From Leisingera methylohalidivorans DSM 14336 (GTDB taxonomy: Bacteria > Pseudomonadota > Alphaproteobacteria > Rhodobacterales > Rhodobacteraceae): a DNA stretch of 64,000 nucleotides. The position numbers were made by a program, and so were the translations under genes. Under the pieces are notes generated by a model. It did not search any database and was not told the DNA's origin. It saw only the letters and a list, made by a program, of their open reading frames with translations. Below, piece by piece: positions 1 through 64,000 of this stretch (positions are counted from its first letter, which is position 1; each line of letters starts with the position of its first letter). The stretch lies in contig NC_023135.1 in NCBI RefSeq assembly GCF_000511355.1, forward strand, positions 3,772,838-3,836,837. The letters are read 5' to 3'.

Positions 1-308
1 ACTGGACCCTGTTTCGCCGGGGCGGGCACGGCCGCCGGTTTGCTGCATTTTAACGCTGTGCCATAATCCTGCCGCACTCCCGGCCCACCTCAGCCAGATA
101 GATATGCGAAGTGTGAACTGTAGCTGAAATGAGCTTCCCCCGGTGCCGCGTGTTCTAGCCCCCACCAGTGCGCGGCTCCGGGGATAATTCATTCGGCCGG
201 CTTTCCTGCTTCACGATGACGTTCCGTTCCTTCAGAACCACGGTAGATTTAAGTTGCGTTCCCGCCGCGTGCGCCTAGCCTTTGGCAAGTGACAGCAGGA
301 GCAGGAAA
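1..308. other. Left-edge non-coding stretch before ggt
   Basis: No open frame here looks like a protein family I recognise, and no gene from the left clearly ends inside it. A weak sigma70-like pair (TTGCTG near 41-46, CATAAT near 63-68, 16-nt spacing) can be pointed out, but it lies about 240 nt before the next start codon, so assigning it to ggt is speculative. An A/G-rich Shine-Dalgarno (GGAGCAGGA) sits immediately before 309. Confidence 0.4.
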
Positions 309-1883
309 ATGCGCGACTTCCATCTTCCGGGGCGATCAGCCGTCTTTGCCCAAAACGGCCTGTGCGCAACCTCGCATCCTCTGGCCACCAGTGTCGCCGT
401 CGACATCCTGAAACGCGGCGGCAATGCAATGGACGCGGCTTTGGCCGGGGCGGTCTTGCTGGGGATCTGCGAACCGCAAATGACAGGAATCGGCGGGGAT
501 TGCTTTGTTCTATATTCCCGCCCGGGACACGGCATTCAGGCGCTGAACGGATCGGGCCGCGCCCCTGCCGGGGCCAGCGCTGCAGCACTCCGGGCACAAG
601 GGCTGGAAACCGTGCCGCTGGACAGCCCCGATGCGGTGACGATCCCCTGCGCGATTGACGCGTTCTGCCGCCTGGCCGAAAGCGAAGGGCGGCTTGGGCT
701 GGATGCACTGCTGCAACCGGCAATCCACTATGCCGAAGCGGGCGTTCCCGTGGCACCGCGCACCGCCTTTGACTGGCAAAACAGCAAGAAGGCTTTGCAG
801 GGAGCTGCGCGGCGCCATTATTTAAGAGACGGCCAGCCGTTAAGAACCGGCGATGTGTTCCGCGCGCCCGGACAAGCCGAGGTGCTGCGCCGCATCGCCA
901 AAAACGGGCGGGATGCCTTTTATTGCGGGGAAGTGGCCGAAGATATGGCCGCCGCACTGACGGAGCTTGGAGGCGTCCACACTTTGGAGGATTTCGCCGC
1001 GGCTGGCAGCTTTGCAACGCAACCGGTTGACGGCCGCTACAAAGGCCTGGGTCTGACCGAACATCCGCCCAACGGCCAGGGCGCAACCGCCATTTTGCTG
1101 CTGAACATCCTCAAGCATTTCGACATCGCCGGGATGGATCCCTTTGGCGCAGACCGTGCGCATATCGAGGCGGAGGCCGCCAAGCTTGCCTATGATGCGC
1201 GCAACCGTTTCCTCGCCGATCCTGGCCACACCACCCGGCTGGCGCATATGCTGGCGCCTGAAACGGCTGCCGGGCTTGCCGCGCTGATTGACCCCAAGCA
1301 CGCCCTGCCGGCAGCGCAGCCGCTAACGGAGGCGGTGCACAGGGACACGGTCTATATAACTGTGGTGGACAAAGACCGCATGGCGGTCTCCCTGATCTAT
1401 TCTATCTTCCACGGCTTCGGCTCTGGCATTGCGTCGGAAAAATTCGGCATCCTGCTGCAGAACCGCGGCGCTGGCTTTACCCTGGAGGCGGGCCATCCGA
1501 ATGAATTCGGCCCCGGAAAACAGCCGATGCACACGATCATCCCGGCCATGCTGCAGCAGGACGGAGAGGTGGTCATGCCCTTTGGGGTGATGGGCGGCGG
1601 ATATCAGCCGACCGGGCACGCCCGGCTGGTCTCAAACCTCGCTGATTTTGGCATGGACCTGCAATCCGCTGTCGATGCGCCCCGCTGCTTTGCCGATGGC
1701 GGCGTGCTGAAACTGGAGCGCGGCTATGCTGCTGAGGTCCGCCGGAAGCTTGCAGATGCGGGGCACCGTGTGGTTGTGCCGGACACACCGCTGGGCGGCG
1801 CTCAGGCGATACGGATGCACGCCTCAGGCGTATTGGAAGGCGCCAGTGATCCGCGCAAGGACGGCTGCGCACTGGGATATTGA
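309..1883 (+). CDS. ggt: Gamma-glutamyltransferase family protein
   Basis: A 524-residue member of the gamma-glutamyltransferase / Ntn-hydrolase family, which cleaves or transfers gamma-glutamyl groups from glutathione and related amides after self-processing into large and small subunits. Visible family marks are the N-terminal RGGNAMDAALA block, the GIGGDCF block, and the segment DTVYITVVD, whose Thr (about residue 347) is the expected autocleavage site and nucleophile. A later GVMGGGYQPTGH block is typical of the small subunit. I chose the ATG at 309 because GGAGCAGGA lies just upstream; a TTG at 282 is open but poorly placed. No signal peptide is visible, unlike the periplasmic E. coli enzyme, so a cytoplasmic location is inferred. 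It could be a GGT-like acylase rather than a true transpeptidase. Confidence 0.88.
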   Translation: MRDFHLPGRSAVFAQNGLCATSHPLATSVAVDILKRGGNAMDAALAGAVLLGICEPQMTGIGGDCFVLYSRPGHGIQALNGSGRAPAGASAAALRAQGLETVPLDSPDAVTIPCAIDAFCRLAESEGRLGLDALLQPAIHYAEAGVPVAPRTAFDWQNSKKALQGAARRHYLRDGQPLRTGDVFRAPGQAEVLRRIAKNGRDAFYCGEVAEDMAAALTELGGVHTLEDFAAAGSFATQPVDGRYKGLGLTEHPPNGQGATAILLLNILKHFDIAGMDPFGADRAHIEAEAAKLAYDARNRFLADPGHTTRLAHMLAPETAAGLAALIDPKHALPAAQPLTEAVHRDTVYITVVDKDRMAVSLIYSIFHGFGSGIASEKFGILLQNRGAGFTLEAGHPNEFGPGKQPMHTIIPAMLQQDGEVVMPFGVMGGGYQPTGHARLVSNLADFGMDLQSAVDAPRCFADGGVLKLERGYAAEVRRKLADAGHRVVVPDTPLGGAQAIRMHASGVLEGASDPRKDGCALGY

Positions 1884-1919
1884 TTTCCGGGTGTTCCTGC
1901 CCGCCTGAAACAGCGGAGT

Positions 1920-2252
1920 TCAGTTCAGCTGATAATGCAACGAATAGGCGCCGCCATCGAAATTGCCAAACATTTCAGGGACATCCGGGTGGCCAACTGG
2001 TTCCCCGGAATAGTCCGCGACAAGGTTCTGCTCCGACACATAGGCCACATAATAGCTTTGGTCGTTTTCCGCCAGCAGGTGGTAGAACGGCTGGTCCTTT
2101 ACCGGGCGGCTGTCTTCCGGAATCGCCTCATACCATTCATCGGTATTGGAGAACTCAGGATCAACATCAAAGACCACCCCGCGGAAGGGATGCTTCCGGT
2201 GGCGGACGACCTGCCCGAGGTTGTATTTTGCGCGTGTTCTCATCATGATCAT
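1920..2252 (-). CDS. hspQ: HspQ / YccV-like hemimethylated-DNA-binding family protein
   Basis: A 110-residue protein with the whole HspQ (YccV) fold signature: KYNLGQVVRHRKHPFRGVVFDVDPEF near the N-terminus, then the PFYHLL and AYVSEQNL blocks. In E. coli HspQ modulates Lon protease and was first described as binding hemimethylated oriC DNA. Three ATG codons cluster at the start (2252, 2246, 2243); a GGGGG run 5 nt before the first favours 2252. It runs convergent with ggt and divergent from the AEC transporter. Length is normal for the family. Confidence 0.9.
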   Translation of the reverse strand: MIMMRTRAKYNLGQVVRHRKHPFRGVVFDVDPEFSNTDEWYEAIPEDSRPVKDQPFYHLLAENDQSYYVAYVSEQNLVADYSGEPVGHPDVPEMFGNFDGGAYSLHYQLN

Positions 2253-2332
2253 GTTCGCCCCCGTTCATTGTAAATAGCGCGCCCGCCAAGCAATTGTCCA
2301 ACTCTTGACGTAAATTTTCAGGGAAACAGACT

Positions 2333-3214
2333 GTGAACCTCGCTTTGACAGTGCTCGAAATAACTGCCCCGGTGTTCCTGCTGGCCATGGCCGGGTTCAT
2401 CTGGGTGAAACTGGGGTTTGAGTACCGGACCCAGTTTGTAACCCGGCTGGCGATGACGCTCGCCGTGCCCTGCCTGATCTTCACCGCACTGATGAAATCG
2501 GAGCTGGACAAAGGGGCGCTCAGCGCATTCATGCTGGCCGCGCTGGCAGGCCATGCGGTGCTGGCCGGCGCAGGCGAAATTGCCTGCCGCATGGCGCACC
2601 TGGACCGCCGGACCTATCTGGCGCCCTTCATTTTCGGCAACACCGGCAATCTGGGCATCCCGCTGTCGATGTTTGCCTTTGGCGAGGCCGGGCTTGGCTA
2701 TGCCATTGTCATGCTTGCCGTTTCGGCGATCCTGTCCTTCACTTACGGCATCTATCTGGTAGCAGGCCGCAGCGCCGGCAGCAAAGTAATCCGGGAGCCG
2801 ATGGTCTGGGCAACCCTGCTGGGCGGGTTGTTCCTGTGGCAGGATTGGGAAACACCGCGTTTCCTGACCAATGCGCTGGAATTGACCGGGCAGATGGCGG
2901 TGCCGCTGATGCTGATCACCCTGGGCACAGCGGTCGCACGGCTGACCCCGGGCAAGACGGGAACCGCCATTGCATTTTCGCTGGTGAAATTCCTGATCAG
3001 CGCCGCGGCGGGCTGGGCGCTGGCGTTTGCTTTCGGGCTGGATCCGACAGCCTCCGGGGTGCTGATTCTGCAGTTCGCGACACCTGTTGCCGTGACCGCC
3101 TATCTGCTGGCAGAGAAGTTTGAAGCCGATTCCAGCGCTGTCGCCGGGCTTGTGGTGGTTTCAACCCTGATGTCAGCGGCATTGCTGCCACTGCTTCTGT
3201 CGCGGCTTCTGTAA
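2333..3214 (+). CDS. AEC family (auxin efflux carrier-like) permease
   Basis: A 293-residue integral membrane protein with about ten hydrophobic segments covering nearly its whole length. The GNTGNLGIPLSMFAFG block in the first half and the duplicated five-helix layout are typical of the AEC/BASS-like fold. Bacterial AEC proteins export or import small organic acids such as malate and malonate, so the substrate here is unknown. It uses a GTG start at 2333 with AGGGA about 9 nt upstream. It stands alone, divergent from hspQ with an 80-nt gap that must hold both promoters. Confidence 0.85.
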   Translation: MNLALTVLEITAPVFLLAMAGFIWVKLGFEYRTQFVTRLAMTLAVPCLIFTALMKSELDKGALSAFMLAALAGHAVLAGAGEIACRMAHLDRRTYLAPFIFGNTGNLGIPLSMFAFGEAGLGYAIVMLAVSAILSFTYGIYLVAGRSAGSKVIREPMVWATLLGGLFLWQDWETPRFLTNALELTGQMAVPLMLITLGTAVARLTPGKTGTAIAFSLVKFLISAAAGWALAFAFGLDPTASGVLILQFATPVAVTAYLLAEKFEADSSAVAGLVVVSTLMSAALLPLLLSRLL

Positions 3215-3286
3215 ATGTGATTTCCTCGCATGCCGCAATCCGCTAAACTTCCCGCAGAATAACCCAAAAAAATATGGGCAGAGGCA

Positions 3287-3874
3287 ATGAGCAGACTCTT
3301 CAGCGCCCTCGTTCTCCTCATGGCGGTTGCGTCTTGCGGAGGCGGGCACAAAGCGCCGCCGCGCAATCTGGATAATGCGTGCAGCATCATCCAGCAGCGG
3401 CCCGAATACCTGAAAGCCTTCCGCGCTACCCAGCGCCGCTGGGGTGTCCCGGTGCATGTGCAGATGGCAACGATCTATCACGAAAGCCGGTTCCGCGGCG
3501 ATGCCCGCACGCCGCATCAGTACCTGCTGGGCGTGATCCCGGTCGGGCGGCAATCCAGTGCTTACGGCTACAGCCAGGCACTGGACGGAACCTGGGACGA
3601 TTACCGGCGCGATACCGGGCGGCGGCGGGCCAAACGCGACCGGATCAGCGATGCGGCTGATTTCATGGGCTGGTACATGCGCCAGAGCCGCGAAAAGAAC
3701 GGCATCCAGCTTTATGACGCGCGCAATCAATACCTCGCCTACCACGAAGGGCATTATGGCTATTCGCGCGGCAGCTACCGGTCCAAACCGTGGCTGCAGC
3801 GTGTTGCAGGGCAAGTCGAATCCCGCGCCCAGGCCTATCAGGCCCAGCTCGCGACCTGCCGTAAGTTCCGCTGA
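3287..3874 (+). CDS. SLT-domain-like lytic transglycosylase lipoprotein
   Basis: A 195-residue predicted lipoprotein. The signal peptide ends in a lipobox (VASC, Cys about residue 17), so the mature protein should be membrane-anchored. The segment QMATIYHESRFRGDA resembles the catalytic-Glu region of soluble lytic transglycosylases, and the AYGYSQALDGTWDDY segment matches the family's second motif (GLMQ/YGYSQ). These enzymes cut peptidoglycan glycan strands to form anhydro-muropeptides. It is shorter than full Slt/Mlt enzymes and carries only the catalytic core. Other SLT-like lipoproteins of unknown function cannot be excluded. Confidence 0.8.
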   Translation: MSRLFSALVLLMAVASCGGGHKAPPRNLDNACSIIQQRPEYLKAFRATQRRWGVPVHVQMATIYHESRFRGDARTPHQYLLGVIPVGRQSSAYGYSQALDGTWDDYRRDTGRRRAKRDRISDAADFMGWYMRQSREKNGIQLYDARNQYLAYHEGHYGYSRGSYRSKPWLQRVAGQVESRAQAYQAQLATCRKFR

Positions 3875-4099
3875 GATACCTAAGGGGCGGTCTCCCGCCC
3901 GTGTCTGCGGCTTTCTCTGTTAAAGCCGCAGACACCATTGGGCCTGGCACTGCGCCAAGGCGCAATGCCAGGCCGTGCGATTGTTCCCTGACAGCTGAAT
4001 TGAGACGGTTTTGCGCCGGGCGCCAGCCGGGTGCCGGGCCCAAGGCCGCCAGGCTGTTCCGGCAAACCCGGAGCAGCCGCGGGCGCGGGAGCCGCTGCC
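3875..4099. other. Convergent intergenic region with two large perfect hairpins
   Basis: This 225-nt gap between two converging genes holds two strong inverted repeats. The first has 14-bp arms (GTGTCTGCGGCTTT at 3901-3914 and its exact complement at 3922-3935) around a 7-nt loop. The second has 9-bp arms (GGCCTGGCA at 3941-3949 and its complement at 3966-3974), one mismatch, then a further 6-bp stem (TGCGCC/GGCGCA). Neither is followed by a T-run on either strand, so they are not textbook intrinsic terminators, although they may act as bidirectional 3' ends. No coding sequence is supported here. Confidence 0.7.
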
Positions 4100-4693
4100 C
4101 TAGCGGGATCTGCCGCTGTTGGTGAACAGGCTGGAGGACAGTTTTTGGCCGGTTTCCATTGCCCCCAGGATCACGGTTGTCTGGCCGCCCGCGCTGTCGT
4201 GAATGACCCATTTGCGCAGCTCTACCGGGGCGCCGGTGAACATCATTTCAATACTGCCATAGTCCGGGTGTTCCGGGTCTTGCGCCCGCACGATGGTGGA
4301 GGTTCCATCAAAACTGTGGCCGACCACCATATTGGCCCGCCCCAAATTCACGTTGCGGTCCAGGATGATCGACAGCGGCGTCCGTTTGAGCGGGTAGGTC
4401 TCGGGCGGCTGGTTTGATTTGGGATCGTGGATCACCACTGCGCCGCCGCCGGCAACCACAGTGCCGCCGCCCTTGCCGTCATATTCAAACCGCATCCGCC
4501 CCGGGCGGTGCATGTAAAGCTTTCCGGTCGACAGGCTGCCGTCGTCATTGATCTGGGTGAAGGGCGAAGCCGCGGTGGAAATCCCGTTCAGATAGCGGGA
4601 AATCTCATTGAGGCTCAGCTGTTCAGCCGCCCAGGCGGCCGGGGCGGCCGGGGCGGCAAAGGTCAGCGCAAGGGCTAGTACAATCCGTTTCAT
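4100..4693 (-). CDS. lolA: Outer-membrane lipoprotein carrier LolA family protein
   Basis: A 197-residue periplasmic protein. A signal peptide runs to about residue 23 (ALTFAAPAAPAAWA followed by AEQ), and then comes the LolA fold: SLNEISRYLN, the SPFTQINDDGSLSTGKLYMHRPGRMRFEY block and a run of beta strands. LolA ferries lipoproteins from the LolCDE complex across the periplasm to LolB or the outer membrane. The ATG at 4693 was chosen over upstream open codons because it starts the signal peptide. It lies downstream of ftsK on the same strand, an arrangement I recall as common in alphaproteobacteria. It could also be a LolA-like paralogue. Confidence 0.88.
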   Translation of the reverse strand: MKRIVLALALTFAAPAAPAAWAAEQLSLNEISRYLNGISTAASPFTQINDDGSLSTGKLYMHRPGRMRFEYDGKGGGTVVAGGGAVVIHDPKSNQPPETYPLKRTPLSIILDRNVNLGRANMVVGHSFDGTSTIVRAQDPEHPDYGSIEMMFTGAPVELRKWVIHDSAGGQTTVILGAMETGQKLSSSLFTNSGRSR

Positions 4694-4727
4694 AGCCTCA
4701 ACATAGGCACGCTGCGGCAGAAGTGAA

Positions 4728-4755
4728 GATGCCGGCCCCCTGCGGGCCCGGCATC
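4728..4755 (-). terminator. Inverted repeat between ftsK and lolA
   Basis: Arms GATGCCGG (4728-4735) and CCGGCATC (4748-4755) form a GC-rich hairpin between the ftsK stop and the lolA start. In the minus direction no clear T-run follows it, so it may be a partial terminator, an attenuator or a processing site and not a full stop. Confidence 0.35.
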
Positions 4756-4772
4756 GGCAGATTTTTGTCAGC

Positions 4773-7700
4773 CTATTGCTCTGGCACCAGAATTTCCCGC
4801 TTGCCCACGTGGTTGGCAGCCGAAACGACACCCTCGTCCTCCATCTGTTCAACCAGCCGCGCGGCCTTGTTGTAACCGATCGCCAGCTTGCGCTGGATGT
4901 AGGAGGTGGAGCATTTGCGGTCCTTGATCACGATCGCAACCGCGGTGTCGTACAAGGCATCCTCGGTATCGGTGTTGCCGCCGGTGTTCAGTCCCAGAAC
5001 CGCATCGATGTTATCAGCCTTGTCGTCAGCCGGACCATCCAGAACGCTGCCGACATAGTCGGGCGGGCCGAACTGCTTGAGGTGGTTGACCACTTCCTCG
5101 ACCTCTTCGTCCGAACAGAACGGCCCGTGGCAGCGGGTGATCTTGGCGCCGCCGGCCATGTACAGCATATCGCCCATGCCCAAGAGCTGTTCGGCCCCCA
5201 TTTCACCCAGAATGGTGCGGCTGTCGATCTTGGAGGTGACCTGGAAGGAAATCCGGGTCGGGAAGTTGGCCTTGATGGTGCCGGTGATCACGTCAACCGA
5301 GGGGCGCTGAGTCGCCATGATAAGATGGATCCCCGAAGCCCGTGCCATCTGCGCCAGACGCTGGATACAGGCTTCGATCTCTTTGCCGGCGACCATCATC
5401 AGGTCTGCCATCTCGTCAACAATCACAACGATATAGGGCAGCACAACGGGCTGGAACTCTTCGGTCTCGAACACCGGCTCACCGGTGTCATCATCAAAGC
5501 CGGTCTGAACGGTGCGCGAGAACATCTCGCCTTTGGCCAGCGCTTCCTTCACGCGTCCATTGTAGCCTGCGATGTTGCGCACACCCATCTTGGACATCTT
5601 GCGGTAGCGGTCTTCCATCTCGCCCACTACCCATTTCAGGGCCACCACGGCCTTCTTCGGGTCGGTCACAACAGGTGAGAGCAGATGCGGGATGCCGTCA
5701 TAGACGGAAAGTTCCAGCATCTTGGGGTCGATCATGATCAGGCGGCATTCATCCGGCGTCAGCTTATACAGCAGCGACAGGATCATAGTGTTAATGGCCA
5801 CCGATTTACCGGAGCCGGTGGTGCCTGCAATCAGCAGATGGGGCATTTTGGCGAGGTTGGCGACCATGGAATCACCGCCGATATCCTTGCCCAGCGCCAG
5901 CGGCAGCGCGTGGTTGCCGTCGCCGAAATCCCGGGACGACAGGATCTCGCGCAGGACCACCTTTTCGCGTTTCTCATTCGGCAGCTCGATGCCAATCACC
6001 GTCCGGCCCGGCACAGTCGATACCCGTGCCGAAAGCGCCGACATCGAGCGGGCGATGTCATCGGAAAGACCAATCACCCGGGATGCCTTGAGGCCCGGAG
6101 CCGGTTCCAGCTCATACATCGTGACGACAGGGCCGGGACGGACCGAGGTAATCTCTCCCTTGACGCCATAGTCATCGAGAACGGCCTCCAGCATCCGCGC
6201 ATTTTCTTCCAGCGCTTCATCGCTCAGATGGTGACGCTCGATGCCGTTCGGGTTGGTCAGCAGGCTCAGCGGCGGCAGTTCAAAATCGCTGCCGCTGTCA
6301 TCGAATGCCAGGTTGGGCTGAGCTTCGGCCTTGGCACGCGCCGAGGGCTGCACGGTTTTACGGGCCGTTTTTTCAACCACCGCCTTGCGCGGCTCGGCCA
6401 CCGGCAGGTCCACGGTCAGGCGCGGTCCCGGCGCCGGGCGCGGCTCGGGCGCGGAGGGAACCGGAGCAGGCGGTTCCGCAGCATCCGGCAGAGCCTCGGC
6501 CGGCACGTGGTCCGGGGCAATCATGCTGTGATCCGGAGCGAAATCTGCAATCTCAGGTTCGTCCCGAAGGCCGGTATCCGCTGCGTCCGGACCATACGCG
6601 TCATCAGTGGGAGCCTGCCAGGACAACGAGGGATCTTCCGGCACCGGCGGCACCGGTGCGAACGCAGAGGTCAGCGGCGGCTCCGGCGGCAGGCCGTCGT
6701 GGGCCGCGGCAGGGTTGTAGATCAGCGGTGCAGGGCGCTGGCCGCGGCCTTTGGTCAGCGGCAGGGCCGGATCCTGCTCCGGCGGCACTTCTGCTGCCCG
6801 GCGAATGCGCACGGCGTTGGCGATTTTCTGGGAGATCCGGTCTTCTCCACCCTCGCCATCTGTCAGGGCTTCGGGCAGATCCTCATCCTGCGTCTCAGCA
6901 GCATAAACACTTTCAGGTGCCGGTCCGGGCGCAACCCGGCGGATCAGCCCGGGCACACGCGACAGCAGGCCGCCTTTCGCGGGTTCTTCCTGCTCTTCCT
7001 GAAAATCGTAAGCGTTGTAACTGTCTTCAGAATAGTCCTCGAACATCTCGGGCTCGGGTTCTGCACCCTCGTAGTCAGAACCGTCCACCTGCTCCGCCCG
7101 CCCCTTGCGATAGGTCATCGCAGCCTGCAGCCCGCTGGACGCCCCGCGGCCGAGCAAGGCGGCCACAGCGCCATAGCCCAGGATCAGACCGATCATCACC
7201 TTGTGCAGGCCCTTCTTCACCTCGGGCCATGTGAACCCAAGCACCGCGCAGCCAAGCGCCAGCATTCCCGCAGCACTCAGCAGCGACATGATTTTCACCA
7301 TGAAATGCAGACCCACAGGCAGCAGCGCCAGCAATGCGCCCAGGAAGGTGTAGCCGACCATGCCGCCAAGGCCGAAGTCGTAGTTCTGCTGCCAGGTGCT
7401 GCTGGCGTTCAGGGTTTCCATGTGCAGCGCCACCACCAACAGCCATGGCACCGACAAAAGCAGCGGCCAGACCACCCGGTCCTCGCCCCGGTGCAGCACG
7501 AACCGCAGCCCCCAGGCGGACAGGAACAGAGGCGTGGCCCAGCTGGCTTTGCCGAACAGGGTAATCAGGATGAAGGAGACAGAGGCGCCGGGACGGCCCA
7601 TCCAATTCTGCACCGGCGCATCCGTGGACACGGTCCAGTTCGGATCGTCCGGCGTATACGAGCCCAGCATGGCGGCAACCACCAGCCCCGCGAGGATCAA

Positions 7701-7793
7701 TGCAATCCCGATCAGTTCCTTGCCGCGCTTTTCAATGGCCGCCTGCATATTGCTGTCAAGCAGCGGATCGCGGCTGCGTGTTTGAAATGCCAT
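4773..7793 (-). CDS. ftsK: DNA translocase FtsK
   Basis: A 1006-residue septal DNA pump that couples chromosome-dimer resolution to division. In order it has four or five membrane segments within about residues 25-190, a long acidic and proline-rich linker (roughly 230-500), the RecA-like motor, and a C-terminal gamma winged helix. The motor has Walker A GTTGSGKS near residue 655 and Walker [11 protein letters not shown] near residue 790. The gamma domain ([25 protein letters not shown]) recognises polar KOPS-type sequences and XerD. I chose the ATG at 7793 ([16 protein letters not shown]) over an upstream open codon. Full length and intact. The two-gene order ftsK-lolA suggests co-transcription. 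Confidence 0.97.
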
Positions 7794-7909
7794 GCCTACC
7801 TCAGTTCCGTTTCCTTTGCCCGTGCCCGCTGTTACCCGCAAAGTCACGAACCTGTCCGTTTATTGGTCTTGGCTGCGCGGCCCCCAGCCAGGAGCCGCGC
7901 TGCGAAAGT

Positions 7910-9088
7910 TCAGTATAGGCAGCCGCGCAGAGTGCTCAGCGCCCTGCGGGTGTCCTCGGCCGGGGCGACAAGCGCCACCCGGATGTAGCCTTCGCCCGGG
8001 TTCTGTCCGGGCGCGCCCTGCGCCAGATAGGCGCCGGGCAGCACCCGCACGCCGGTCTCCTGCCACAGCTTCAGTGCGGCCTGCTCGCCATTCTCTACCG
8101 GAAGCCAAAGGAAGAAGCCCGCTTCGGGCGCCATATAGCCGTTGAGGCCGGCAAAGACCTCGTCGGCTATCGTGTATTTCTCCTGATAAAGCGCGCGGTT
8201 TTCCACCACATGCGTCTCATCCCCCCAGACCTTGGCCGCGGCCGCCTGCAGGGGGGCCGGCAGCGGGGCACCGGAATAGGCACGCAGCTGTTTGACCCGT
8301 TTGATGGTTTCGGGGCCGCCGGCAATCAGACCGGAGCGCAGCCCCGGCAGGTTTGAGCGTTTCGACAGGGAGTTGAACAGGACAACACGTTCGGGGTCGG
8401 CACCCAGCTCCTGAGCGACGGTCAATGCGCCAACGGGGGCTTCATCGCGGTAAATCTCGGAATAGCATTCATCCGCGAAGATACGGAAATCGTACTTCTC
8501 GGCCAGCTGGATCAGCCGGATCCAGTAGCCGCGCGACGCGACAGCGCCCTGGGGGTTGGCGGGCGAGCAGATATAGGCCGCTGCGGTGCGGTTCAGCACC
8601 TCTTCGGGCAGGTTCTCATAGTCCGGCAGATGGCCGGTGGCCGCCGTTGCAGGCACGAATACCGGCTCTGCCGCCACCGAAATCGCGGCCACCATATAGA
8701 CCTGGTAGAAAGGGTTCGGGATCAGCACCACCGGCCTTTGCCCGTTCTTCTGCTCCGGGCACAGCGCCATGGCGGCATTGTACAGCCCTTCGCGGGTCCC
8801 GTTCAGCGCCATAACTTGCGTCTCCGGGTCCGTGCTCACGCCGTAGCGGCGGGCAATCCAGCCCGCGATGGCACCGCGCAGCTCGGGCGTGCCGTCGTTG
8901 TTAGGATACTGGTTAAACCCGGCAGCGTTTTCAGTGATGACATCGGTGACCCAGGCCGGAAACGCATGTTTCGGCTCACCAATGGTCATATGCACCACAT
9001 CCCCGCCGGGGGTGTGATGGTCCAAAAGCGCCCTCAAGCGCGGAAACGCATAGGCTGGCAGGTTCGAAAACCGCTCAGGAAAGTCCAT
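7910..9088 (-). CDS. dapC: Class I/II PLP aminotransferase, probable succinyldiaminopimelate transaminase
   Basis: A 392-residue fold-type I aminotransferase. The Schiff-base Lys lies near residue 243 in the segment SLSKRSNLPGLRSGL, which is characteristic of DapC-type N-succinyl-L,L-diaminopimelate transaminases of lysine and peptidoglycan precursor synthesis. Other family marks are the MTIGEPKH N-terminal substrate loop, the ALNGTREGLY cofactor-phosphate region, NPFYQVY and DECYSEIY. The start at 9088 (MDFPERFSNLPAYAFPRL) matches the usual N-terminus; the open frame continues upstream without similarity. It points away from ftsK's start by about 115 nt on the same strand. Another aminotransferase specificity cannot be ruled out. 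Confidence 0.85.
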   Translation of the reverse strand: MDFPERFSNLPAYAFPRLRALLDHHTPGGDVVHMTIGEPKHAFPAWVTDVITENAAGFNQYPNNDGTPELRGAIAGWIARRYGVSTDPETQVMALNGTREGLYNAAMALCPEQKNGQRPVVLIPNPFYQVYMVAAISVAAEPVFVPATAATGHLPDYENLPEEVLNRTAAAYICSPANPQGAVASRGYWIRLIQLAEKYDFRIFADECYSEIYRDEAPVGALTVAQELGADPERVVLFNSLSKRSNLPGLRSGLIAGGPETIKRVKQLRAYSGAPLPAPLQAAAAKVWGDETHVVENRALYQEKYTIADEVFAGLNGYMAPEAGFFLWLPVENGEQAALKLWQETGVRVLPGAYLAQGAPGQNPGEGYIRVALVAPAEDTRRALSTLRGCLY

Positions 9089-9197
9089 ATCTAATGCCTC
9101 GGTCACAGGATCATTGGCGCCCCGTTTGCGCCTCAGGTTACAGGTGGCGGGCGGATGCGTCCACCCGGTGAGTGGCCCGCTGGGCCGAATGTGGCTT

Positions 9198-10529
9198 TCA
9201 GGCCAAGGCCATCTCAATCGCCGCACCGGTGCGCAGCAAGGCTTCCTCGCAGTCCGGCTGGCCGAGCACCTGGAGGCCGCAGCTGGGAGTGCCGGTGGGC
9301 AGAGATAGCGCGCACAGCCCCATCAGGTTGCCGATCCGCGTGTTGCGCAGTGCCAGCAGGTTTGACTGCACATAGAAGTCATGATCGCTTTGCAGCCTGT
9401 CCAAATTTGGCGGCATGATCGGCGATACCGGGCTGAGCACCGCATCAAACCCGGCTGCCGCTTGATCCCAGGCCATCCGGCATTGTTCCAGCTTACCCCA
9501 GGCCGCGACATAATCCGAACCGCTGAACTGCGCGCCGGAGCGGAAGCGTTCAAGGATTTCCGCATACATCAGGTGCGGCGCGGCTTCGATCACGTCTTTC
9601 CACAGGCCGTAGGCTTCGGTGGTATAGAGAATCGGGCTAAGCCCCATCGCCTCTTCAAGCTCGGGCACTTCCAGCGGCACAATCTCCGCTCCGGCCTGTC
9701 TTAGCCTGTCCAGTGCCGCACGGTGGGCGGCGGCAACTTGCGGATCCAGATCGTTCTGCACCACGGTTTGCAGATCCGCGAAACGGCGCCCTTTGAGCGG
9801 CGCAGGATTGCGCAGATCCGGTCCCGTCGTCCCTTCCAGGACCCCCAGCAGCAGCCCGGCATCCTCCACCGAGCGGGCCAGCGGGCCGATGGTGTCGAAT
9901 TTCAGGCACAGCGGCACCACGCCTTCCTGGGCAATCCGGCCTGCGGTGGTCTTGAGACCCACCAGATCGTTCCAGGCAGACGGTATACGGACCGAGCCGC
10001 CCGTATCAGAGCCGATCCCGGCGGCGGCCAGACCAAAGGCTACAGACGCAGCCGCCCCGGAAGACGATCCCCCCGGTGCAGCACGCTGATCATTCACGCA
10101 GGGAGGCGTTTCCTTGATCGGATTGAAGCCAAGGCCAGAGAACGCCAATTCGCTCATATGGGTCTTGCCCAGGCAGACCGCCCCCATGAGGGTTGTGTTG
10201 CGCAGGACTGCTGCATCGTGGTCCGGCACCCGGCCCTTGAGCAGATCCGAACCGGATTCGGTTGCGGTGCCTGCGCTGTCGAACAGATCCTTCCAACTGA
10301 GCGGCACCCCGTCCAGCAGCGACCGGCGCAGGCCCAAATCCGCACGCTCCTGTGCAGCCTCGGCTTCGGCCAGGGCGCGATCATGGGTCACTTGGCTATA
10401 GATCCGGTCCTTCAGCGGGTGCGCGTCAATGGCTTCCAGATAACAGCTGGTCAGCGCCAGCGGGCCGATTTCACCCGCCTTGATCCCCCGCCCCAGATCA
10501 GCGGCGGTCATTGTCAGCCAATCTTGCAT
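9198..10529 (-). CDS. Amidase signature family protein
   Basis: A 443-residue amidase-signature hydrolase. The Ser-cisSer-Lys triad is visible: Lys80 in SWKDLFDSAG, the cis-Ser in GGSSSG (residues 153-158), and the nucleophile Ser179 in GSDTGGSVR. The family includes GatA, urea-related amidases and many broad aliphatic or aryl amidases. No GatB or GatC sits nearby and the C-terminal half is divergent, so this is more likely a catabolic amidase than the tRNA-dependent amidotransferase subunit. The ATG at 10529 (MQDWLTMTAADLGRGI) is the natural start. It is divergent from ubiH with about 110 nt between them. Confidence 0.87.
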   Translation of the reverse strand: MQDWLTMTAADLGRGIKAGEIGPLALTSCYLEAIDAHPLKDRIYSQVTHDRALAEAEAAQERADLGLRRSLLDGVPLSWKDLFDSAGTATESGSDLLKGRVPDHDAAVLRNTTLMGAVCLGKTHMSELAFSGLGFNPIKETPPCVNDQRAAPGGSSSGAAASVAFGLAAAGIGSDTGGSVRIPSAWNDLVGLKTTAGRIAQEGVVPLCLKFDTIGPLARSVEDAGLLLGVLEGTTGPDLRNPAPLKGRRFADLQTVVQNDLDPQVAAAHRAALDRLRQAGAEIVPLEVPELEEAMGLSPILYTTEAYGLWKDVIEAAPHLMYAEILERFRSGAQFSGSDYVAAWGKLEQCRMAWDQAAAGFDAVLSPVSPIMPPNLDRLQSDHDFYVQSNLLALRNTRIGNLMGLCALSLPTGTPSCGLQVLGQPDCEEALLRTGAAIEMALA

Positions 10530-10640
10530 CAGCCCGTCTCCCCAAATGCAGTTAATGCAAACGGTAGCTGCAGTAAGACACGGGCACAATCCCGCGCTTG
10601 GCGGATGGACAATCCCGTCAGCAGGCGCATATTGCGGGGC

Positions 10641-11867
10641 ATGAAAAATGCGTCTGATATCCTGATCGTAGGCGGCGGGCTGAACGGCCCCGCGCTGGCC
10701 CTGGCCCTTGCGCAGACCGGCCACAGCGTCACTGTGGTCGACGCGCTGACCCCGGACAAACTTGCTGACGAGGGCTTTGACGGGCGCGGTTATGCATTGG
10801 CGCTGGCCTCGCAGCGGCTGCTGCAGCAGACCGGCGTCTGGCAGCATGTCGGGGACAAGGCGCAACCCATGCTGGAGATCAAGGTGACAGACGGACATGC
10901 GGGTCACGGCCCGTCACCGTTTTTCATCCATTTCGATCATGCCGAGCTGGAAGAAGGCCCGATGGGCTATATGGTTGAAGACCGTTTCCTGCGCCGGGCC
11001 TTCCTGCAGGCAATGGAAGACGCGCCGGGAATCACCCTGGTGTGCGGGCGCACCGTGGTGGCGCAGGCGCCGGACCAGACCGGTGTAACTGTCACGCTGG
11101 ACGATGGCGGAGAGCTGCGCGGCCAGGTTCTGGTCGGCTCGGACGGGCGCCGCAGCGGCACGGCGCAGCGTGCAGGCATCAGGCGCACCGGCTGGGATTA
11201 CGGCCAGACGGCCCTGGTCTGCGCCATCGACCACGAAAAACCGCATCACGGCATCGCCCATCAGTTTTTCATGCCGCCTGGGCCGCTGGCGATCCTGCCG
11301 CTGCCGGGCAACCGCTCCTCCATCGTGTGGAGCGAGCGGACGGAGACCGCCAGGGCCATCCACGCGCTGGATGACGCCGAATATATTCAGGCGCTGCGGC
11401 CGCGCTTTGGCGATTTCCTCGGAGAGATTTCCCTGGCGGGCAAGCGTTTCACTTACCCGCTGAACCTGACCATCGCCAACAGCTTTATCGGCGACCGCAT
11501 GGCGCTGGTGGGCGATGCGGCGCATGGGATGCATCCGATAGCGGGCCAAGGGCTGAATGCGGGCTTGCGCGATGTCGGCGCTCTGGCGGAAGTCATCACC
11601 GAAGCCACACGGCGGGGCGAAGATATCGGCTCATCCCTGGTGATGGAACGTTACCAGCAATGGCGCCGCTTCGACACCGCCTCACTGGCCGCGGCCACGG
11701 ATGTATTCAACCGGCTGTTTTCCAACGATAACCCGCTGCTGCGGCTGGGACGGGACATCGGCATGGGATTGGCAGGGGCAGTTCCAGGCCTGCGCCGCAA
11801 TTTCGTGCGCGAGGCTGCGGGCCTGACCGGCGATTTGCCCAAGTTGCTGAAGGGGCAGGCAATCTGA
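10641..11867 (+). CDS. UbiH/UbiF/COQ6-type FAD-dependent ubiquinone biosynthesis hydroxylase
   Basis: A 408-residue flavin monooxygenase of the ubiquinone-ring hydroxylase family. The Rossmann FAD motif IVGGGLNGPALALAL is at residues 9-25, the DG motif region is GSDGRRSGTAQRAGI, and the second FAD motif is ALVGDAAHGMHPIAGQGLNAGLRD, the last typical of UbiH/UbiF/VisC. It hydroxylates the benzoquinone ring on the way to ubiquinone; which carbon cannot be told from sequence. The frame is open for another 900 nt upstream, but that stretch is antisense to the amidase gene and unlike any protein, so the ATG at 10641 is used. It is monocistronic by appearance. Confidence 0.88.
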   Translation: MKNASDILIVGGGLNGPALALALAQTGHSVTVVDALTPDKLADEGFDGRGYALALASQRLLQQTGVWQHVGDKAQPMLEIKVTDGHAGHGPSPFFIHFDHAELEEGPMGYMVEDRFLRRAFLQAMEDAPGITLVCGRTVVAQAPDQTGVTVTLDDGGELRGQVLVGSDGRRSGTAQRAGIRRTGWDYGQTALVCAIDHEKPHHGIAHQFFMPPGPLAILPLPGNRSSIVWSERTETARAIHALDDAEYIQALRPRFGDFLGEISLAGKRFTYPLNLTIANSFIGDRMALVGDAAHGMHPIAGQGLNAGLRDVGALAEVITEATRRGEDIGSSLVMERYQQWRRFDTASLAAATDVFNRLFSNDNPLLRLGRDIGMGLAGAVPGLRRNFVREAAGLTGDLPKLLKGQAI

Positions 11868-11894
11868 TTGCCTTGGCGCTGACCTGATACGCTG

Positions 11895-12083
11895 TCACTC
11901 CAGCGCGCGGGCCTCGTCCACCAGCATCACCGGGATGCCATTGCGGATCGGAAAGGCAAGGTTGGCCTTGCGTGAAATCAGCTCCTGCGCCGGGGCGTCA
12001 TATTCCAGCACCGCCTGGGTCAGCGGGCAGACCAATGCTTCCAGCATCCGGCGGTCAAAGGCGGGCGCCTGTGTCTCGGTCAT
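11895..12083 (-). CDS. Trm112 family protein
   Basis: A 62-residue Trm112-like (UPF0434) protein: [18 protein letters not shown] at the N-terminal half and [16 protein letters not shown] at the C-terminal half. In eukaryotes and archaea Trm112 activates methyltransferases; bacterial short forms have a similar fold but poorly known partners. It keeps only one of the zinc-type cysteines (C19), as many bacterial members do. It overlaps the upstream LON-like gene by 4 nt (12080-12083), so the two are translationally coupled. Confidence 0.88.
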
Positions 12084-12724
12084 TGCAGGGTTTCCTCCTG
12101 AGAGCCGCCGCGCAGGGCGAATTCGATCAAAGTGACAAGCGTTTCCCGCCTTGTGGCAAGGCAGGGCGCTTCGAGCAAGGCCTGTTTCTCCTCAATGTCG
12201 AATTCCAGAAGCATCGCCAGGGAATTGATCAGCAGCTCGTCGTCCGCATCTTTCAAGGCTTCCCAATCAGTCGACAGGCTCCGGGCAGAAAAGAAACGCT
12301 CCAGCAGGTCCAGGAAGGAAGGCCGGTCAAGGGTATCATCCGCCTCGGAGCGGCCAAGGTCCCGGTCGAATCCCGTCCAGCTGACATCGCAACGCTGATA
12401 GGGGGTAAATCCGTTGGCTTCGCGGGTAATCCGGAACCGGGACACGCCTGAAAGCGTGACCAGGTATCTTCCGTCTTCCGTCTCGGAAAACTGCGTGACG
12501 CGCCCGGCACATCCAATCGCGTGCAGCTCGTCCCCCGTCCCTTGCGGACCCGGGCAGGGCTGCACCATGCCAATCAGCCGCTGCGGCGTTTTGAGAGTGT
12601 CTTCGAGCATCTGCAGGTAGCGCGGCTCGAAGATGTGCAGCGGCAGGCGCGACCGGGGCAGCAAAAGCGCCCCGGGCAATGGGAACACGGCAATCGTGTC
12701 CGGCAGATCAGCAGGCTGGATCAT
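12080..12724 (-). CDS. LON peptidase substrate-binding domain protein
   Basis: A 214-residue protein made only of the N-terminal LON (LAN) domain: [28 protein letters not shown] at the start, then the conserved GCAGRVTQF and [16 protein letters not shown] blocks. It has no ATPase or protease domain. Stand-alone LON-domain proteins are common in proteobacteria and are thought to handle or present substrates, but their role is unsettled. It sits between the CnoX-type thioredoxin (27 nt gap) and the Trm112-like gene (4-nt overlap), forming a three-gene operon that reads as protein quality control. Confidence 0.9.
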
Positions 12725-12751
12725 GGGACAGAGTGTAGTGCTGCCCCGGTC

Positions 12752-13678
12752 TTAGGCAAATATCATCGAGCTAAGTTTCCGCCGCCCGTTGAGAACCACC
12801 GGGTCGTTGGGTTTAAGCGCATCGAAGATGGTGAAGAGCTGCGCCTTGGCGGCGCCGTCGTTCCACTCGCGGTCACGGCGGAAAAGCTCCAGCAGTTGAT
12901 CCACTGCAGCTTCCGCGTCTCCTGCTGCGTGAAGCGCCTGCGCCAGGTCGAAGCGCGCCTGCAGGTCATCCGGGCTGGCCTCCACCGCTGCGCTCAGCTC
13001 CCCCACCGGGCCTGCGTTCTCTGCCTGCCGCGCCAGGGCGATTTGCGCATGGGCTGCTTCGATCTCTGCTGCATCCGCGATTTCGGCGGGCGCACCATTC
13101 AGAACGGCCTCTGCCTGATCCAGATCGCCAAGCGCGATATGCGCGCGTGCCAATCCGCCGTAAGCAGCAGCACTTTTGTCATCTTCACCCAGAATCGCGG
13201 CAAAGGTCTGGGCGGCATCCGCCACGGCGCCTTCAGCCAGCATCTGTTCGGCCGCTTCCAGCGCCTCGGCCAGACCGCCGTCGGCTGATCCGCCGCCGGC
13301 CTCAATGGCCTTATTCACAAAGGCCTCGATCTCCGATGCTGGCAGAGCGCCCTGAAACATGTCGACCGGGCGCCCTTCCACAAAGGCGACCACTGTGGGG
13401 ATCGACTGCAACGGCAGCCCCTGTTGCGCCAGTGCCTGCGCCAGGCGCTGGTTTTCGTCCACGTTGATCTTGGCCATGGTGGCCGCGCCCTTGGCCTTGG
13501 TAACAGCCGCCTCCAGCATCGGGCCCAGGGTCTTGCACGGGCCGCACCAGGGCGCCCAGAAGTCCACGATCACCGGCGCCTGCATCGACGCTTCGACAAC
13601 GTCCTGCATAAAAGTGGCTTCGGTCACGTCTTTGATCAGATCACCTGCCGGTGCGGTGCTGCCAAGAATTTCGGTCAT
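12752..13678 (-). CDS. Thioredoxin with TPR region (CnoX/YbbN-type chaperedoxin)
   Basis: A 308-residue protein with an N-terminal thioredoxin domain (active site WCGPC, residues 44-48, in a DFWAPWCGPCKTL context) followed by about 180 residues of Ala-rich helical repeats like the TPR part of E. coli YbbN/CnoX. CnoX proteins hold oxidised or unfolding clients and pass them to GroEL or DnaK. This one keeps a complete CxxC, so it may be redox active. It is the first gene of the CnoX-LON-Trm112 operon. Length matches the family (about 280-310). Confidence 0.9.
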   Translation of the reverse strand: MTEILGSTAPAGDLIKDVTEATFMQDVVEASMQAPVIVDFWAPWCGPCKTLGPMLEAAVTKAKGAATMAKINVDENQRLAQALAQQGLPLQSIPTVVAFVEGRPVDMFQGALPASEIEAFVNKAIEAGGGSADGGLAEALEAAEQMLAEGAVADAAQTFAAILGEDDKSAAAYGGLARAHIALGDLDQAEAVLNGAPAEIADAAEIEAAHAQIALARQAENAGPVGELSAAVEASPDDLQARFDLAQALHAAGDAEAAVDQLLELFRRDREWNDGAAKAQLFTIFDALKPNDPVVLNGRRKLSSMIFA

Positions 13679-14063
13679 CAGATTGTTCTCCGCTTGGAAC
13701 TTGTCCCCTATATGGAATCCTAAGCGCCGGAAACCAAGAGAGGAGTTTGCAGGTGGCCTGCCGCAGAGCCGATCCTATGGCGTTATCCGGGAAAGATGAT
13801 GCCCACGGATGACGCCGCCCGGGCGCGGCATGCGAGCCTGTGAAGCGTTGCGATAATAATGACGGTTGCGCCTCTGGTGACAACCGCCATCAGCTTGCGG
13901 GCAGGGCTGGACCAGGGTGCGGGTCTGCCGGTTGCGCTGTGCGGCGGTGCTCCCGTCCCCGTTAACGGGATCTCTCGGCGCCAGCCCCCTCGCGGTGCCA
14001 TGCTCAACGAAGGAGAAACATCCCAGAGATGTTACGGGTCAAGCGGGAGCGCTCCGCCTGCCG
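13679..14063. other. 385-nt region without a supported gene; contains a perfect palindrome
   Basis: This gap lies upstream of the CnoX gene and downstream of xthA. Weak open frames exist (for example minus strand 14007-13783) but look like neither a known family nor a normally biased protein. A perfect 12-bp palindrome CCCGTTAACGGG lies at 13958-13969, with a second nested pairing TCCCGT (13951-13956) / ACGGGA (13965-13970). GGAGCGCTCC at 14046-14055 is also self-complementary, next to the xthA stop. The CnoX promoter should be near 13690-13760. Confidence 0.5.
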
Positions 14064-14852
14064 TCACAGATCGAAGGTCGCAAACACCGGCGCATGGTCG
14101 CTGGGTTTTTCCCAGCCGCGGGCATCCCGCAGGATACGGCTGGAGTGGGCCGCGTTCTTGATGTCCGGCGTCGCCCAGACGTGATCGAGACGGCGTCCCT
14201 TGTCGGCGGCATCCCAATCCCTGGCCCGGTAGCTCCACCAGCTGTACAGGCGGCCGTCGGGAACATCGTTCCGGGTCACATCAGACCATCCGCCCGCGTC
14301 CATCACTTCTGCGAAATGCTCCACCTCGATGGGCGTATGGCTGACGACCTTCAGCAGCTTCTTGTGGTCCCAGACATCATCCTCGCGGGGGGCGATATTG
14401 AGGTCGCCGACCAGAATGGACTTTTCCGGTTTATCCGACTGGAACCAGTCGCGCATTTCCGTAAGGTAATCAAGTTTCTGGCCGAATTTCACATTCTTTT
14501 CCCGGTCCGGAACATCACCGCCCGCCGGGACGTAGAAATTGTGGATCACCACTCCGTTCTCCAGCCGCCCGGCCACATGGCGGGCATGGCCAAGACCTGC
14601 GAAATCCTGATCCCCTGCATCCTCGATCGGCAGGCGCGACAGGATCGCCACCCCGTTGTACCCTTTCTGGCCGCGCGCAACCACATGGCCGTAGCCCAGA
14701 GCCGCAAAGCCTTCCAACGGAATCTTCTCCACCGGGCTTTTGCACTCCTGCAGGCAGAGCACGTCCGGCCCCTCCTCCTGCAACAGCTTCTGCACAATCG
14801 GTTCGCGCAGGCGGACCGAATTGATATTCCAGGTGGCAAGAGTAAATGGCAT
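14064..14852 (-). CDS. xthA: Exodeoxyribonuclease III (AP endonuclease)
   Basis: A 262-residue ExoIII-family enzyme that incises abasic sites and removes 3' blocking groups in base-excision repair. Catalytic segments seen in order are TWNINSVR (residues 7-14), LCLQECK with the metal-binding Glu36, VGDLNIAP, RLDHVWATPD, and the C-terminal SDHAPV with the catalytic His. The ATG at 14852 (MPFTLATWNINS) is the natural start; an ATG four codons upstream is also possible. It precedes the response regulator on the same strand by roughly 230 nt. Confidence 0.95.
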   Translation of the reverse strand: MPFTLATWNINSVRLREPIVQKLLQEEGPDVLCLQECKSPVEKIPLEGFAALGYGHVVARGQKGYNGVAILSRLPIEDAGDQDFAGLGHARHVAGRLENGVVIHNFYVPAGGDVPDREKNVKFGQKLDYLTEMRDWFQSDKPEKSILVGDLNIAPREDDVWDHKKLLKVVSHTPIEVEHFAEVMDAGGWSDVTRNDVPDGRLYSWWSYRARDWDAADKGRRLDHVWATPDIKNAAHSSRILRDARGWEKPSDHAPVFATFDL

Positions 14853-15085
14853 CGCGCGCCTCATGATGAAATCCGGGTTCGGGCGCGATACTGCCTGCCT
14901 GGGCCGGGAAGGGCCAGAGATGAAATGTTCAGCGGGTGCAAACAACCCAGACAAAAAAGGCCGGGCGTCATGCCCGGCCAAGTCCAACAGGGAGGTGCAT
15001 ATCGTGACCCGGATATGCGCGGGATAGGGCCTGTTTCAAAGATGAACCAAAGGGTCTTCTTTGATCCGGGTCAACGCAGCATACA

Positions 15086-15772
15086 TCAGGCGACCAGCCG
15101 GTAGCCCCCGGATTCCGTCACCAACAGGCGCGCATTCGACGGATCAGGCTCAATTTTCTGCCTCAGACGGTAGATATGGGTTTCAAGCGTATGCGTGGTG
15201 ACGCCAGCATTGTATCCCCACACCTCATGCAGCAGCACGTCGCGCGGCACCACTCCATCGCTGGAGCGATAGAGAAACTTGAGGATGTTGGTTTCTTTCT
15301 CGGTCAACCGGATCTTGCGTTCATCCTCGGCGATCAAAAGCTTCATCGACGGTTTGAAAGTATACGGCCCAAGCGCAAAGACCGCGTCCTCAGATTGTTC
15401 GTGCTGGCGCAGCTGAGCGCGGATCCGTGCCAGCAGAACCGGGAACTTGAAGGGTTTGGCGACATAGTCATTGGCGCCGGCATCCAGACCCAGGATGGTG
15501 TCTGCATCGCTGTCATGGCCTGTCAGCATCAGCACCGGCGCCTTCACCCCCTGCTTGCGCATCAGACGGCACAGCTCGCGCCCGTCGGTGTCCGGCAGGC
15601 CGACATCCAGGATAATCAGATCATACAGGGCTTCCTTGGCCCGCTCCATCGCGCCCTGACCGTTTTCAGCCTCGAATACATCGAAGTCCTCGGTCATCAC
15701 CAGCTGCTCGCTCAAGGCTTCTCGCAGGTCTTCATCATCGTCAACCAGCAGAATTTTTTTCAGTTGCGCCAT
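15086..15772 (-). CDS. OmpR/PhoB-family response regulator
   Basis: A 228-residue two-domain regulator. The receiver has acidic residues 11-13 (DDD), phosphorylation site Asp56 in ILDVGLPDTDG, and the conserved Lys106 in YVAKPFKFP. The C-terminal winged helix ends in HTLETHIYRLRQKIEPDP and VTESGGYRLVA. No cognate histidine kinase is adjacent, so this is an orphan regulator in this window. The start at 15772 (MAQLKKILLVDDDED) follows a GAGGGCGAG Shine-Dalgarno. It could belong to the essential CenR-like envelope regulators of alphaproteobacteria, but I cannot establish that from sequence alone. Confidence 0.9.
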   Translation of the reverse strand: MAQLKKILLVDDDEDLREALSEQLVMTEDFDVFEAENGQGAMERAKEALYDLIILDVGLPDTDGRELCRLMRKQGVKAPVLMLTGHDSDADTILGLDAGANDYVAKPFKFPVLLARIRAQLRQHEQSEDAVFALGPYTFKPSMKLLIAEDERKIRLTEKETNILKFLYRSSDGVVPRDVLLHEVWGYNAGVTTHTLETHIYRLRQKIEPDPSNARLLVTESGGYRLVA

Positions 15773-15917
15773 CGGCTCGCCCTCCTGTTCACATGACCAC
15801 ACATGCGCATCCCTTGCGCCCTCGGCAAGATTTGCTGCAATACTCTCACGCCGACGTGTCCATGGCAGGGAAATTGTTTCACATCCGTTGCATTTGGGCG
15901 TAAAGACAGCGAGCCTT

Positions 15918-15932
15918 TGTTACAAAATAACA
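15918..15932 (+). promoter_or_regulatory. Small inverted repeat just upstream of ribA
   Basis: TGTTA-CAAAA-TAACA is a perfect 5-bp inverted repeat 14 nt before the ribA start, in the 173-nt divergent gap shared with the response-regulator gene. It could be an operator, but short AT-rich repeats arise easily by chance. Confidence 0.25.
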
Positions 15933-15945
15933 CCGGAAACCCCGA

Positions 15946-17034
15946 ATGAGCCTGATGCCCACCATGATCGAATTGCTGGCCCGCGCCCGGGTCGATTTGC
16001 GCATGGGCCTGCCGGTGGTCCTGACCTGCGGCGATGACGCGGCTCTGGCCATAGCGGTCGAGACGCTGACCAATGCCCGCCTGGATGCCATGCGGGCATT
16101 GGGAGACCTGTCACTGGCGGTGACGGCGCGCAGGGCGGAAACACTTAAAGCCCGCGTCTATGATGAAGACGTTGCCCGCGTAACCGTGCCTGAATCCGAA
16201 GGCCTGGACTGGATCCAGGCGCTGGCGGATCCGGCAGATGATCTGAACACACCGATGAAGGGCCCGCTGGCAAGCCAGCGCGGCGGCAGCGCAGACCTGC
16301 ACCGGCTGGCGATAGCGCTGGTGAAATCGGCCCGCCTGCTGCCGGCCGCAGCGCTGGTGCCGGTACGCGGCGCAGCCGCCTTTGCCGCGGACCACGGGCT
16401 GACTGTCATTTCTCGGACAGCCGCTGCTCCGCTGCTCAGCGAAAGCTCGCCCTTGCACCCTGTTGCTGCGGCGCGCCTGCCGATGGACGCAGCCGAAGCC
16501 GGGCGGCTGCACATCTTTCGGCCCGAGGACGGCGCCGAGGAACATTACGCGGTGGAAATCGGCCGCCCCGACCGCTCCAGACCGGTTCTGGCGCGGCTGC
16601 ATTCCGCCTGTTTTACCGGCGACGTGCTGGGCTCGCTGAAGTGCGATTGCGGCCCGCAGCTGCGCGGTGCGCTGGCGCAGATGGGCGAGGAAGGCGCAGG
16701 TGTGCTGCTGTACCTCAACCAGGAAGGCCGCGGCATCGGCCTTGCCAACAAGATGCGGGCCTATTCCCTGCAGGACCAGGGCTTCGACACGGTGGAGGCC
16801 AACCACAGGCTTGGGTTCGAGGATGACGAGCGCGATTTTCGTCTGGGGGCCGCCATTTTGAAGAAGATGGGCTTTTCCCAGGTACGGCTTCTGACCAACA
16901 ATCCGAACAAGATCGCGATGATGGAGAAGACCGGCGTGCACGTCGCGGAACGGGTGGCGCTGAAAGTGGGGGAAAACGCCCACAACCAGCATTACCTGGC
17001 CACCAAGGCCCGGAAATCCGGGCATATGCTGTGA
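15946..17034 (+). CDS. ribA: GTP cyclohydrolase II
   Basis: A 362-residue protein whose C-terminal half is a GTP cyclohydrolase II, opening the GTP ring in the first committed step of riboflavin synthesis. The zinc ligands are C222, C233 and C235 (C-X10-C-X-C in HSACFTGDVLGSLKCDC). The catalytic stretch LYLNQEGRGIGLANKMRAY and the LLTNNPNKI block are intact. The N-terminal about 170 residues occupy the place of a RibB (DHBP synthase) domain but lack its acidic metal-binding motif, so this is a GTPCH-II with a degenerate or unrelated N-terminal domain. Its stop overlaps the following transpeptidase start (GTGA). Confidence 0.92.
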   Translation: MSLMPTMIELLARARVDLRMGLPVVLTCGDDAALAIAVETLTNARLDAMRALGDLSLAVTARRAETLKARVYDEDVARVTVPESEGLDWIQALADPADDLNTPMKGPLASQRGGSADLHRLAIALVKSARLLPAAALVPVRGAAAFAADHGLTVISRTAAAPLLSESSPLHPVAAARLPMDAAEAGRLHIFRPEDGAEEHYAVEIGRPDRSRPVLARLHSACFTGDVLGSLKCDCGPQLRGALAQMGEEGAGVLLYLNQEGRGIGLANKMRAYSLQDQGFDTVEANHRLGFEDDERDFRLGAAILKKMGFSQVRLLTNNPNKIAMMEKTGVHVAERVALKVGENAHNQHYLATKARKSGHML

Positions 17035-17543
17035 CATCACCCGCCGATCTGGTCCTGACGCCCCGCGGGGTGCGTTTCCTGGGACGGGTGCTGCCCTGCA
17101 CAATCGGCCAAGGCGGATTGTCCCGGAACAAACGCGAAGGGGATGGTGCGACACCCGTCGGAGTGCACCGCATTGCAGGAATGCTTTACCGCCCTGACAG
17201 GCTGCCCCGCCCTGCCTTCTGGGCCAAACCAATTGGTCCGCAGGATCTGTGGTCGGATGATTCGGGGGATGCAAATTACAACCGCCATGTGCGGGCGCCC
17301 TATCCGTTCAGCCACGAAAGGCTGCGGCGCAGCGATCCGTTGTATGATCTGGTTTTGGTCACCGATTGGAACTGGCCAACCGCATCTCCGGGAAGCGGCT
17401 CCGCAATCTTCATTCACCAATGGCGCCGCCCTGGATACCCCACCGAAGGCTGCATCGCTTTCTCGCGCGCTGATCTCCATTGGCTAGCTGACCGGGTTCA
17501 ACCTGGATCCCGGATCATTATACCGCCTCTGGCGCGCGCCTGA
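17031..17543 (+). CDS. L,D-transpeptidase (YkuD) family protein
   Basis: A 170-residue YkuD-fold protein with the catalytic pair His129 (IFIHQW) and Cys141 (TEGCIAFS) in the usual H-X11-C spacing. Such enzymes make 3-3 crosslinks in peptidoglycan or attach lipoproteins to it. No signal peptide is apparent, and the start is a GTG overlapping the ribA stop. A few non-secreted YkuD-like proteins of unknown role look like this, so a cytoplasmic function is possible. It is translationally coupled to ribA. Confidence 0.82.
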   Translation: MTSPADLVLTPRGVRFLGRVLPCTIGQGGLSRNKREGDGATPVGVHRIAGMLYRPDRLPRPAFWAKPIGPQDLWSDDSGDANYNRHVRAPYPFSHERLRRSDPLYDLVLVTDWNWPTASPGSGSAIFIHQWRRPGYPTEGCIAFSRADLHWLADRVQPGSRIIIPPLARA

Positions 17544-17600
17544 CGCGGCGAAGACTTTCTAGCAAAGTCCCGGCCGAAGATTTCCTGATACTTATCCGCC

Positions 17601-18251
17601 CTAGTAGGTCCGGGCACCGAAAATGGCAGATCCGACGCGAACATGGGTGGCGCCAAGCGCAATGGCTTTCTCGAAATCGCCGCTCATTCCCATTGATAGT
17701 CCCTTCAGCCCGTTGCGCGCGGCAATCTTGGCCAGCAGCGCGAAATGCAGGCTGGCTTCCTCCTCCACCGGCGGGATGCACATCAGCCCTTTGATCGGCA
17801 GATCGAGCTGGCGGCAGTCTGCGATGAAAGCATCTGCATCGGACGGCATCACGCCTGCTTTTTGCTGCTCCTCGCCAGTATTCACCTGAATGAACAATTC
17901 CGGGCACTTGCCCAATTCCTGCGCCAGCCGGGCCAGCGTGCTGGCCAGCTTGGGCCGGTCGACTGAATGGATGCTGTCAAACAACTCCATCGCCTGGCGG
18001 GCCTTGTTGGTCTGCAACGGGCCGATCAAATGCAGATCGATACCGTCAAACTGCTCGGCGAATCCCGGCCACTTTCCAGCGGCCTCCTGCACCTTGTTTT
18101 CACCGAAACAGCGATGGCCCTGCTGCAGAACGGCCTCGACCCGTTCATCCGGCTGCACCTTGGAAACAGCAATCAGCTGCACGCAGCCCGGCGCGCGGCC
18201 AGCCTGGTCTTCAGCTTTGGCGATTCGGGATCTGATCTCTTCAAGCGGCAT
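17601..18251 (-). CDS. YggS-family pyridoxal-phosphate homeostasis protein
   Basis: A 216-residue PLP-binding protein of the YggS/PROSC family. The cofactor Lys is residue 31 in QLIAVSKVQP; GENKVQEA, HLIGPLQTNK and SMGMSGDFEKAIALGATHVRVGSAIFG are conserved family blocks. These proteins buffer free PLP and affect amino-acid and vitamin B6 balance without known enzymatic turnover. The ATG at 18251 was chosen (MPLEEIRSRI); a start ten codons upstream is possible. It is convergent with the transpeptidase gene. Confidence 0.92.
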   Translation of the reverse strand: MPLEEIRSRIAKAEDQAGRAPGCVQLIAVSKVQPDERVEAVLQQGHRCFGENKVQEAAGKWPGFAEQFDGIDLHLIGPLQTNKARQAMELFDSIHSVDRPKLASTLARLAQELGKCPELFIQVNTGEEQQKAGVMPSDADAFIADCRQLDLPIKGLMCIPPVEEEASLHFALLAKIAARNGLKGLSMGMSGDFEKAIALGATHVRVGSAIFGARTY

Positions 18252-18312
18252 GGATTTGGCCTCGTATCTGTTTGGCCGCAAAAAACACTGTTTGCCTGCA
18301 AATGTTAAGAGC

Positions 18313-18348
18313 CAAAAGAAAAGGGCGGGCCCCCGAAGGAACCCGCCC
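18313..18348 (-). terminator. Rho-independent terminator of the porin gene
   Basis: On the minus strand, GGGCGGG and CCCGCCC arms (18342-18348 and 18323-18329) form a hairpin directly after the porin stop, followed by a T-rich run (complement of 18314-18322). Confidence 0.85.
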
Positions 18349-18374
18349 CGAATTCACGCTAGGCGTGCTTCAGC

Positions 18375-19379
18375 TTAGAAGCTGAAGTGCAGACCTGCCT
18401 GAACGGAGTTTTCGTTGGTTGCAGCTGCGGTCTGAACATAGCCAGCAACGAAAGTCACGCCGCCACCCAGGTCATACTCGTAGTTGATGCCGAAGGCGGT
18501 GCCGTCGGTTACAGTCTGACCAACGGTCACGGTGTTGTCGATGTCGGTGGAGTTCACCCAGCCGATCAGAGTCGATGCGGCGCCGATTTCGGCTTCGCCC
18601 GCCAGGGTCACGCTGTCAGCTTCTTCAGTCTGAGCGTACTGCAGAGTCGCGCCGAACTGACCGAAGTCTGCGCCAGCAGCGAAGAACATCAGATCGTCGT
18701 CTGCTTCAACACCTGCAACACCACCTTTGGTGATGGTACGGCCGTTGTCCGCGGACTGGTATGCACCGGTCACGAAGTAGTCGCCGAACGAGTAGTTCAG
18801 CATGATGGCGGTGCGCTGCAGGCCATCAGCGGAACCAGCGACAGCGCCGCCGTTCTGCTGCGAGAAGGAGATGTGGCCGGTGAAGCCGCCAGCGGAGTAG
18901 ATGGCTTCGATACCGCCAACACCAGCACCTGCGGAGGTGAAGGTGTCAAAGCCAGCGCCTTTGATGGCCAGGGAGTTGAAGCCCATGCCGTCGATGCCGG
19001 TGCCAACCGAGGTGGTGTTCAGGTACAGGCCCGGTGCGGAATCGATCGCGCCCCAGATGTTGCCAACGTTCACACGCAGGCCGCCGTATGCGACGTGGAA
19101 CTGCGGGCTGGAGAAGGTGGCTGCGCCTTGGCCGCCGTCACGGTTTTCTGCCTGTGCGCGGATACGGCCGCCAACGGTGACGCCGCCATCGGTTTCGGTC
19201 GACGCGTCAAAGGTCAGGCGGAAACGGCTGGTGATGTTGGTGTCCGAACGGCCAACAACAGTTTTGTTGGCTTCGTTGTAGTCCAGACCAAAACGGCCGT
19301 AGCCGGAGATTTTGACTTCTGCCGCGGCCATGCCTGCGGTGGCGATCAGCGCGGTAGTCGCGAAGAGAACCTTTTTCAT
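18375..19379 (-). CDS. Outer-membrane porin
   Basis: A 334-residue porin of the Rhodobacter-type family. It has a 20-residue signal peptide (MKKVLFATTALIATAGMAAA), the opening strand VKISGYGRFGLDY, a series of alternating amphipathic strands rich in Gly, Tyr and Asp, and the terminal aromatic strand ending in Phe (AGLHFSF) needed for BAM-dependent insertion. It forms general diffusion channels in the outer membrane. The start at 19379 follows a GAGGGAAAA ribosome site. Strong codon bias (GCC/CTG/ACC) and its own terminator suggest high expression. Confidence 0.93.
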   Translation of the reverse strand: MKKVLFATTALIATAGMAAAEVKISGYGRFGLDYNEANKTVVGRSDTNITSRFRLTFDASTETDGGVTVGGRIRAQAENRDGGQGAATFSSPQFHVAYGGLRVNVGNIWGAIDSAPGLYLNTTSVGTGIDGMGFNSLAIKGAGFDTFTSAGAGVGGIEAIYSAGGFTGHISFSQQNGGAVAGSADGLQRTAIMLNYSFGDYFVTGAYQSADNGRTITKGGVAGVEADDDLMFFAAGADFGQFGATLQYAQTEEADSVTLAGEAEIGAASTLIGWVNSTDIDNTVTVGQTVTDGTAFGINYEYDLGGGVTFVAGYVQTAAATNENSVQAGLHFSF

Positions 19380-19687
19380 GTTTTTCCCTCGGTTTTCAAT
19401 TCCACAGCCCAAACCGGGGAATCCGGCGTGGGTATGCCAAGGGGTTTCGCTCTTTCACCCCCGTTTTGGCAAGTGTTGGGAAAGTCAGGCGAAACGATGT
19501 GCCGCGGGATGGTGCAGCTTTGCCACAGTCCCGCTTCCGCGGCGCCCGTCCTGAGGAACCTTTACCCATTTCAAGGCCTGAATTTCCCGGAAACGCACAG
19601 TGGAGCAGCACGATAGACGCTAAGGCCTTGCTCCGCCGGCGCGGCTTGCGTTAGGTGTTCGCGCAGAAAATGGCTCCGGGAGCGGTT
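19380..19687. other. Divergent intergenic region porin / DUF3576
   Basis: This 308-nt gap must hold the porin promoter (minus) and the promoter of the DUF3576-leuS block (plus). I see no convincing coding frame and no strong palindrome. The porin Shine-Dalgarno (GAGGGAAAA on the minus strand) ends about 5 nt before its ATG. Confidence 0.4.
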
Positions 19688-20176
19688 ATGAAATACGGAA
19701 AGACCCTGCGGGTAACAGTGATCGGCGCGATCTGCCTTGGCCTTGCGGCCTGCGGCGGTGGGAACAAGGGCGGAAAACCGCCGGCGAGCACGGCGCGGAC
19801 AACCAGCCATAAAGAAGAAATCCAGGGCGCCGCGACCAAGTCCTCGGTCTTTGATTTCCTGAATGCAAAGCCGGACCAGACCGTGCAGGTCAACCGCTAT
19901 CTCTGGGCTGCCAGCCTGGATATACTGAGCTTCCTGCCGGTGCAATCGGTCGATCCATTCACCGGAGTTATCGTCACCGGCTATGGCACCCCGCCTGGCG
20001 GCGGCCGCAGCTACCGGGCCACTGTCCATATAAAGGATCCTGCACTGGACGCGCGTTCTCTGAATGTTGCGCTGCAGTCCAAGGGCGGTCCGGTCAGCGC
20101 CAGCACCTCCCGCGCAGTCGAGGACGCGATTCTGTCCCGCGCCCGGCAGCTGCGGATCGCAGACAAGAAACTCTGA
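19688..20176 (+). CDS. DUF3576 family lipoprotein
   Basis: A 162-residue predicted lipoprotein. The signal peptide ends in a LAAC lipobox (GLAACGGG), then a Gly/Lys linker, then the DUF3576 core ([57 protein letters not shown]). DUF3576 proteins are alphaproteobacterial envelope proteins of unknown function that I recall as usually lying upstream of leuS, as here. The ATG at 19688 starts the signal peptide. A terminator separates it from leuS. Confidence 0.9.
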
Positions 20177-20220
20177 TCCGCTGCGCTCTGGAAACACCAG
20201 TCAAACCCCATTATCAGAAG

Positions 20221-20246
20221 CGCCGGGCCACTTGCCCGGCGTTTTT
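20221..20246 (+). terminator. Intrinsic terminator between DUF3576 gene and leuS
   Basis: CGCCGGGC (20221-20228) pairs with GCCCGGCG (20234-20241) across a 5-nt loop, followed by TTTTT. It ends only 18 nt before the leuS ATG, so it may also act as an attenuator for the leuS-lptE-holA unit. Confidence 0.85.
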
Positions 20247-20264
20247 ATGCAAAGGACCGCTCTG

Positions 20265-22829
20265 ATGTCGCGTTACTCCGCCACGGAAATCGAAGCAAAA
20301 TGGCAGGAAGCCTGGGACAAGGCCGGGATCTTTCAGGCCACACGCAGCGGCGGCAAGCCGAAGTATTATGTGCTGGAGATGTTCCCCTATCCGTCGGGCA
20401 AGCTGCACATGGGCCATGTGCGCAATTACACGATGGGCGATGTGATCGCGCGCTACAAGCTGTCGACCGGCCATAACGTGCTGCACCCGATGGGGTTCGA
20501 CGCCTTTGGCATGCCGGCTGAGAACGCCGCGATGGCGAGCGGCGGCCACCCCAAGGATTGGACCTATTCGAACATCGACACCATGGTCGAACAGATGAAA
20601 CCGCTGGGTCTGTCGCTGGACTGGAGCCGGATGTTCGCCACCTGCGACCCGGAATATTACGGCCAGCAGCAAGCGCTGTTCCTTGATTTCCTGGAAAAGG
20701 GTCTGGTCTACCGCAAGAACGCGGTGGTGAACTGGGACCCCATCGACATGACCGTGCTGGCCAATGAGCAGGTCGAAAACGGCCGCGGCTGGCGTTCCGG
20801 TGCGCTGGTGGAACGGCGCGAGCTGACGCAATGGTTCTTCAAGATCTCCGATTTCTCGGAAGAACTGCTAGCGTCGCTGGACGATCTGGAAAACTGGCCC
20901 GCCAAGGTGCGGCTGATGCAGGAGAACTGGATCGGCAAGTCTCGCGGCCTGCAGTTCTCGTTTGAGCGCACCGACGGCGGTGAGCCGATTGAGGTCTACA
21001 CCACCCGCCCCGATACGCTGATGGGCGCGTCCTTTGTCGGCATATCGCCCGACCACCCGATCGCCAAAGGGCTGGAGGCAGAATCGGAAGAGGTCGCGGA
21101 GTTCGTTGCCGAATGCCGCAAGGGCGGCACCACCGAGGAAGCCATCGAAACCGCCGAGAAGCTGGGTTACGACACCGGCATCCGCGTCAAGCACCCGCTG
21201 AACCCCGACTGGGAACTGCCGGTCTGGATCGCCAACTTCATCCTGATGGACTACGGCACCGGTGCGATCTTTGCCTGCCCGGCGCATGACCAGCGCGACC
21301 TGGATTTCTGCCGCAAGTATGACTTGCCGGTGGTGGATACTTTCTTTGCGCTGGATGATGATACCCCGGTTGCGAGCGAAGCCTTCGTGCCCGCGAAAAC
21401 CGAAAAAGTACGCTGGGTCGATCACTTTGCCGGGCTGACCGAGGCCACTGGCGAGGACGCAATAAACGCCACTGTCGATTTTGCGGAAAAGGCCGGCTGG
21501 GGCCAGGGCGTCACCAAATACCGTTTGCGCGACTGGGGCCTTAGCCGTCAGCGCTATTGGGGCTGCCCGATTCCCGTGGTGCATTGCGAAGACTGCGGCG
21601 TGGTGCCGGAGAAGAAAGAGAACCTGCCGATTGCCCTGCCCTATGACGAGGGCGGCAAGCCGATCGACTTCTCGGTGCCGGGCAACCCGCTTGACCGCCA
21701 TCCGACCTGGCGCGACTGCGCATGCCCGTCCTGCGGCAAACCGGCCCAGCGTGAAACCGACACCATGGACACCTTTGTCGATTCAAGCTGGTACTTCGCC
21801 CGCTTCACCGCCCCGCGTGCGGACACCCCGACGGATATGGCCGAGGCCGAATACTGGATGAACGTCGACCAGTATATCGGCGGCATCGAGCACGCGATTC
21901 TGCATCTGCTGTATTCTCGCTTCTTTGCCCGCGCGATGCAGATCTGCGGCCACCTGCCGGAGAAGTCGAAGGAGCCGTTCGATGCGCTGTTCACCCAAGG
22001 CATGGTGACCCACGCGATCTACAAGACCACCGGCGGCAATCATCGCCCTGTCTACCACTACCCCGAAGAAGTTGAGCTGCGCGACGGCAAAGGCTTTCTG
22101 AAAGACGGCACCGAGGTGGAAATCATCCCCTCCGCCAAGATGTCCAAGTCCAAAAACAACGTGGTGGACCCGCTGCACATCATTTCGTCCTTTGGCGCCG
22201 ACACCGCGCGCTGGTTCGTGCTGTCCGATTCGCCGCCCGAACGGGACGTGGAATGGACTGCCTCCGGTGCGGAAGCGGCTTACAAACACCTGAACCGCGT
22301 CTGGAACCTCTGCGGCCGTATTGCGGAGATGGACCCCGAAACAACAGGTCAGGGCGATGAGGATCTGCTGCGCGAGATGCACAAGGCGATCCGCGACGTG
22401 ACCCTTGGCGTGGACTCCTTTGGTTTCAACGCGGCGATTGCCAAGCTCTATGCCTTTACCAACACGCTGGCCAAATCCAAGGCCAGCGCCAAGGTGCAAA
22501 AGCAGGCGATCATGACGCTGGCCCAGCTGATGTCGCCGATGACCCCGCACCTGGCAGAGGACATCTGGAACCATCAGGGCGGCGAAGGGCTGGTGGCCAC
22601 GGCGCCCTGGCCGGTCGCCGATGAGGCGATGCTGGTCGAGGACACCATGACCCTGCCGATCCAGATCAACGGCAAGCGCCGCGGTGAGATCGAAGTCGCC
22701 AAGGATCTAGACAAGGCAGAGGTTGAAAAACGCGCTCTGGCGCATGAAGCTGTGCAAAAGGCGCTGAATGGCGCCGCCCCGAAAAAGGTAATCGTGGTGC
22801 CGGGCCGGATTGTGAATGTCGTTGCTTAA
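20265..22829 (+). CDS. leuS: Leucyl-tRNA synthetase
   Basis: An 854-residue class I aminoacyl-tRNA synthetase. The HIGH motif is HMGH (residues 48-51, in [17 protein letters not shown]), the KMSKS motif is near residue 625 ([10 protein letters not shown]), and the editing (CP1) domain with the T-rich [10 protein letters not shown] segment lies between. C-terminal segments [11 protein letters not shown] and [14 protein letters not shown] are typical of bacterial LeuRS. Full length. It overlaps the lptE start by 14 nt. Confidence 0.98.
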
Positions 22830-23331
22830 CCATCGAACCCTGTTGCTGGCCCTGCCCCTGCTGGCGGCGGCCTGCGGCTTTACACCGGTGCACGCCCCTG
22901 GCGGCACCGGGGCAGCTCTTTACGGCCGGGTCGCGGTGCAAGCACCGGAGGAGATCAAGGCGGCCAGCGGCACCGACGCCTATTTCCTGGTGCAGAACCT
23001 GGAGCAGCGCCTGGGCCGCGGCGGCAGCACTGCCTACAAGCTGGACCTGACGCTTAGCACCACGGAAGAAGGCCAGGCGATTACTGCAGGCAATGAGATC
23101 ACCCGTTATTCGGTGATCGGTAGTGCAGGCTATTCGCTTACCCGCCTGTCGGACGGCAAGGTGGCATCCAGCGGAACGGTGCGAAACTTCACCGGCTATT
23201 CCGCTACTGGTTCGACCGTGGAGACGCTGGCAGGCGAGCGCGACGCGCATGAGCGGCTGATGGTGATCCTGGCCGACCAGATTACCGCGCAGATCCTGGC
23301 AACCGCGGATCTTTCCGCGCCTGCGGAATGA
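22816..23331 (+). CDS. lptE: LPS assembly lipoprotein LptE
   Basis: A 171-residue lipoprotein with an N-terminal signal and LAAAC lipobox (Cys about residue 20, followed by GFTPVH as is common in LptE). LptE plugs the LptD barrel that inserts LPS into the outer leaflet. The position directly between leuS and holA is the conserved proteobacterial arrangement and strengthens the call. It overlaps leuS by 14 nt and holA by 4 nt (ATGA). Confidence 0.92.
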
Positions 23332-24356
23332 AGCTCTCCCCGCGCGAAGCTGACGGCTATTTTGCCAAGCCCGATCCGGGCAAGACCGGTATTCTGATCT
23401 ATGGTGCCGATGCGATGCGCGTGTCGCTGAAACGGCAGCAGGTTCTGGCTGCCCTGCTCGGCCCCGGCGCCGAAGAAGAAATGCGGCTGAACCGGATGCC
23501 CGCCAGCGACCTGCGCAAAGACCCGGCGCAGGTGCTGGATGCGGTGAAGGCGGTCGGGTTTTTCCCCGGCGTCCGGGCGGTTTTTGTCGAGGGTGCCAAT
23601 GACACCGCAGCCCCTGCGATAGCGGCCGCACTGGAGGAATGGCAGCCCGGCGACGCGCAGATCGTGGTTACGGCTGGACAGCTCAAAGCAACGTCCAAAC
23701 TGCGCAAAGCGTTTGAAAGCCACAAAAATGCTTATGCTGTGGGCATCTACGACGACCCGCCCTCGCGCGCCGAGATCGAGCGGATCCTGAGTGAGGCCGG
23801 TATCCGCGACGTCCCGGGCGACAGCATGTCGGCGCTGACGGATATCGCCAATGATACCGGCCCCGGCGACTTCTCCCGCATGATCGAAAAGCTGGCGCTT
23901 TATAAACACGGCGACAGCAGCTCGCTCTCACTGGACGACATCAGCGCCGTTGCCCCGCAATCGACCGAAGCCGCGCTGGACGACGTTCTGAACGTGGTGG
24001 CCGAGGCCCGCAGCGCCGAAATCGGCCCGCTGATCCGCCGCCTGCAGGCGCAAGGCACCAATGCCGTGACGCTTTGCATCGGCGCCACCCGCCATTTCCG
24101 CACGCTTTACACCATTGCCGCCGCACCCGGCGGCCCGGCCCAGGGCATCGGCCAGCTGCGCCCGCCGCTATATGGCAAGCGCCGCGACCGGATGCTGCGC
24201 CAGGCCCAGAACTGGGGGGCGAACCGGCTGGAAACCGCGCTGACGATCATTACCGACACCGACCTGGCACTGCGCTCTGCAGGTCAGACCGCCCCGGCGC
24301 TGGCGCTGATGGAACGTGCCCTGATCAGGCTTGCCATGCTGGGCCGTGCGCGCTGA
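23328..24356 (+). CDS. holA: DNA polymerase III subunit delta
   Basis: A 342-residue clamp-loader delta subunit that opens the beta clamp. The N-terminal ILIYGADAMRVSLKRQQVL, the middle DPPSRAEIERIL and GDSMSALTDIANDTGPGDFSRMIEKLALY, and the C-terminal LYGKRRDRMLRQAQNW blocks match HolA. Its start overlaps the lptE stop by 4 nt, so leuS, lptE and holA are expected to be one transcription unit. Length is normal. Confidence 0.95.
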   Translation: MKLSPREADGYFAKPDPGKTGILIYGADAMRVSLKRQQVLAALLGPGAEEEMRLNRMPASDLRKDPAQVLDAVKAVGFFPGVRAVFVEGANDTAAPAIAAALEEWQPGDAQIVVTAGQLKATSKLRKAFESHKNAYAVGIYDDPPSRAEIERILSEAGIRDVPGDSMSALTDIANDTGPGDFSRMIEKLALYKHGDSSSLSLDDISAVAPQSTEAALDDVLNVVAEARSAEIGPLIRRLQAQGTNAVTLCIGATRHFRTLYTIAAAPGGPAQGIGQLRPPLYGKRRDRMLRQAQNWGANRLETALTIITDTDLALRSAGQTAPALALMERALIRLAMLGRAR

Positions 24357-24428
24357 TCATCACAGCCCCTTGGCTTGATCCGCTCCCCTTGGCTGCCCAT
24401 CTTAGCAGGGCACAACAGGAGAGAGACG

Positions 24429-25019
24429 ATGTATACCGTCACCGGCATCCCGCTCACCCGCACCTTCCGGGTGCTTTGGGCGCTTGAAGAGCTTGGGGAA
24501 CCTTACGAACTGAAACAGCACGGGCCGCGCAGCCCGGAAGTTCAGGCGCTGAATGTTTCGGGCAAGGTGCCGGTGCTTCAGGCGGATGGGGAAACCATCA
24601 CCGATTCGACCGCCATCCTCACTTACCTGGCCGACAAGCATGGCGCGCTGACCGCCCCGGCCGGCACCGTAGCCCGCGCCAAGCAGGACGCCATCACCCA
24701 TCTATTGCTGGACGAAGTCGATGCCGTGCTCTGGGCCGCCGCCCGCCACAGCTTCATCCTGCCTGAGGAACAGCGGGTGCCGGAAGTGAAAGGCAGCCTG
24801 AAATGGGAATTTTCCCACAATCTGTCGCGGCTCGAAGGCAAGATGGCCGGCCCCTTCCTGATGGGAGAGGAATTCACCATCGCGGACATCATCTGCACCC
24901 ACTGCCTGAATTGGGCCCGCAGCGCGAAATTCCCTGTCGAAGGCGAAAAGCTGCAGGACTACGGCAAGCGGATGCGGGACCGCGAGGCTTATCAGCGGGT
25001 TGCGGCGCTCGCCAAGTAA
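24429..25019 (+). CDS. Glutathione S-transferase family protein
   Basis: A 196-residue cytosolic-type GST. The N-terminal thioredoxin-like domain has VTGIPLTRTFRVLWALEELG, the cis-Pro segment GKVPVLQADG and the gamma-glutamyl-binding DSTAILTYLADK. The helical C-terminal domain contains FTIADIICTHCLNWAR, the usual N-capping/hydrophobic-staple region. The substrate is unknown. The start at 24429 follows AGGAGAGAGACG. It ends inside the 3' end of the converging flavoprotein gene (28-nt overlap). Confidence 0.92.
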   Translation: MYTVTGIPLTRTFRVLWALEELGEPYELKQHGPRSPEVQALNVSGKVPVLQADGETITDSTAILTYLADKHGALTAPAGTVARAKQDAITHLLLDEVDAVLWAAARHSFILPEEQRVPEVKGSLKWEFSHNLSRLEGKMAGPFLMGEEFTIADIICTHCLNWARSAKFPVEGEKLQDYGKRMRDREAYQRVAALAK

Positions 25020-26191
25020 GCTGCCGCAGCCTGCCCTGCCCAGCGCCCGGTTGCCAGGCAGGCGGTCAGCAGGTAGCCGCCTGTCGGCGCTTCCCAATCC
25101 AGCATTTCCCCGGCGCAGAACGTGCCGGGGATCTGTTCCAGCATCAGCCCCTCGTCCAGCGCATCCCGGCATACGCCGCCAGCGGTGGAAATCGCCTCGT
25201 CCATCGGCCGCAGGCCTGAGTGATTGACTGGCAGCGCTTTGATCAACCGGGCCAGGGCCTGGATATCCTGCGGCAAAGGCCGTCCGAACTCTTGCAGTAC
25301 TGCTGCCCGGGCAGCTCCCAGCTTCAGCACCTTTCGCAAATGATTAGTATGGCTCGTCTTGCCGCGCGGACGGGACAGGCGGCGGACAATTTCTGCCATG
25401 TCCAGGTCCGGAAGCAAATCCATCTGCAGCGTCTCTCCCTCCCGCACGGCGGCGCAGACAGAATAAATGCCGCCGCCTTCCAGCCCGCGCTCCGATATCA
25501 CGGCTTCCCCGCGGGAAGACAAAGGGCCGGCCTGCAATGCGATTCCCTTCAGAGGCTGCCCGAACTGCGGCGCCATGAAACCGGACCAAGCCACCAGGAG
25601 CCCTGCATTTGCAGGCTTGAACGGTGCAATTTCTACAGCTTCTCTGCCCAGCAGAGGGACCCAGCCTCCGTCCGAACCAAGCCGCGCCCAGCTGGCGCCG
25701 CCCAGTGCCAGAACCACCGCCCTGGCTTCAATCCGTTTCGCCCCGTCCGGGGTTTCAAAAGCGAGCACGCTGCCCTCCCAGCCAGTCCAGCGCCAGCGCG
25801 TGCGGACCTGTGCGCCGAAGCCATCAAGGCGTGCAAGCCAGGCGCGCAGCAGCGGTGAAGCTTTCATGACCGCCGGAAACACCCGGCCCGTTGAGCCGGT
25901 GAACAGCTCGCTCCCCAGTCCCCGCGCCCAATCCTGAACGGCCTGTGCATCACAGAGGCGGATTATTGGTGTCAGCCAGTCTGCGGCCTCTCCATAGCGG
26001 GCAATCAACTGCTCGAACGGTTCGTCCTTGGTCAGATTCAATCCGGATTTGCCCGCCATCAGGAACTTGCGGGCCGCCGACGGCTTGGCCTCGGCCACCA
26101 GCACGCGGTACCCGGCGCGGCCCAGCTCCTCGGCCGCCATAAGCCCTGCAGGCCCGGCTCCGACCACCACTGCATCCCAAGTTTCCGTCAT
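24992..26191 (-). CDS. BaiN/RdsA-like NAD(P)/FAD-dependent oxidoreductase (TIGR03862-type flavoprotein)
   Basis: A 399-residue flavoprotein. The dinucleotide-binding VVVGAGPAGLMAAEELGRAGYRV is at residues 8-30, followed by KFLMAGKSGLNLT, the signature of the HI0933/BaiN family. VLALGGASWARLGSDG and a C-terminal CAGEMLDWEAPTGGYLLTACLATG complete the FAD site. The physiological reaction is unknown; some relatives reduce steroid or other quinone-like substrates. The start at 26191 (MTETWDAVVVG) is clear. The stop overlaps the converging GST gene. Confidence 0.9.
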   Translation of the reverse strand: MTETWDAVVVGAGPAGLMAAEELGRAGYRVLVAEAKPSAARKFLMAGKSGLNLTKDEPFEQLIARYGEAADWLTPIIRLCDAQAVQDWARGLGSELFTGSTGRVFPAVMKASPLLRAWLARLDGFGAQVRTRWRWTGWEGSVLAFETPDGAKRIEARAVVLALGGASWARLGSDGGWVPLLGREAVEIAPFKPANAGLLVAWSGFMAPQFGQPLKGIALQAGPLSSRGEAVISERGLEGGGIYSVCAAVREGETLQMDLLPDLDMAEIVRRLSRPRGKTSHTNHLRKVLKLGAARAAVLQEFGRPLPQDIQALARLIKALPVNHSGLRPMDEAISTAGGVCRDALDEGLMLEQIPGTFCAGEMLDWEAPTGGYLLTACLATGRWAGQAAAAYLASAATR

Positions 26192-26316
26192 GCCATCCCC
26201 TTGCCAGCGCCCGGCGGCAGCGCTCCACTTCACTGCACGGACCCCATGCCGCCCGTGTATATTCAGTCCTGTCTGCCCGAATAGCGGCCAGTCATTCCCG
26301 TGCTTTACACGTCCCG

Positions 26317-27018
26317 TCAACCCTGGGTGAACAACTGGTAGCCGGGATGGGCAACGGCGCGCAGGCTGGTGATCGGAGCGTCGCCGATCCAGGTTGTGCG
26401 TTCCATAACAAACAGCGCGTTGCCGACGTCACTCTGGAGTATTTCGCTGTCGCTTTTGGTTCCGCGGCGCGCATACAGGCGCAAATCGCACCTGCTGTAG
26501 GGGCGGTTGCGGACAAGCCATTCATTTGCGCTTTCGCGGGTCAGGTCTACATCCTTTATCTCCGGCACGGTTTCCAAGCAGATCCAACGGTCTTCGAAGA
26601 TATAGGGGCGGCTGTCGGCAAGATGCAATGCTTCAACCCGCAGCATCGGGCGGGCTTCATGCAGGCCGAAATTGGCCAGTATGGCAGCGCTGGGTGGCTG
26701 CATCGACTGCCGGATCAACTGGTAGCGGTACACGCTGCCTTTCTGTTCGACCTCAAGCCTTGTGATCGGGATGTTTAGGGTTGCGCGGGTCACAGGATCG
26801 CGCTGCACCGTTGTGCCGCCCTTGCGGCGCCGCTGCACCAGCCCGTTTTGGGCCAGATCCTGCATTGCCCGGTGAACGGTGGAGCGGGCGCAGCCAAACC
26901 GGCCGGCGAATTCCTCATCCCGCGGCAGCTTGTCTCCCGGCCCGTAGGTGGAGTTCAGAATCATCTCCCGGATTCTATCCCGGATAGTTACCCAGGAATG
27001 CCGTGGCTTGTCCGTCAA
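26317..27018 (-). CDS. GntR-family (HutC subfamily, UTRA domain) transcriptional regulator
   Basis: A 233-residue repressor-like protein with an N-terminal winged helix (residues 8-70: WVTIRDRIREMILNSTYGPGDKLPRDEEFAGRFGCARSTVHRAMQDL) and a C-terminal UTRA ligand-binding domain containing RVEALHLADSRPYIFEDRWI. HutC-type regulators usually repress until a small-molecule effector binds. It is divergent from the TRAP operon with a 205-nt gap that contains a near-consensus HutC operator (27119-27136), so it very probably controls that operon. The natural effector is presumably the transported acid or a breakdown product. Confidence 0.92.
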   Translation of the reverse strand: MTDKPRHSWVTIRDRIREMILNSTYGPGDKLPRDEEFAGRFGCARSTVHRAMQDLAQNGLVQRRRKGGTTVQRDPVTRATLNIPITRLEVEQKGSVYRYQLIRQSMQPPSAAILANFGLHEARPMLRVEALHLADSRPYIFEDRWICLETVPEIKDVDLTRESANEWLVRNRPYSRCDLRLYARRGTKSDSEILQSDVGNALFVMERTTWIGDAPITSLRAVAHPGYQLFTQG

Positions 27019-27110
27019 TACTCATTCCCCCAGATCAAACCGGAAAACATTTGCCGCCGCTCCATATTGCAGTCTGCGAAGAAAGGCGAACTTGATCCGC
27101 GCAACTGTGA

Positions 27111-27139
27111 TTGACATCAATATGTATCTACATATTAAT
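27111..27139 (+). promoter_or_regulatory. Putative sigma70-type promoter of the TRAP operon
   Basis: A perfect -35 hexamer TTGACA (27111-27116) is followed, at 16-17 nt spacing, by TATTAA/ATTAAT (27133-27139) as -10. The 18-bp GntR operator fills almost the whole spacer. Confidence 0.65.
27119..27136. promoter_or_regulatory. GntR/HutC-type operator
   Basis: AATATGTA-TC-TACATATT is a perfect 8-bp inverted repeat with a 2-nt centre. Its core GTATCTAC differs by one base from GTMTAKAC, the published HutC-subfamily consensus. It sits between the -35 and -10 hexamers of the TRAP promoter and upstream of the adjacent HutC-type regulator gene, an ideal position for simple repression. Confidence 0.8.
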
Positions 27140-27223
27140 GTAAAGCGCCTACAAAACATGGCAAAGTCTGCGCTGCCGGCATTCGCCCATCGCAGATGCA
27201 CCGACAGACGGAGGAATGGAAAC

Positions 27224-28309
27224 ATGGAAAGACGCGCGTTTTTGAAAACCGGCGCATTGGGCGCAGCGGCAGCAACGCTGGCCAGCCCCGCCATTGCCCA
27301 GGGCAAGATGCAATGGAAAATGGTCACCGCCTGGCCGAAAAACCTGCCTGGCCCCGGTGTGGCGGCACAGATGCTGGCCGACCGGATCACCACCCTGTCG
27401 GGCGGCCGGATCGAGGTTAAGCTTTTCGCCGCCGGTGAGCTGGTTCCGGGCCGGGGTGCGTTTGACGCGGTTTCCGAAGGCACTGCCGAGCTGTATCACG
27501 CCGTGCCGGCCTATTGGGGCTCGAAATCCAAAGGTATCCTGCTATTCGGCTCGCAGCCTTTCGGTCTGCGCGCGGACGAGCAAATCGGCTGGATGTACCA
27601 CGGCGGCGGCCAGACCCTTTATGACGAGATGTACGGCCGTTTCGGCATCAAACCGTTCCTGTGCGGCAATTCCGGGCCGCAGTGGGGCGGCTGGTTCAAG
27701 ACCGAGATCAACTCTGCCGAGGACCTGAAGGGGCTGAAGTTCCGAACAACAGGTCTGGCATCGGAGATGGCATCGAAACTGGGCATGGCGGCCGAGGCCA
27801 CCAGCGGCCCGGCGATGTTTCAGGGGTTGCAGACCGGGGCACTGGACGCGGGTGAATTCATCGGCCCCTGGACTGACAGCGCGCTGGGATATTACCAAGT
27901 GGCCAAGAACTACTACTGGCCCGGCGTGGGCGAGCCTTCCTCGGCCGAGGAATGCGGTGTCAACGCCGACGTGTTCGCTGAGCTGCCGGAAGACCTGCAG
28001 CAGGTGGTGAAGATGGCCTGCGAGAGCCTCTACAACCCGGTGTGGACCGAATACACCACAAAGCACGCGCTGGCGTTGAAGACGATGGTCGACGAGCATG
28101 GGGTGCAGGTGAAGATGTTCCCCGAAGACGTGATCACCGCTATGGGCGCTGCCGCCAAGGAAGTGCTTGCCGAGCTGCAGGAAGATGAGGATGAACTGGT
28201 CCGCCGCATCACCGAAAGCTTCATCGCCTACCGCGACAGCGTCGGCGGTTACATGACCTATGCCGACAATGGCCAGATGAATGCCCGCGCCTCGGTGATG
28301 GGCTACTGA
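27224..28309 (+). CDS. TRAP transporter substrate-binding protein (DctP/TakP type)
   Basis: A 361-residue periplasmic binding protein for a TRAP transporter. The leader carries a twin-arginine-type motif (RRAFLK) followed by a hydrophobic stretch and a cleavage-like SPAIAQ. The segments KLFAAGELVPGRGAFDAVSEGTAE and YHGGGQTLYDEM closely resemble TakP of Rhodobacter sphaeroides, which binds 2-oxo acids, and the FRTTGLASEM block carries the conserved carboxylate-binding Arg. A monocarboxylate or keto acid is therefore the best guess. It is followed by a hairpin terminator before the permease genes, consistent with making more binding protein than permease. Confidence 0.9.
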   Translation: MERRAFLKTGALGAAAATLASPAIAQGKMQWKMVTAWPKNLPGPGVAAQMLADRITTLSGGRIEVKLFAAGELVPGRGAFDAVSEGTAELYHAVPAYWGSKSKGILLFGSQPFGLRADEQIGWMYHGGGQTLYDEMYGRFGIKPFLCGNSGPQWGGWFKTEINSAEDLKGLKFRTTGLASEMASKLGMAAEATSGPAMFQGLQTGALDAGEFIGPWTDSALGYYQVAKNYYWPGVGEPSSAEECGVNADVFAELPEDLQQVVKMACESLYNPVWTEYTTKHALALKTMVDEHGVQVKMFPEDVITAMGAAAKEVLAELQEDEDELVRRITESFIAYRDSVGGYMTYADNGQMNARASVMGY

Positions 28310-28323
28310 TCTGAAAAACACCT

Positions 28324-28357
28324 GCCGGCGCCTGGGGAAACCGGGCGCCGGCTTTTT
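28324..28357 (+). terminator. Hairpin terminator/attenuator between TRAP binding protein and permeases
   Basis: GCCGGCGCC (28324-28332) pairs with GGCGCCGGC (28344-28352), extended by further pairs, and is followed by TTTTT. Partial read-through here would give high binding-protein and low permease expression. Confidence 0.85.
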
Positions 28358-28374
28358 GATGGGGAGAGAGCAGC

Positions 28375-28872
28375 ATGTTACGGGTTTCGGATACGCTGGA
28401 CGGCATCAACCGGGGGCTGGCGCATGTGATACGCTGGCTGGCGCTGATCATGGTGCTGGTGCAGTTTGCCATTGTGGTCGGGCGCTATGTGTTCGGGGTG
28501 AATTCGATCGCCGCGCAGGAAAGCGTGCTGTACATGCATTCCACTCTGTTCATGCTGGCGGCCGGCTATACGCTGCTGGCCGACAAGCACGTCCGCGTCG
28601 ACGTGTTCTATGCGTCGGCCGCGCCGCGCACGAAACGGCGCATCGACATCTTCGGCCATTTGTTCCTGCTGCTGCCGTCGATGGCGGCGCTGACCTATTG
28701 GTCCTGGCCCTCGGTACGCAACTCCTGGGCCATCTTCGAGGGCCCAATTGCCGTTGGCGGCATCGAAGCCGTGTTCCTGCTGAAATCGCTGATCCCCGCC
28801 TTCTGCGTGCTGGTTATGCTGCAATCTGTATCCCTTCTGATCCGCCTGTTTTCGGAGAGAGCCCCCCAATGA
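28375..28872 (+). CDS. dctQ: TRAP transporter small permease (DctQ type)
   Basis: A 165-residue membrane protein with four hydrophobic helices and the typical DctQ segments VVGRYVFGVNSIAAQESVLYMH and YTLLADKHVRVDVFY. DctQ supports the large permease in sodium-driven uptake. It starts 65 nt after the binding-protein stop, past the terminator, and overlaps dctM by 4 nt (ATGA). Confidence 0.92.
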   Translation: MLRVSDTLDGINRGLAHVIRWLALIMVLVQFAIVVGRYVFGVNSIAAQESVLYMHSTLFMLAAGYTLLADKHVRVDVFYASAAPRTKRRIDIFGHLFLLLPSMAALTYWSWPSVRNSWAIFEGPIAVGGIEAVFLLKSLIPAFCVLVMLQSVSLLIRLFSERAPQ

Positions 28873-30419
28873 CCGAATATCTCGACCTGATCATGTTCGC
28901 GGCCCTGATGGCAGCGATCCTCATGGGGTTTCCGGTGGCCTTCTCGATCGCGGGCATCGCCATTCTGTTTGCCTATCTCGGCTGGGCTCTGGGGGTGATG
29001 GACATCACGTTGCTGGGCGCGCTCGGCCAGCGGGCCTTTGGCCTCATCAGCAACGAGGTGCTGATCGCCATTCCGCTGTTCGTGCTGATGGGCGCGATCC
29101 TGGAGAAAAGCCGCATCGCCGAAGAGCTTTTGGACACTATGGGGCGGCTGTTCGGCCAGCTCAAGGGCGGTCTTGGCATCTCGGTTGTGCTGGTGGGGGC
29201 ACTTCTTGCGGCCTCAACCGGCATTGTCGGCGCCACGGTTGTGGCGATGGGCATGATCGCCCTGCCCGCCATGCTGCGGGCAGGCTACGACCCGCGGGTC
29301 GCCTCGGGCATCGTCTGCACGGCCGGCACCCTGGGGCAGATCATTCCTCCCTCGACGCTGCTGATCATCCTCGCCGATGTGATGTCGAATGCCTATCAGC
29401 AGGCGCAGTACGAGCAGGGCAAATTCTCGGTCGAGGCACTGTCGGTGGGGCAATTCTTTGCCGCCGCCCTGATCCCCGGGCTGGTGCTGGTACTGCTGTA
29501 TCTTCTGTACATCCTGGTTCGCGGCCTCCTGCGCCCGCAGGACATGCCCTCGGCTCCGGCAGGGATGGCGCGGCCCAGCCGCGGCCAGGTGGTGCGCGCG
29601 GTGGTGCCGCCGATCCTGCTGATCTTTGCGGTGCTTGGCGCCATCCTGGGCGGCATTGCCACCCCGACCGAGGCGGCGTCGGTGGGCGGCATCGGCGCCC
29701 TGCTGATGGCGGGGGTGCGCGCAGGCGGCCCGGCCCGGCTGATCCTGCTGGGCGCGGCGGCGCTGATCCTGCTGGGCATCCTGTCCGGCCTGCATCCGGT
29801 CCGCCTGCAGCGCGGCGACCTCAGCAGCGGCGATTTTGCGGCGGGGCTATTCTATGCGCTGCTGGCTGCGGCCGGCGCGGTTGCGATTGCGGCGGCGCTG
29901 CGCAGCGGGTTGAAAAAGCGGATCCTGCACGAGGCAGTGACCTCAACCACCACGATGACGGCGATGATCTTTGCCACCATCCTGGCCGCGGGCATGTTCT
30001 CGCTGGTGTTCATCGGCCTTGGCGGCGAGGAGCGGGTCGCCCATATCCTCGGCAACATGCCGGGCGGCCCGACCGGCGCCCTGATCTTTTGCATGCTGTT
30101 CATCTTCGTGCTGGGCTTCTTTCTCGATTTCGTCGAGATCTCGGTCATCGTGCTGCCGCTGGTGACGCCGGCCCTGATCCTGATGGGGCATGACCCGGTC
30201 TGGCTGGGCATCCTGATCGCGATCAACCTGCAAACATCGTTCCTGACGCCGCCGTTCGGTTTCTCGCTGTTTTATCTGCGCGGCGCGGCGCCCAAGGAGG
30301 TCACCACCCGCCACATTTACAAGGGCGTGGTGCCGTTTATCGGCCTGCAGGCGCTGGGGGTGCTTCTGGTCTGGCTGATTCCCGGCCTGGCGACCTGGCT
30401 GCCGTCTGCAATCTTCTGA
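28869..30419 (+). CDS. dctM: TRAP transporter large permease (DctM type)
   Basis: A 516-residue membrane protein of the DctM family, the ion-coupled channel of the TRAP system. Visible blocks are GFPVAFSIAGIAILFAYLG, IPLFVLMGAILEKSRIAEEL, ASTGIVGATVVAMGMIALPAML, CTAGTLGQIIPPSTLLIILAD, GGIATPTEAASVG and the C-terminal LTPPFGFSLFYLRG. It is longer than minimal DctM proteins (about 425) because of an extra hydrophobic stretch around residues 280-340. It is the last gene of the operon. Confidence 0.93.
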   Translation: MTEYLDLIMFAALMAAILMGFPVAFSIAGIAILFAYLGWALGVMDITLLGALGQRAFGLISNEVLIAIPLFVLMGAILEKSRIAEELLDTMGRLFGQLKGGLGISVVLVGALLAASTGIVGATVVAMGMIALPAMLRAGYDPRVASGIVCTAGTLGQIIPPSTLLIILADVMSNAYQQAQYEQGKFSVEALSVGQFFAAALIPGLVLVLLYLLYILVRGLLRPQDMPSAPAGMARPSRGQVVRAVVPPILLIFAVLGAILGGIATPTEAASVGGIGALLMAGVRAGGPARLILLGAAALILLGILSGLHPVRLQRGDLSSGDFAAGLFYALLAAAGAVAIAAALRSGLKKRILHEAVTSTTTMTAMIFATILAAGMFSLVFIGLGGEERVAHILGNMPGGPTGALIFCMLFIFVLGFFLDFVEISVIVLPLVTPALILMGHDPVWLGILIAINLQTSFLTPPFGFSLFYLRGAAPKEVTTRHIYKGVVPFIGLQALGVLLVWLIPGLATWLPSAIF

Positions 30420-30422
30420 CAC

Positions 30423-30494
30423 CAGGCGCCTTTCCCGCGCCACCCATCCCGGCCAGCGGCATCCGGGTTGGGCGTGCCTGGGAAACGGCGCCTG
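30423..30494. terminator. 72-nt imperfect inverted repeat at convergent gene ends
   Basis: CAGGCGCC (30423-30430) is complementary to GGCGCCTG (30487-30494). Inside, TTTCCC/GGGAAA and CCCGG/CCGGG continue the pairing, so nearly the whole gap between dctM and the VOC gene folds into one long interrupted stem. It is likely a bidirectional transcription end, without a strong T-run. Confidence 0.55.
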
Positions 30495-30496
30495 CG

Positions 30497-31183
30497 CTAG
30501 GAGATTTCCAAACCCAGGAACGCGGGGCTTTGCCGCAACTGCGCACCGGCAATATGCTGAAATTCCAAAGTGGTATAAGGACGCCGCCACAGCCATTCGC
30601 GGTTCGCCACGGCCCGCAAATCCGGGTCCGGCGGCGTTTCGTCTGTGAAGGCCAGAAAATGCAGGTCGAACCCGAATTCCGTAACATCCTGCACCGACAA
30701 CAGCTTCATATCAGAATGTGCCGGAATTTCGGCGGCGATGTCCCCGGTGCGCAAGGTGATTTGGCCGATATGCGCCCCGCCGCCTAGCGGCAGCGCTGCA
30801 TCGCCTGCCCCGTCAGGCCGGCTGCCGGCAAAATCATGCTGCAGCAGCTCAATCGCATATCCTTCGGGATCATGCAGGTGCGCCATATAGCCGATATCGC
30901 GGAACTGATGCGGGGCGGGGACCTCAACTCCTTTACGCCGCAGCTGTTCGCAGGCGGTGTCCAAATCGGGCAGACAGATCCCGATCTTCCAATACCGCTC
31001 ATCCCGCTTGTGCGGAACCTGGACACCGCCGGGCAGCAGGATCAGGTCTGCATCCTGACCTGCATAACCTGCACGCCAGGCCTCGCCTTCAGCCTGAACC
31101 TCCATGCCGAACACATCCGCGTAGAACCCAGCGAGCCGCTCAGGGTTCTGCACCCGCAGCCGCAAGCCGGACAGCCGTTTCAC
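30497..31183 (-). CDS. VOC family (glyoxalase/dioxygenase-like) protein
   Basis: A 228-residue protein with vicinal-oxygen-chelate modules: RLRVQNPERLAGFYADVFGMEV and HLHDPEGYAIELLQHDF form a first beta-alpha-beta pair, and a second, less regular half begins at HIGQITLRTGDI. The metal-type residues (His/Glu at DPEGYAIELLQ) are present in the first half. I chose the GTG at 31183, which overlaps the crotonase stop (GTGA) and has GAGGA 7 nt upstream. It is the last gene of an SDR-crotonase-VOC operon; the reaction (dioxygenase, epimerase or lyase) cannot be told. Confidence 0.8.
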   Translation of the reverse strand: MKRLSGLRLRVQNPERLAGFYADVFGMEVQAEGEAWRAGYAGQDADLILLPGGVQVPHKRDERYWKIGICLPDLDTACEQLRRKGVEVPAPHQFRDIGYMAHLHDPEGYAIELLQHDFAGSRPDGAGDAALPLGGGAHIGQITLRTGDIAAEIPAHSDMKLLSVQDVTEFGFDLHFLAFTDETPPDPDLRAVANREWLWRRPYTTLEFQHIAGAQLRQSPAFLGLEIS

Positions 31184-31791
31184 CGGCACATCCTCAATAT
31201 CCCGGCCGCAATCTCCGGTCGGGCCTCCAAGGAATGCGCCAGCAGATCCTGCGCCGTATCCATCAGCGCGTCTGGTTCCACGATCCGGTCGACCAGGCCA
31301 TAGTTGCAGGCTTCCTGCGCGGAGATTTTCTGCCCGGCCGCCAGGATCATCTTGGTGCGGGCAGGTCCGATCAGCGCCGCCATGCGCCCGGCATCCGAGG
31401 GCTGCGGCAAGTAGCCAAGCTTCATCACCGGGTAGAAAAATTTGGCCGAGGCCACTGCAATGCGAATATCGCAAGCCAGTACCATGCCATTGGCACCGCC
31501 AGCCAAAGTGCCATTCAGCGCCGCAACTTTCAGACAGGGAATTGAAGCCATCGCATTCGACAACCGCTCCCACACCGGCGAGGTCGCCAGGCCCGCCCGC
31601 GCCTCGTCCAAGTCAGCACCCGCGCTGAACACCTTGCCGGTTCCGGTCAGGATCAATCCGCGGGCCTGCTGCGCGCGTTCGGCGATTTCAGCCAGTTCGG
31701 TCAGCATCGCTTCGGTCAGCGAATTCGCCTTGTCAGGGCGGTTGATGGTGATGGTCCACAGGCCGTTCTGCGCAATCTCCAGATCAATCAT
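31180..31791 (-). CDS. Enoyl-CoA hydratase/isomerase (crotonase) family protein
   Basis: A 203-residue crotonase-fold protein. WTITINRPDKANSLTEAML, the first oxyanion-hole region GKVFSAGADLDE and the second LAGGANGMVLACDIRIA are conserved. It is about 55 residues shorter than typical family members and ends soon after the region EACNYGLVDRIV, lacking most of the C-terminal trimerisation helices. It still looks intact, since its stop overlaps the next start. The catalytic Glu pair of classic hydratases is not obvious, so it may be an isomerase or a thioesterase-like variant. The start at 31791 overlaps the SDR stop (ATGA). Confidence 0.82.
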   Translation of the reverse strand: MIDLEIAQNGLWTITINRPDKANSLTEAMLTELAEIAERAQQARGLILTGTGKVFSAGADLDEARAGLATSPVWERLSNAMASIPCLKVAALNGTLAGGANGMVLACDIRIAVASAKFFYPVMKLGYLPQPSDAGRMAALIGPARTKMILAAGQKISAQEACNYGLVDRIVEPDALMDTAQDLLAHSLEARPEIAAGILRMCR

Positions 31792-32537
31792 GCCAGGCCA
31801 ACCCGCTGGCGGATGCTGTCCTCGCGCAGAGAAACTTCCAAGCCGATGCAATCGTCCGCATCATCCGTGCACATCCACATCAGCGTCCGCGCGGGCCATT
31901 CGGCAGGGATATGGTCTTCCCATTCCAGCTCACTCACCGGGTTGATGCCGCTGGTCTTGATGTCGCGCTGCATCCGAGTTGCGACCGTGCCCGGCGACAG
32001 TCCCATGGCGCGGATACCGTTGGCGCGCTCTTCCAGGTCCAGTGCTTTGGTCAGCATTGCCGCGCCTGCTTTTGACGAACAGTATGCGCTCCAGCCCTCC
32101 AGCGCATGGTGCGCCGCGCCCGAACTGACGGTGATTATGGTGCCGCCGCCCGCCGCCTTCATCAGCGGCAGCGCCGCCCGCATTCCGTTGAACACCCCGG
32201 TCAGATTGATATCAATCAGCTTGCTCCAGTCGCCGGGCTCCGCCTCTGCCAATCGCGCAATAGGCTCGATCACACCAGCGTTATTGATCAATATATCCAG
32301 GCTGCCGAAGTGCTGATGCGCCTTGACCAACGCGTCCTCCACCGCCGCATAGTCTGATACATCGCAGGTAAAGGTCAGCGTATTTCCGCCGATCTCCTCC
32401 GCTAGCTCCCGCAGCGCCTCCCCGCTCCTTGCCAACAAGGCCAGGTTGGCTCCGGCAGCGGCAAAAACCCGGGCGGTATCTGCCCCGATCCCGCGGCTGG
32501 CGCCTGTAATTGCAACTGTTTTTCCATTGAAATCCAT
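31788..32537 (-). CDS. Short-chain dehydrogenase/reductase
   Basis: A 249-residue classical SDR. The cofactor motif TGASRGIG is at residues 11-18, NNAG follows at about 88, and the catalytic Ser is in VSSGAAHHALEG with YxxxK as YCSSK. A C-terminal extension (EWPARTLMWMCTDDADDCIGLEVSLRED) matches a subgroup often annotated simply as SDR family oxidoreductase. It heads the SDR-crotonase-VOC operon, and the start at 32537 (MDFNGKTVAITG) is unambiguous. Substrate unknown. Confidence 0.9.
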   Translation of the reverse strand: MDFNGKTVAITGASRGIGADTARVFAAAGANLALLARSGEALRELAEEIGGNTLTFTCDVSDYAAVEDALVKAHQHFGSLDILINNAGVIEPIARLAEAEPGDWSKLIDINLTGVFNGMRAALPLMKAAGGGTIITVSSGAAHHALEGWSAYCSSKAGAAMLTKALDLEERANGIRAMGLSPGTVATRMQRDIKTSGINPVSELEWEDHIPAEWPARTLMWMCTDDADDCIGLEVSLREDSIRQRVGLA

Positions 32538-32672
32538 CCGCCGTCCCTCCAAGTGGCTCCTGACCCAAGTGGTAAAGCGGTTAAGGGGAACGGTCCAGCC
32601 CAAGGCCCCCTTGACGACACCGTCCGCCGGGCCGACGATGATTTCAATTATCTCACTGAGAAAGGTTCTCAT

Positions 32673-34196
32673 ATGTCCGTTATTATTGCACGCAGCGGCG
32701 TTGCAGCAGCAATTTTTGTTGTATCCGCCCAAGGTGCCCTGGCCGATCTGAGTGCCCAGGACGTCTGGGCTGACTGGAAGGCGTATCTGACCAGCACCGG
32801 TTACACCGTTTCCGGCACTGAAGCTGTTTCAGGCAGTACCCTGACCGTCTCCGATGTCTCGATGGTCATGCCGATCCCCGAAGAGGACGGTTCCGGCACG
32901 GTGAGCTTCCCGGAGATCCAGTTTGTGGAAAACGGCGATGGCACTGTCAATGTGCTGCTGCCTGCGGAATTTCCTTTGGGCTTCAAATTTTCAGGCGAAG
33001 GCGAGAGCTTTGCGGGCAAACTGATTTACGCCCATGACGGCGCTCCGATGAAGGTGTCGGGCGACGCCGAAAGCATGAAATATGATTACACCTCCTCCAA
33101 GGTCACCATGACTCTGGACGAGCTGACTGCAGATGGTGAGGCTGTGCCCGCGGACGTGGCGAATGTTGAGATCGTCATGAACGACGTTGCCACACAAACC
33201 GTTATGAAGATCGCTGGCGCGCGCAACTATGACCAGGCGCTGACTGCCTCCAGCCTCAGCTATGACATGGGTTTCAACGATCCGGAAAGCAACGGCACAG
33301 GCTCTTTCAAGGGCGCCCTGCAAGGTCTGAGCTTTACAGGCACCAGCACCGTGCCCGCCAACCTGGAAGGCCCCGACATGGCGGCGCTTCTGCGGGCCGG
33401 TTTTGCATTTGACGGCACCTTCTCCTTCACCGGCGGCAACGGTGCAGTATCCGGTGCGGACGGCAGCGAGAACTTCGCCATGGAGAGCAATTCCCAAGGC
33501 GGGTCGATCGCGGTGGCGATGGACAGGCAGCATATGACCTATGATGTGTCCCAGATCGGCACCAATGTGAATATCTCCGGATCCGAGATCCCCTTCCCGC
33601 TGGCGCTGAGCATGGCCGAGACCGGTTTTAAACTGATGATGCCGCTCGCTAAATCCGAGGAAGAGCAGGATTTTGCCCTCGGCATTACCCTGCGCGACTT
33701 TGCGGTTCCGGACATGCTATGGGGCATGGTCGACCCGACCGGCCAGTTGCCGCATGATCCGGCCACTGTGGTGCTGGACCTTGCCGGCAAAGGCAAAGTG
33801 CTGTTCGACCTGTTCGACCCGGAAGCCATGGAAGCCGTGGAATCGGGTGATGAGCAGCCGGGTGAGCTGAATGCACTGACCGTGAAGCAGCTGCAGGTCT
33901 CCGCAGCGGGCGCCGAGCTGACCGGCACCGGCAGCTTCACCTTCAACAACGAGGACCTCGTCAGCTTTGACGGCATGCCTGCCCCGTCGGGTGAGGCTGA
34001 CCTTAAACTGACCGGCGCCAACACCCTGATCGACAAGCTGATCGGGATGGGCCTGATGTCTGATAGCGACGCCATGGGCGCGCGGATGATGATGGGCATG
34101 CTGGCCGTGCCAGGCGAGGGTGAGGACACCCTGACTTCGAAGATTGCGATCTCCGAGGACGGCCAGATCCACGCCAATGGCCAGCGCATCAAATAG
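32673..34196 (+). CDS. DUF2125 family secreted protein
   Basis: A 507-residue predicted periplasmic or outer-membrane-associated protein. A signal peptide (residues 1-24, cleavage near GALA|DL) precedes a long, acidic, beta-rich domain matching the alphaproteobacterial DUF2125 family. Function is unknown; some members resemble AsmA-like lipid-handling folds. It is monocistronic, with a strong terminator just downstream. The start at 32673 begins the signal peptide; the frame is open upstream without similarity. Confidence 0.8.
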   Translation: MSVIIARSGVAAAIFVVSAQGALADLSAQDVWADWKAYLTSTGYTVSGTEAVSGSTLTVSDVSMVMPIPEEDGSGTVSFPEIQFVENGDGTVNVLLPAEFPLGFKFSGEGESFAGKLIYAHDGAPMKVSGDAESMKYDYTSSKVTMTLDELTADGEAVPADVANVEIVMNDVATQTVMKIAGARNYDQALTASSLSYDMGFNDPESNGTGSFKGALQGLSFTGTSTVPANLEGPDMAALLRAGFAFDGTFSFTGGNGAVSGADGSENFAMESNSQGGSIAVAMDRQHMTYDVSQIGTNVNISGSEIPFPLALSMAETGFKLMMPLAKSEEEQDFALGITLRDFAVPDMLWGMVDPTGQLPHDPATVVLDLAGKGKVLFDLFDPEAMEAVESGDEQPGELNALTVKQLQVSAAGAELTGTGSFTFNNEDLVSFDGMPAPSGEADLKLTGANTLIDKLIGMGLMSDSDAMGARMMMGMLAVPGEGEDTLTSKIAISEDGQIHANGQRIK

Positions 34197-34221
34197 CCGC
34201 CAAATTTCTGACAGCTATTGC

Positions 34222-34251
34222 AAAGGGGCCGCCGCGGGCGGTCCCTTTTTT
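34222..34251 (+). terminator. Intrinsic terminator after the DUF2125 gene
   Basis: AAAGGGGCCGCC (34222-34233) and GGCGGTCCCTTT (34237-34248) form a 12-bp stem with one G-T pair and a 3-nt loop, followed by TTTTTT. Confidence 0.9.
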
Positions 34252-34318
34252 GCTGCCCGCCCTTGCGGCAAGCCGCATCACTGGATAGCTCTTTAAGGGA
34301 GCAGAACAGAAGGTGCCC

Positions 34319-35665
34319 ATGACCCAGTCCCCCGAAGCGCTTTGCCACGCCCTGATTGATGCCGCCCGCAAGGCAGGCGCGGATGCCGCCGATGCCATGG
34401 CGGCAGAGGGCAGTTCTCTCAGCATCGAAGTCCGGACCGGCAAGCTGGAGCACGCAGAGCGCTCCGAGGGCACCGATCTGGGCCTGCGTGTATTTGTGGG
34501 CAAGCGGCAGGCGCTGGTTTCTTCATCGGACATGCGCCCGGAAACCATCACGGCGATGGCCGAGCGCGCAGCTGCCATGGCCAAGGAAGCACCCGAGGAC
34601 CCTTATGCAGGCCTTGCCGAACCGTCGCAGCTGGCCAAGAACTGGAATCTGGCGGCGCTGGAACTGGAAGACCCCAGTGGAGAGCCGGAACCCTCTGCCC
34701 TCCAGTCTGACGCACTGGCGGCCGAAGCCGCCTGTCAGGAAATCGACGGTATAACCCAAGTGCAATCCGCAGCGGCGGGTTATGGCCGCCACGTTGTGCA
34801 TATGGCCGCGACCAATGGTTTTTCCGGCGGCTACCATCGTACCGGCCGGTCACTTTCCTGCACCGGTATCGCAGGCAGCGGCTCAGGCATGGAGCGTGAC
34901 CACGACGGGGATTCCCGCACCTTTCAGGCCGATCTGCGCAGCGCCCGGGACATTGGCCGCACCGCCGGTGAACGCGCCGTTGCCCGGCTGGGCGCCCGCA
35001 AGCCCAAGACCGGCAGTTTTCCGGTGTTGTTTGACGAGCGTATATCTTCGTCTCTGATCGGCCACTTGCTGTCTGCGGCCAATGGTGCCGCGATCGCCCG
35101 CGGCTCCTCTTGGCTGAAGGATTCACTGGGTGAACAGGTTTTGCCCGACACCCTGTCCATTATTGAAGATCCGCACCGGCCGCGCATTTCCGGTTCCCGC
35201 CCCTTTGACGGAGAAGGGCTGCCCACCCGCAAGCGCACCGTGGTCGACAACGGCGTGCTGACCGGCTGGACGCTGGACCTCGCCTCGGCCCGAAAACTAG
35301 GACTGGAAAGCACCGGCAACGCCGCCCGGGGTATCGGCGGGGTGCCCTCGCCCGCGACCTGGAACCTTGCGCTGACTGAAGGAGAAGCCAGCCGCGAGGA
35401 TCTCCTTGGGCAGATGGGCACTGGCCTCCTGGTGACTTCGATGATCGGATCCACCATCAATCCCAACACCGGTGATTATTCCCGCGGGGCCTCGGGTTTC
35501 TGGGTGGAAAACGGCGAGATCGCCTACCCGGTCAATGAATGCACCATCGCGGGCAACCTGCTGGATATGCTGCGCCGGATCGTTCCCGCCAATGACGCGC
35601 GCCGGCACCTCTCGACCGTAGTGCCGTCACTGCTGATCGAAGGAATGACCCTTGCCGGCAACTGA
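34319..35665 (+). CDS. pmbA: TldD/PmbA family protein (PmbA-like)
   Basis: A 448-residue PmbA/TldE-type protein. TldD and PmbA form a heterodimeric metalloprotease that trims peptides such as microcins and CcdA; PmbA itself lacks the zinc motif. Family blocks are ADAADAMAAEGSSLSIEVRTGKLEHAERSE near the start and FPVLFDERISSSLIGHLLSAANG, GNAARGIGG, MIGSTINPNTGDYSRGASGFWVENGEI toward the end. No tldD is present in this window. The ATG at 34319 follows AGAAGG; a GTG two codons upstream is the alternative. It overlaps the next gene by 14 nt. Confidence 0.92.
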   Translation: MTQSPEALCHALIDAARKAGADAADAMAAEGSSLSIEVRTGKLEHAERSEGTDLGLRVFVGKRQALVSSSDMRPETITAMAERAAAMAKEAPEDPYAGLAEPSQLAKNWNLAALELEDPSGEPEPSALQSDALAAEAACQEIDGITQVQSAAAGYGRHVVHMAATNGFSGGYHRTGRSLSCTGIAGSGSGMERDHDGDSRTFQADLRSARDIGRTAGERAVARLGARKPKTGSFPVLFDERISSSLIGHLLSAANGAAIARGSSWLKDSLGEQVLPDTLSIIEDPHRPRISGSRPFDGEGLPTRKRTVVDNGVLTGWTLDLASARKLGLESTGNAARGIGGVPSPATWNLALTEGEASREDLLGQMGTGLLVTSMIGSTINPNTGDYSRGASGFWVENGEIAYPVNECTIAGNLLDMLRRIVPANDARRHLSTVVPSLLIEGMTLAGN

Positions 35666-36461
35666 CCTTTCTCTGCTTGTAAAAGCGGCGGAACAGGCCG
35701 GCGATATTGCCTGCCGTTTTTCTGGCCCCGCAGCCAAGCGCTGGGACAAGCCGGGCGGCGCTGGTCCCGTGACCGAAGCCGACCTGGAAGTCAATGCTAT
35801 GCTCGAAGACCTGCTGCAGCGCGCGCGGCCCGGCTATGGCTGGCTGTCTGAGGAAAGCGAAGACAATGACGCGCGGCTGCTGCGCGAAAAGGTCTTCATC
35901 ATCGACCCCATCGACGGCACCCGCAGCTTTGCCGAAGGCTCCCGCACCTGGGCGCATTCCATTGCCGTCGCTGAACACGGCGAGGTGACCGCCGCCGTGA
36001 TCTACCTGCCGCAGCGGGAGCTGATGTACACAGCCGCCAAGGGACAGGGGGCGGATTGCAACGGCGGCCCGATTCATGTGTCCCGCGCCACGGATCTCTC
36101 CCGTACTGAAGTGCTTGCCGCCAAACCCAACCTGCAGGCCCATCACTGGCTTGGCGGCAGCCCGCCCGCATTTATCTGCAGCTACCGGCCCTCGCTTGCC
36201 TACCGGCTGGCCAAGGTGGCGGACGGCCGTTTCGGCGCCATGCTGACTCTGCGTCCCAGTTGGGAATGGGACATCGCGGCTGGCGATCTGCTGATACGTG
36301 AGGCCGGCGGCATCCTTACGGACCGAGCCGGCAGACCCCTGCGGTTTAACAATCCGCATCCGCATCTGAACGGTGTGATCGCCGGTAATTCGGCGCTGCA
36401 GGCTTCGCTGCTGGCGGCGCTGGACCCGATCGGCCCTGGAACCGCTGGACATCTAACCTGA
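35652..36461 (+). CDS. Inositol monophosphatase family protein (CysQ-like 3'(2'),5'-bisphosphate nucleotidase)
   Basis: A 269-residue Mg2+-dependent phosphatase of the IMPase/CysQ superfamily. Metal sites are seen in LSEESED (Glu) and IIDPIDGTRSFAEG (Asp-Asp), and the third in SWEWDIAAGDLLIREAGG. Relatives dephosphorylate 3'-phosphoadenosine 5'-phosphate or inositol monophosphate. Translation appears to begin at a TTG (35652) inside the pmbA 3' end; the frame has no better start before the first conserved block. The order pmbA-IMPase-waaA-lpxK implies a shared transcript. Confidence 0.85.
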   Translation: MPATDLSLLVKAAEQAGDIACRFSGPAAKRWDKPGGAGPVTEADLEVNAMLEDLLQRARPGYGWLSEESEDNDARLLREKVFIIDPIDGTRSFAEGSRTWAHSIAVAEHGEVTAAVIYLPQRELMYTAAKGQGADCNGGPIHVSRATDLSRTEVLAAKPNLQAHHWLGGSPPAFICSYRPSLAYRLAKVADGRFGAMLTLRPSWEWDIAAGDLLIREAGGILTDRAGRPLRFNNPHPHLNGVIAGNSALQASLLAALDPIGPGTAGHLT

Positions 36462-36523
36462 GCGGCCTTAAGCGGCAGCAGCAGCGCCATCGTCACGCGC
36501 AAATTTATCACAGACAAACCCGC

Positions 36524-37759
36524 ATGTTGCAGATACCTTGGGCCGGAAATTTCAGATCGAGCCAGATGCAACGGCGAACCACAGCTCCCAACTCCTCCTC
36601 CGTTCTGCAGCCCCGCCCCAAAGGAGAGCTGCTGTGGGTGCACGCAACCACTTCTGAACGGTATCACGCGCTGTGCGATATCGGCCGCCGCCTCAAATCC
36701 CTGCGCCCGGACTTGTCAGTGCTGGCGAGCTGGGAGCCCGGACTGCGGCTTACTGGTACAGTTGGCTGCGATATTCCGATTGGCCCGCTGCCTGAAGACA
36801 CCATGGCCGAGGCCCGCGGGTTTCTGAACCATTGGCAACCCGACGCTTGCATCTGGACCGGCCCGCCGGCACGGCGGGTGCTGCTTCGGCAATTGCGCGA
36901 AAACGGCACCGGGGTGCTGCTGGCGGATCTGCTTGAGGATGAAATGCCCAACCGCGCCAGCCGCTGGCTGCCGGACCAGCGGCGGCGGCTGCTGGACGGG
37001 CTGACCTGCATCCTGACCCCCTCCAAGGCTGTACAGGCCCGGTTGATCCGGATCGGATTTCCTGCGGAGCGGGTGCAACTGGCCAGCAAGCTGCGGGTGT
37101 CGGCAGTTCCGCCCGGATGCAATGATGAGGAACTTGCCGCGATGCAGCAAACCCTGGGCAGCCGCCCGGTCTGGCTGGCCGCCCATACCAAGCTCAGCGA
37201 ACTTCCCCGTATCCTGGACGCGCATCGCACCGCCTTGCGGCTGCTGCACCGCCTGCTGCTTGTGGTCGCGCTGGAAAACAGCGCAGATCTTTCAGCAGCC
37301 CGCCGCCTGCTGCAGGACAGCGGGCTGTCCTTTGCCGATTGGGAAGACGGCGGTGAACCCGAGGACCTCACCCAGGTGCTGTTGGCGGGCAGCGAGGATT
37401 TGGGCCTGTGGTACCGCCTGTCTCCAGCCGCGCTGATCGCCAGCAGCCTGGACCCTGGGGCGCAGGGCCAATCGCCATTGGACGCCGCAGCCTTAGGCTC
37501 GGCCCTGCTTCACGGGCCGGGCATCCATGCTCACCGCGACCTTTATGAAAGACTGGCCGCGGCGGGCGCTGCCCAGCCGGTGCTGTCTCAATCGGAACTG
37601 GCCGATACAGTCGTTGCGCTTTCCGCCCCGGACAAGGCCGCCGAAATGGCACTGGCCGGCTGGCAAAGCGTCACCGAAAGCGCCGCCACAGCCGACATGT
37701 TATTGGAAAAGGCCCAGACCATGCTGGACCAGCGCGAGGAGACCGATGCGGGCACCTGA
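36524..37759 (+). CDS. WaaA-like glycosyltransferase (Kdo transferase N-terminal domain family)
   Basis: A 411-residue protein related to 3-deoxy-D-manno-octulosonic acid transferase, encoded directly before lpxK as is usual for Kdo transferases. [23 protein letters not shown] and [26 protein letters not shown] resemble the acceptor-side domain of WaaA. Family-typical nucleotide-sugar residues in the C-terminal half are hard to find, and no N-terminal membrane anchor is seen. It may be a diverged or accessory family member. Start uncertain: ATG 36524 or the better-spaced ATG 36566. It overlaps lpxK by 14 nt. Confidence 0.72.
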
Positions 37760-38747
37760 ATTCTGGAACAAACCGCCGGGTGATTTTGACTTCCGGTCAG
37801 CTTTGCTGGCGCCGCTTGGCTGGGTCTATGCACGCGCCACCGCTTCCCGGATAGCCAAAGGCGGCCCGGTGCGGGCTGGTGTCCCGGTGATCTGCGTTGG
37901 CAATCTGAATGCCGGCGGCACCGGCAAGACGCCCACTGTGATCTGGCTGCTGGAAACGTTGCGAAACCAAGGGCATGAACCGCATGTTGTGACCCGCGGC
38001 TATGGCGGCACGCTGGAAGGGCCAGTGCAAGTCTTCCCTGGCCGCCACAAAGCCGCGCAGACGGGGGATGAACCGCTACTTCTGGCAGCCTTTGCCGATG
38101 TATGGGTTGCCAAGGACCGTGCCGCCGGCGCACGCGCCGCAGCAGACGCAGGGGCAACCGTCATCGTACTGGATGACGGATTTCAGAACCCCGCGGTGGC
38201 CAAGGACCTGTCCCTGATCGTGGTGGACGCGCAGCAGGGCTTCGGCAATGGCCGCTGCCTGCCGGCCGGCCCGCTGCGCGAGCCGGTTGCCACTGGATTG
38301 AAGCGGGCTGACGCCGTGCTTTCGCTTGGGCCGCCGGAGGCTCAGAAAACTTTTGCGACGGGCTGGGCAAGCCATCTGCAGGGCTTGCCGCATTTCACTG
38401 GTGCGCTGCGGCCTTTGCAAACAGGGATGCCCTGGAACGGTACACGCGTTCTTGCCTTTGCCGGCATTGGCCACCCGCAGAAGTTTTTCAACACTCTGCG
38501 CGGCCTTGGTGCCGACATTGCCCGCGCCGAAGCGCTGGACGATCACCAGCCGCTTTCACCGGCGCTGATGACCCGGCTGGAGAACGAATCCAAGCTGCTG
38601 AACGCCCAGCTGGTCACAACAGAAAAAGACGCCGTCCGACTGCCGGATAGCTTCCGTTCCAAGGTCATCACCTTGCCTGTGCGGCTGCAGGTTGCTGGAG
38701 ATGAAGCGTTGAAGGAACTGCTGAAGAAGGCGGCGCCTGCCCCCTGA
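37746..38747 (+). CDS. lpxK: Tetraacyldisaccharide 4'-kinase
   Basis: A 333-residue lipid A kinase that phosphorylates the 4' position of the disaccharide precursor at the inner membrane. The P-loop is [12 protein letters not shown] (about residues 51-62), preceded by [40 protein letters not shown] and [22 protein letters not shown] are strong LpxK blocks. The start at 37746 overlaps the waaA-like gene. Together they indicate a complete lipid A late-stage block, and hence an LPS-bearing outer membrane. Confidence 0.96.
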
Positions 38748-38856
38748 CCCTCAGCTCCAGCCGAGGCCGCCAGAAGAGCGCCTGCCCGGCATTCTCTGCC
38801 TAAAAATAAGCCCGGGCTCACCACCGAGGCTTAAAATCTTTTCCGCAGGAAACAGT

Positions 38857-39528
38857 TCAGCCTTCCAGTTCTGCGTCCAACAGCGCCTTAAAGTCTGCAT
38901 AAGACTGGTTAGAAATCTTCTCTCCGTTCAAAATAAACGACGGCGTTGACTCGATCCCGTGCTCGGTGGCGTTTTCCTGGTACCAGGCCACCAGGGTTTG
39001 CGCTTTCTCGCCATCCTGCAGGCAAGCTTCCAACTGCTCGTTCCCGATCCCCGCCAGGCGGCCGATCTTGCGCAGCTCATCTACAATCTCGGTTGCGCCG
39101 CCGGCCCGCGCCCATTCGGACTGGCCCTTGTAGATCAGATCGGAGATACCAAAAAACTTATCCGGCCCGCTGCAGCGCGCGATCATCGAGGCCCACAGCC
39201 CGTAACGGTCGAAATAGACTTCGCGGTAAATGAACTTCACCTTGCCGGTGTCAATGTAATCGGCCTTCAGTTTCTTAAAGGTCTCGTTGTGGAAATTAGC
39301 GCAATGCGGACATGTGTAGGAGGCGTATTCGATCAGAGTGACCGGAGCGTCCTCCGCCCCCAGAGTCATTTCAGCAACGGTGGTTGTGTCGACTTCGGCT
39401 TCCTGTGCAAAGGCTGCGCCTACCAACGGGCTCTGCGGCAGATTGTTCTGAGTGTTGAACCCGGACAGGGCATAACCGCCCGCTACAACCGCAACCGCGG
39501 CAAAGACACCAGACATCAGACGGGTCAT
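38857..39528 (-). CDS. DsbA-family thiol:disulfide oxidoreductase
   Basis: A 223-residue exported thioredoxin-fold protein. A signal or anchor segment occupies residues 5-22, the CPHC active site is at 73-76 (YASYTCPHCANFH), and the cis-Pro region is IESTPSFILNG. It resembles BdbD/DsbA-like DSBA oxidoreductases of alphaproteobacteria that introduce disulfides in the periplasm. Its ATG overlaps the upstream dciA stop by 4 nt. It is convergent with lpxK. Confidence 0.92.
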   Translation of the reverse strand: MTRLMSGVFAAVAVVAGGYALSGFNTQNNLPQSPLVGAAFAQEAEVDTTTVAEMTLGAEDAPVTLIEYASYTCPHCANFHNETFKKLKADYIDTGKVKFIYREVYFDRYGLWASMIARCSGPDKFFGISDLIYKGQSEWARAGGATEIVDELRKIGRLAGIGNEQLEACLQDGEKAQTLVAWYQENATEHGIESTPSFILNGEKISNQSYADFKALLDAELEG

Positions 39529-40052
39529 TTAAACCCCTTTCTTTGCGTTTTCTGTTTTGTCAGCACGTTCTGCCCCAGGCGTTCCAAGGCCGCGCGCAGA
39601 TCATCGTTTTCCACACCGGCCGCCGCTTGGCTGGCAGCCGCTGTATCCTGCGGGTCGGGCTGTCGCGGCGCTTGGACTTTGGGGGCATATTTGAATTCCA
39701 CGCGGCCGTCGGAAAATCCCGTCGGTGCCGTTTGCGTGATCCGCACCTTGGAGATGGCGTTGAAGCCATAAACCGCATTCACCCGCTCACGAAGGCGTTC
39801 TTTTTGCATTTCAAGCATTGGCGCATTGGCTCCGGTCGTCAGCACCGTCAGCGTCGCCCCAAAGGAACCGCGCCCGTAGCCAACGTTCACCGGACGCGCC
39901 ATTGCAGCGATATCCGGCCCGGCGATCTCTTCCCAATGGGTCAGCAGCCGCGACACCGCAAAACCGCGGCTTTCCCCTGCCCTGCGGATCTGCTCGTTAA
40001 GGAGCTTGGAGGTTCGTGCGAACCCGCGTGTGGTACTGCGCCTGAATGCCAT
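39525..40052 (-). CDS. DUF721 family protein (DciA-like)
   Basis: A 175-residue protein with the DUF721/DciA core: LLTHWEEIAGPDIAAMARPVNVGYG, LTVLTTGANAPMLEMQKERLRERVNAVYGFNAISKVRITQT. DciA is the ancestral bacterial loader of the replicative helicase DnaB. Its gene overlaps that of the DsbA-like protein, the pairing I would expect in Rhodobacterales. The C-terminal 50 residues are low-complexity. The ATG at 40052 is a good start. It is divergent from mutY (84-nt gap). Confidence 0.88.
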   Translation of the reverse strand: MAFRRSTTRGFARTSKLLNEQIRRAGESRGFAVSRLLTHWEEIAGPDIAAMARPVNVGYGRGSFGATLTVLTTGANAPMLEMQKERLRERVNAVYGFNAISKVRITQTAPTGFSDGRVEFKYAPKVQAPRQPDPQDTAAASQAAAGVENDDLRAALERLGQNVLTKQKTQRKGFK

Positions 40053-40136
40053 GATCTAGCTTTTGCTCGACTGCCTGCCCTATTGTAAAGAGCCGGAATG
40101 CAGGCGCCAGCCAAACCTCGAGCCAGGGAATAACGA

Positions 40137-41201
40137 ATGCGTGACTTGAACAGCAATTCCGCCGCGATGAGCGGAGACCTGCTTGCGTGGTACGACGTCC
40201 ATGCCCGCGGGATGCCCTGGCGGGTGGGGCCCGCGGAATGTACAGCAGGCAACCGCCCCGATCCATACAAGGTTTGGCTTAGCGAAGTGATGCTGCAGCA
40301 GACCACGGTGGCCGCAGTGCGGGACTATTTCCTCCGCTTTACCAGCCGTTGGCCGACTGTGTCCGATCTTGCCGCCGCGGCGGACGCCGAAGTCATGGCC
40401 GAATGGGCCGGCCTTGGCTACTATGCCCGCGCCCGCAACCTTCTGAAGTGCGCCCGTTTGGTCGCAGTCGGTTTCGGTGGAGCGTTCCCGGACAATTACG
40501 ATGACCTGCTGAAGCTGCCTGGTATCGGCCCCTACACCGCAGCCGCCATCGCCTCGATTGCGTTTAACCGCCCAGAGACCGTTCTGGATGGCAATGTGGA
40601 GCGGGTGATGGCCCGGCTGCATGACATACACGAGCCGCTTCCAGGTGTGAAACCGGTGCTAAAAGCGCACGCGGCAGAACTGACCCCGTCCCTGCGCCCC
40701 GGTGACTACGCCCAGGCGGTGATGGATCTTGGCGCCACCATCTGCACACCCCGCAACCCTGCCTGCGGCATCTGTCCTTGGCGCGAACACTGTGCTGCGC
40801 AGAACGCGGGCACTGCGGCTGAACTGCCGAAGAAGACGCCGAAAAAACCAAAACCCACCCGAAGTGGCATCGTTTACCTGGCGAAATCTGCCGACGGCAC
40901 ATGGTTGCTGGAACGGCGGCCAGACAAGGGGCTGCTAGGCGGCATGCTTGGCTGGCCCGGCTCGGAGTGGAGTGACGCCCCGTGTCCGAACCCGCCTTTT
41001 GAAGCGGATTGGCAAGAGACGGAGGGGGAAGTGCGCCACACTTTTACCCATTTCCACTTGATGCTGCGGGTGATGACGGCCGAATTGCCAGCAGGTTTCA
41101 ACCAGAACGCAGCACAGGAACTGATACCAAGCCGCGACTTCCGCCCCTCCAGCCTGCCAACGGTAATGCGCAAGGCCTTCGAGCTTTTTCAAGGCCGCTG
41201 A
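40137..41201 (+). CDS. mutY: A/G-specific adenine DNA glycosylase
   Basis: A 354-residue base-excision glycosylase that removes adenine opposite 8-oxoguanine. The catalytic Glu is in WLSEVMLQQTTVAAV, the helix-hairpin-helix is LPGIGPYTAAAI, the catalytic Asp is in VLDGNVERV, and the 4Fe-4S cluster cysteines are C-X6-C-X2-C-X5-C in TICTPRNPACGICPWREHC. The C-terminal Nudix-like MutT domain begins near RSGIVYLAK. Full length and intact. Confidence 0.97.
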   Translation: MRDLNSNSAAMSGDLLAWYDVHARGMPWRVGPAECTAGNRPDPYKVWLSEVMLQQTTVAAVRDYFLRFTSRWPTVSDLAAAADAEVMAEWAGLGYYARARNLLKCARLVAVGFGGAFPDNYDDLLKLPGIGPYTAAAIASIAFNRPETVLDGNVERVMARLHDIHEPLPGVKPVLKAHAAELTPSLRPGDYAQAVMDLGATICTPRNPACGICPWREHCAAQNAGTAAELPKKTPKKPKPTRSGIVYLAKSADGTWLLERRPDKGLLGGMLGWPGSEWSDAPCPNPPFEADWQETEGEVRHTFTHFHLMLRVMTAELPAGFNQNAAQELIPSRDFRPSSLPTVMRKAFELFQGR

Positions 41202-41286
41202 GGAACCCGGCGCCGCGCTTGGGTTTTCAGATGTTAGGTCATAGTGTCGGCGCAAACGCGCGCTGATTGAATTGGGAGACACAGGC

Positions 41287-42420
41287 ATGATCGCCCCCGA
41301 AACCCTTGCCCGATGGCAGAGTGTCCTGCCGTTCTGGATGTCTTTTTTGCTGCTGCCGCTGGTTTGGATTGCTGCTCTTCAAGGCGGCTGGGCACTGATC
41401 CTGCCGCCGTTGGTAACCTGGCATATGTTTGCAGTGCTGGACGGGGCATTCGGGTTGAACCTGGAAAACGCCGACCCGGAAACGCCGGACAGCGAGTTGA
41501 AATGGTACAAGGCACTGACCGCTGCTTGGGTACCGCTGCAATTCGTCACGCTGTTCTGGCTGATCTGGTATGTCAGCAGCGCGGAACACCTCAGTGCCTT
41601 CGAAAAATTCGCAGCCTTCTTTGGCGTTGGCGTGGTAACAGGGGCCGTTGGCATCAATTACAGCCATGAGCTGATGCACCAGTCCAGCCGGGTTGAGCGC
41701 TGGCTGGGCGACGTTCTGCTGGCGATGGTGATGTACTCCCATTTCCGGTCCGAACACCTGCTGGTGCATCATCGCTATGTCGGCACCCCGCGCGATCCGG
41801 TGACAGCCCGCTATAATGAGGGGTTCTTCCGGTTTTACCCGCGGGTGTTGCGGCAATGCTGGCAGTCCGCGTTCCGCGCCGAACGGCAGAAGCTGGAGAA
41901 GAAGAACCGCCCCTGGACCGACCGTTCGAATCCGTTCTTCCGGTATTGGGCGCTGCAGGCAGCCATGCTGTTGCTGGCGCTGATGCTGGGCGGGCTGACC
42001 GGCGCCTTGCTGTTCTTGGTGCAGGCCGGCGTCGCAATCTGGCAGCTGGAGGTGGTCAACTATGTCGAACACTACGGACTGACCCGCAAGCATCTTGGCG
42101 ATGGAAAATACGAACCCGTGCAGCCGCGCCATTCCTGGAATGCAGCGCATAAGGCATCGAACTGGCTTCTGATCAACCTGCAACGCCATTCGGATCATCA
42201 TTACAAACCGAACCGCCGCTTTCCACTGCTGCAGAACTATACTGAAGCTGACGCGCCGCAGCTGCCTTATGGCTACCCGGTGATGACTGTCGCTGCGATG
42301 ATCCCGCCCTTGTGGCGCCGGGTGATGAACCCGCGGGTGCGGCGCTGGCGGCAGACGTATTACCCCGAGATCACTGATTGGCACGCCTACAACAAAGCGC
42401 AGAATCCGGTGCCCCGATAA
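41287..42420 (+). CDS. alkB: Alkane 1-monooxygenase (AlkB family)
   Basis: A 377-residue integral-membrane diiron hydroxylase that oxidises the terminal methyl of alkanes. The His boxes are HELMHQ, HLLVHHRYVG and LQRHSDHHYKPNR, plus NYVEHYG, set among about six membrane helices. Electrons would come from a rubredoxin, but no rubredoxin or rubredoxin reductase gene is nearby and no fused rubredoxin domain is present. It begins 85 nt after mutY and ends 2 nt before the converging cyclase gene. A related fatty-acid or other membrane hydroxylase is possible. Confidence 0.92.
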   Translation: MIAPETLARWQSVLPFWMSFLLLPLVWIAALQGGWALILPPLVTWHMFAVLDGAFGLNLENADPETPDSELKWYKALTAAWVPLQFVTLFWLIWYVSSAEHLSAFEKFAAFFGVGVVTGAVGINYSHELMHQSSRVERWLGDVLLAMVMYSHFRSEHLLVHHRYVGTPRDPVTARYNEGFFRFYPRVLRQCWQSAFRAERQKLEKKNRPWTDRSNPFFRYWALQAAMLLLALMLGGLTGALLFLVQAGVAIWQLEVVNYVEHYGLTRKHLGDGKYEPVQPRHSWNAAHKASNWLLINLQRHSDHHYKPNRRFPLLQNYTEADAPQLPYGYPVMTVAAMIPPLWRRVMNPRVRRWRQTYYPEITDWHAYNKAQNPVPR

Positions 42421-42422
42421 CC

Positions 42423-43811
42423 TTAAGTCCAGGCCAGAACCGTCATCGGCTGATCTAGTCCGCGCACCTCCTGATCCGGGTGCCGGACGTTGCCGTCCAG
42501 CAGATCCAGGCCTGCCTGCTCCGTCCTCACTTGCGCGGCCAGCGCTTCGCTGATCACAATCCCGGCCTGCAGCTTGCGGGTCAGGTTTTCCAGACGGGCG
42601 GCGATGTTCACCGTCATACCCAGCACCGCAAACTCCAGCCGGTTGGAACCAATGTCGCCCAGCAGCGCTTCGCCACAGTGAACGCCGATCCCGGCGCGGA
42701 TCTCCAGTTTGCCCTGGCGGGCGCGTTCCCCGTTCCATGCCATCAGCGAGTCGCGCATCGAATGGGCACAGGCCAGTGCATTGGTGGCATCTTGCCGGCC
42801 AGCAACCGGCGTTCCAAAAGTCGCCATCAGCCCGTCGCCCAGGTATTTGTCCAGCGTGCCGTGATGACGGAACACCTCCCGCTCCATCCGGACGTGAAAT
42901 TCCCGCAGGAGGTCAATCACCAATCGCGGGTTCATCCCTGAAGACAGCCTGGTAAAGCCAACAATATCGGTGAACAGCACCGCCACATTCTCGCTGCGTA
43001 CCTGCTTCAGCAGGCTCGTCGTTCTGTGACAGCTGGTCCACCACATTAGGCGAGAAATAGCGCGACAGATTGGCCCGTTCCCGCTCCAGGCTGGCGTTGC
43101 TCCTCAGCAGCGCGTTGAACCGGCGCACCGAAAAGCCCAGCGTCACCGCCACCAGCACGAAGACCACGGCCTCTTGCACCCGCAACTGAATCACAAAATT
43201 ATTGGGGTCAAAAAATTCCGCCAGCTCTGGATCCAAGTCAAGCACTTCGGCCACAGCTTCCGAAAGGCCGGAAACCGGGGCGGAAAACCACCAAGCGAGC
43301 GCCAGCGCACTGAGCCACATTGCAGCCATCCAATTGCCGATCGCAATCACTGTGCGCCAAGAATAAGCCATCGTGCCTGCGGCCAGGATGATAAAGAAAT
43401 ATTGAAAGTTATCGAATCGGTACAGCATCGCCACCGGCATTTCGCGGGCGTCAAATGGGTTGGGCACGACCAGCGCAAAGGTCATGATCGCAAGGTCAAG
43501 AAAGATAAGGAATAGTTCCAGGCGTGACCGGCCGACTTTGCCAGTGCGGCTAATGAACCAGCCATTGAGGCACAACAGCGCCAGAAGGCCGTGATAGTAG
43601 AGAACGCTCCAATGCGGGTTCAGGAAGACGATGAAAACCGCGATCAGGGGCAATGCAATCCACCGGGCCCTTACCGCCAGCTGCAGCCCCCGCCGTTTGT
43701 GCGCATCCAGCGCAGCCTCTGCAAATCTGTATTCCGTTTCAGAAATCTGCGGCCTTTGCTTGCTGCCGCCTGGGGCGCATGTCGCCCGGGTACTAACGCG
43801 GTATCGGTCAT
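42423..43811 (-). pseudogene. Class III adenylate/guanylate cyclase gene with two frameshifts
   Basis: Originally a membrane-bound class III nucleotide cyclase. The natural start is probably the ATG at 43811 (AAGGG upstream; MTDTALVPGRHAPQ). The frame then shifts by about -1 between roughly 43775 and 43730, since the membrane part (ISETEYRFAEAALDAHKRRGLQLAVRARWIALPLIAVF and six helices) reads in another frame with no start codon. A second shift (+1, near 43010-43015) separates NVVDQLSQNDEP from LKQVRSENVAVLFTDIVGFTRLSSG, the cyclase domain. The cyclase core (FTDIVGFT, LGDGLMATFG, LEFAVLGMTVNIAARLE) is otherwise well preserved, which suggests recent decay or sequencing errors. As read, no full product is made. 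Confidence 0.8.
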
Positions 43812-43901
43812 GGTTTTCCCTTTCCGCTGGATGCCGCGGCTAACGAACTCCAGATTAGTGCTGCGCCTCTAGCAGGGATTAGCGCATCAGGCCGCAATAG
43901 C

Positions 43902-43928
43902 AAAAAACCCCGCCTGTTTCAGGCGGGG
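43902..43928 (-). terminator. Intrinsic terminator of ccrM
   Basis: On the minus strand, a 9-bp stem CCCCGCCTG/CAGGCGGGG (43908-43916 and 43920-43928) with a 3-nt loop is followed by TTTTTT. It lies 70 nt after the ccrM stop and just before the cyclase pseudogene start. Confidence 0.9.
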
Positions 43929-43997
43929 CAAGGTGTGCACCCGTGCAACATACACAGGCACCTGCAATAGGTTTCACGTTCAGAAAAGCCCTGAGAC

Positions 43998-45110
<1,113 letters not shown>

Positions 45111-45156
45111 TCATAACCGCGGCGCATTTTTGCGCTCATTAGGTTGTCCACAGGAT

Positions 45157-45172
45157 GAGTCATCGCGGATTC
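45157..45172. promoter_or_regulatory. Pair of GANTC sites upstream of ccrM
   Basis: GAGTC (45157-45161) and GATTC (45168-45172) are two CcrM target sites 11 bp apart in the 107-nt gap between rnhB and ccrM. In Caulobacter two GANTC sites near the ccrM promoter contribute to methylation-dependent shut-off; a parallel role is inferred here. Confidence 0.5.
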
Positions 45173-45208
45173 GAGGTCAATTTGTTTATTAGAACAACAC
45201 CCTACGGT

Positions 45209-45826
45209 TCACTCTTGATACAAGATGTTGTGTACGGGTTTGAAGGACCGCCGATGATGTGGGGTCACGCCTAGATCAACTAGCGCCTCGCGGTGCTGTT
45301 TCGAGGGGTAGCCTGCATTTTTCTCCCAGCCATATCCCGGAAACTGTTGCGCCAAATCCACCATGACCCTGTCACGCACTTGTTTGGCGATGATCGACGC
45401 CGCCGCAATGGAGACTGATTTGGCATCTCCCTTGACCACTGCCTCTGCAGGCAGGCTCAATCCTTTTGGGATCAGGTTGCCATCAATCAGCAGATAATCA
45501 GGCGCCGGATCAAGTGCGGCCACCGCGCGTTCCATCGCCAGATGCGAGGCACGTAAAATGTTCAGGGTATCAATCTCTTCGACCGATGCATGCGCGACGG
45601 ACACCTGACCAGCGGTCAGAATTTTTCCTTCCAGCTCTTCGCGTTTTCGCAAACTGAGTTTTTTGGAATCGTTGAGCCCCTCTGGAATGGCTGAGATGTC
45701 CAGCACCACCGCTGCGGCGGTGACCGGCCCGGCCAGCGGGCCGCGTCCCACCTCGTCCACTCCGGCTATTCTCAGGAATCCTTGGGCAAGGGCGGCATCT
45801 TCCAGGCTGTAGTCAGGTTTTGTCAT
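45209..45826 (-). CDS. rnhB: Ribonuclease HII
   Basis: A 205-residue RNase HII that nicks RNA-DNA hybrids and removes misincorporated ribonucleotides. The GVDEVGRGPLAGPV block carries the first Asp-Glu pair; NDSKKLSLRKRE, LLIDGNLIP and AAASIIAKQVRDRVM complete the active site. It lies upstream of ccrM on the same strand, an arrangement I recall from other alphaproteobacteria. Start at 45826 (MTKPDYSLEDAALAQG). Confidence 0.96.
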   Translation of the reverse strand: MTKPDYSLEDAALAQGFLRIAGVDEVGRGPLAGPVTAAAVVLDISAIPEGLNDSKKLSLRKREELEGKILTAGQVSVAHASVEEIDTLNILRASHLAMERAVAALDPAPDYLLIDGNLIPKGLSLPAEAVVKGDAKSVSIAAASIIAKQVRDRVMVDLAQQFPGYGWEKNAGYPSKQHREALVDLGVTPHHRRSFKPVHNILYQE

Positions 45827-45867
45827 GCCAATGAGAAAGCCAATTCAGGGCCGAATTTCAACCCGCC

Positions 45868-45890
45868 AAAAAAAGGGGGCCAAAGCCCCC
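45868..45890 (-). terminator. Intrinsic terminator of the His-rich secreted protein gene
   Basis: On the minus strand GGGGGC-TTTG-GCCCCC is followed by TTTTTTT (complement of 45868-45874). It separates this gene from rnhB. Confidence 0.9.
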
Positions 45891-45920
45891 AAGTTGCTGC
45901 TGCCCGAAAGCGGAGTGTCG

Positions 45921-46436
45921 TTAGCGGTTGACCATCCGGTAGCCATGCTGGTTCAGACAGCGGGGTTTGTAACCCGTGTGGTTGCGGTTGCCGTTCCAGA
46001 AGGTCACCTTGCAGGCCCGCGGCAGATTCTGTGTGTACCCGTAATTACGGTCGAGACAGCCTTTGCCGGCCAGCGGATAGTTACGGCTGTAGCGCGGGAA
46101 GTACCGGACACACTGCGCTGGCAAGTCATAGCGGTGCAGCCGCGGCGGCAGCGGCTTCACATGCCCGCCATAACGTTTGTGCGAATTGTGCCTGTGATCG
46201 CCATGCCCATGGCCGCGCGGCGGATTGTAGGTCCGGGTTACTGTGTGGTCGTCGTCTTTCCTCGCATCATTGATTGCAGCGCCAAGGATCCCAAGCAGGG
46301 CCATGCCTGCAATGAACTTGGCGACATCCTCGTCTGCGCGGGCAGGCGCTGCCGAGAAACCGGTAATGGCGATTGAGGCTGCCACAATAAGTGCGATGAA
46401 TTTGCGGTGCGGCTGGGAACCTTGTGTCTGGGCCAT
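45921..46436 (-). CDS. Secreted His/Arg-rich hypothetical protein
   Basis: A 171-residue protein I cannot assign. An N-terminal hydrophobic signal (FIALIVAASIAITGF, cleavage near ARA|DE) precedes a short Ala/Gly hydrophobic stretch, a histidine-rich stretch (RGHGHGDHRHNSHKRYGGH, roughly residues 73-91), and a C-terminal part with four cysteines (in PAQCVRYF, GKGCLDR, RACKVTF and PRCLNQ) that could form disulfides. The His cluster hints at metal binding. It is a single-gene unit with its own terminator, divergent from the next gene. Confidence 0.7.
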   Translation of the reverse strand: MAQTQGSQPHRKFIALIVAASIAITGFSAAPARADEDVAKFIAGMALLGILGAAINDARKDDDHTVTRTYNPPRGHGHGDHRHNSHKRYGGHVKPLPPRLHRYDLPAQCVRYFPRYSRNYPLAGKGCLDRNYGYTQNLPRACKVTFWNGNRNHTGYKPRCLNQHGYRMVNR

Positions 46437-46605
46437 TGCGGGACCTTTCTATTGATTGCCGGATGCGCAGCCTGTGCGCTTGGATGTCTCCAACCTGTCC
46501 CCAGCCCCTTCAGACAGGCAATATCGGCCGCTTGTTATCGGATATCAGCGGTCTCAACTCCCTGCGGTTATTGAATTTCAAGGTCCGCCGCCGCAGGATG
46601 CCCGT

Positions 46606-46899
46606 ATGAAACAGAACCTCCTGATCCCCGCACTTGCAGCTGCCCTTCTGGCGCTGTCCACGCCAGCCCAAGCGGCTGATTGCTATGCCGATTACAAGGC
46701 CAAGCAGGACAACCCGCTGCGCCTGCACTACGGTGTGATCCAGCTCTCCGGCCCCTGCAAGAAACAGGCCGCGCGGGGCGAGATCCAGGCCCGTATTGCG
46801 CCCGGCGGCTGGAAGCTTTTAAATGTCCTGTCCGTATTCGGCCCCGAAGGCCTGCAGCAAAGGAAGGCCAATGCCGGATCCTATTATCTCCGTTTCTGA
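46606..46899 (+). CDS. Small secreted hypothetical protein
   Basis: A 97-residue protein with a clean signal peptide (MKQNLLIPALAAALLALSTPAQA) and a mature part of about 73 residues with two Cys (ADCYADYKAKQ and SGPCKKQAA), likely one disulfide. The motif ADCYADYKAKQDNPLRLHYGVI is not one I can place in a named family. Its 3' end overlaps the start of the next gene by 29 nt, so the two are probably translated from one message. An envelope role for the pair is plausible. Confidence 0.72.
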   Translation: MKQNLLIPALAAALLALSTPAQAADCYADYKAKQDNPLRLHYGVIQLSGPCKKQAARGEIQARIAPGGWKLLNVLSVFGPEGLQQRKANAGSYYLRF

Positions 46900-47572
46900 G
46901 GCCCGCGCGGCTGGCAGCAGGGTAATCGCACTCGGCATAGCCGCCATTGTTGCGCTTCTGGTGATTGCCGGCACTGTTCTCTTGCTGACGCTGCCTGATG
47001 CCAATGCCTTTAATGCGCGGGTTGAGCAGCTGTTTGTCGAAAATGACCTGACAGCCCAAGCCGAGATCAAACTGCTGGAAATCCTGGCCCAGTCCGGCAC
47101 CGCCTTTGCCGACACGCTGACCAGTTACCGGATGGTTATCTTTGTCTTGCTGCTGTTCGCCACTGCGATGATGGTGGCTGCACTGACGGTGCTTGGCATG
47201 CTGGTGATGCTCAACCGCCGCATGGCGCAGATCGAACGCTCCGGCATACAGGTGAACGAACTTCTGATCAGCCGCGATGAAAACACTGTCTACCTGAACA
47301 ACATGGGGTTCAAACTGACGCCGGCCGCGATGGAAACTTTGGCGGTTCTGGCAGAGGCCCGGCTCGACGATGACGTTCTGTCAGGCGCCGAGATCGAAGC
47401 GGTGATTTCGGGCCGCACCTCCGAAGATTGCGAGGAAGCCGCCGGCGCCACCCGGATCAAACGCCTGCGGGACACTCTCGGCAATCAGATGGTGAGCGAA
47501 CTGCTGGTCAAGAACATTGCTAAGCGCGGCTATGTTCTGGCCATCAGCAGAGACGTGATCCGTATGGTCTGA
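46871..47572 (+). CDS. Membrane protein with C-terminal winged-helix-like domain
   Basis: A 233-residue protein with two membrane segments (about 18-42 and 86-112) enclosing a roughly 45-residue loop, then a cytoplasmic part. The C-terminal segment RIKRLRDTLGNQMVSELLVKNIAKRGYVLAI resembles the recognition helix and wing of OmpR/ToxR-type winged helices (RLR...GYVL). This is a membrane-tethered regulator candidate with the DNA-binding-like domain at the C-terminus, the opposite order to ToxR. It overlaps the preceding secreted-protein gene. Target and signal are unknown, and DNA binding is inference. Confidence 0.62.
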   Translation: MPDPIISVSEARAAGSRVIALGIAAIVALLVIAGTVLLLTLPDANAFNARVEQLFVENDLTAQAEIKLLEILAQSGTAFADTLTSYRMVIFVLLLFATAMMVAALTVLGMLVMLNRRMAQIERSGIQVNELLISRDENTVYLNNMGFKLTPAAMETLAVLAEARLDDDVLSGAEIEAVISGRTSEDCEEAAGATRIKRLRDTLGNQMVSELLVKNIAKRGYVLAISRDVIRMV

Positions 47573-47644
47573 ACAGTTTGGCTCCGCTGTGCTCAACATC
47601 ATGTGTTCGACTCTGGAATTCCTGTCCCAGAACCCCAGATAGTC

Positions 47645-47677
47645 CAGGACCGGCCCACGCCGGCCGGTCCTGATTTT
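47645..47677 (+). terminator. Intrinsic terminator after the winged-helix gene
   Basis: CAGGACCGGCC (47645-47655) pairs with GGCCGGTCCTG (47662-47672) over a 6-nt loop, followed by ATTTT. It ends 20 nt before the next start. Confidence 0.85.
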
Positions 47678-47696
47678 CAGCACGTCTCCGGAGCAA

Positions 47697-49289
47697 ATGA
47701 CAAGGACCTCAGGGATGGATGCACAGGTACACGCACCGCAGCGAGGCTACGGCATTGTTATCGAGCCGCTTCAAGGCTTGGTCACGGCCCGGCGCAATGG
47801 CATCCTTTTGGCGCAAAGCTCCCGCGCCAAGGTGATGTATGAAACCCGGCTCCCCCCGGCGATTTATTTTCCCTTGGAAGATGTGGCAACTCCGCTATCG
47901 CCCAACACCCCCTTGCAGACCTTCTGCCCCTTCAAGGGCACGGCCAGCTACCGCGACTTATTGTTGACAGGCGGAGGTGTAGAGAACGGTGTCTGGTCTT
48001 ATGAGGAGGCGATGCCGGAGGCCGCGGCCATCTCGGACTATATCGGATTTATGCCTGGCGCCAAAGCCGAATTCGACCTGGGCAGCAACAGCATCGAGAT
48101 GCCGGACTACGGCAATATATCCGGCCCGGTGATCGATTGGCTGCTGCGGGACGCCGCCCTGATTCCGACCCCCGATGACCTTACAGCCGCTCTCGCAGAA
48201 AAATTCGTGGAGCAAGGCATCTGCTTGTCCCGCCTATCCGTCATGGCATGGTCGCTGCACCCGATGATCGCAGGCAAGAACTACATTTGGCAGAAGAGAA
48301 CCGGCAAGGTCACCACCTACGCGCCATCTTACGAAATCCACGACCACCCAGCCTATCAGAACAGCCCGTTACGCCACGTTTCCAATGGCTTGGGCGGTGT
48401 GCGTCACCGGCTCGGCTGCTGCCGGTCCACGGATGCATTCCCGATTCTTGAGGACCTGCGCAAAGAAGGCGCCACTGATTATGTCGCCATGCCGCTGCGG
48501 TTTTCCGACGGGCGCATGAATGTACTAACCCTCACCAGCGACCACCCGAACGGTTTCTCCACCGCCAATCTCGGGCTGATCTTCGAATGCTCGGATGTGA
48601 TCGCCCGTTACTATGAAATCTACATGCAGCGCGAAAACGCACAGTCGCTGCTGGAAACCTATGTCGGCAAGCGTACCGGTGCCCGGGTGCTGGGCGGCGA
48701 AATCCGGCGCGGCGACGGAGATGAAATCGACGCCGCCATTATGTTCTGCGATCTGCGCGGCTCGACCCGGCTGGAAGAGCAGCTGGGCCGCCAGGATTAT
48801 ATCGCGCTCCTGAATCAGTTCTTCGAAACCGCCTCGACCATCGTGCATGATCATGGCGGCGAGGTGCTGAAATTCATCGGCGACGCTGTGCTGGCGGTTT
48901 TCCCGGCCGGCAGCGATCCTGAAAAGGCCCGCACCCAGGCCCTTAACAGCGCCCGCACCATCGTGGCCCGGCTAGAAGAAATCGCCACCGAGGAGAACGG
49001 CCACCGCTGCGAAGCCGCCATCGGCATCGCCTATGGGCGCGTGACCTACGGCAATGTCGGCTCCCGCGAACGGCTGGATTTCACGGTGATCGGCCAGGCT
49101 GCCAATATCGCCGCCCGGCTGGGCGACTACGGCAAGACAGTCAATTACCCGGTCGTCGTCAGCCGTGACATCCTGAGCGATCCGTCACAAGGCGTTTCGC
49201 TGGGGGCGGTCACCCTGCACAACGTGTCCCAGCCGGTGACCTGTTTTGCTATCCCGGCCAAAACCGAACCGCAAGCTGCAGCCGAATAA
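47697..49289 (+). CDS. DUF427 domain - class III adenylate/guanylate cyclase fusion
   Basis: A 530-residue two-part protein. The N-terminal about 110 residues match DUF427 (MYETRLPPAIYFPLEDV, and TFCPFKGTASYRDLL, with its GVENGVWSYEEAMPEA follow-on). A middle GAF-like sensory stretch (LHPMIAGKNYIWQ, AMPLRFSDGRMNVLTLTSD) leads to a C-terminal cyclase domain (about 345-510) with the metal-binding IMFCDLRGST, the GDAVLAVFPAG loop and DFTVIGQAANIAARLGD. It should make a cyclic nucleotide in response to an unknown cue. The start at 47697 has GGAG upstream; ATG 47715 is the alternative. Intact, unlike the cyclase at 42.4-43.8 kb. Confidence 0.85.
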   Translation: MTRTSGMDAQVHAPQRGYGIVIEPLQGLVTARRNGILLAQSSRAKVMYETRLPPAIYFPLEDVATPLSPNTPLQTFCPFKGTASYRDLLLTGGGVENGVWSYEEAMPEAAAISDYIGFMPGAKAEFDLGSNSIEMPDYGNISGPVIDWLLRDAALIPTPDDLTAALAEKFVEQGICLSRLSVMAWSLHPMIAGKNYIWQKRTGKVTTYAPSYEIHDHPAYQNSPLRHVSNGLGGVRHRLGCCRSTDAFPILEDLRKEGATDYVAMPLRFSDGRMNVLTLTSDHPNGFSTANLGLIFECSDVIARYYEIYMQRENAQSLLETYVGKRTGARVLGGEIRRGDGDEIDAAIMFCDLRGSTRLEEQLGRQDYIALLNQFFETASTIVHDHGGEVLKFIGDAVLAVFPAGSDPEKARTQALNSARTIVARLEEIATEENGHRCEAAIGIAYGRVTYGNVGSRERLDFTVIGQAANIAARLGDYGKTVNYPVVVSRDILSDPSQGVSLGAVTLHNVSQPVTCFAIPAKTEPQAAAE

Positions 49290-49509
49290 CCTTGCCCCAC
49301 GGGTTCATCCCCGGATCGAGGGCAGCGCCAGCCGCCGCGCTTTGCGGGGTTTATCCTAGAGGCGGGAATGCACATTCTCGATGCACACGGGCTTTCAGGG
49401 AAACCCTGCCCCTGAATGCCTTCACAGCACTGCCCGCAGGGCAGTGCCATGCCCAAGGCTGTTTCGCCTGCATCTGTGATGCAGGCAAAAGGCGCGGGAG
49501 GCTGCTGGA
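49290..49509. other. Convergent intergenic region with several perfect hairpins
   Basis: 220 nt between two converging stops. It contains GCACTGCCC/GGGCAGTGC (49427-49447, 3-nt loop), GCCTGCATC/GATGCAGGC (49466-49486, 3-nt loop) and a smaller TTCAGGG/CCCTGAA pair near 49395-49415. No T-run follows them, so simple terminators are not obvious. No coding frame is supported. Confidence 0.6.
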
Positions 49510-50544
49510 TCAGCCGGTCACCGATGACCGTTGTGCGTCATCCCCCATTGAGATCAGCAGCGGAGCCTCCGCCTGCCGCACTTTAAAGTCCGCCTTTCCG
49601 GCCACCCCTTTCCAATTTATTTGCGCCAGGGACTGGGCCACGGCGCCGCCCAGGGTGGTTCCGGGGCCGGTCACGATGAACAGGTCCGGCGCAAACTCAC
49701 ATGCTGCATTCTGCACCGCACGGGTGAAGTCATAGGTCTCCACCACCTGATGCCCCAGCGTGTAATCCCACAGCGCCTGTTTATCCGTGCCTCCCGGCCA
49801 CCAAATCTGCCCGCGGCCGTCGATCAGCGGCACATCCGGCTGGGTGAACATCTCGGCACTCAGCCGGCTGCGCCCCTCAGCCGCCACCGGCGCCTGCAGG
49901 GCAGTATGGAACGCGGCGTGGTTGGCCAGCCGCATGGGAAAGCGGTCGTCCAGCACCGGCACCGCGGCCTCGAACGCTGTCAATCCGGCCTCGTTTCCGG
50001 CCAGCACCAGCATCCCGCCCAAATCAATCGACAGCGCTAGATCATGGTCTTCGCGTGTATTAAGCTCTGCCGCCAAGGTCAGCAGCTCAGTCTTGCGGCG
50101 CGGGTTATCCTGCCAATCTGGTCCGGCAAAGGGATAGACCAGCTGGCCGCCGATCAGCTGCTGCTGCATCAGCGTGCCCATGGTGTTCACCACCTTGAAC
50201 CCATCCGCCGCGCTCAGCGCCCCGGCCGCCGCCAGCGCGGTGTACCAGCCCATGGAGTTGCCGGTAACCGCGACAATTTCGATGCCCTTGGCGAGCGACT
50301 GCGCATCTGCCAGCGTTGAGGCATAAATCAATGGCGACGCAATATCCCCGCGTGAATACTTCGACACCGAGAACCGCGTGGCACCATCCAGCGCTGTGAG
50401 TTCTTCCTGCCCGGCGGCAAGGCGCTGCGCGTCAAATCCGGCGAGCAGAGCTGCCTTGTCCGCGTGATGACGGTGCAAATAGCCCAGTTCCGCCTTGTTA
50501 TAGGTACCCCGCCCCGGGCAGATAAGAACGGCCGTCCGGGTCAT
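49510..50544 (-). CDS. FabD-like acyltransferase (malonyl-CoA:ACP transacylase fold)
   Basis: A 344-residue protein of the FabD/acyltransferase fold. The nucleophile elbow is GNSMG (Ser, in VAVTGNSMGWYTAL), where FabD usually has GHSLG, and the catalytic His is probably in NHAAFHTAL. ICPGRGTYNKAELGYLH at the N-terminus and VTGPGTTLGGAVAQSL at the C-terminus fit the fold. Its start overlaps the stop of the E1 dehydrogenase gene by 4 nt, so the two act together. True malonyl specificity is doubtful; a role in acyl-CoA or acyl-ACP handling linked to the dehydrogenase is inferred. Confidence 0.78.
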   Translation of the reverse strand: MTRTAVLICPGRGTYNKAELGYLHRHHADKAALLAGFDAQRLAAGQEELTALDGATRFSVSKYSRGDIASPLIYASTLADAQSLAKGIEIVAVTGNSMGWYTALAAAGALSAADGFKVVNTMGTLMQQQLIGGQLVYPFAGPDWQDNPRRKTELLTLAAELNTREDHDLALSIDLGGMLVLAGNEAGLTAFEAAVPVLDDRFPMRLANHAAFHTALQAPVAAEGRSRLSAEMFTQPDVPLIDGRGQIWWPGGTDKQALWDYTLGHQVVETYDFTRAVQNAACEFAPDLFIVTGPGTTLGGAVAQSLAQINWKGVAGKADFKVRQAEAPLLISMGDDAQRSSVTG

Positions 50545-52730
50545 GACTTTGCTCCTGCCAGCTTCAATGCGGCCTCGACAATACTGTCCTTCGACGGCAG
50601 CGTCGCGCCATAGGCAGGCCCCGTTGCAATAAAGCAATCGCTGGCTGTAATCCGCGCCGTTGGAGCATCGCCTTGTTCCGCAAACAGCGCCATCAGCGCC
50701 TCCGACTGGCTGCCGGTGATCCGGCATTCGTCGACAATCAGCACATGTTTGCAGCCTTTCACCGCCTCCAGCAGCGCTGCCTCCGGCAAGGGCGCCAGCC
50801 AGCGCAGATCCACAATCCGCGCGTTCACACCCCGGACCGCCAGCTCCGCCTGCGCCTGGGCCGAGAGATACCGTCCATTGCCATAGGTCACGATGGCCAG
50901 ATCGGTGCCTTCCCCATGCACACCCGTTTCACCTAAAGCGATCCGCCGGTCCGGTGAAGGGTAGGTCCGCATCCAGCCGCCATCTTTCTCCGCATGCAGA
51001 TCCCGCATCGGATACAGAGCGATCGGCTCGACAAAGACCACCACCCGCTGTTCCTCGCGCGCCAGCCGCACCGCCTCGCGCATCATCATTGCAGCCTCGG
51101 CCCCGTCTGACGGACAGGCAATCACAATTCCGGGAATATCCCGCAGCACCGCCAACGAGTTGTCATTGTGGAAGTGCCCGCCAAAGCCTTTCTGGTAGCC
51201 GAGGCCCGCAATCCTCAGAACCATCGGGTTGGTAAACTGCCCGTTCGAGAAAAACGGCAGCGTCGCTGCCTCGCCGCGCAACTGGTCCTCGGCATTGTGC
51301 AGATAGGCCAGGAATTGGATCTCAGGAATGGGCACAAACCCATTGTGGCCCATACCGATCGCCAGCCCCAGGATCGACTGCTCATCCAGCAGCGTGTCGA
51401 TCACCCGGTCCGGTCCGAACCGCTGCTGCAATTTTTGGGAGACACCATAGACGCCGCCCTTGCGGCCTACATCCTCCCCCATCATAATGATCTCGCCATG
51501 CTCCAGCATCAAATCGGTCAAAGCCCAGTTGATCAGCCGCGACATCGGCTGCGGCTCCTCCATCGCCCGCATGTCGCTGCCGAACGCCGCCGCCCGCTCC
51601 TCTAAGCGCGGGCCATTGGTGGGCGAACAATCCCGCTTTGGGGGGATCAGGCTGACAGCTACATCTTCTGCCGTTTTCAGATGCGGCCGTGTTACCGCTT
51701 CGGCCCGGATCCGCTCTACCCGCGCGCAAGTATCCGTGTAAACCTTCAGCGCCTCCCTGGGAGGCAGCGCCCCGGCTTCATTCAGCAGCCGCACCGAATG
51801 CAGCAGCGGATCATTGGCTTCATCCGCCTCGACCTCGGCCTTGCTGAGATAGGTGGTCGGGACATCCGCCCCGGCATGGCCGTACAGCCGCACGGTACGC
51901 AGATGCAGGAATGCCGGCTTCTTGCGGGTCCGAACATACTCCGCTGCCTCTCGCGCCACCGCAAAGGCGTTGTAGATATCCAGCCCGTCTGCCTTGAAAT
52001 ACTTGATGCCCGGCCGCTGCGCCATCGAGGCTTCGATCCACCCCTTCGGCGTTTTCACGGAAATGCCGATACCGTTGTCCTCGCAAACAAACAGCAACGG
52101 CAGCGGCGTCGACTGCACCGAGCTCCAGCCCGCGGTGTTGATTGCCCCCTGCGCGGTCGAATGGTTGGCCGAAGCGTCTCCGAAAGAGCACATGACAATG
52201 GCGTCTTCCGGCATCACCTGATGCTCCGGCTGGTGCCGCTTGGCCGCGCCGATGGAATAAGCCGCGCCCACCGCCTTTGGCAGATGCGAGGCAATGGTAG
52301 AAGTCTGCGGCGGAATCATCAGCGCCCTGGAACCCAGAACCTTGTGCCGTCCGCCTGAGGTGGGGTCTTCGCTGGAACAGGCAAAGGATAGCAGCATATC
52401 CCAGGAAATCCGCTGCCCCGGAACCTGTTCCGCCCGGGCAATCTGGAACGCCGCATCACGGTAGTGCAGGAATGCCATGTCGGTCGGACGCAGCGCCCGC
52501 GCCACCGCTGCCATCCCTTCATGCCCCGAGGATCCGATTGTATAAAACCCCTCTCCCGCTTTTTGCATTGCCCGGCTGGTCAGGTCCAGCGCCCGGCTCA
52601 GCACCTGTGCATGGAAGGTGCCGACGGCTTCTGATGCGGCAAGCGGCCCCGAAGGCGCCGCACCTGCTGGGAAGTCCGCGGCATTAACCCGGTCCAGGAA
52701 ATTCTTATGCACGATCTGGGCGCGGTCCAT
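50541..52730 (-). CDS. Fused alpha-beta 2-oxoacid dehydrogenase E1 (thiamine-diphosphate dependent)
   Basis: A 729-residue fusion of E1-alpha and E1-beta subunits, the decarboxylating component of branched-chain keto-acid, acetoin or pyruvate-type dehydrogenase complexes. The alpha half has the thiamine-diphosphate site CSFGDASANHSTAQGAINTA and VCEDNGIGISV; the beta half begins near residue 425 with MSRLINWALTDLMLEHGEIIMMGEDVGRKGGVYGVSQ and continues with FFSNGQFTNPMVLRI. E2 and E3 components are absent nearby, so it must share them or act differently. The start at 52730 (MDRAQIVHKNFLDRV) is clear. A perfect 25-bp palindrome lies 75 nt upstream. Confidence 0.88.
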   Translation of the reverse strand: MDRAQIVHKNFLDRVNAADFPAGAAPSGPLAASEAVGTFHAQVLSRALDLTSRAMQKAGEGFYTIGSSGHEGMAAVARALRPTDMAFLHYRDAAFQIARAEQVPGQRISWDMLLSFACSSEDPTSGGRHKVLGSRALMIPPQTSTIASHLPKAVGAAYSIGAAKRHQPEHQVMPEDAIVMCSFGDASANHSTAQGAINTAGWSSVQSTPLPLLFVCEDNGIGISVKTPKGWIEASMAQRPGIKYFKADGLDIYNAFAVAREAAEYVRTRKKPAFLHLRTVRLYGHAGADVPTTYLSKAEVEADEANDPLLHSVRLLNEAGALPPREALKVYTDTCARVERIRAEAVTRPHLKTAEDVAVSLIPPKRDCSPTNGPRLEERAAAFGSDMRAMEEPQPMSRLINWALTDLMLEHGEIIMMGEDVGRKGGVYGVSQKLQQRFGPDRVIDTLLDEQSILGLAIGMGHNGFVPIPEIQFLAYLHNAEDQLRGEAATLPFFSNGQFTNPMVLRIAGLGYQKGFGGHFHNDNSLAVLRDIPGIVIACPSDGAEAAMMMREAVRLAREEQRVVVFVEPIALYPMRDLHAEKDGGWMRTYPSPDRRIALGETGVHGEGTDLAIVTYGNGRYLSAQAQAELAVRGVNARIVDLRWLAPLPEAALLEAVKGCKHVLIVDECRITGSQSEALMALFAEQGDAPTARITASDCFIATGPAYGATLPSKDSIVEAALKLAGAKS

Positions 52731-53444
52731 GCGGCCTCCTTGGCGTAAACTCTGGGTGCATTTATCCGCGAGCGCGTCCCCAAGGCCAATGAGATTGCCT
52801 ACTTGTATCATTCCAAATCGGAATGATACGCGGCCAAATCAGTCCGTTTTCTCACATCAGCTTAAGGCATTTCGATGCCAGTGAGTCCGTCGGAATTGAT
52901 AGAACATAAACTGATGAAGTTTCTCGATAACTTGCAATATTCCTTTCAAGGGATTATCAGAATTGAGTCTAGCCGCTTGCCTTACCCATTCTCGGTATTG
53001 CAACTGGGCTTGTGGGTGGGCAGCCGCTCCTGGCGGCACTCGTGCCAATGTCAGTATTCCTCGGCAGCATCGCCCAACAGGACAAGCCGTCCGCCGCGGC
53101 CTTGAACTTCCTGATCGACTATAAAACTGGTAGCCTGATCGGATCCCGCCTGGATAAAAGCCACCACAATCCGCCAGCATTGCGTGATCTGCATCAGCGC
53201 GCTTTCATACCACGCTTGCACGCTGATCTCGGCCATTGGATCGAAGTCCGGGATTATATCGCAAATGATCAGATAGGCATGTGCCCTGCCCTGACTGGGC
53301 TTCTCCCTTGTGTCCGCCCCCCCCCCGTGTCCAAAATCGGTGGGCAGGGTAATGAAGGCTCCAGTTCCGGCGCCTGATCTGTGAATTCGCACTGGCGTGC
53401 CCAAGAAGACTACCGGCGGCCTAAAAGGTCTCAAACCGCTACCA
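52731..53444. other. 714-nt region without a supported gene
   Basis: After the operator-like palindrome (52805-52829) this stretch is visibly richer in A+T near 52870-52990 than its neighbours. Frames at 52857-53180 (minus), 53051-53482 (minus) and 53012-53377 (plus) are open but overlap each other and match no family I know. The segment ISVQAWYESALMQITQCWRIVVAFIQAGSD on the minus strand looks protein-like, so a decayed gene is possible. A run of C's lies near 53317-53327. Confidence 0.45.
52805..52829. promoter_or_regulatory. Perfect 25-bp palindromic operator candidate
   Basis: Arms GTATCATTCC (52805-52814) and GGAATGATAC (52820-52829) are exact complements around a 5-nt AAATC spacer, 75 nt upstream of the E1 fusion gene. 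This size and symmetry is typical of a dimeric repressor or activator site. No regulator gene is adjacent. Confidence 0.7.
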
Positions 53445-53469
53445 GGAACTTTCGGCGGTCTGAGGGGTT
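53445..53469 (+). promoter_or_regulatory. EcfG-type promoter of DUF1328 gene (copy 1)
   Basis: GGAAC (53445-53449), 16-nt spacer, GGTT (53466-53469); one mismatch from the alphaproteobacterial EcfG consensus GGAAC-N16/17-CGTT. The -10 ends 36 nt before the ATG. Confidence 0.7.
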
Positions 53470-53504
53470 TTCCTAGCAGCAACTCGCAACCGAAAGGACA
53501 CGGT

Positions 53505-53675
53505 ATGCTCTACTGGGCTCTCTTTTTCTTGGCCGTTGCCATAATTGCCGGCATTTTCGGATTTGGCGGCATCGCTTCGGCCTCCGCTGGGATAGCAAAA
53601 ATCCTGTTCTTTATTTTCCTCGCCCTGTTTGCTCTGGCACTGATAGTTAGGGTTCTTCGCGGTGCGTCCCGCTAA
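53505..53675 (+). CDS. DUF1328 family small membrane protein, copy 1
   Basis: A 56-residue protein of two hydrophobic helices (residues 3-24 and 31-49) with the family core [33 protein letters not shown]1328 (YtjA-like) proteins are small inner-membrane proteins often found in stress regulons; function unknown. The ATG at 53505 follows GAAAGGACAC. An EcfG-type promoter lies just upstream, and a paralogue at 61608 sits on the far side of the stress island. Confidence 0.88.
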
Positions 53676-53709
53676 CCCTTACGGTTTCTGAAATCAGCGC
53701 TGCATCCGG

Positions 53710-53736
53710 CCCGGGCCGGAGCCCGGCCCGGGTTTT
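53710..53736 (+). terminator. Intrinsic terminator after DUF1328 copy 1
   Basis: CCCGGGCC (53710-53717) pairs with GGCCCGGG (53725-53732), followed by TTTT. It lies between the converging DUF1328 and phyR genes. Confidence 0.85.
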
Positions 53737-53762
53737 GCATTCCATATCCTTGCTGACACTGG

Positions 53763-54578
53763 TTAGACTTTCAGCGTTTCGGTCGAGGAAAAGAACATCG
53801 CTTGGCTCACTGCTGAACGAACCTGTTCTTCAGTATATGGCTTTGAGATAAGGAAGGCCGGTTCCGGCCCCTCGCCGGTTAACAGGCGTTCGGGGTAGGC
53901 CGTGATGAAGATCACCGGGCGATCACCGTGCTTGGCCAGGATATTATTGACAGCGTCGATACCGCTGGAGTTATCTGCCAGCTGGATGTCCGACAGGATC
54001 AAATCGGCCTGGGTCTCGGCTGCCAGCTCCAGTGCGCGGGCTTCGGTTCGGGCAATGCCAGTCACGCTGTGGCCCATTCCAGAAACGATGGCCTCGAGAT
54101 CCATTGAGATGATCGCTTCGTCCTCGATGATCATGATCTGGCCTGAGGTGGCGCGCGACATTTCGTCGTAAGCGATCGAGATCAACTCGGAGGCTTCGCT
54201 TTTGCTTACCCCCATGATGATGCCGGTATCCGCTGCACTGAATTCTTCAATTGTGTGCAGCAAAAGCGCTTCACGGGTGTTCGGAGTAAGCCGCCGCAAA
54301 TGCTTCTGAGCCTTGGCCGCCAGGCTTGTTCCGTCTTCATCTTCTCCGGCGGGTGCGCCGGAAGAGGACCAGATCGCATGAAAGACGCGGAAAAGTGCGA
54401 CTTTGGGGGAAAGCCTGCTGTCATAGTCACTTTCGCCGGAGAGAATGGCCTCCAGCGAAGCCAGCGCATATTTGTCGCCGCTGCTCTGGCTGCCGGTCAG
54501 TGCCCGGGCGTAGCGGCGCAGGTAGGGCAGGGTTGCGCCAATCTGGCTGGCGATCAAGTCTCCCGATTGAGCGGTCAT
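53763..54578 (-). CDS. phyR: PhyR general stress response anti-anti-sigma regulator
   Basis: A 271-residue PhyR protein. The N-terminal half (about 1-140) is a sigma-factor mimic (LPYLRRYARALTGSQSSGDKYALASLEAIL, LRRLTPNTREALLLHTIEEFSAADTGIIMGVSKSEASELISIAYDEM). The C-terminal receiver has E152/D153, phosphorylation site Asp197 in ILSDIQLADNSSG, and Lys246 in LISKPY. On phosphorylation the mimic domain binds NepR and releases EcfG. It is divergent from nepR/ecfG copy 1 with overlapping promoters, the classical arrangement. It is the only phyR in the window although two NepR-EcfG pairs are present. Confidence 0.97.
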   Translation of the reverse strand: MTAQSGDLIASQIGATLPYLRRYARALTGSQSSGDKYALASLEAILSGESDYDSRLSPKVALFRVFHAIWSSSGAPAGEDEDGTSLAAKAQKHLRRLTPNTREALLLHTIEEFSAADTGIIMGVSKSEASELISIAYDEMSRATSGQIMIIEDEAIISMDLEAIVSGMGHSVTGIARTEARALELAAETQADLILSDIQLADNSSGIDAVNNILAKHGDRPVIFITAYPERLLTGEGPEPAFLISKPYTEEQVRSAVSQAMFFSSTETLKV

Positions 54579-54609
54579 TTTGCGTCGTCCCCTTTTTTGC
54601 AATACATAT

Positions 54610-54634
54610 GGAACTATACGCGCTTAAAAGCGTT
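54610..54634 (+). promoter_or_regulatory. EcfG-type promoter of nepR1-ecfG1-kinase-PLD operon
   Basis: GGAAC (54610-54614), 16 nt, CGTT (54631-54634): a perfect consensus, 37 nt before the nepR1 ATG at 54671. This implies positive autoregulation of ecfG. Confidence 0.88.
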
Positions 54635-54641
54635 TGGTTCC
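54617..54641 (-). promoter_or_regulatory. EcfG-type promoter of phyR
   Basis: On the minus strand GGAAC (54641-54637), 16 nt, CGTA (54620-54617); one mismatch. It overlaps the divergent nepR1 promoter almost completely, so polymerase cannot occupy both at once. Confidence 0.7.
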
Positions 54642-54670
54642 AGAAACTGCGCAAAAAACCGATGGATTGC

Positions 54671-54871
54671 ATGACACAGCGACAACGCGCCCGGCCGCGC
54701 AACGAACAGGCCGACCGCGAAATAGACGAAAATCTCAAGCGGGCCTTCGATCAGATTGCGAGCGAGCCTGTGCCCGACCGTTTTACCGATCTGCTGAAGC
54801 GGCTGAAGGAAAAGGAGGCGGGAAAGACCCGCGCCCAGGACCAACCGGAGGAGAACCGCTCCGATGACTGA
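54671..54871 (+). CDS. nepR: NepR anti-sigma factor, copy 1
   Basis: A 66-residue NepR: DENLKRAFDQIASEPVPDRFTDLLKRLKEKE contains the two-helix core with the conserved NLKRAF and EPVPDRF segments that clamp EcfG or PhyR. It binds and blocks EcfG until PhyR~P takes it over. The ATG at 54671 fits (an ATG three codons earlier is possible). It overlaps ecfG1 by 8 nt, so the two are coupled. Confidence 0.95.
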   Translation: MTQRQRARPRNEQADREIDENLKRAFDQIASEPVPDRFTDLLKRLKEKEAGKTRAQDQPEENRSDD

Positions 54872-55421
54872 CCCCGCGCGAGATCCAAGGGAAGACCTGG
54901 TCAATCACTTGGGGGCCCTGCGCGCCTTTGCCCTCAGCCTTGCCCGCAACGGCGCCACTGCCGATGATCTGGTGCAGGATACGCTGGTCAAGGCCTGGAC
55001 CAATATCGACAAGTTCAATCCCGGGTCGAACATGCGGGCCTGGCTGTTCACTATTTTGCGCAATACCTATTACTCTTTGCGCCGCAAGCGCAAGCGCGAG
55101 GTGGAGGATTCGGATGGCGTATTGTCCGGCACCCTGGCGCAAAAGCCCGATCACGACGGGCGGCTGCACATGCGCGATTTCAACGCGGCCTTTGCGCTAT
55201 TGAACGACGAGCAGCGTGAAGCGCTGGTGCTGGTCGGCGCGGGCGGATTCTCCTACGATGAGGCCGCAAAGATGTGCGGCGTGAAAACCGGCACTATCAA
55301 GAGCCGGGTGAACCGCGCCCGTGCCCGACTGGCTGAGCTGATGGAACTGGATGATAACAGCAAGATGGAACTGACTGATACGGTCACGGCTGGGATCGTT
55401 GCTCAGCAAAGCGCCGCATGA
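54864..55421 (+). CDS. ecfG: EcfG-family (ECF15) sigma factor, copy 1
   Basis: A 185-residue ECF sigma factor of the EcfG type. Region 2 has LVNHLGALRAFALSLARN, ADDLVQDTLVKAWTNIDKF and MRAWLFTILRNTYYSLRRKRKREVED; region 4 has LVLVGAGGFSYDEAAKMCGVKTGTIKSRVNRARARL. It directs RNA polymerase to GGAAC-N16/17-CGTT promoters. It overlaps nepR1 and, by 4 nt (ATGA), the downstream kinase. It closely resembles copy 2 at 59941-60489 over its full length. Confidence 0.96.
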   Translation: MTDPARDPREDLVNHLGALRAFALSLARNGATADDLVQDTLVKAWTNIDKFNPGSNMRAWLFTILRNTYYSLRRKRKREVEDSDGVLSGTLAQKPDHDGRLHMRDFNAAFALLNDEQREALVLVGAGGFSYDEAAKMCGVKTGTIKSRVNRARARLAELMELDDNSKMELTDTVTAGIVAQQSAA

Positions 55422-57190
55422 TCAAAATTCCGCGGCTGCAAGCCGGCAGCTTGCTGGTACGTTTGGCTGCGCTGATGACATTTGCGCTGCTGCCGCTGGG
55501 CCTGATCGCTCTGTATCAAACCAACGCTGTAGTTGCGGAAGCCAACCGGCTGTCGCATGCATCATTGCTGGCCCATACCCAGCAGGCCGCTGCCAGGGAG
55601 CGGGAACTGTTGCAGCGGGCCGGCGGCGCCACCGAAGGGCTGGCCGCCGCGATCCTGCCGGTATTCGGCAGTGGCGGAGATTGTGCAGACCTCATGAAAG
55701 CGTTTACGCAGGGGCAAAACCCGTTCACTTTTGCAGCCTTCATCACGCCCGACGGTCAGATGGAATGCACCTCGGACGGCAGCATCGGGGATATTTCCGA
55801 AAAGTGGCTGTTTCTAAAGGCCCAGCAAGCCTCCCGCCTTTCGTTTGCAGCAGGCCAGGGCATATTGGGCAAAGGTGGCCCTCAACTGGTGGCAACCAGC
55901 CCGGTGCAGCGCGACGGTATCCTGCTTGGCTATGTCTCCATCGCGGTCCCGCACCAATTGACCAATTCACTGGCGGGCACAAAATGGGCCGAACAGGGCA
56001 TCCGGTTTGTCACCTTGGACGCGCAAGGGGAGATTCTCTCCGCCAGCGTGCCGCAGGAGCAGGCCGCACAGTCACTTCCGGTTTCGGTACCTCGCCGCGA
56101 ACTGCTGCTCCGCGCCGGCGGCACATTTTTTGAAGATGCGCGGTCCGGCCAAGAGCGTTTCTTTGCGGTCAGTGAAATTCTCCCCGGCCAGGTTGCCGTC
56201 GTCGGCAGTTGGCCGGTGGAAAACGCCATGTCGGTGAGCGCAAGCCCGACCTCATGGATGACGCTGGCATTTCCGGTCCTGATGTGGCTTGCCGGCATTT
56301 CCGTTGCTGTTCTCGGCTTGCAGCAGATGGTGATCCGCCACTTAAGCGCATTGCGCCGGGCAATGCGACGGTATGCGCTGGGAGAGCGGGATGACCCGAA
56401 TCTCAATCTGAAAAGCCCCCCGCGCGAATTCGATGAGGCCCGGCTGTCCTTTAACCGCATGGTGGCAATCCTCAGCGAAGCAGAGAGACGGCGCGAGCTT
56501 GACCTTGATGAAAAGACCATGCTGCTGCGCGAAGTTCATCACCGGGTGAAAAACAACCTCCAGCTTGTGGCGTCCATCATGAACATGCAGGGGCGGAACG
56601 CGCAGACTCCCGAAGCCCGGCGTATGCTGTCACAGCTGCAGCGGCGGGTGCGCGGGCTGGCTACAATCCACCGCAGCCTGAATACCAATCCCGACGTTTC
56701 CACAGTGGACAGCCGCGAACTGATCAACGAACTGATCGCGGAGATCGGTTCGATGAACGCCGGTACCGGACAGGATGTGGTGATCGAAACGGATCTCGCT
56801 CAGGTGCCGCTCAGCCAGGATCAGGGAGTAACCCTGTCAATGCTGGTATCAGAGGCGATGACCAATGCCGTGAAATATATCGGTGTGCCTGAAGGGGGGC
56901 GGCCGGAAATCAAAGTCAGCCTGCGCGAAACAGCCAAGAACTGGCTGGAGCTGGAATTGACCAACACCAAAGGGCAGCCCCTGCTGGATCCGGAGGAGGA
57001 CGTCGGCGGATCTGGAATCGGCGCACGGCTGATGACGGCTTTTGCGACGCAGCTCGACGGAAAAGGCGTCACTCAGGAGACAGAAGACACGTATACGTAC
57101 CGGCTCGGCTTCCCCGCCGTTGCCGGGGCCGCTCCTCCAGAAGCCGATACGCAGGAACAGAAACAAGATGCAACAGAGCCTGCCGCCTGA
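55418..57190 (+). CDS. HisKA_2-type sensor histidine kinase (probable PhyR kinase)
   Basis: A 590-residue membrane sensor kinase. TM1 is about residues 11-33, a periplasmic domain follows to about 280 (with Cys89 and Cys117), TM2 is about 281-302, and a HAMP-like segment leads to the HisKA_2 dimerisation domain with phospho-acceptor His374 in REVHHRVKNNLQ. The kinase domain has LVSEAMTNAVKYI (N box) and GGSGIGARL (G box). It is co-transcribed and overlaps ecfG1, so it is the prime candidate to phosphorylate PhyR. No second kinase accompanies nepR2/ecfG2. Confidence 0.93.
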   Translation: MIKIPRLQAGSLLVRLAALMTFALLPLGLIALYQTNAVVAEANRLSHASLLAHTQQAAARERELLQRAGGATEGLAAAILPVFGSGGDCADLMKAFTQGQNPFTFAAFITPDGQMECTSDGSIGDISEKWLFLKAQQASRLSFAAGQGILGKGGPQLVATSPVQRDGILLGYVSIAVPHQLTNSLAGTKWAEQGIRFVTLDAQGEILSASVPQEQAAQSLPVSVPRRELLLRAGGTFFEDARSGQERFFAVSEILPGQVAVVGSWPVENAMSVSASPTSWMTLAFPVLMWLAGISVAVLGLQQMVIRHLSALRRAMRRYALGERDDPNLNLKSPPREFDEARLSFNRMVAILSEAERRRELDLDEKTMLLREVHHRVKNNLQLVASIMNMQGRNAQTPEARRMLSQLQRRVRGLATIHRSLNTNPDVSTVDSRELINELIAEIGSMNAGTGQDVVIETDLAQVPLSQDQGVTLSMLVSEAMTNAVKYIGVPEGGRPEIKVSLRETAKNWLELELTNTKGQPLLDPEEDVGGSGIGARLMTAFATQLDGKGVTQETEDTYTYRLGFPAVAGAAPPEADTQEQKQDATEPAA

Positions 57191-58655
57191 AGAACACCGC
57201 TGCGGGGAATTCGCAGTGCTGATCACAGCGGAGCAAGCCTGGCCTGCCTTTGAACGCGCGGTGCTGGATGCCCGTCGCGAGATCATTGCCAGCTTCCGCC
57301 TGTTCGATTTCGCCACCCGCCTGCTGAGCCCCGAGGCGCAGAAAACCGGCGGAAACTGGGCCGATCTGATTACGGATGCGCTGCGTCGCGGGGTGCGGGT
57401 CCGCCTGGTTGTAAGCGACTTTGATCCGGTCATGGCAGCGCCCCTGCATGCCGCCGCACAAAAGACCCTTGAGCAGGCGCAAGAGATCGCGGCACAGCTC
57501 AGCCCGGAACAGGTTGCGCTGTTATCAGTCTCCGCCGCGTTGCATCCAGCGCGGGCGGGGCTATTGCCGCGGCTTGCCTTTTCACCCTTTGTTTTGCGCA
57601 AGCTGCGCAAACTCCCCAAGCGATTGCGGCCCGCTGCGGCCAGCCGTCAACGGCTGCCGCAGCTCTGTCCGGTTTCGCAACATCAAAAAATTGCAGTGAT
57701 CGACCGCGAGGTTCTTTATATCGGCGGCCTGGATCTGAACCGGCGCCGCTTTGACACCCAAGCCCATGACCAGCCAGCGCATGAGACCTGGGCTGATGTC
57801 CAATTGATGCTGCGCGGCCCAGAAGCCGAGGAGGCTGCAAGCCATCTGGAGCGGTTCCAGGACGAAACCGCGCTGCGCAGGCGGCCGCCCCAAGGCAAGC
57901 ATATACGCCGCACCCTGTCTGTACCGCGCCGCGGCGGTTTTTGGGCTCTGTCGCCGCGGACTGTTCTGAAGGAAATCGAAGAAGACCACCTTGAGGCCTT
58001 CGGACAGGCGCGGCACCTGATTTACTTGGAAACCCAGTACTTTCGTTCCAGCCCCATAGCCCGCGGGCTGGCCGATGCCGCACGCCGCAACCCGGATTTA
58101 TCACTGATCCTGATCCTTCCGGCACTGCCTGAAGAGGTCGCCTTTAATGAAGACTGCGGGCTGGATGCGCGCTACGGCATGGCGTTGCAGGCTGAAGCGC
58201 TGCAGGAGGTAAGCGCCGCCTTCGGGGGCCGCGCCTGTATTGCCAGCCCGGTGCAGCGGCGCATGGCAGCTCGTGTATCGCCCTCGGTTCTGGCGGGATC
58301 TCCGATGATCTATCTGCACAGCAAGGTTCTGCTTGCCGACCAGAATTTTGCCATGGTGGGCTCGGCCAATCTGAACGGGCGCTCGATGCGATGGGATACT
58401 GAGGCCGCCCTGCGGATCACGCAGCAAGACAGGATCGGGCAGCTGTGGCATGCGCTGGCGCGGCATTGGTGGCAAGAAGACCTTCCGGCCGAAGCACTGG
58501 ACCCGGTCTGTGCAGCCGCATGGTGGCAGCAGGAGATCCGCCGTAACAAGATCCGCCGCCCGGAGGCGCGCCGCGGGCTTCTGGTACCGCATGACCCGGA
58601 CAGGATGGCAGAGCTTCAGCAGCCTTTGCCTGGCGCGACCGAAGACATCGTCTGA
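57168..58655 (+). CDS. Phospholipase D-like protein with two HKD motifs
   Basis: A 495-residue PLD-superfamily protein. Both catalytic motifs are intact: HQKIAVIDREVLYIGGLDLN (about 172-191) and HSKVLLADQNFAMVGSANLN (about 384-403). Relatives hydrolyse phosphatidylcholine or transfer phosphatidyl groups (cardiolipin synthase-like). There is no signal peptide or obvious membrane anchor. The start at 57168 lies inside the 3' end of the kinase gene (23-nt overlap), so the enzyme belongs to the GSR operon. A role in membrane remodelling during stress is inferred. Confidence 0.9.
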   Translation: MQQSLPPEEHRCGEFAVLITAEQAWPAFERAVLDARREIIASFRLFDFATRLLSPEAQKTGGNWADLITDALRRGVRVRLVVSDFDPVMAAPLHAAAQKTLEQAQEIAAQLSPEQVALLSVSAALHPARAGLLPRLAFSPFVLRKLRKLPKRLRPAAASRQRLPQLCPVSQHQKIAVIDREVLYIGGLDLNRRRFDTQAHDQPAHETWADVQLMLRGPEAEEAASHLERFQDETALRRRPPQGKHIRRTLSVPRRGGFWALSPRTVLKEIEEDHLEAFGQARHLIYLETQYFRSSPIARGLADAARRNPDLSLILILPALPEEVAFNEDCGLDARYGMALQAEALQEVSAAFGGRACIASPVQRRMAARVSPSVLAGSPMIYLHSKVLLADQNFAMVGSANLNGRSMRWDTEAALRITQQDRIGQLWHALARHWWQEDLPAEALDPVCAAAWWQQEIRRNKIRRPEARRGLLVPHDPDRMAELQQPLPGATEDIV

Positions 58656-58700
58656 GCCGTTGGCAGCGCGCGTTGCCTGGCATGTCAACGCAGGCGGCGC

Positions 58701-58732
58701 AAAAGGCCCGGCGCTGTTAAAACGCCGGGCCT
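58701..58732 (-). terminator. Terminator of the secreted-protein/entericidin operon
   Basis: AGGCCCGGCG (58704-58713) and CGCCGGGCCT (58723-58732) form a 10-bp stem; on the minus strand it is followed by TTTT. Confidence 0.8.
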
Positions 58733-58758
58733 ATGTGCAGCTGCGACGCAGCAAAGCG

Positions 58759-58884
58759 TTACTGGGCTTCCTGGGACTCTTCAGTGATTTCATTACCAAG
58801 ATTCGACACGTCCCTGCCGAAGCCTTCGGTTGTTTCACAAGCTGCCAGGCCGGCCAGTGCGAAAATTGCGAGAAAGATACGCAT
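58759..58884 (-). CDS. Entericidin A/B family lipoprotein
   Basis: A 41-residue lipoprotein with sequence MRIFLAIFALAGLAAC then ETTEGFGRDVSNLGNEITEES. The LAAC lipobox and the GxGxDVxxLGxxI core are typical of entericidins (EcnA/EcnB), small lipoproteins of a putative toxin-antidote pair that in several bacteria are controlled by general stress sigma factors. It is 10 nt downstream of the 162-residue secreted protein gene, so both share the EcfG-type promoter at 59432-59457. No second entericidin is adjacent. Confidence 0.9.
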   Translation of the reverse strand: MRIFLAIFALAGLAACETTEGFGRDVSNLGNEITEESQEAQ

Positions 58885-58894
58885 TATGGTCTCC

Positions 58895-59383
58895 TTACTT
58901 CAGTTTCGACGCAATGTTGCCTGCGAAGGCATCGATGACGGCGGTGTAGAACATTTCGCTGTCAACGGTGGCGGTGGCAGGGTCAGTGCCTTCGGGGTAA
59001 TAGGCACTCAGCTGGTCCGCAGAGACAGTCAGGTCATAACGCATATCCTTGGACGCGTCAGGCATATCGATGTCCACATCGCCTTTCAGCATCCATTCTC
59101 CAACGCCCAGCGCCTGTTCGAAATTGCTGGCCAGCATAACAGAATCGATCTCGACATGAATCTCTGCCGCTTCACCCGCGTCTTTACCCGCAATTTGGCC
59201 GGCAAGGCGCTCGGCCAGGGCAGTTTCCAAATCGGTTTCAAGGCTGGTCCAAACCGCAGCCGCCGGGTAATTCTCGATCGCGCTCAGATCGGCCGTCACG
59301 TCGATTTCGGAGACTTTAGAGCCAGCAACAGCGGCCGTCGCAATCGCCGTCACCAGAGCAGTGGTGCGGATCAGATGAGTCAT
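58895..59383 (-). CDS. Secreted hypothetical protein in EcfG-controlled operon
   Basis: A 162-residue protein with a signal peptide (cleavage near TAAVAG/SKV), one domain of alternating beta/alpha character and no Cys. Segments are VSEIDVTADLSAIENY, WTSLETDLETALAERLAGQIAG, AAEIHVEIDSVMLASNF, then a Ca2+-loop-like acidic stretch. I cannot assign a family. It heads a two-gene unit with entericidin, preceded by an EcfG-type promoter, so it is likely induced in the general stress response. Confidence 0.8.
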   Translation of the reverse strand: MTHLIRTTALVTAIATAAVAGSKVSEIDVTADLSAIENYPAAAVWTSLETDLETALAERLAGQIAGKDAGEAAEIHVEIDSVMLASNFEQALGVGEWMLKGDVDIDMPDASKDMRYDLTVSADQLSAYYPEGTDPATATVDSEMFYTAVIDAFAGNIASKLK

Positions 59384-59431
59384 GTTTGAATGCTCCTTCT
59401 ATTTCTGCCCCTGTTGGGGATGCAGCATAGA

Positions 59432-59457
59432 AACGCCCGGGTTTCTCGAAAGGTTCC
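59432..59457 (-). promoter_or_regulatory. EcfG-type promoter of secreted protein/entericidin operon
   Basis: On the minus strand GGAAC (59457-59453), 17 nt, CGTT (59435-59432): perfect boxes with the longer allowed spacing. The -10 ends 49 nt before the start at 59383. Confidence 0.8.
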
Positions 59458-59720
59458 TGAATTTATTGGAGATACCTGCAGCAGATCAGTTGCTCATTTA
59501 TTTTCTTCCTTAGAACATCAAGCTGAGTGCAGCTGCCCGCGCTAGGGTACGAACACGCGCTTCCACGCGCGCCATGCAACTGCGCATTCAAAATCGGGGC
59601 ACGGTATCCTCTGGGCAAAGGGCTCGGACACGGGCGAGACATTGGACCTCAACTTGCAGAGTGGCATCCGCGGAGATTGAAGGGGGGGGGCATCCCACAA
59701 CGGTTACGAGGGCTCCGGCT

Positions 59721-59745
59721 GGAACCATTCCCATCTTCACGCGTT
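59721..59745 (+). promoter_or_regulatory. EcfG-type promoter of nepR2-ecfG2
   Basis: GGAAC (59721-59725), 16 nt, CGTT (59742-59745): perfect consensus, 32 nt before the nepR2 ATG. Confidence 0.88.
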
Positions 59746-59776
59746 AGCCTCTGGTGAGCGTTGAGCAGAGGGAAGA

Positions 59777-59944
59777 ATGTCAAAGCTAGAACACAACCAT
59801 CAAGCGCGCCTAACCGCGGATCAAATTGACCGCAACTTGAAGAGAGCCTTTCAGGAGCTGGCCACGGAACCGCTGCCGGACCGGTTCACCGTTCTGCTTG
59901 ACCAGTTGCGTAAGGCTGACCTTCAAAAGAAGGACATGCAATGA
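59777..59944 (+). CDS. nepR: NepR anti-sigma factor, copy 2
   Basis: A 55-residue second NepR: DQIDRNLKRAFQELATEPLPDRFTVLLDQLRKAD, with the same NLKRAF and EPLPDRF core as copy 1 but shorter N- and C-terminal tails. It should bind EcfG2 and perhaps EcfG1. GAGGGAAG precedes the ATG at 59777. It overlaps ecfG2 by 4 nt (ATGA). Easily missed because it is so short. Confidence 0.93.
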   Translation: MSKLEHNHQARLTADQIDRNLKRAFQELATEPLPDRFTVLLDQLRKADLQKKDMQ

Positions 59945-60489
59945 CCGCTGACCCACGCGAAGAGTTGACCGAGCATCTTGGTGCGCTGCGCGCCTTTGCG
60001 CTCAGCCTTACCCGGAATTCCGCAGCCGCGGATGACTTGGTGCAGGATACGCTGATCAAGGCCTGGACCAATATCGAAAAGTTTAAACCAGGCTCCAACA
60101 TGCGGGCTTGGCTCTTCACCATTCTGCGCAACACTTTCTATTCGCTGCGCCGCAAGCGCAAGCGTGAGGTCGAAGATGCTGACGGTTCACTGGCTTTGGC
60201 ACTGGCCTCCAAACCCGATCACGACGGCCGACTGAATATGCGCGACTTCATGCAAGCCTTCGACCAGCTGCCGGACAGCCAGCGAGAGGCGTTGACCCTG
60301 GTGGGTGCGGGGGGGTTTTCGTATGAAGAAGCCGCCGAAACTTGCGGTGTCGCGGTCGGCACGATCAAAAGCCGCGTTGGGCGCGCCCGCGCTGCGCTGG
60401 TGCATCTACTGCATCTGAAAGATGGTGAAACGCTGGAGCTGACTGACAGTGTAACGGCCGGAATTCTATCCAACCATCCTGCGGCCTGA
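59941..60489 (+). CDS. ecfG: EcfG-family sigma factor, copy 2
   Basis: A 182-residue EcfG paralogue. It shares long identical runs with copy 1 (HLGALRAFALSL, ADDLVQDTL, PGSNMRAWLFTILRNT, SLRRKRKREVED, LVGAGGFSYEEAA), differing mainly in the region between sigma2 and sigma4 and at the C-terminus. The near-identical DNA-contacting parts predict the same promoter specificity. It is coupled to nepR2; no kinase or phyR follows. No terminator is seen directly after it, the first one being at 60786-60825. Confidence 0.95.
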   Translation: MTADPREELTEHLGALRAFALSLTRNSAAADDLVQDTLIKAWTNIEKFKPGSNMRAWLFTILRNTFYSLRRKRKREVEDADGSLALALASKPDHDGRLNMRDFMQAFDQLPDSQREALTLVGAGGFSYEEAAETCGVAVGTIKSRVGRARAALVHLLHLKDGETLELTDSVTAGILSNHPAA

Positions 60490-60701
60490 GTGTCCGGCCT
60501 GGGCCTTATAAAGGTGCTGCCCATTGTCAGAAACGCGGATTTGTTCTGCGCCGTTTCCTTCCCCGCGGCCGGGCCAGGTGACAAAATGTGCACCGGCGAA
60601 TTCGGCAGCTGCTTGCACCGCGATAACAGAACTACGTTTCCAACGGTGAGGAAGTTGTAACGGCCAAGAGCCGCAGAATTATGCGTTCCGAGGATTTCCA
60701 G

Positions 60702-60726
60702 GGAACAATTCCTCGAGCTGTGCGTC
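60702..60726 (+). promoter_or_regulatory. EcfG-like promoter of the sRNA candidate
   Basis: GGAAC (60702-60706), 16 nt, CGTC (60723-60726); one mismatch in the -10. It is followed not by a start codon but by the hairpin-rich segment ending at the 60786-60825 terminator. Confidence 0.6.
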
Positions 60727-60732
60727 TTTTAA

Positions 60733-60825
60733 AGGTAGCAGCCTCAAAACGCTGCCGGCCCTGTCCCCAATCGGGCCGATCACTAGACCCCCGCCCGTCC
60801 CCCCCGGCGGGGGTCATTTTCCTTT
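60733..60825 (+). ncRNA. Candidate general-stress small RNA
   Basis: About 90 nt downstream of an EcfG-like promoter with no coding potential. Three hairpins can be drawn: GCAGC/GCTGC (60738-60755), CGGCCC/GGGCCG (60756-60778), and the terminator GACCCCCGCC/GGCGGGGGTC (60786-60815) with a C-rich loop and a T-rich tail. C-rich exposed loops that can pair with Shine-Dalgarno sequences are a known feature of several alphaproteobacterial sRNAs. It could instead be the 3' UTR of ecfG2. Confidence 0.5.
60786..60825 (+). terminator. Strong intrinsic terminator
   Basis: GACCCCCGCC (60786-60795) pairs with GGCGGGGGTC (60806-60815), 10-nt loop rich in C, followed by ATTTTCCTTTTT. Confidence 0.88.
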
Positions 60826-60887
60826 TTACTCAACGCGTTGTGACTTTCTTAGACACGTAATTTTCAGGGCATCGGATGGCTTTTACC

Positions 60888-60912
60888 GAAACCTTTCCAG
60901 CCACGGTACGTT
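60888..60912 (+). promoter_or_regulatory. EcfG-like promoter of the 82-residue protein gene
   Basis: GAAAC (60888-60892), 16 nt, CGTT (60909-60912); one mismatch in the -35. The -10 ends 33 nt before the ATG, the same geometry as the other sites in this island. Confidence 0.65.
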
Positions 60913-60944
60913 AACTCAGCGAAGCAACCCGAAAGGACAGTACC

Positions 60945-61193
60945 ATGAAAGCCCCGATTATCTTTGCCGCAGTCGCTGGCATCCTTGTGCTGGTTTTTGG
61001 TATCTACATGATTGACGTCGACCAGACCCAGGAGACCCGTCTCCCTGATGTGGATGTCTCCGTCGAAGGCGGTCAGCTGCCGGAATTCAACGCCGAGGTT
61101 GGCGACATCGAAGCCGGCACTGAGGAAGTAACCGTGACCGTCCCCACCATCGATATCCAAAGCCCTGAAGAAGACGCTAACAACGACGGCTAA
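60945..61193 (+). CDS. Small acidic membrane-anchored hypothetical protein
   Basis: An 82-residue protein with one N-terminal hydrophobic helix (residues 4-23, IIFAAVAGILVLVFGIYMI) and a strongly acidic, Val/Glu/Asp-rich tail of about 60 residues that should face the periplasm or the cytoplasm. I do not recognise a family. GAAAGGACAG precedes the ATG, a leader much like that of the DUF1328 copy 1 gene. It has its own terminator, so it is a single-gene EcfG target candidate. Confidence 0.82.
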   Translation: MKAPIIFAAVAGILVLVFGIYMIDVDQTQETRLPDVDVSVEGGQLPEFNAEVGDIEAGTEEVTVTVPTIDIQSPEEDANNDG

Positions 61194-61214
61194 TAGGTCG
61201 TCCCGGCTTTTTAG

Positions 61215-61242
61215 AGCGCAGCGCAGGCCGCTGCGCTTTTTT
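61215..61242 (+). terminator. Intrinsic terminator after the 82-residue protein gene
   Basis: AGCGCAGCG (61215-61223) pairs with CGCTGCGCT (61229-61237) over a 5-nt loop, followed by a T-run to 61242. Confidence 0.92.
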
Positions 61243-61530
61243 ATTGCGCAGCATCCGCAACTTTGCCGTCATGACGAGCGGAGTCCGCAACCATGATCGC
61301 GCCCCGGGCCTTTGTTTCAAGGCGTTCTTCGGCCCCGGCTCGGCCGCAGTCTTCAAATTGCTATCCATGGTCAAGGCCGTTCTCCCCGGTCAACGTCAGG
61401 CCGACAAACCAGGCATTAACCGAAGAACAACCCGTCCGCCGATCGACCCGCGCGGGTCTTGCTTCTCTGCGCGAACGCTTCGCTCGCCGCCACATAGTGC
61501 AGAAAAAACACCAACCCTTGAGGCACTTCT
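61243..61530. other. Intergenic stretch without a supported gene
   Basis: About 290 nt between the terminator and the next EcfG promoter. Frames remain open on both strands but none resembles a known family, and base use does not look protein-like. I see no strong hairpin or promoter here. Confidence 0.45.
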
Positions 61531-61555
61531 GGAACCATTCTCCCGCTCAACCGTT
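61531..61555 (+). promoter_or_regulatory. EcfG-type promoter of DUF1328 copy 2
   Basis: GGAAC (61531-61535), 16 nt, CGTT (61552-61555): perfect consensus, 53 nt before the ATG at 61608. Confidence 0.88.
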
Positions 61556-61607
61556 GACTTGCCAGGTGACGCTTATCGCAGCGCGCAAACATCGAAGGAA
61601 AAGAGCC

Positions 61608-61769
61608 ATGCTTGGTTGGGCAATCACGTTTCTTATTGTGGCACTCGTCGCCGCAGTTCTTGGATTCAGCGGCATCGCAGGCGCTTCCGCTGGGATCGCA
61701 CAGATCCTCTTTGTGATTTTCCTCGCACTTTTCGTTCTCTCGATCGTTGTCCGCCTCTTCAAAGGCTGA
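61608..61769 (+). CDS. DUF1328 family small membrane protein, copy 2
   Basis: A 53-residue two-helix membrane protein, clearly paralogous to the one at 53505 (both have GIAxASAGIAxILFxIFLALF). It lies at the opposite end of the island and has a perfect EcfG promoter. AAGGAAAAG precedes the ATG. The next gene starts 55 nt later with no terminator between, so they may be co-transcribed. Confidence 0.88.
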
Positions 61770-61824
61770 CCCGCCCCGCCAACTGCGCACAGCAGAATGG
61801 CAGCTAACACAAGGAGTCAGACAC

Positions 61825-62106
61825 ATGACCAACTCAGCCGAAACTCAGCAGCAAACCAAAGGCAGCACCGGCTCCGCCGCAGGCAACGCCTCCGGCAACC
61901 TTACCGGGCGCGTGAAGGAGCAGGCCGCGCAAACGGTTCAGCAGGCGCAGGAGCAAATCGACGCCGGGTTGCAGTACAGTTCCGGTGAGATGCAGCGCTT
62001 TGCCAAAGAGGGTCAGGAATTTGTGAAAAAAAATCCGGGCCTTGCTGTTGCCGGGGCCTTGGGGGCTGGTGTCCTGCTCGGATTAGCAATGCGCAGTCGT
62101 TTCTGA
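61825..62106 (+). CDS. DUF883/ElaB-YqjD-like membrane-anchored protein
   Basis: A 93-residue protein with a Gln/Ala-rich amphipathic helix and a C-terminal hydrophobic anchor (NPGLAVAGALGAGVLLGLAMRSRF) preceded by KK, the layout of ElaB/YqjD-type proteins. In E. coli YqjD binds stationary-phase ribosomes and anchors them to the membrane; a similar role is only inferred. AAGGAG lies before the ATG at 61825. A hairpin (62134-62159) follows. Confidence 0.85.
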   Translation: MTNSAETQQQTKGSTGSAAGNASGNLTGRVKEQAAQTVQQAQEQIDAGLQYSSGEMQRFAKEGQEFVKKNPGLAVAGALGAGVLLGLAMRSRF

Positions 62107-62133
62107 CCTGTACCCCCTACCTCGCAACCAACC

Positions 62134-62159
62134 AAAGCCGCGCCGTTTAGCGCGGCTTT
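62134..62159 (+). terminator. Hairpin terminator after the DUF883-like gene
   Basis: AAAGCCGCGC (62134-62143) pairs with GCGCGGCTTT (62150-62159), 6-nt loop; the T-tail is short (TTT then GGCTTATT). Confidence 0.7.
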
Positions 62160-62226
62160 GGCTTATTAAGCGAACGGCTCACACCAATTTCAGCGGGTAC
62201 CAGTAACTGCAATTTGTCCCGAACCG

Positions 62227-62251
62227 GGAACAATCTTCCTAGGCCCGCGTT
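62227..62251 (+). promoter_or_regulatory. EcfG-type promoter of PLDc_N gene
   Basis: GGAAC (62227-62231), 16 nt, CGTT (62248-62251): perfect consensus, 36 nt before the ATG. Confidence 0.88.
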
Positions 62252-62286
62252 CCCTTCTCAGAGCAACAGACTCAAGGGAGCGAATT

Positions 62287-62472
62287 ATGGAATATGGAAT
62301 TATTGGCCTGCTCGTACTGGCTGCAGATATCTACGCAATCATTCAAATCCTGTCCTCGGGTGCCTCCACCGCTGCCAAGATCGTGTGGACACTCGTTATT
62401 CTCATTCTGCCAGTACTGGGCTTCATCATCTGGTTGATCGCAGGTCCCAAATCCTCTGCTGCAAACATTTGA
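62287..62472 (+). CDS. PLDc_N (phospholipase D nuclease N-terminal)-type small membrane protein
   Basis: A 61-residue protein of two hydrophobic helices with IVWTLVILILPVLGFIIWLIAGP, the PLDc_N signature found at the N-terminus of cardiolipin synthases and as stand-alone small proteins. It contains no catalytic domain. It is an EcfG-type monocistron, bounded by a promoter and a terminator. Confidence 0.88.
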   Translation: MEYGIIGLLVLAADIYAIIQILSSGASTAAKIVWTLVILILPVLGFIIWLIAGPKSSAANI

Positions 62473-62494
62473 CAGGTCTGCAGCCAACATGACG

Positions 62495-62528
62495 CGGCCT
62501 GGCGTTCGGACGCCGGGCCGTTTTCTTT
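62495..62528 (+). terminator. Intrinsic terminator after the PLDc_N gene
   Basis: CGGCCTGGCG (62495-62504) and CGCCGGGCCG (62511-62520) form a stem with one G-T pair, followed by TTTTCTTT. The next EcfG promoter begins 9 nt later. Confidence 0.88.
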
Positions 62529-62536
62529 CGATGCGG

Positions 62537-62561
62537 GGAACAAATAGCGCGAGCGCGCGTT
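62537..62561 (+). promoter_or_regulatory. EcfG-type promoter of the 62.6-64 kb operon
   Basis: GGAAC (62537-62541), 16 nt, CGTT (62558-62561): perfect consensus, 37 nt before the ATG at 62598. Confidence 0.88.
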
Positions 62562-62597
62562 TCCCCATTGAACACTGATAACAAGGAGGCAGATGAT

Positions 62598-63035
62598 ATG
62601 ACCGTTCCGTCTGATTTGGAAACGCAGGCCCGTGCCCAAGCTGCCGATCTGAGCCGCAAGGCCAAAGTCGCAGTTGCGGACAAAGTCCGCGACACTGCTG
62701 ATGCTGCGCAGTCGCAGGCCGCCCGCGAAGTGCAATCAACAGCCGATGCTGTTGGCGCCGCGGCCGAAGCATTTGAACCAGGCACCATGCAAGCGCAGGC
62801 CGCACAGGTCGTTGCCGGCCACCTTGAGGACGCCGCCCACCGGGTTCGTGCCTTGGATGTCGAACAAAGCTTGCGGGATGTCAGCGCCTTTGCGCGCCGC
62901 AACCCGCTGCTGTTTCTCGGCGGTGCCGCACTGGCCGGATTTGCCGCCACCCGTTTCCTCAAAGCAAGCGAACAGGGCAGCCTTGACACCGACCGCACAC
63001 AAATGACCCGGGAGGCCGGTTATGGCACGTCATGA
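62598..63035 (+). CDS. YqjD-like helical membrane-anchored protein
   Basis: A 145-residue protein: about 95 Ala/Gln/Asp-rich helical residues followed by a C-terminal anchor ([22 protein letters not shown]) and a short polar tail. The [14 protein letters not shown] anchor is typical of YqjD/DUF883-like proteins. It is the first gene of an operon with a holin-III-like protein and a DUF3618 protein. AAGGAGG sits just upstream of the ATG at 62598. It overlaps the next gene by 14 nt. Confidence 0.85.
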   Translation: MTVPSDLETQARAQAADLSRKAKVAVADKVRDTADAAQSQAAREVQSTADAVGAAAEAFEPGTMQAQAAQVVAGHLEDAAHRVRALDVEQSLRDVSAFARRNPLLFLGGAALAGFAATRFLKASEQGSLDTDRTQMTREAGYGTS

Positions 63036-63423
63036 TCTGCGCCAAGTGCCAGAATTGTTCTCGGAAGCTCTCCAGCATTTCGCAGCGTTGCTGCGCAGTG
63101 AAGCAGAGCTTGCCAAGAGTGAGCTTAAGGAGAACGCCGCCCGCGCCGGAACCGGGCTAACCTGTTTCGCCATCGCCGCGCTAATGGCGCTGGCAGGCAT
63201 GCATGTTCTGGCGGCGGCGCTGGTCGCCTGGATTGCATCCTCGGGCCTGTCGGCCGGGTGGGCCGCGCTGATCGTCGGCGGCGGGCTGATGGCGGTTGCA
63301 ATGGGCCTGGTATTGGCCGGCAAATCGCGGCTTAGCAGCAAGGCGCTTTTGCCAAACCGCACCATCCGCAGTGTCAAGCAGGATGCCGCAAGCATCAGGG
63401 AGGCCGCAAATGCCCGCTACTGA
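63022..63423 (+). CDS. Phage-holin-III-like (YqjE-type) membrane protein
   Basis: A 133-residue protein with a charged N-terminal helix (LFSEALQHFAALLRSEAELAKSELKENAAR) and two transmembrane segments (about 44-71 and 76-99). This layout matches the putative actinobacteriophage holin III / YqjE family, here part of a stress operon and not of a phage. It overlaps both neighbours by 14 nt. Confidence 0.86.
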   Translation: MARHDLRQVPELFSEALQHFAALLRSEAELAKSELKENAARAGTGLTCFAIAALMALAGMHVLAAALVAWIASSGLSAGWAALIVGGGLMAVAMGLVLAGKSRLSSKALLPNRTIRSVKQDAASIREAANARY

Positions 63424-64000
63424 AGATATCGAACAACGCGTGGACGCAAACCGCCGCCGGCTGGCCGAAACCTTGTCCGGCCTGTCTGGCACCGTTGCCC
63501 CGCAATCGGTGGCCGAACAGCTCTCGGCGGCGGCAAACGGCTATGGCGGCGAACTGGGGCGCCAGGCCATCACTGCAGCTAAGCGTAATCCCGCAGCCCT
63601 GGTGCTTGCAGGGGCCGGGTTGGCCCTTCTGTTCACCGGGAACGGCAGCAGCCGCCCGCGCACTGCTCCGCCGCCCCCCGCTGCCGTTCCCCCCGAGGCC
63701 GCCTTTGCCGGTTTCGACGCGCGTGTCGCCGCAGCTGATGCTGCCATCAAAGAGGAGATGACCGGTATGAGTGAAGAAAACCTCCGCGCTGGGAAGATGC
63801 GCGAGACATTGAATGCAGGCCTGGACGTCCTGCCTGCCGCCGCCCGCAAGCGCGTGCTGAAGGCGCGCACTGCTGCCCTGCAGGCGCAGGAGAAGGTCGA
63901 GTCCCATGCCGCAAAGGCTGGGGCACGCTCGCGGACGTTTTACGATCAGAACCCACTGGCCGCCGGGGCTATAGCGCTGGGTCTGGGCGCGCTGATCGGA
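63410..64000 (+). CDS. DUF3618 family protein (partial, runs off the window)
   Basis: At least 197 residues, cut by the window edge. EDIEQRVDANRRRLAETLSGL is the N-terminal DUF3618 signature, followed by a short hydrophobic helix (NPAALVLAGAGLALLF), a proline-rich linker and a second hydrophobic region starting near residue 185 (NPLAAGAIALGLGALIG). It is the third gene of the YqjD-YqjE-DUF3618 operon, all expected at the membrane. Confidence 0.85.
   Translation, partial: MPATEDIEQRVDANRRRLAETLSGLSGTVAPQSVAEQLSAAANGYGGELGRQAITAAKRNPAALVLAGAGLALLFTGNGSSRPRTAPPPPAAVPPEAAFAGFDARVAAADAAIKEEMTGMSEENLRAGKMRETLNAGLDVLPAAARKRVLKARTAALQAQEKVESHAAKAGARSRTFYDQNPLAAGAIALGLGALIG

What the first reader, a model, noticed from the sequence alone, without database searches (positions are those of the whole stretch)
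54610..60489. Two complete NepR-EcfG modules under a single PhyR
Seen: nepR1-ecfG1-kinase-PLD (54671-58655) and a second coupled nepR2-ecfG2 pair (59777-60489), each behind a perfect EcfG-type promoter, with only one phyR (53763-54578) and one kinase. EcfG1 and EcfG2 share long identical runs in both DNA-binding regions but differ in the linker and C-terminus; the two NepR proteins differ more. Known: the alphaproteobacterial GSR runs PhyR-NepR-EcfG, and some genomes carry several EcfG paralogues, often unlinked. Inference: one input feeds two output pairs in tandem, so NepR/EcfG cross-binding could set threshold, amplitude or shut-off of the response. The flanking DUF1328 paralogues suggest a local segmental duplication.
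Basis: partly seen in the sequence, partly recalled or inferred. Interest (0 to 1): 0.8.

Follow-up and report, generated by a model that had tools for sequence, protein, structure and literature searches.

The report
Two ancient stress-sigma pairs, one switch
A marine bacterium carries two sigma-factor/anti-sigma pairs of its general stress response side by side under a single activator; the pairs are not a recent local copy but two long-separated lineages that mostly run alone in the relatives examined, so one PhyR probably now controls both.

Summary
Two overlapping nepR-ecfG pairs lie 5 kb apart, each behind a perfect GGAAC-N16-CGTT promoter. The whole genome has two NepR, two close EcfG and one PhyR. 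'One kinase' is true of the window only: the genome has a second, weaker HisKA_2 match.

A local duplication inside the genus is rejected. EcfG1 belongs with the other Leisingera (genus inferred from contig matches). EcfG2 belongs with the EcfG of Cognatishimia, a Ruegeria, one Roseovarius and Mameliella (AU p = 0.00045). In the six such genomes searched whole it is the only close EcfG, beside PhyR.

The region is a fused locus: phyR1-nepR1-ecfG1-kinase-PLD and a 162-aa gene, then nepR2-ecfG2, then an island of small membrane/stress genes. In two relatives that island follows a complete phyR2-nepR2-ecfG2 locus. No second PhyR or trace of one was found.

nepR2-ecfG2 occurs in 5 of 21 genus genomes (one beside a decayed block). 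ecfG2 is as constrained as ecfG1.

Best mechanism (inferred): PhyR1 relieves both NepRs, releasing two sigmas of nearly the same promoter specificity. Extra NepR and EcfG copies are known in alphaproteobacteria, so this is a new variant of a known kind.

The parts
53763..54578 (-). phyR1, the only PhyR found in the genome
   Evidence: NF006623 346.8 bits (cut-off 240), PF22029, PF22233, PF00072; single hit in G000
54610..54634 (+). EcfG-type promoter of nepR1, GGAAC-N16-CGTT
54617..54641 (-). overlapping divergent near-consensus EcfG site toward phyR1 (GGAAC-N16-CGTA, one mismatch)
   Evidence: read from the sequence
54671..54871 (+). nepR1
   Evidence: PF18557 57.8 bits
54864..55421 (+). ecfG1, type 1
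   Evidence: NF009198 310.8 bits, cut-off 270; tree with all Leisingera EcfG1
55418..57190 (+). HisKA_2/HWE sensor kinase, PhyK-like
   Evidence: PF07568 78.1 bits, PF07536 32.6 bits; NF051872 PhyK 173.8 bits, below its cut-off of 750
57168..58655 (+). phospholipase D / cardiolipin synthase-like protein
   Evidence: PF13091, PF00614
58895..59383 (-). 162-aa protein with a signal-peptide-like start (by eye), right-hand end of the type-1 block
   Evidence: no Pfam match; found next to the type-1 block in 17 of 18 Leisingera type-1 loci, the exception being the decayed G020b
59432..59457 (-). GGAAC-N17-CGTT upstream of the 162-aa gene
   Evidence: same place in 8 of 8 other Leisingera loci scanned that hold the gene
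59721..59745 (+). EcfG-type promoter of nepR2
   Evidence: kept in G017, G013, G020 (N16) and G007 (N17)
59777..59944 (+). nepR2
   Evidence: PF18557 51.6 bits; type-2 motif IDRNL
59941..60489 (+). ecfG2, type 2
   Evidence: NF009198 306.4 bits; clade with Cognatishimia, Ruegeria, Roseovarius, Mameliella EcfG; dN/dS 0.018-0.097
60945..61193 (+). 82-aa protein, first gene of the island; also downstream of the Cognatishimia and Ruegeria type-2 loci
   Evidence: no Pfam match
61531..61555 (+). EcfG-type promoter before DUF1328b
61608..61769 (+). DUF1328b, island copy
   Evidence: PF07043 58.9 bits
61825..62106 (+). YqjD/ElaB-like small protein (name recalled, no Pfam match)
62227..62251 (+). EcfG-type promoter before the PLDc_N gene
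62287..62472 (+). PLDc_N small membrane protein
   Evidence: PF13396
62537..62561 (+). EcfG-type promoter of the operon that starts at 62568/62598
62598..63035 (+). conserved island protein, no Pfam match
63022..63423 (+). holin-X superfamily III protein
   Evidence: PF07332 93 bits

Best explanation
This is a fused general-stress-response locus. A type-1 GSR block (phyR1, nepR1, ecfG1, kinase, PLD, 162-aa gene) sits directly in front of a type-2 nepR2-ecfG2 pair and an island of small membrane/stress genes, at the place where phyR2 stands in Cognatishimia and in R. pomeroyi SZCCDBG043. The two pairs are long-diverged lineages brought together by rearrangement and loss, not local duplicates. 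Proposed mechanism: without stress, NepR1 and NepR2 hold EcfG1 and EcfG2, with cross-binding likely. Under stress the kinase drives phosphorylation of PhyR1, which binds both NepRs and frees both sigmas. Both sigmas are expected to read GGAAC-N16/17-CGTT, to switch on both nepR-ecfG operons (positive feedback, with NepR made again as a brake) and to drive the flanking genes. Shown here: gene content and stoichiometry, promoters, phylogeny, synteny, purifying selection. Inferred: every protein-protein contact, PhyR1 acting on NepR2, and the shared regulon.
For: Genome has 2 close EcfG, 2 NepR, 1 PhyR. Deep separation of EcfG1 and EcfG2. EcfG2-type is the only close EcfG in 6 of 6 type-2 genomes searched (G413-G418; G414 also has a 40%-identical hit), with PhyR beside it in 6 of 6. 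phyR2-nepR2-ecfG2-island order in Cognatishimia SS12 and R. pomeroyi SZCCDBG043. No phyR2 trace in the gap before nepR2 in 4 of 4 genomes tested. Distance to Cognatishimia/Ruegeria over distance within carriers is 2.00 for ecfG2, against 1.66-2.58 for 8 of 9 island genes (PLDc_N 5.04), so ecfG2 shares the island's history. Type-1 copies next to nepR2-ecfG2 form one clade, 1B (100/98). ecfG2 dN/dS 0.018-0.097 (10 pairs), ecfG1 0.030-0.118 (20 of 21 pairs, one undefined). Recognition segments of EcfG1 and EcfG2 nearly identical by eye. nepR2 promoter kept in 4 of 4 other carriers.
Against: No interaction or expression data. NepR2 of this genome is evolving fast (9-12 of 35 core residues differ from other Leisingera NepR2, against 2-3 for NepR1), so its role may be weakening or changing. 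The island tree puts G007 with EcfG2-negative species (97/92), while the 1B block tree puts it with the carriers: recombination blurs the history. DUF1328b of the carriers is closer to Cognatishimia/Ruegeria (mean distance 0.185) than to the one EcfG2-negative island copy found (0.426, G006), which fits a transfer of the nepR2-ecfG2 end of the island unless that copy is a paralogue. nepR2 has a lower distance ratio (1.56) than ecfG2. All 5 carriers are in one genus, and in G020 the adjoining type-1 block is decayed.
Confidence: 0.64

Rival explanations
1. Local segmental duplication of nepR-ecfG, with the DUF1328 genes as its edges.
For: Linkage, 74% EcfG identity, DUF1328 copies on both sides.
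Against: AU test p = 0.00045. Self-comparison finds only ecfG and 77 bp of DUF1328. EcfG1 is no closer to EcfG2 (74%) than to the single EcfG of six type-2 genomes (71-77%).
Confidence: 0.04
2. Recent horizontal gain of nepR2-ecfG2 (perhaps with the nearest island genes) from a Cognatishimia/Ruegeria-like donor, inserted by recombination at the already homologous island.
For: Only 5 of 21 genus genomes carry ecfG2. The type-2 clade crosses several genera. DUF1328b of the carriers is closer to those genera than to the one EcfG2-negative island copy.
Against: ecfG2 divergence to Cognatishimia/Ruegeria scales with that of the island genes (ratio 2.00, island median 2.02); a recent gain should give a lower ratio. 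The shared order extends through MscS in Cognatishimia, about 6 kb downstream of ecfG2.
Confidence: 0.28
3. The second pair is not a parallel output. NepR2 serves mainly as a stress-induced PhyR decoy (negative feedback), as proposed for a NepR homologue of Methylobacterium extorquens, and EcfG2 gives only mild amplification. (This concerns function and can hold with either origin.)
For: NepR2 core is accelerated in this genome, including a valine at a position that is D or E in 19 of the 20 other cores printed outside Leisingera NepR1 (S in Phaeobacter italicus). nepR2 has its own EcfG promoter. Precedent in PMC4814048 (passages).
Against: ecfG2 is as constrained as ecfG1. nepR2 overlaps ecfG2 in 5 of 5 carriers.
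Confidence: 0.2

Closest known systems
Methylobacterium extorquens AM1 GSR (PMC4814048; abstract and passages seen)
   Same: Several EcfG, and extra NepR-like proteins that bind PhyR.
   Different: There the two extra NepR homologues that bind PhyR were not found to bind any EcfG, and the paper attributes EcfG paralogues of different species to separate duplications. Here each EcfG keeps its own coupled NepR and the second pair is a different lineage.
Sphingopyxis granuli TFA, two EcfG and two NepR (PMC7083833; passages seen)
   Same: Two EcfG, two NepR, a GGAAC-N16-CGTT promoter, nepR-ecfG overlap.
   Different: TFA has two PhyR; one EcfG has a coupled NepR, the other lies divergently without one, is expressed constitutively and controls the first; the other nepR lies elsewhere beside a phyR.
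Rubellimicrobium thermophilum GSR and GSR' (PMC12148442; passages seen)
   Same: Two sets of GSR genes in one genome, EcfG and PhyR duplicated.
   Different: Two PhyR and a single NepR, at separate loci: the opposite shortage to this window.
Rhizobium etli EcfG1/EcfG2 (PMC3892343; passages seen) and Caulobacter SigT/SigU (as summarised in PMC4814048)
   Same: Primary plus secondary EcfG.
   Different: R. etli's second EcfG is plasmid-borne. SigU does not interact with NepR. A second coupled NepR is not mentioned in the passages seen.

Membership tests
EcfG (ECF15) sigma factor | Sigma-70 region 2 and region 4, curated EcfG-like model over cut-off | tested here: met
   Both: PF04542, PF08281; NF009198 310.8 and 306.4 bits against cut-off 270. 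That NF009198 stands for EcfG is my reading; its title is only 'RNA polymerase sigma factor'.
EcfG (ECF15) sigma factor | Coupled to nepR and behind a GGAAC-N16/17-CGTT promoter | tested here: met
   Overlapping nepR-ecfG in both pairs; promoters at 54610 and 59721
NepR anti-sigma factor | PF18557 core over gathering score | tested here: met
   57.8 and 51.6 bits, cut-off 25.7
NepR anti-sigma factor | NCBIfam equivalog NF051865 (anti-sigma T factor NepR) over its cut-off of 100 | tested here: not met
   27.2 and 20.8 bits. This is a narrower equivalog model; the proteins are claimed as NepR family by Pfam, not as this equivalog.
NepR anti-sigma factor | Binds EcfG and phosphorylated PhyR | not testable with these tools
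   No interaction assay
PhyR anti-anti-sigma factor | Sigma-like domains plus receiver domain, subfamily model over cut-off | tested here: met
   PF22029, PF22233, PF00072; NF006623 346.8 bits
PhyK equivalog (NF051872) | Score over cut-off 750 | tested here: not met
   173.8 bits over nearly the full length: a PhyK-like HisKA_2/HWE kinase, not the equivalog
Local tandem duplicate | The two EcfG of this genus form one clade | tested here: not met
   p-AU 0.00045
Orphan secondary EcfG (SigU type) | Second EcfG without its own coupled NepR | tested here: not met
   nepR2 overlaps ecfG2 in the window and in 4 of 4 other carriers

The most novel reading that the evidence does not exclude
Two GSR partner-switch lineages, one of which is carried singly by all six type-2 genomes searched here, have been stacked into one heritable locus in a set of Leisingera. 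One lineage's PhyR was lost, and the surviving PhyR has captured the orphaned NepR-EcfG pair. One phospho-signal then drives two anciently diverged sigma switches, and NepR2 is being re-tuned to its new activator (fast core evolution in this genome).
Probability: 0.45. Interest if true: 0.6.

Novelty: new variant of a known kind. Interest (0 to 1): 0.46.

Why it matters
The roles of extra GSR copies are called largely elusive in PMC4814048 (abstract), and PMC12148442 could not read partner choice between two PhyR paralogues from their sequences (passage). Here nature has done a swap: a NepR-EcfG pair whose own PhyR is missing lives with another lineage's PhyR, while close relatives keep the single systems. 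That gives matched pairs for binding and deletion tests, and it suggests that a second EcfG module can arise by joining two lineages rather than by copying one.

Tried and rejected
Local duplication: rejected by tree and AU test, and unsupported by self-BLAST and synteny. A phyR2 remnant between the 162-aa gene and nepR2: none (blastx against the session's PhyR proteins, best E 1.4); G017, G013 and G007 instead hold an mgtC-family gene there, not found in the window. Plasmid origin: 46 plasmid records hold an EcfG relative at E <= 1e-30, best identity 71% (Dinoroseobacter shibae), and none holds 80% of the nepR2-ecfG2 DNA. A kinase-NepR2 fusion in G020: the open frame reads through, but the nepR2 promoter, leader and start codon are intact inside it, so I treat it as a by-product of a deletion. 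Convergence of the window's NepR2 on NepR1: by eye only 2 of the changed core residues match NepR1, not convincing. Gene conversion between EcfG1 and EcfG2 of the window: no excess similarity (74% between them; 71-77% from EcfG1 to six type-2 EcfG). Literature: no paper holds Leisingera + sigma factor + general stress response; NepR + Roseobacter gave two off-topic listings; EcfG + horizontal gene transfer + anti-sigma factor gave three listings, not on this; the broader listings showed no such locus by title or abstract start. That is the whole basis for saying I found no report of it. No structure prediction was run: the tool folds single chains, and the open question is about complexes.

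Limits of counts: in the family searches only the top candidates of each genome were scored (up to 8 for EcfG; 19 for NepR; 6 for PhyR), so copy numbers there are lower bounds, and I tallied them by hand from the printed rows. Before the EcfG tree of 110 rows I dropped loci L001-L032, L113-L115, eight named duplicates of genus genomes and identical rows; the 52-row tree is a selection from it by name. One row (L147) was mis-parsed and L146 was not printed; one search gives both NepR1 (G010, G002). ORF calls are mechanical and noisy outside the named genes. EcfG2-negative islands lie on draft contigs, one (G005) cut by a contig end.
Full report
Setting. The window is a 64 kb piece of a 4.65 Mb genome (G000, 3 contigs). 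That naming is an inference.

Observation. PhyR (53763-54578, minus strand) diverges from nepR1-ecfG1-kinase-PLD. A second nepR2-ecfG2 pair starts at 59777. All pass family models: PhyR NF006623 346.8 bits, EcfG NF009198 310.8 and 306.4 bits, NepR PF18557 57.8 and 51.6 bits. EcfG1 and EcfG2 are 74% identical and nearly identical in the region 2 and region 4 recognition segments; the NepRs are 44% identical. Across the genome there are two close EcfG (the next ECFs are 26% identical), two NepR and one PhyR. The single kinase holds only for the window: a second HisKA_2 match over the cut-off lies elsewhere.

Promoters. GGAAC-N16-CGTT occurs five times in 64 kb, against 0.40 expected from shuffles, none of which reached five. 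The five precede nepR1, nepR2, DUF1328b, a PLDc_N gene and an operon starting at 62568/62598. An N17 version precedes the 162-aa gene; N17 hits in the window (2) are near chance, but this one is kept in 8 of 8 other Leisingera loci scanned that hold the gene. The nepR2 promoter is kept in the four other carriers. An overlapping minus-strand site with one mismatch faces phyR (read). GGAAC-N16-17-C/GGTT is the consensus given in PMC12148442 (passage).

Origin of the two pairs. Of 21 genus genomes, 17 have a type-1 EcfG and 5 of these (G000, G007, G013, G017, G020) also have an EcfG at least 90% identical to EcfG2; 4 have neither. In a 52-row tree, EcfG1 of the window groups with all Leisingera EcfG1 (100/99). 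EcfG2 groups with the four other Leisingera EcfG2 (97/87), then Cognatishimia SS12 and Ruegeria pomeroyi SZCCDBG043 (96/84), then Roseovarius aestuariivivens and a metagenome bin (95/85), then Mameliella, Antarctobacter/G402, G339 and G193 (93/92). Forcing all Leisingera EcfG1 and EcfG2 into one clade costs 40.6 log units (p-AU 0.00045). EcfG1 is 74% identical to EcfG2 and 71-77% identical to the EcfG of six type-2 genomes. In those six (Cognatishimia SS12, R. pomeroyi SZCCDBG043, R. aestuariivivens, bin.31, Antarctobacter, Mameliella alba) the type-2 EcfG is the only close EcfG (the Ruegeria also has a 40%-identical hit), and PhyR lies beside it in all six; in a seventh, G193, PhyR is about 5 kb away on the same strand. 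The window's PhyR belongs with the Leisingera type-1 PhyRs. NepR cores agree: 9 of 9 type-2 NepR printed have IDRNL, Leisingera NepR2 have IDRNL (4) or IDRSL (G007), and 18 of 18 Leisingera NepR1 copies have IDENL.

Anatomy of the locus. Against the 20 kb around the type-1 locus of an EcfG2-negative Leisingera (G010), the window (34000 to 10 kb past its end) aligns from 53765 to 59459, i.e. phyR1 to just past the 162-aa gene; the only other pieces of 120 bp or more are an ecfG cross-hit and 155 bp at DUF1328. Against Cognatishimia SS12 it aligns from nepR2-ecfG2 through p82 and DUF1328b to a mechanosensitive-channel gene beyond the window (59815-66420, with gaps). In Cognatishimia and R. pomeroyi SZCCDBG043 the order is phyR2, nepR2-ecfG2, a 1.9 kb stretch, p82, DUF1328b, YqjD-like, PLDc_N, conserved protein, holin-X, DUF3618-like, AI-2E transporter and, in Cognatishimia only, MscS. 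Of the 12 EcfG2-negative, type-1-positive Leisingera I fetched an island locus for 11: parts of the island are present in 11 of 11, on another contig than the type-1 block or (G018) 0.9 Mb from it, and without nepR2-ecfG2 (G016 was not fetched; most of these assemblies are drafts). So in the window the type-1 block stands where phyR2 would be. No phyR2 trace was found in that gap in G000, G017, G013 or G007.

History. The mean distance of the carriers to Cognatishimia/Ruegeria divided by their own mean distance is 2.00 for ecfG2; for the nine island genes it is 1.66 to 2.58 in eight, and 5.04 for PLDc_N; for nepR2 1.56. This fits ecfG2 having the island's history better than a recent solo transfer. 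Against it, DUF1328b of the carriers is nearer to Cognatishimia/Ruegeria (0.185) than to the one EcfG2-negative island copy found (0.426), whereas the other eight island genes are on average nearer to EcfG2-negative Leisingera. The type-1 blocks that stand next to nepR2-ecfG2 form their own clade (1B; 100/98) apart from the stand-alone copies (1A). G020 has both: 1A at one place and a decayed 1B (kinase shortened, PLD and 162-aa gene not found) joined to nepR2-ecfG2 at another (G020b fills 46% of the columns). G020's two ecfG1 genes are nearly identical (dS 0.046) although the blocks differ, which suggests gene conversion. The island tree places G007 with EcfG2-negative species (97/92). My reading is that the fused unit arose once, that 1A was lost in four of the five carriers, and that recombination has since moved parts. 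The alternative, a transfer of nepR2-ecfG2 into the island, keeps a probability of 0.28.

Function. ecfG2 is constrained like ecfG1 (dN/dS 0.018-0.097 against 0.030-0.118); nepR2 is looser (0.18-0.57). In the window's genome the NepR2 core differs from other Leisingera NepR2 at 9-12 of 35 sites, the NepR1 core at 2-3 of 35, at similar dS where dS could be estimated. Between G017 and G007 the two are alike (2 and 3); G020's NepR2 is also somewhat fast (6-8 differences to G017, G013, G007). The second pair therefore looks maintained, but its anti-sigma is changing in this lineage. From the established PhyR-NepR-EcfG partner switch, the likeliest reading is that PhyR1 relieves both NepRs and both sigmas drive largely one regulon. 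Contacts and expression were not testable.

How unusual. In 394 family genomes (close to one per genus), NepR is present in two or more copies in 21; two or more NepR with two or more EcfG and one PhyR in 9 of 394 (G000, G042, G057, G155, G237, G240, G304, G344, G377). Two coupled nepR-ecfG pairs are present in 4 of 394 (G000, G042 (which has a third EcfG without NepR), G237, G377; only the nine genomes just named were looked at for this), and the two pairs lie within 10 kb in 2 of 394 (G000; G237, about 7 kb apart on opposite strands). Copy numbers are lower bounds and some genomes are incomplete (G042 85%, G240 75%, G344 70%). About half of the family sample has no EcfG at E <= 1e-30 (205 of 394).

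Known work. Multiple EcfG are common, and extra NepR copies are described in Methylobacterium extorquens, Sinorhizobium meliloti and Sphingopyxis granuli (PMC4814048, PMC7083833, abstract and passages). In M. extorquens two NepR homologues bind PhyR but were not found to bind any EcfG, and a negative-feedback role was proposed for one. In S. meliloti both NepRs bind the sigma factor and both PhyRs. In Rubellimicrobium thermophilum there are two PhyR and two EcfG but one NepR (PMC12148442, passages). PMC4814048 explains EcfG paralogues of different species by separate duplications; the stacking of two lineages with loss of one PhyR is the new element here. I found no report of it in the searches named in Tried and rejected.

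Noticed in passing
Genus genomes G003, G008, G009, G012: In these four near-complete genomes of the genus (99-100%) no PhyR, NepR or close EcfG was found: the GSR core seems to be missing.
   Followed up: partly
L143 7883-11492 (G020): A decayed copy: the type-1 kinase is shortened, PLD and the 162-aa gene were not found, and the kinase frame runs open into nepR2, whose own promoter and start are intact.
   Followed up: partly
L141 13392-13886, L142 5905-6399, L145 5926-6588: An MgtC-family gene (PF02308, tested on the L141 copy) with an upstream GGAAC-N16-CGTT site in G017 and G013 lies between the 162-aa gene and nepR2 in three carriers; not found in the window.
   Followed up: partly
59777-59944: NepR2 of this genome has diverged unusually fast in its core compared with NepR1 and with NepR2 of relatives, including a valine in the FTVLL stretch.
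   Followed up: partly
G006 contig C21:397-1182: A second, 49% identical PhyR near a contig end in an EcfG2-negative Leisingera.
   Followed up: no
G000:C1:3196226-3196381: A second HisKA_2 match elsewhere in the genome, possibly another input to PhyR.
   Followed up: no
G237 C3:302715-310625: Another family member with two nepR-ecfG pairs about 7 kb apart and one PhyR found, on opposite strands: a second case worth comparing.
   Followed up: partly
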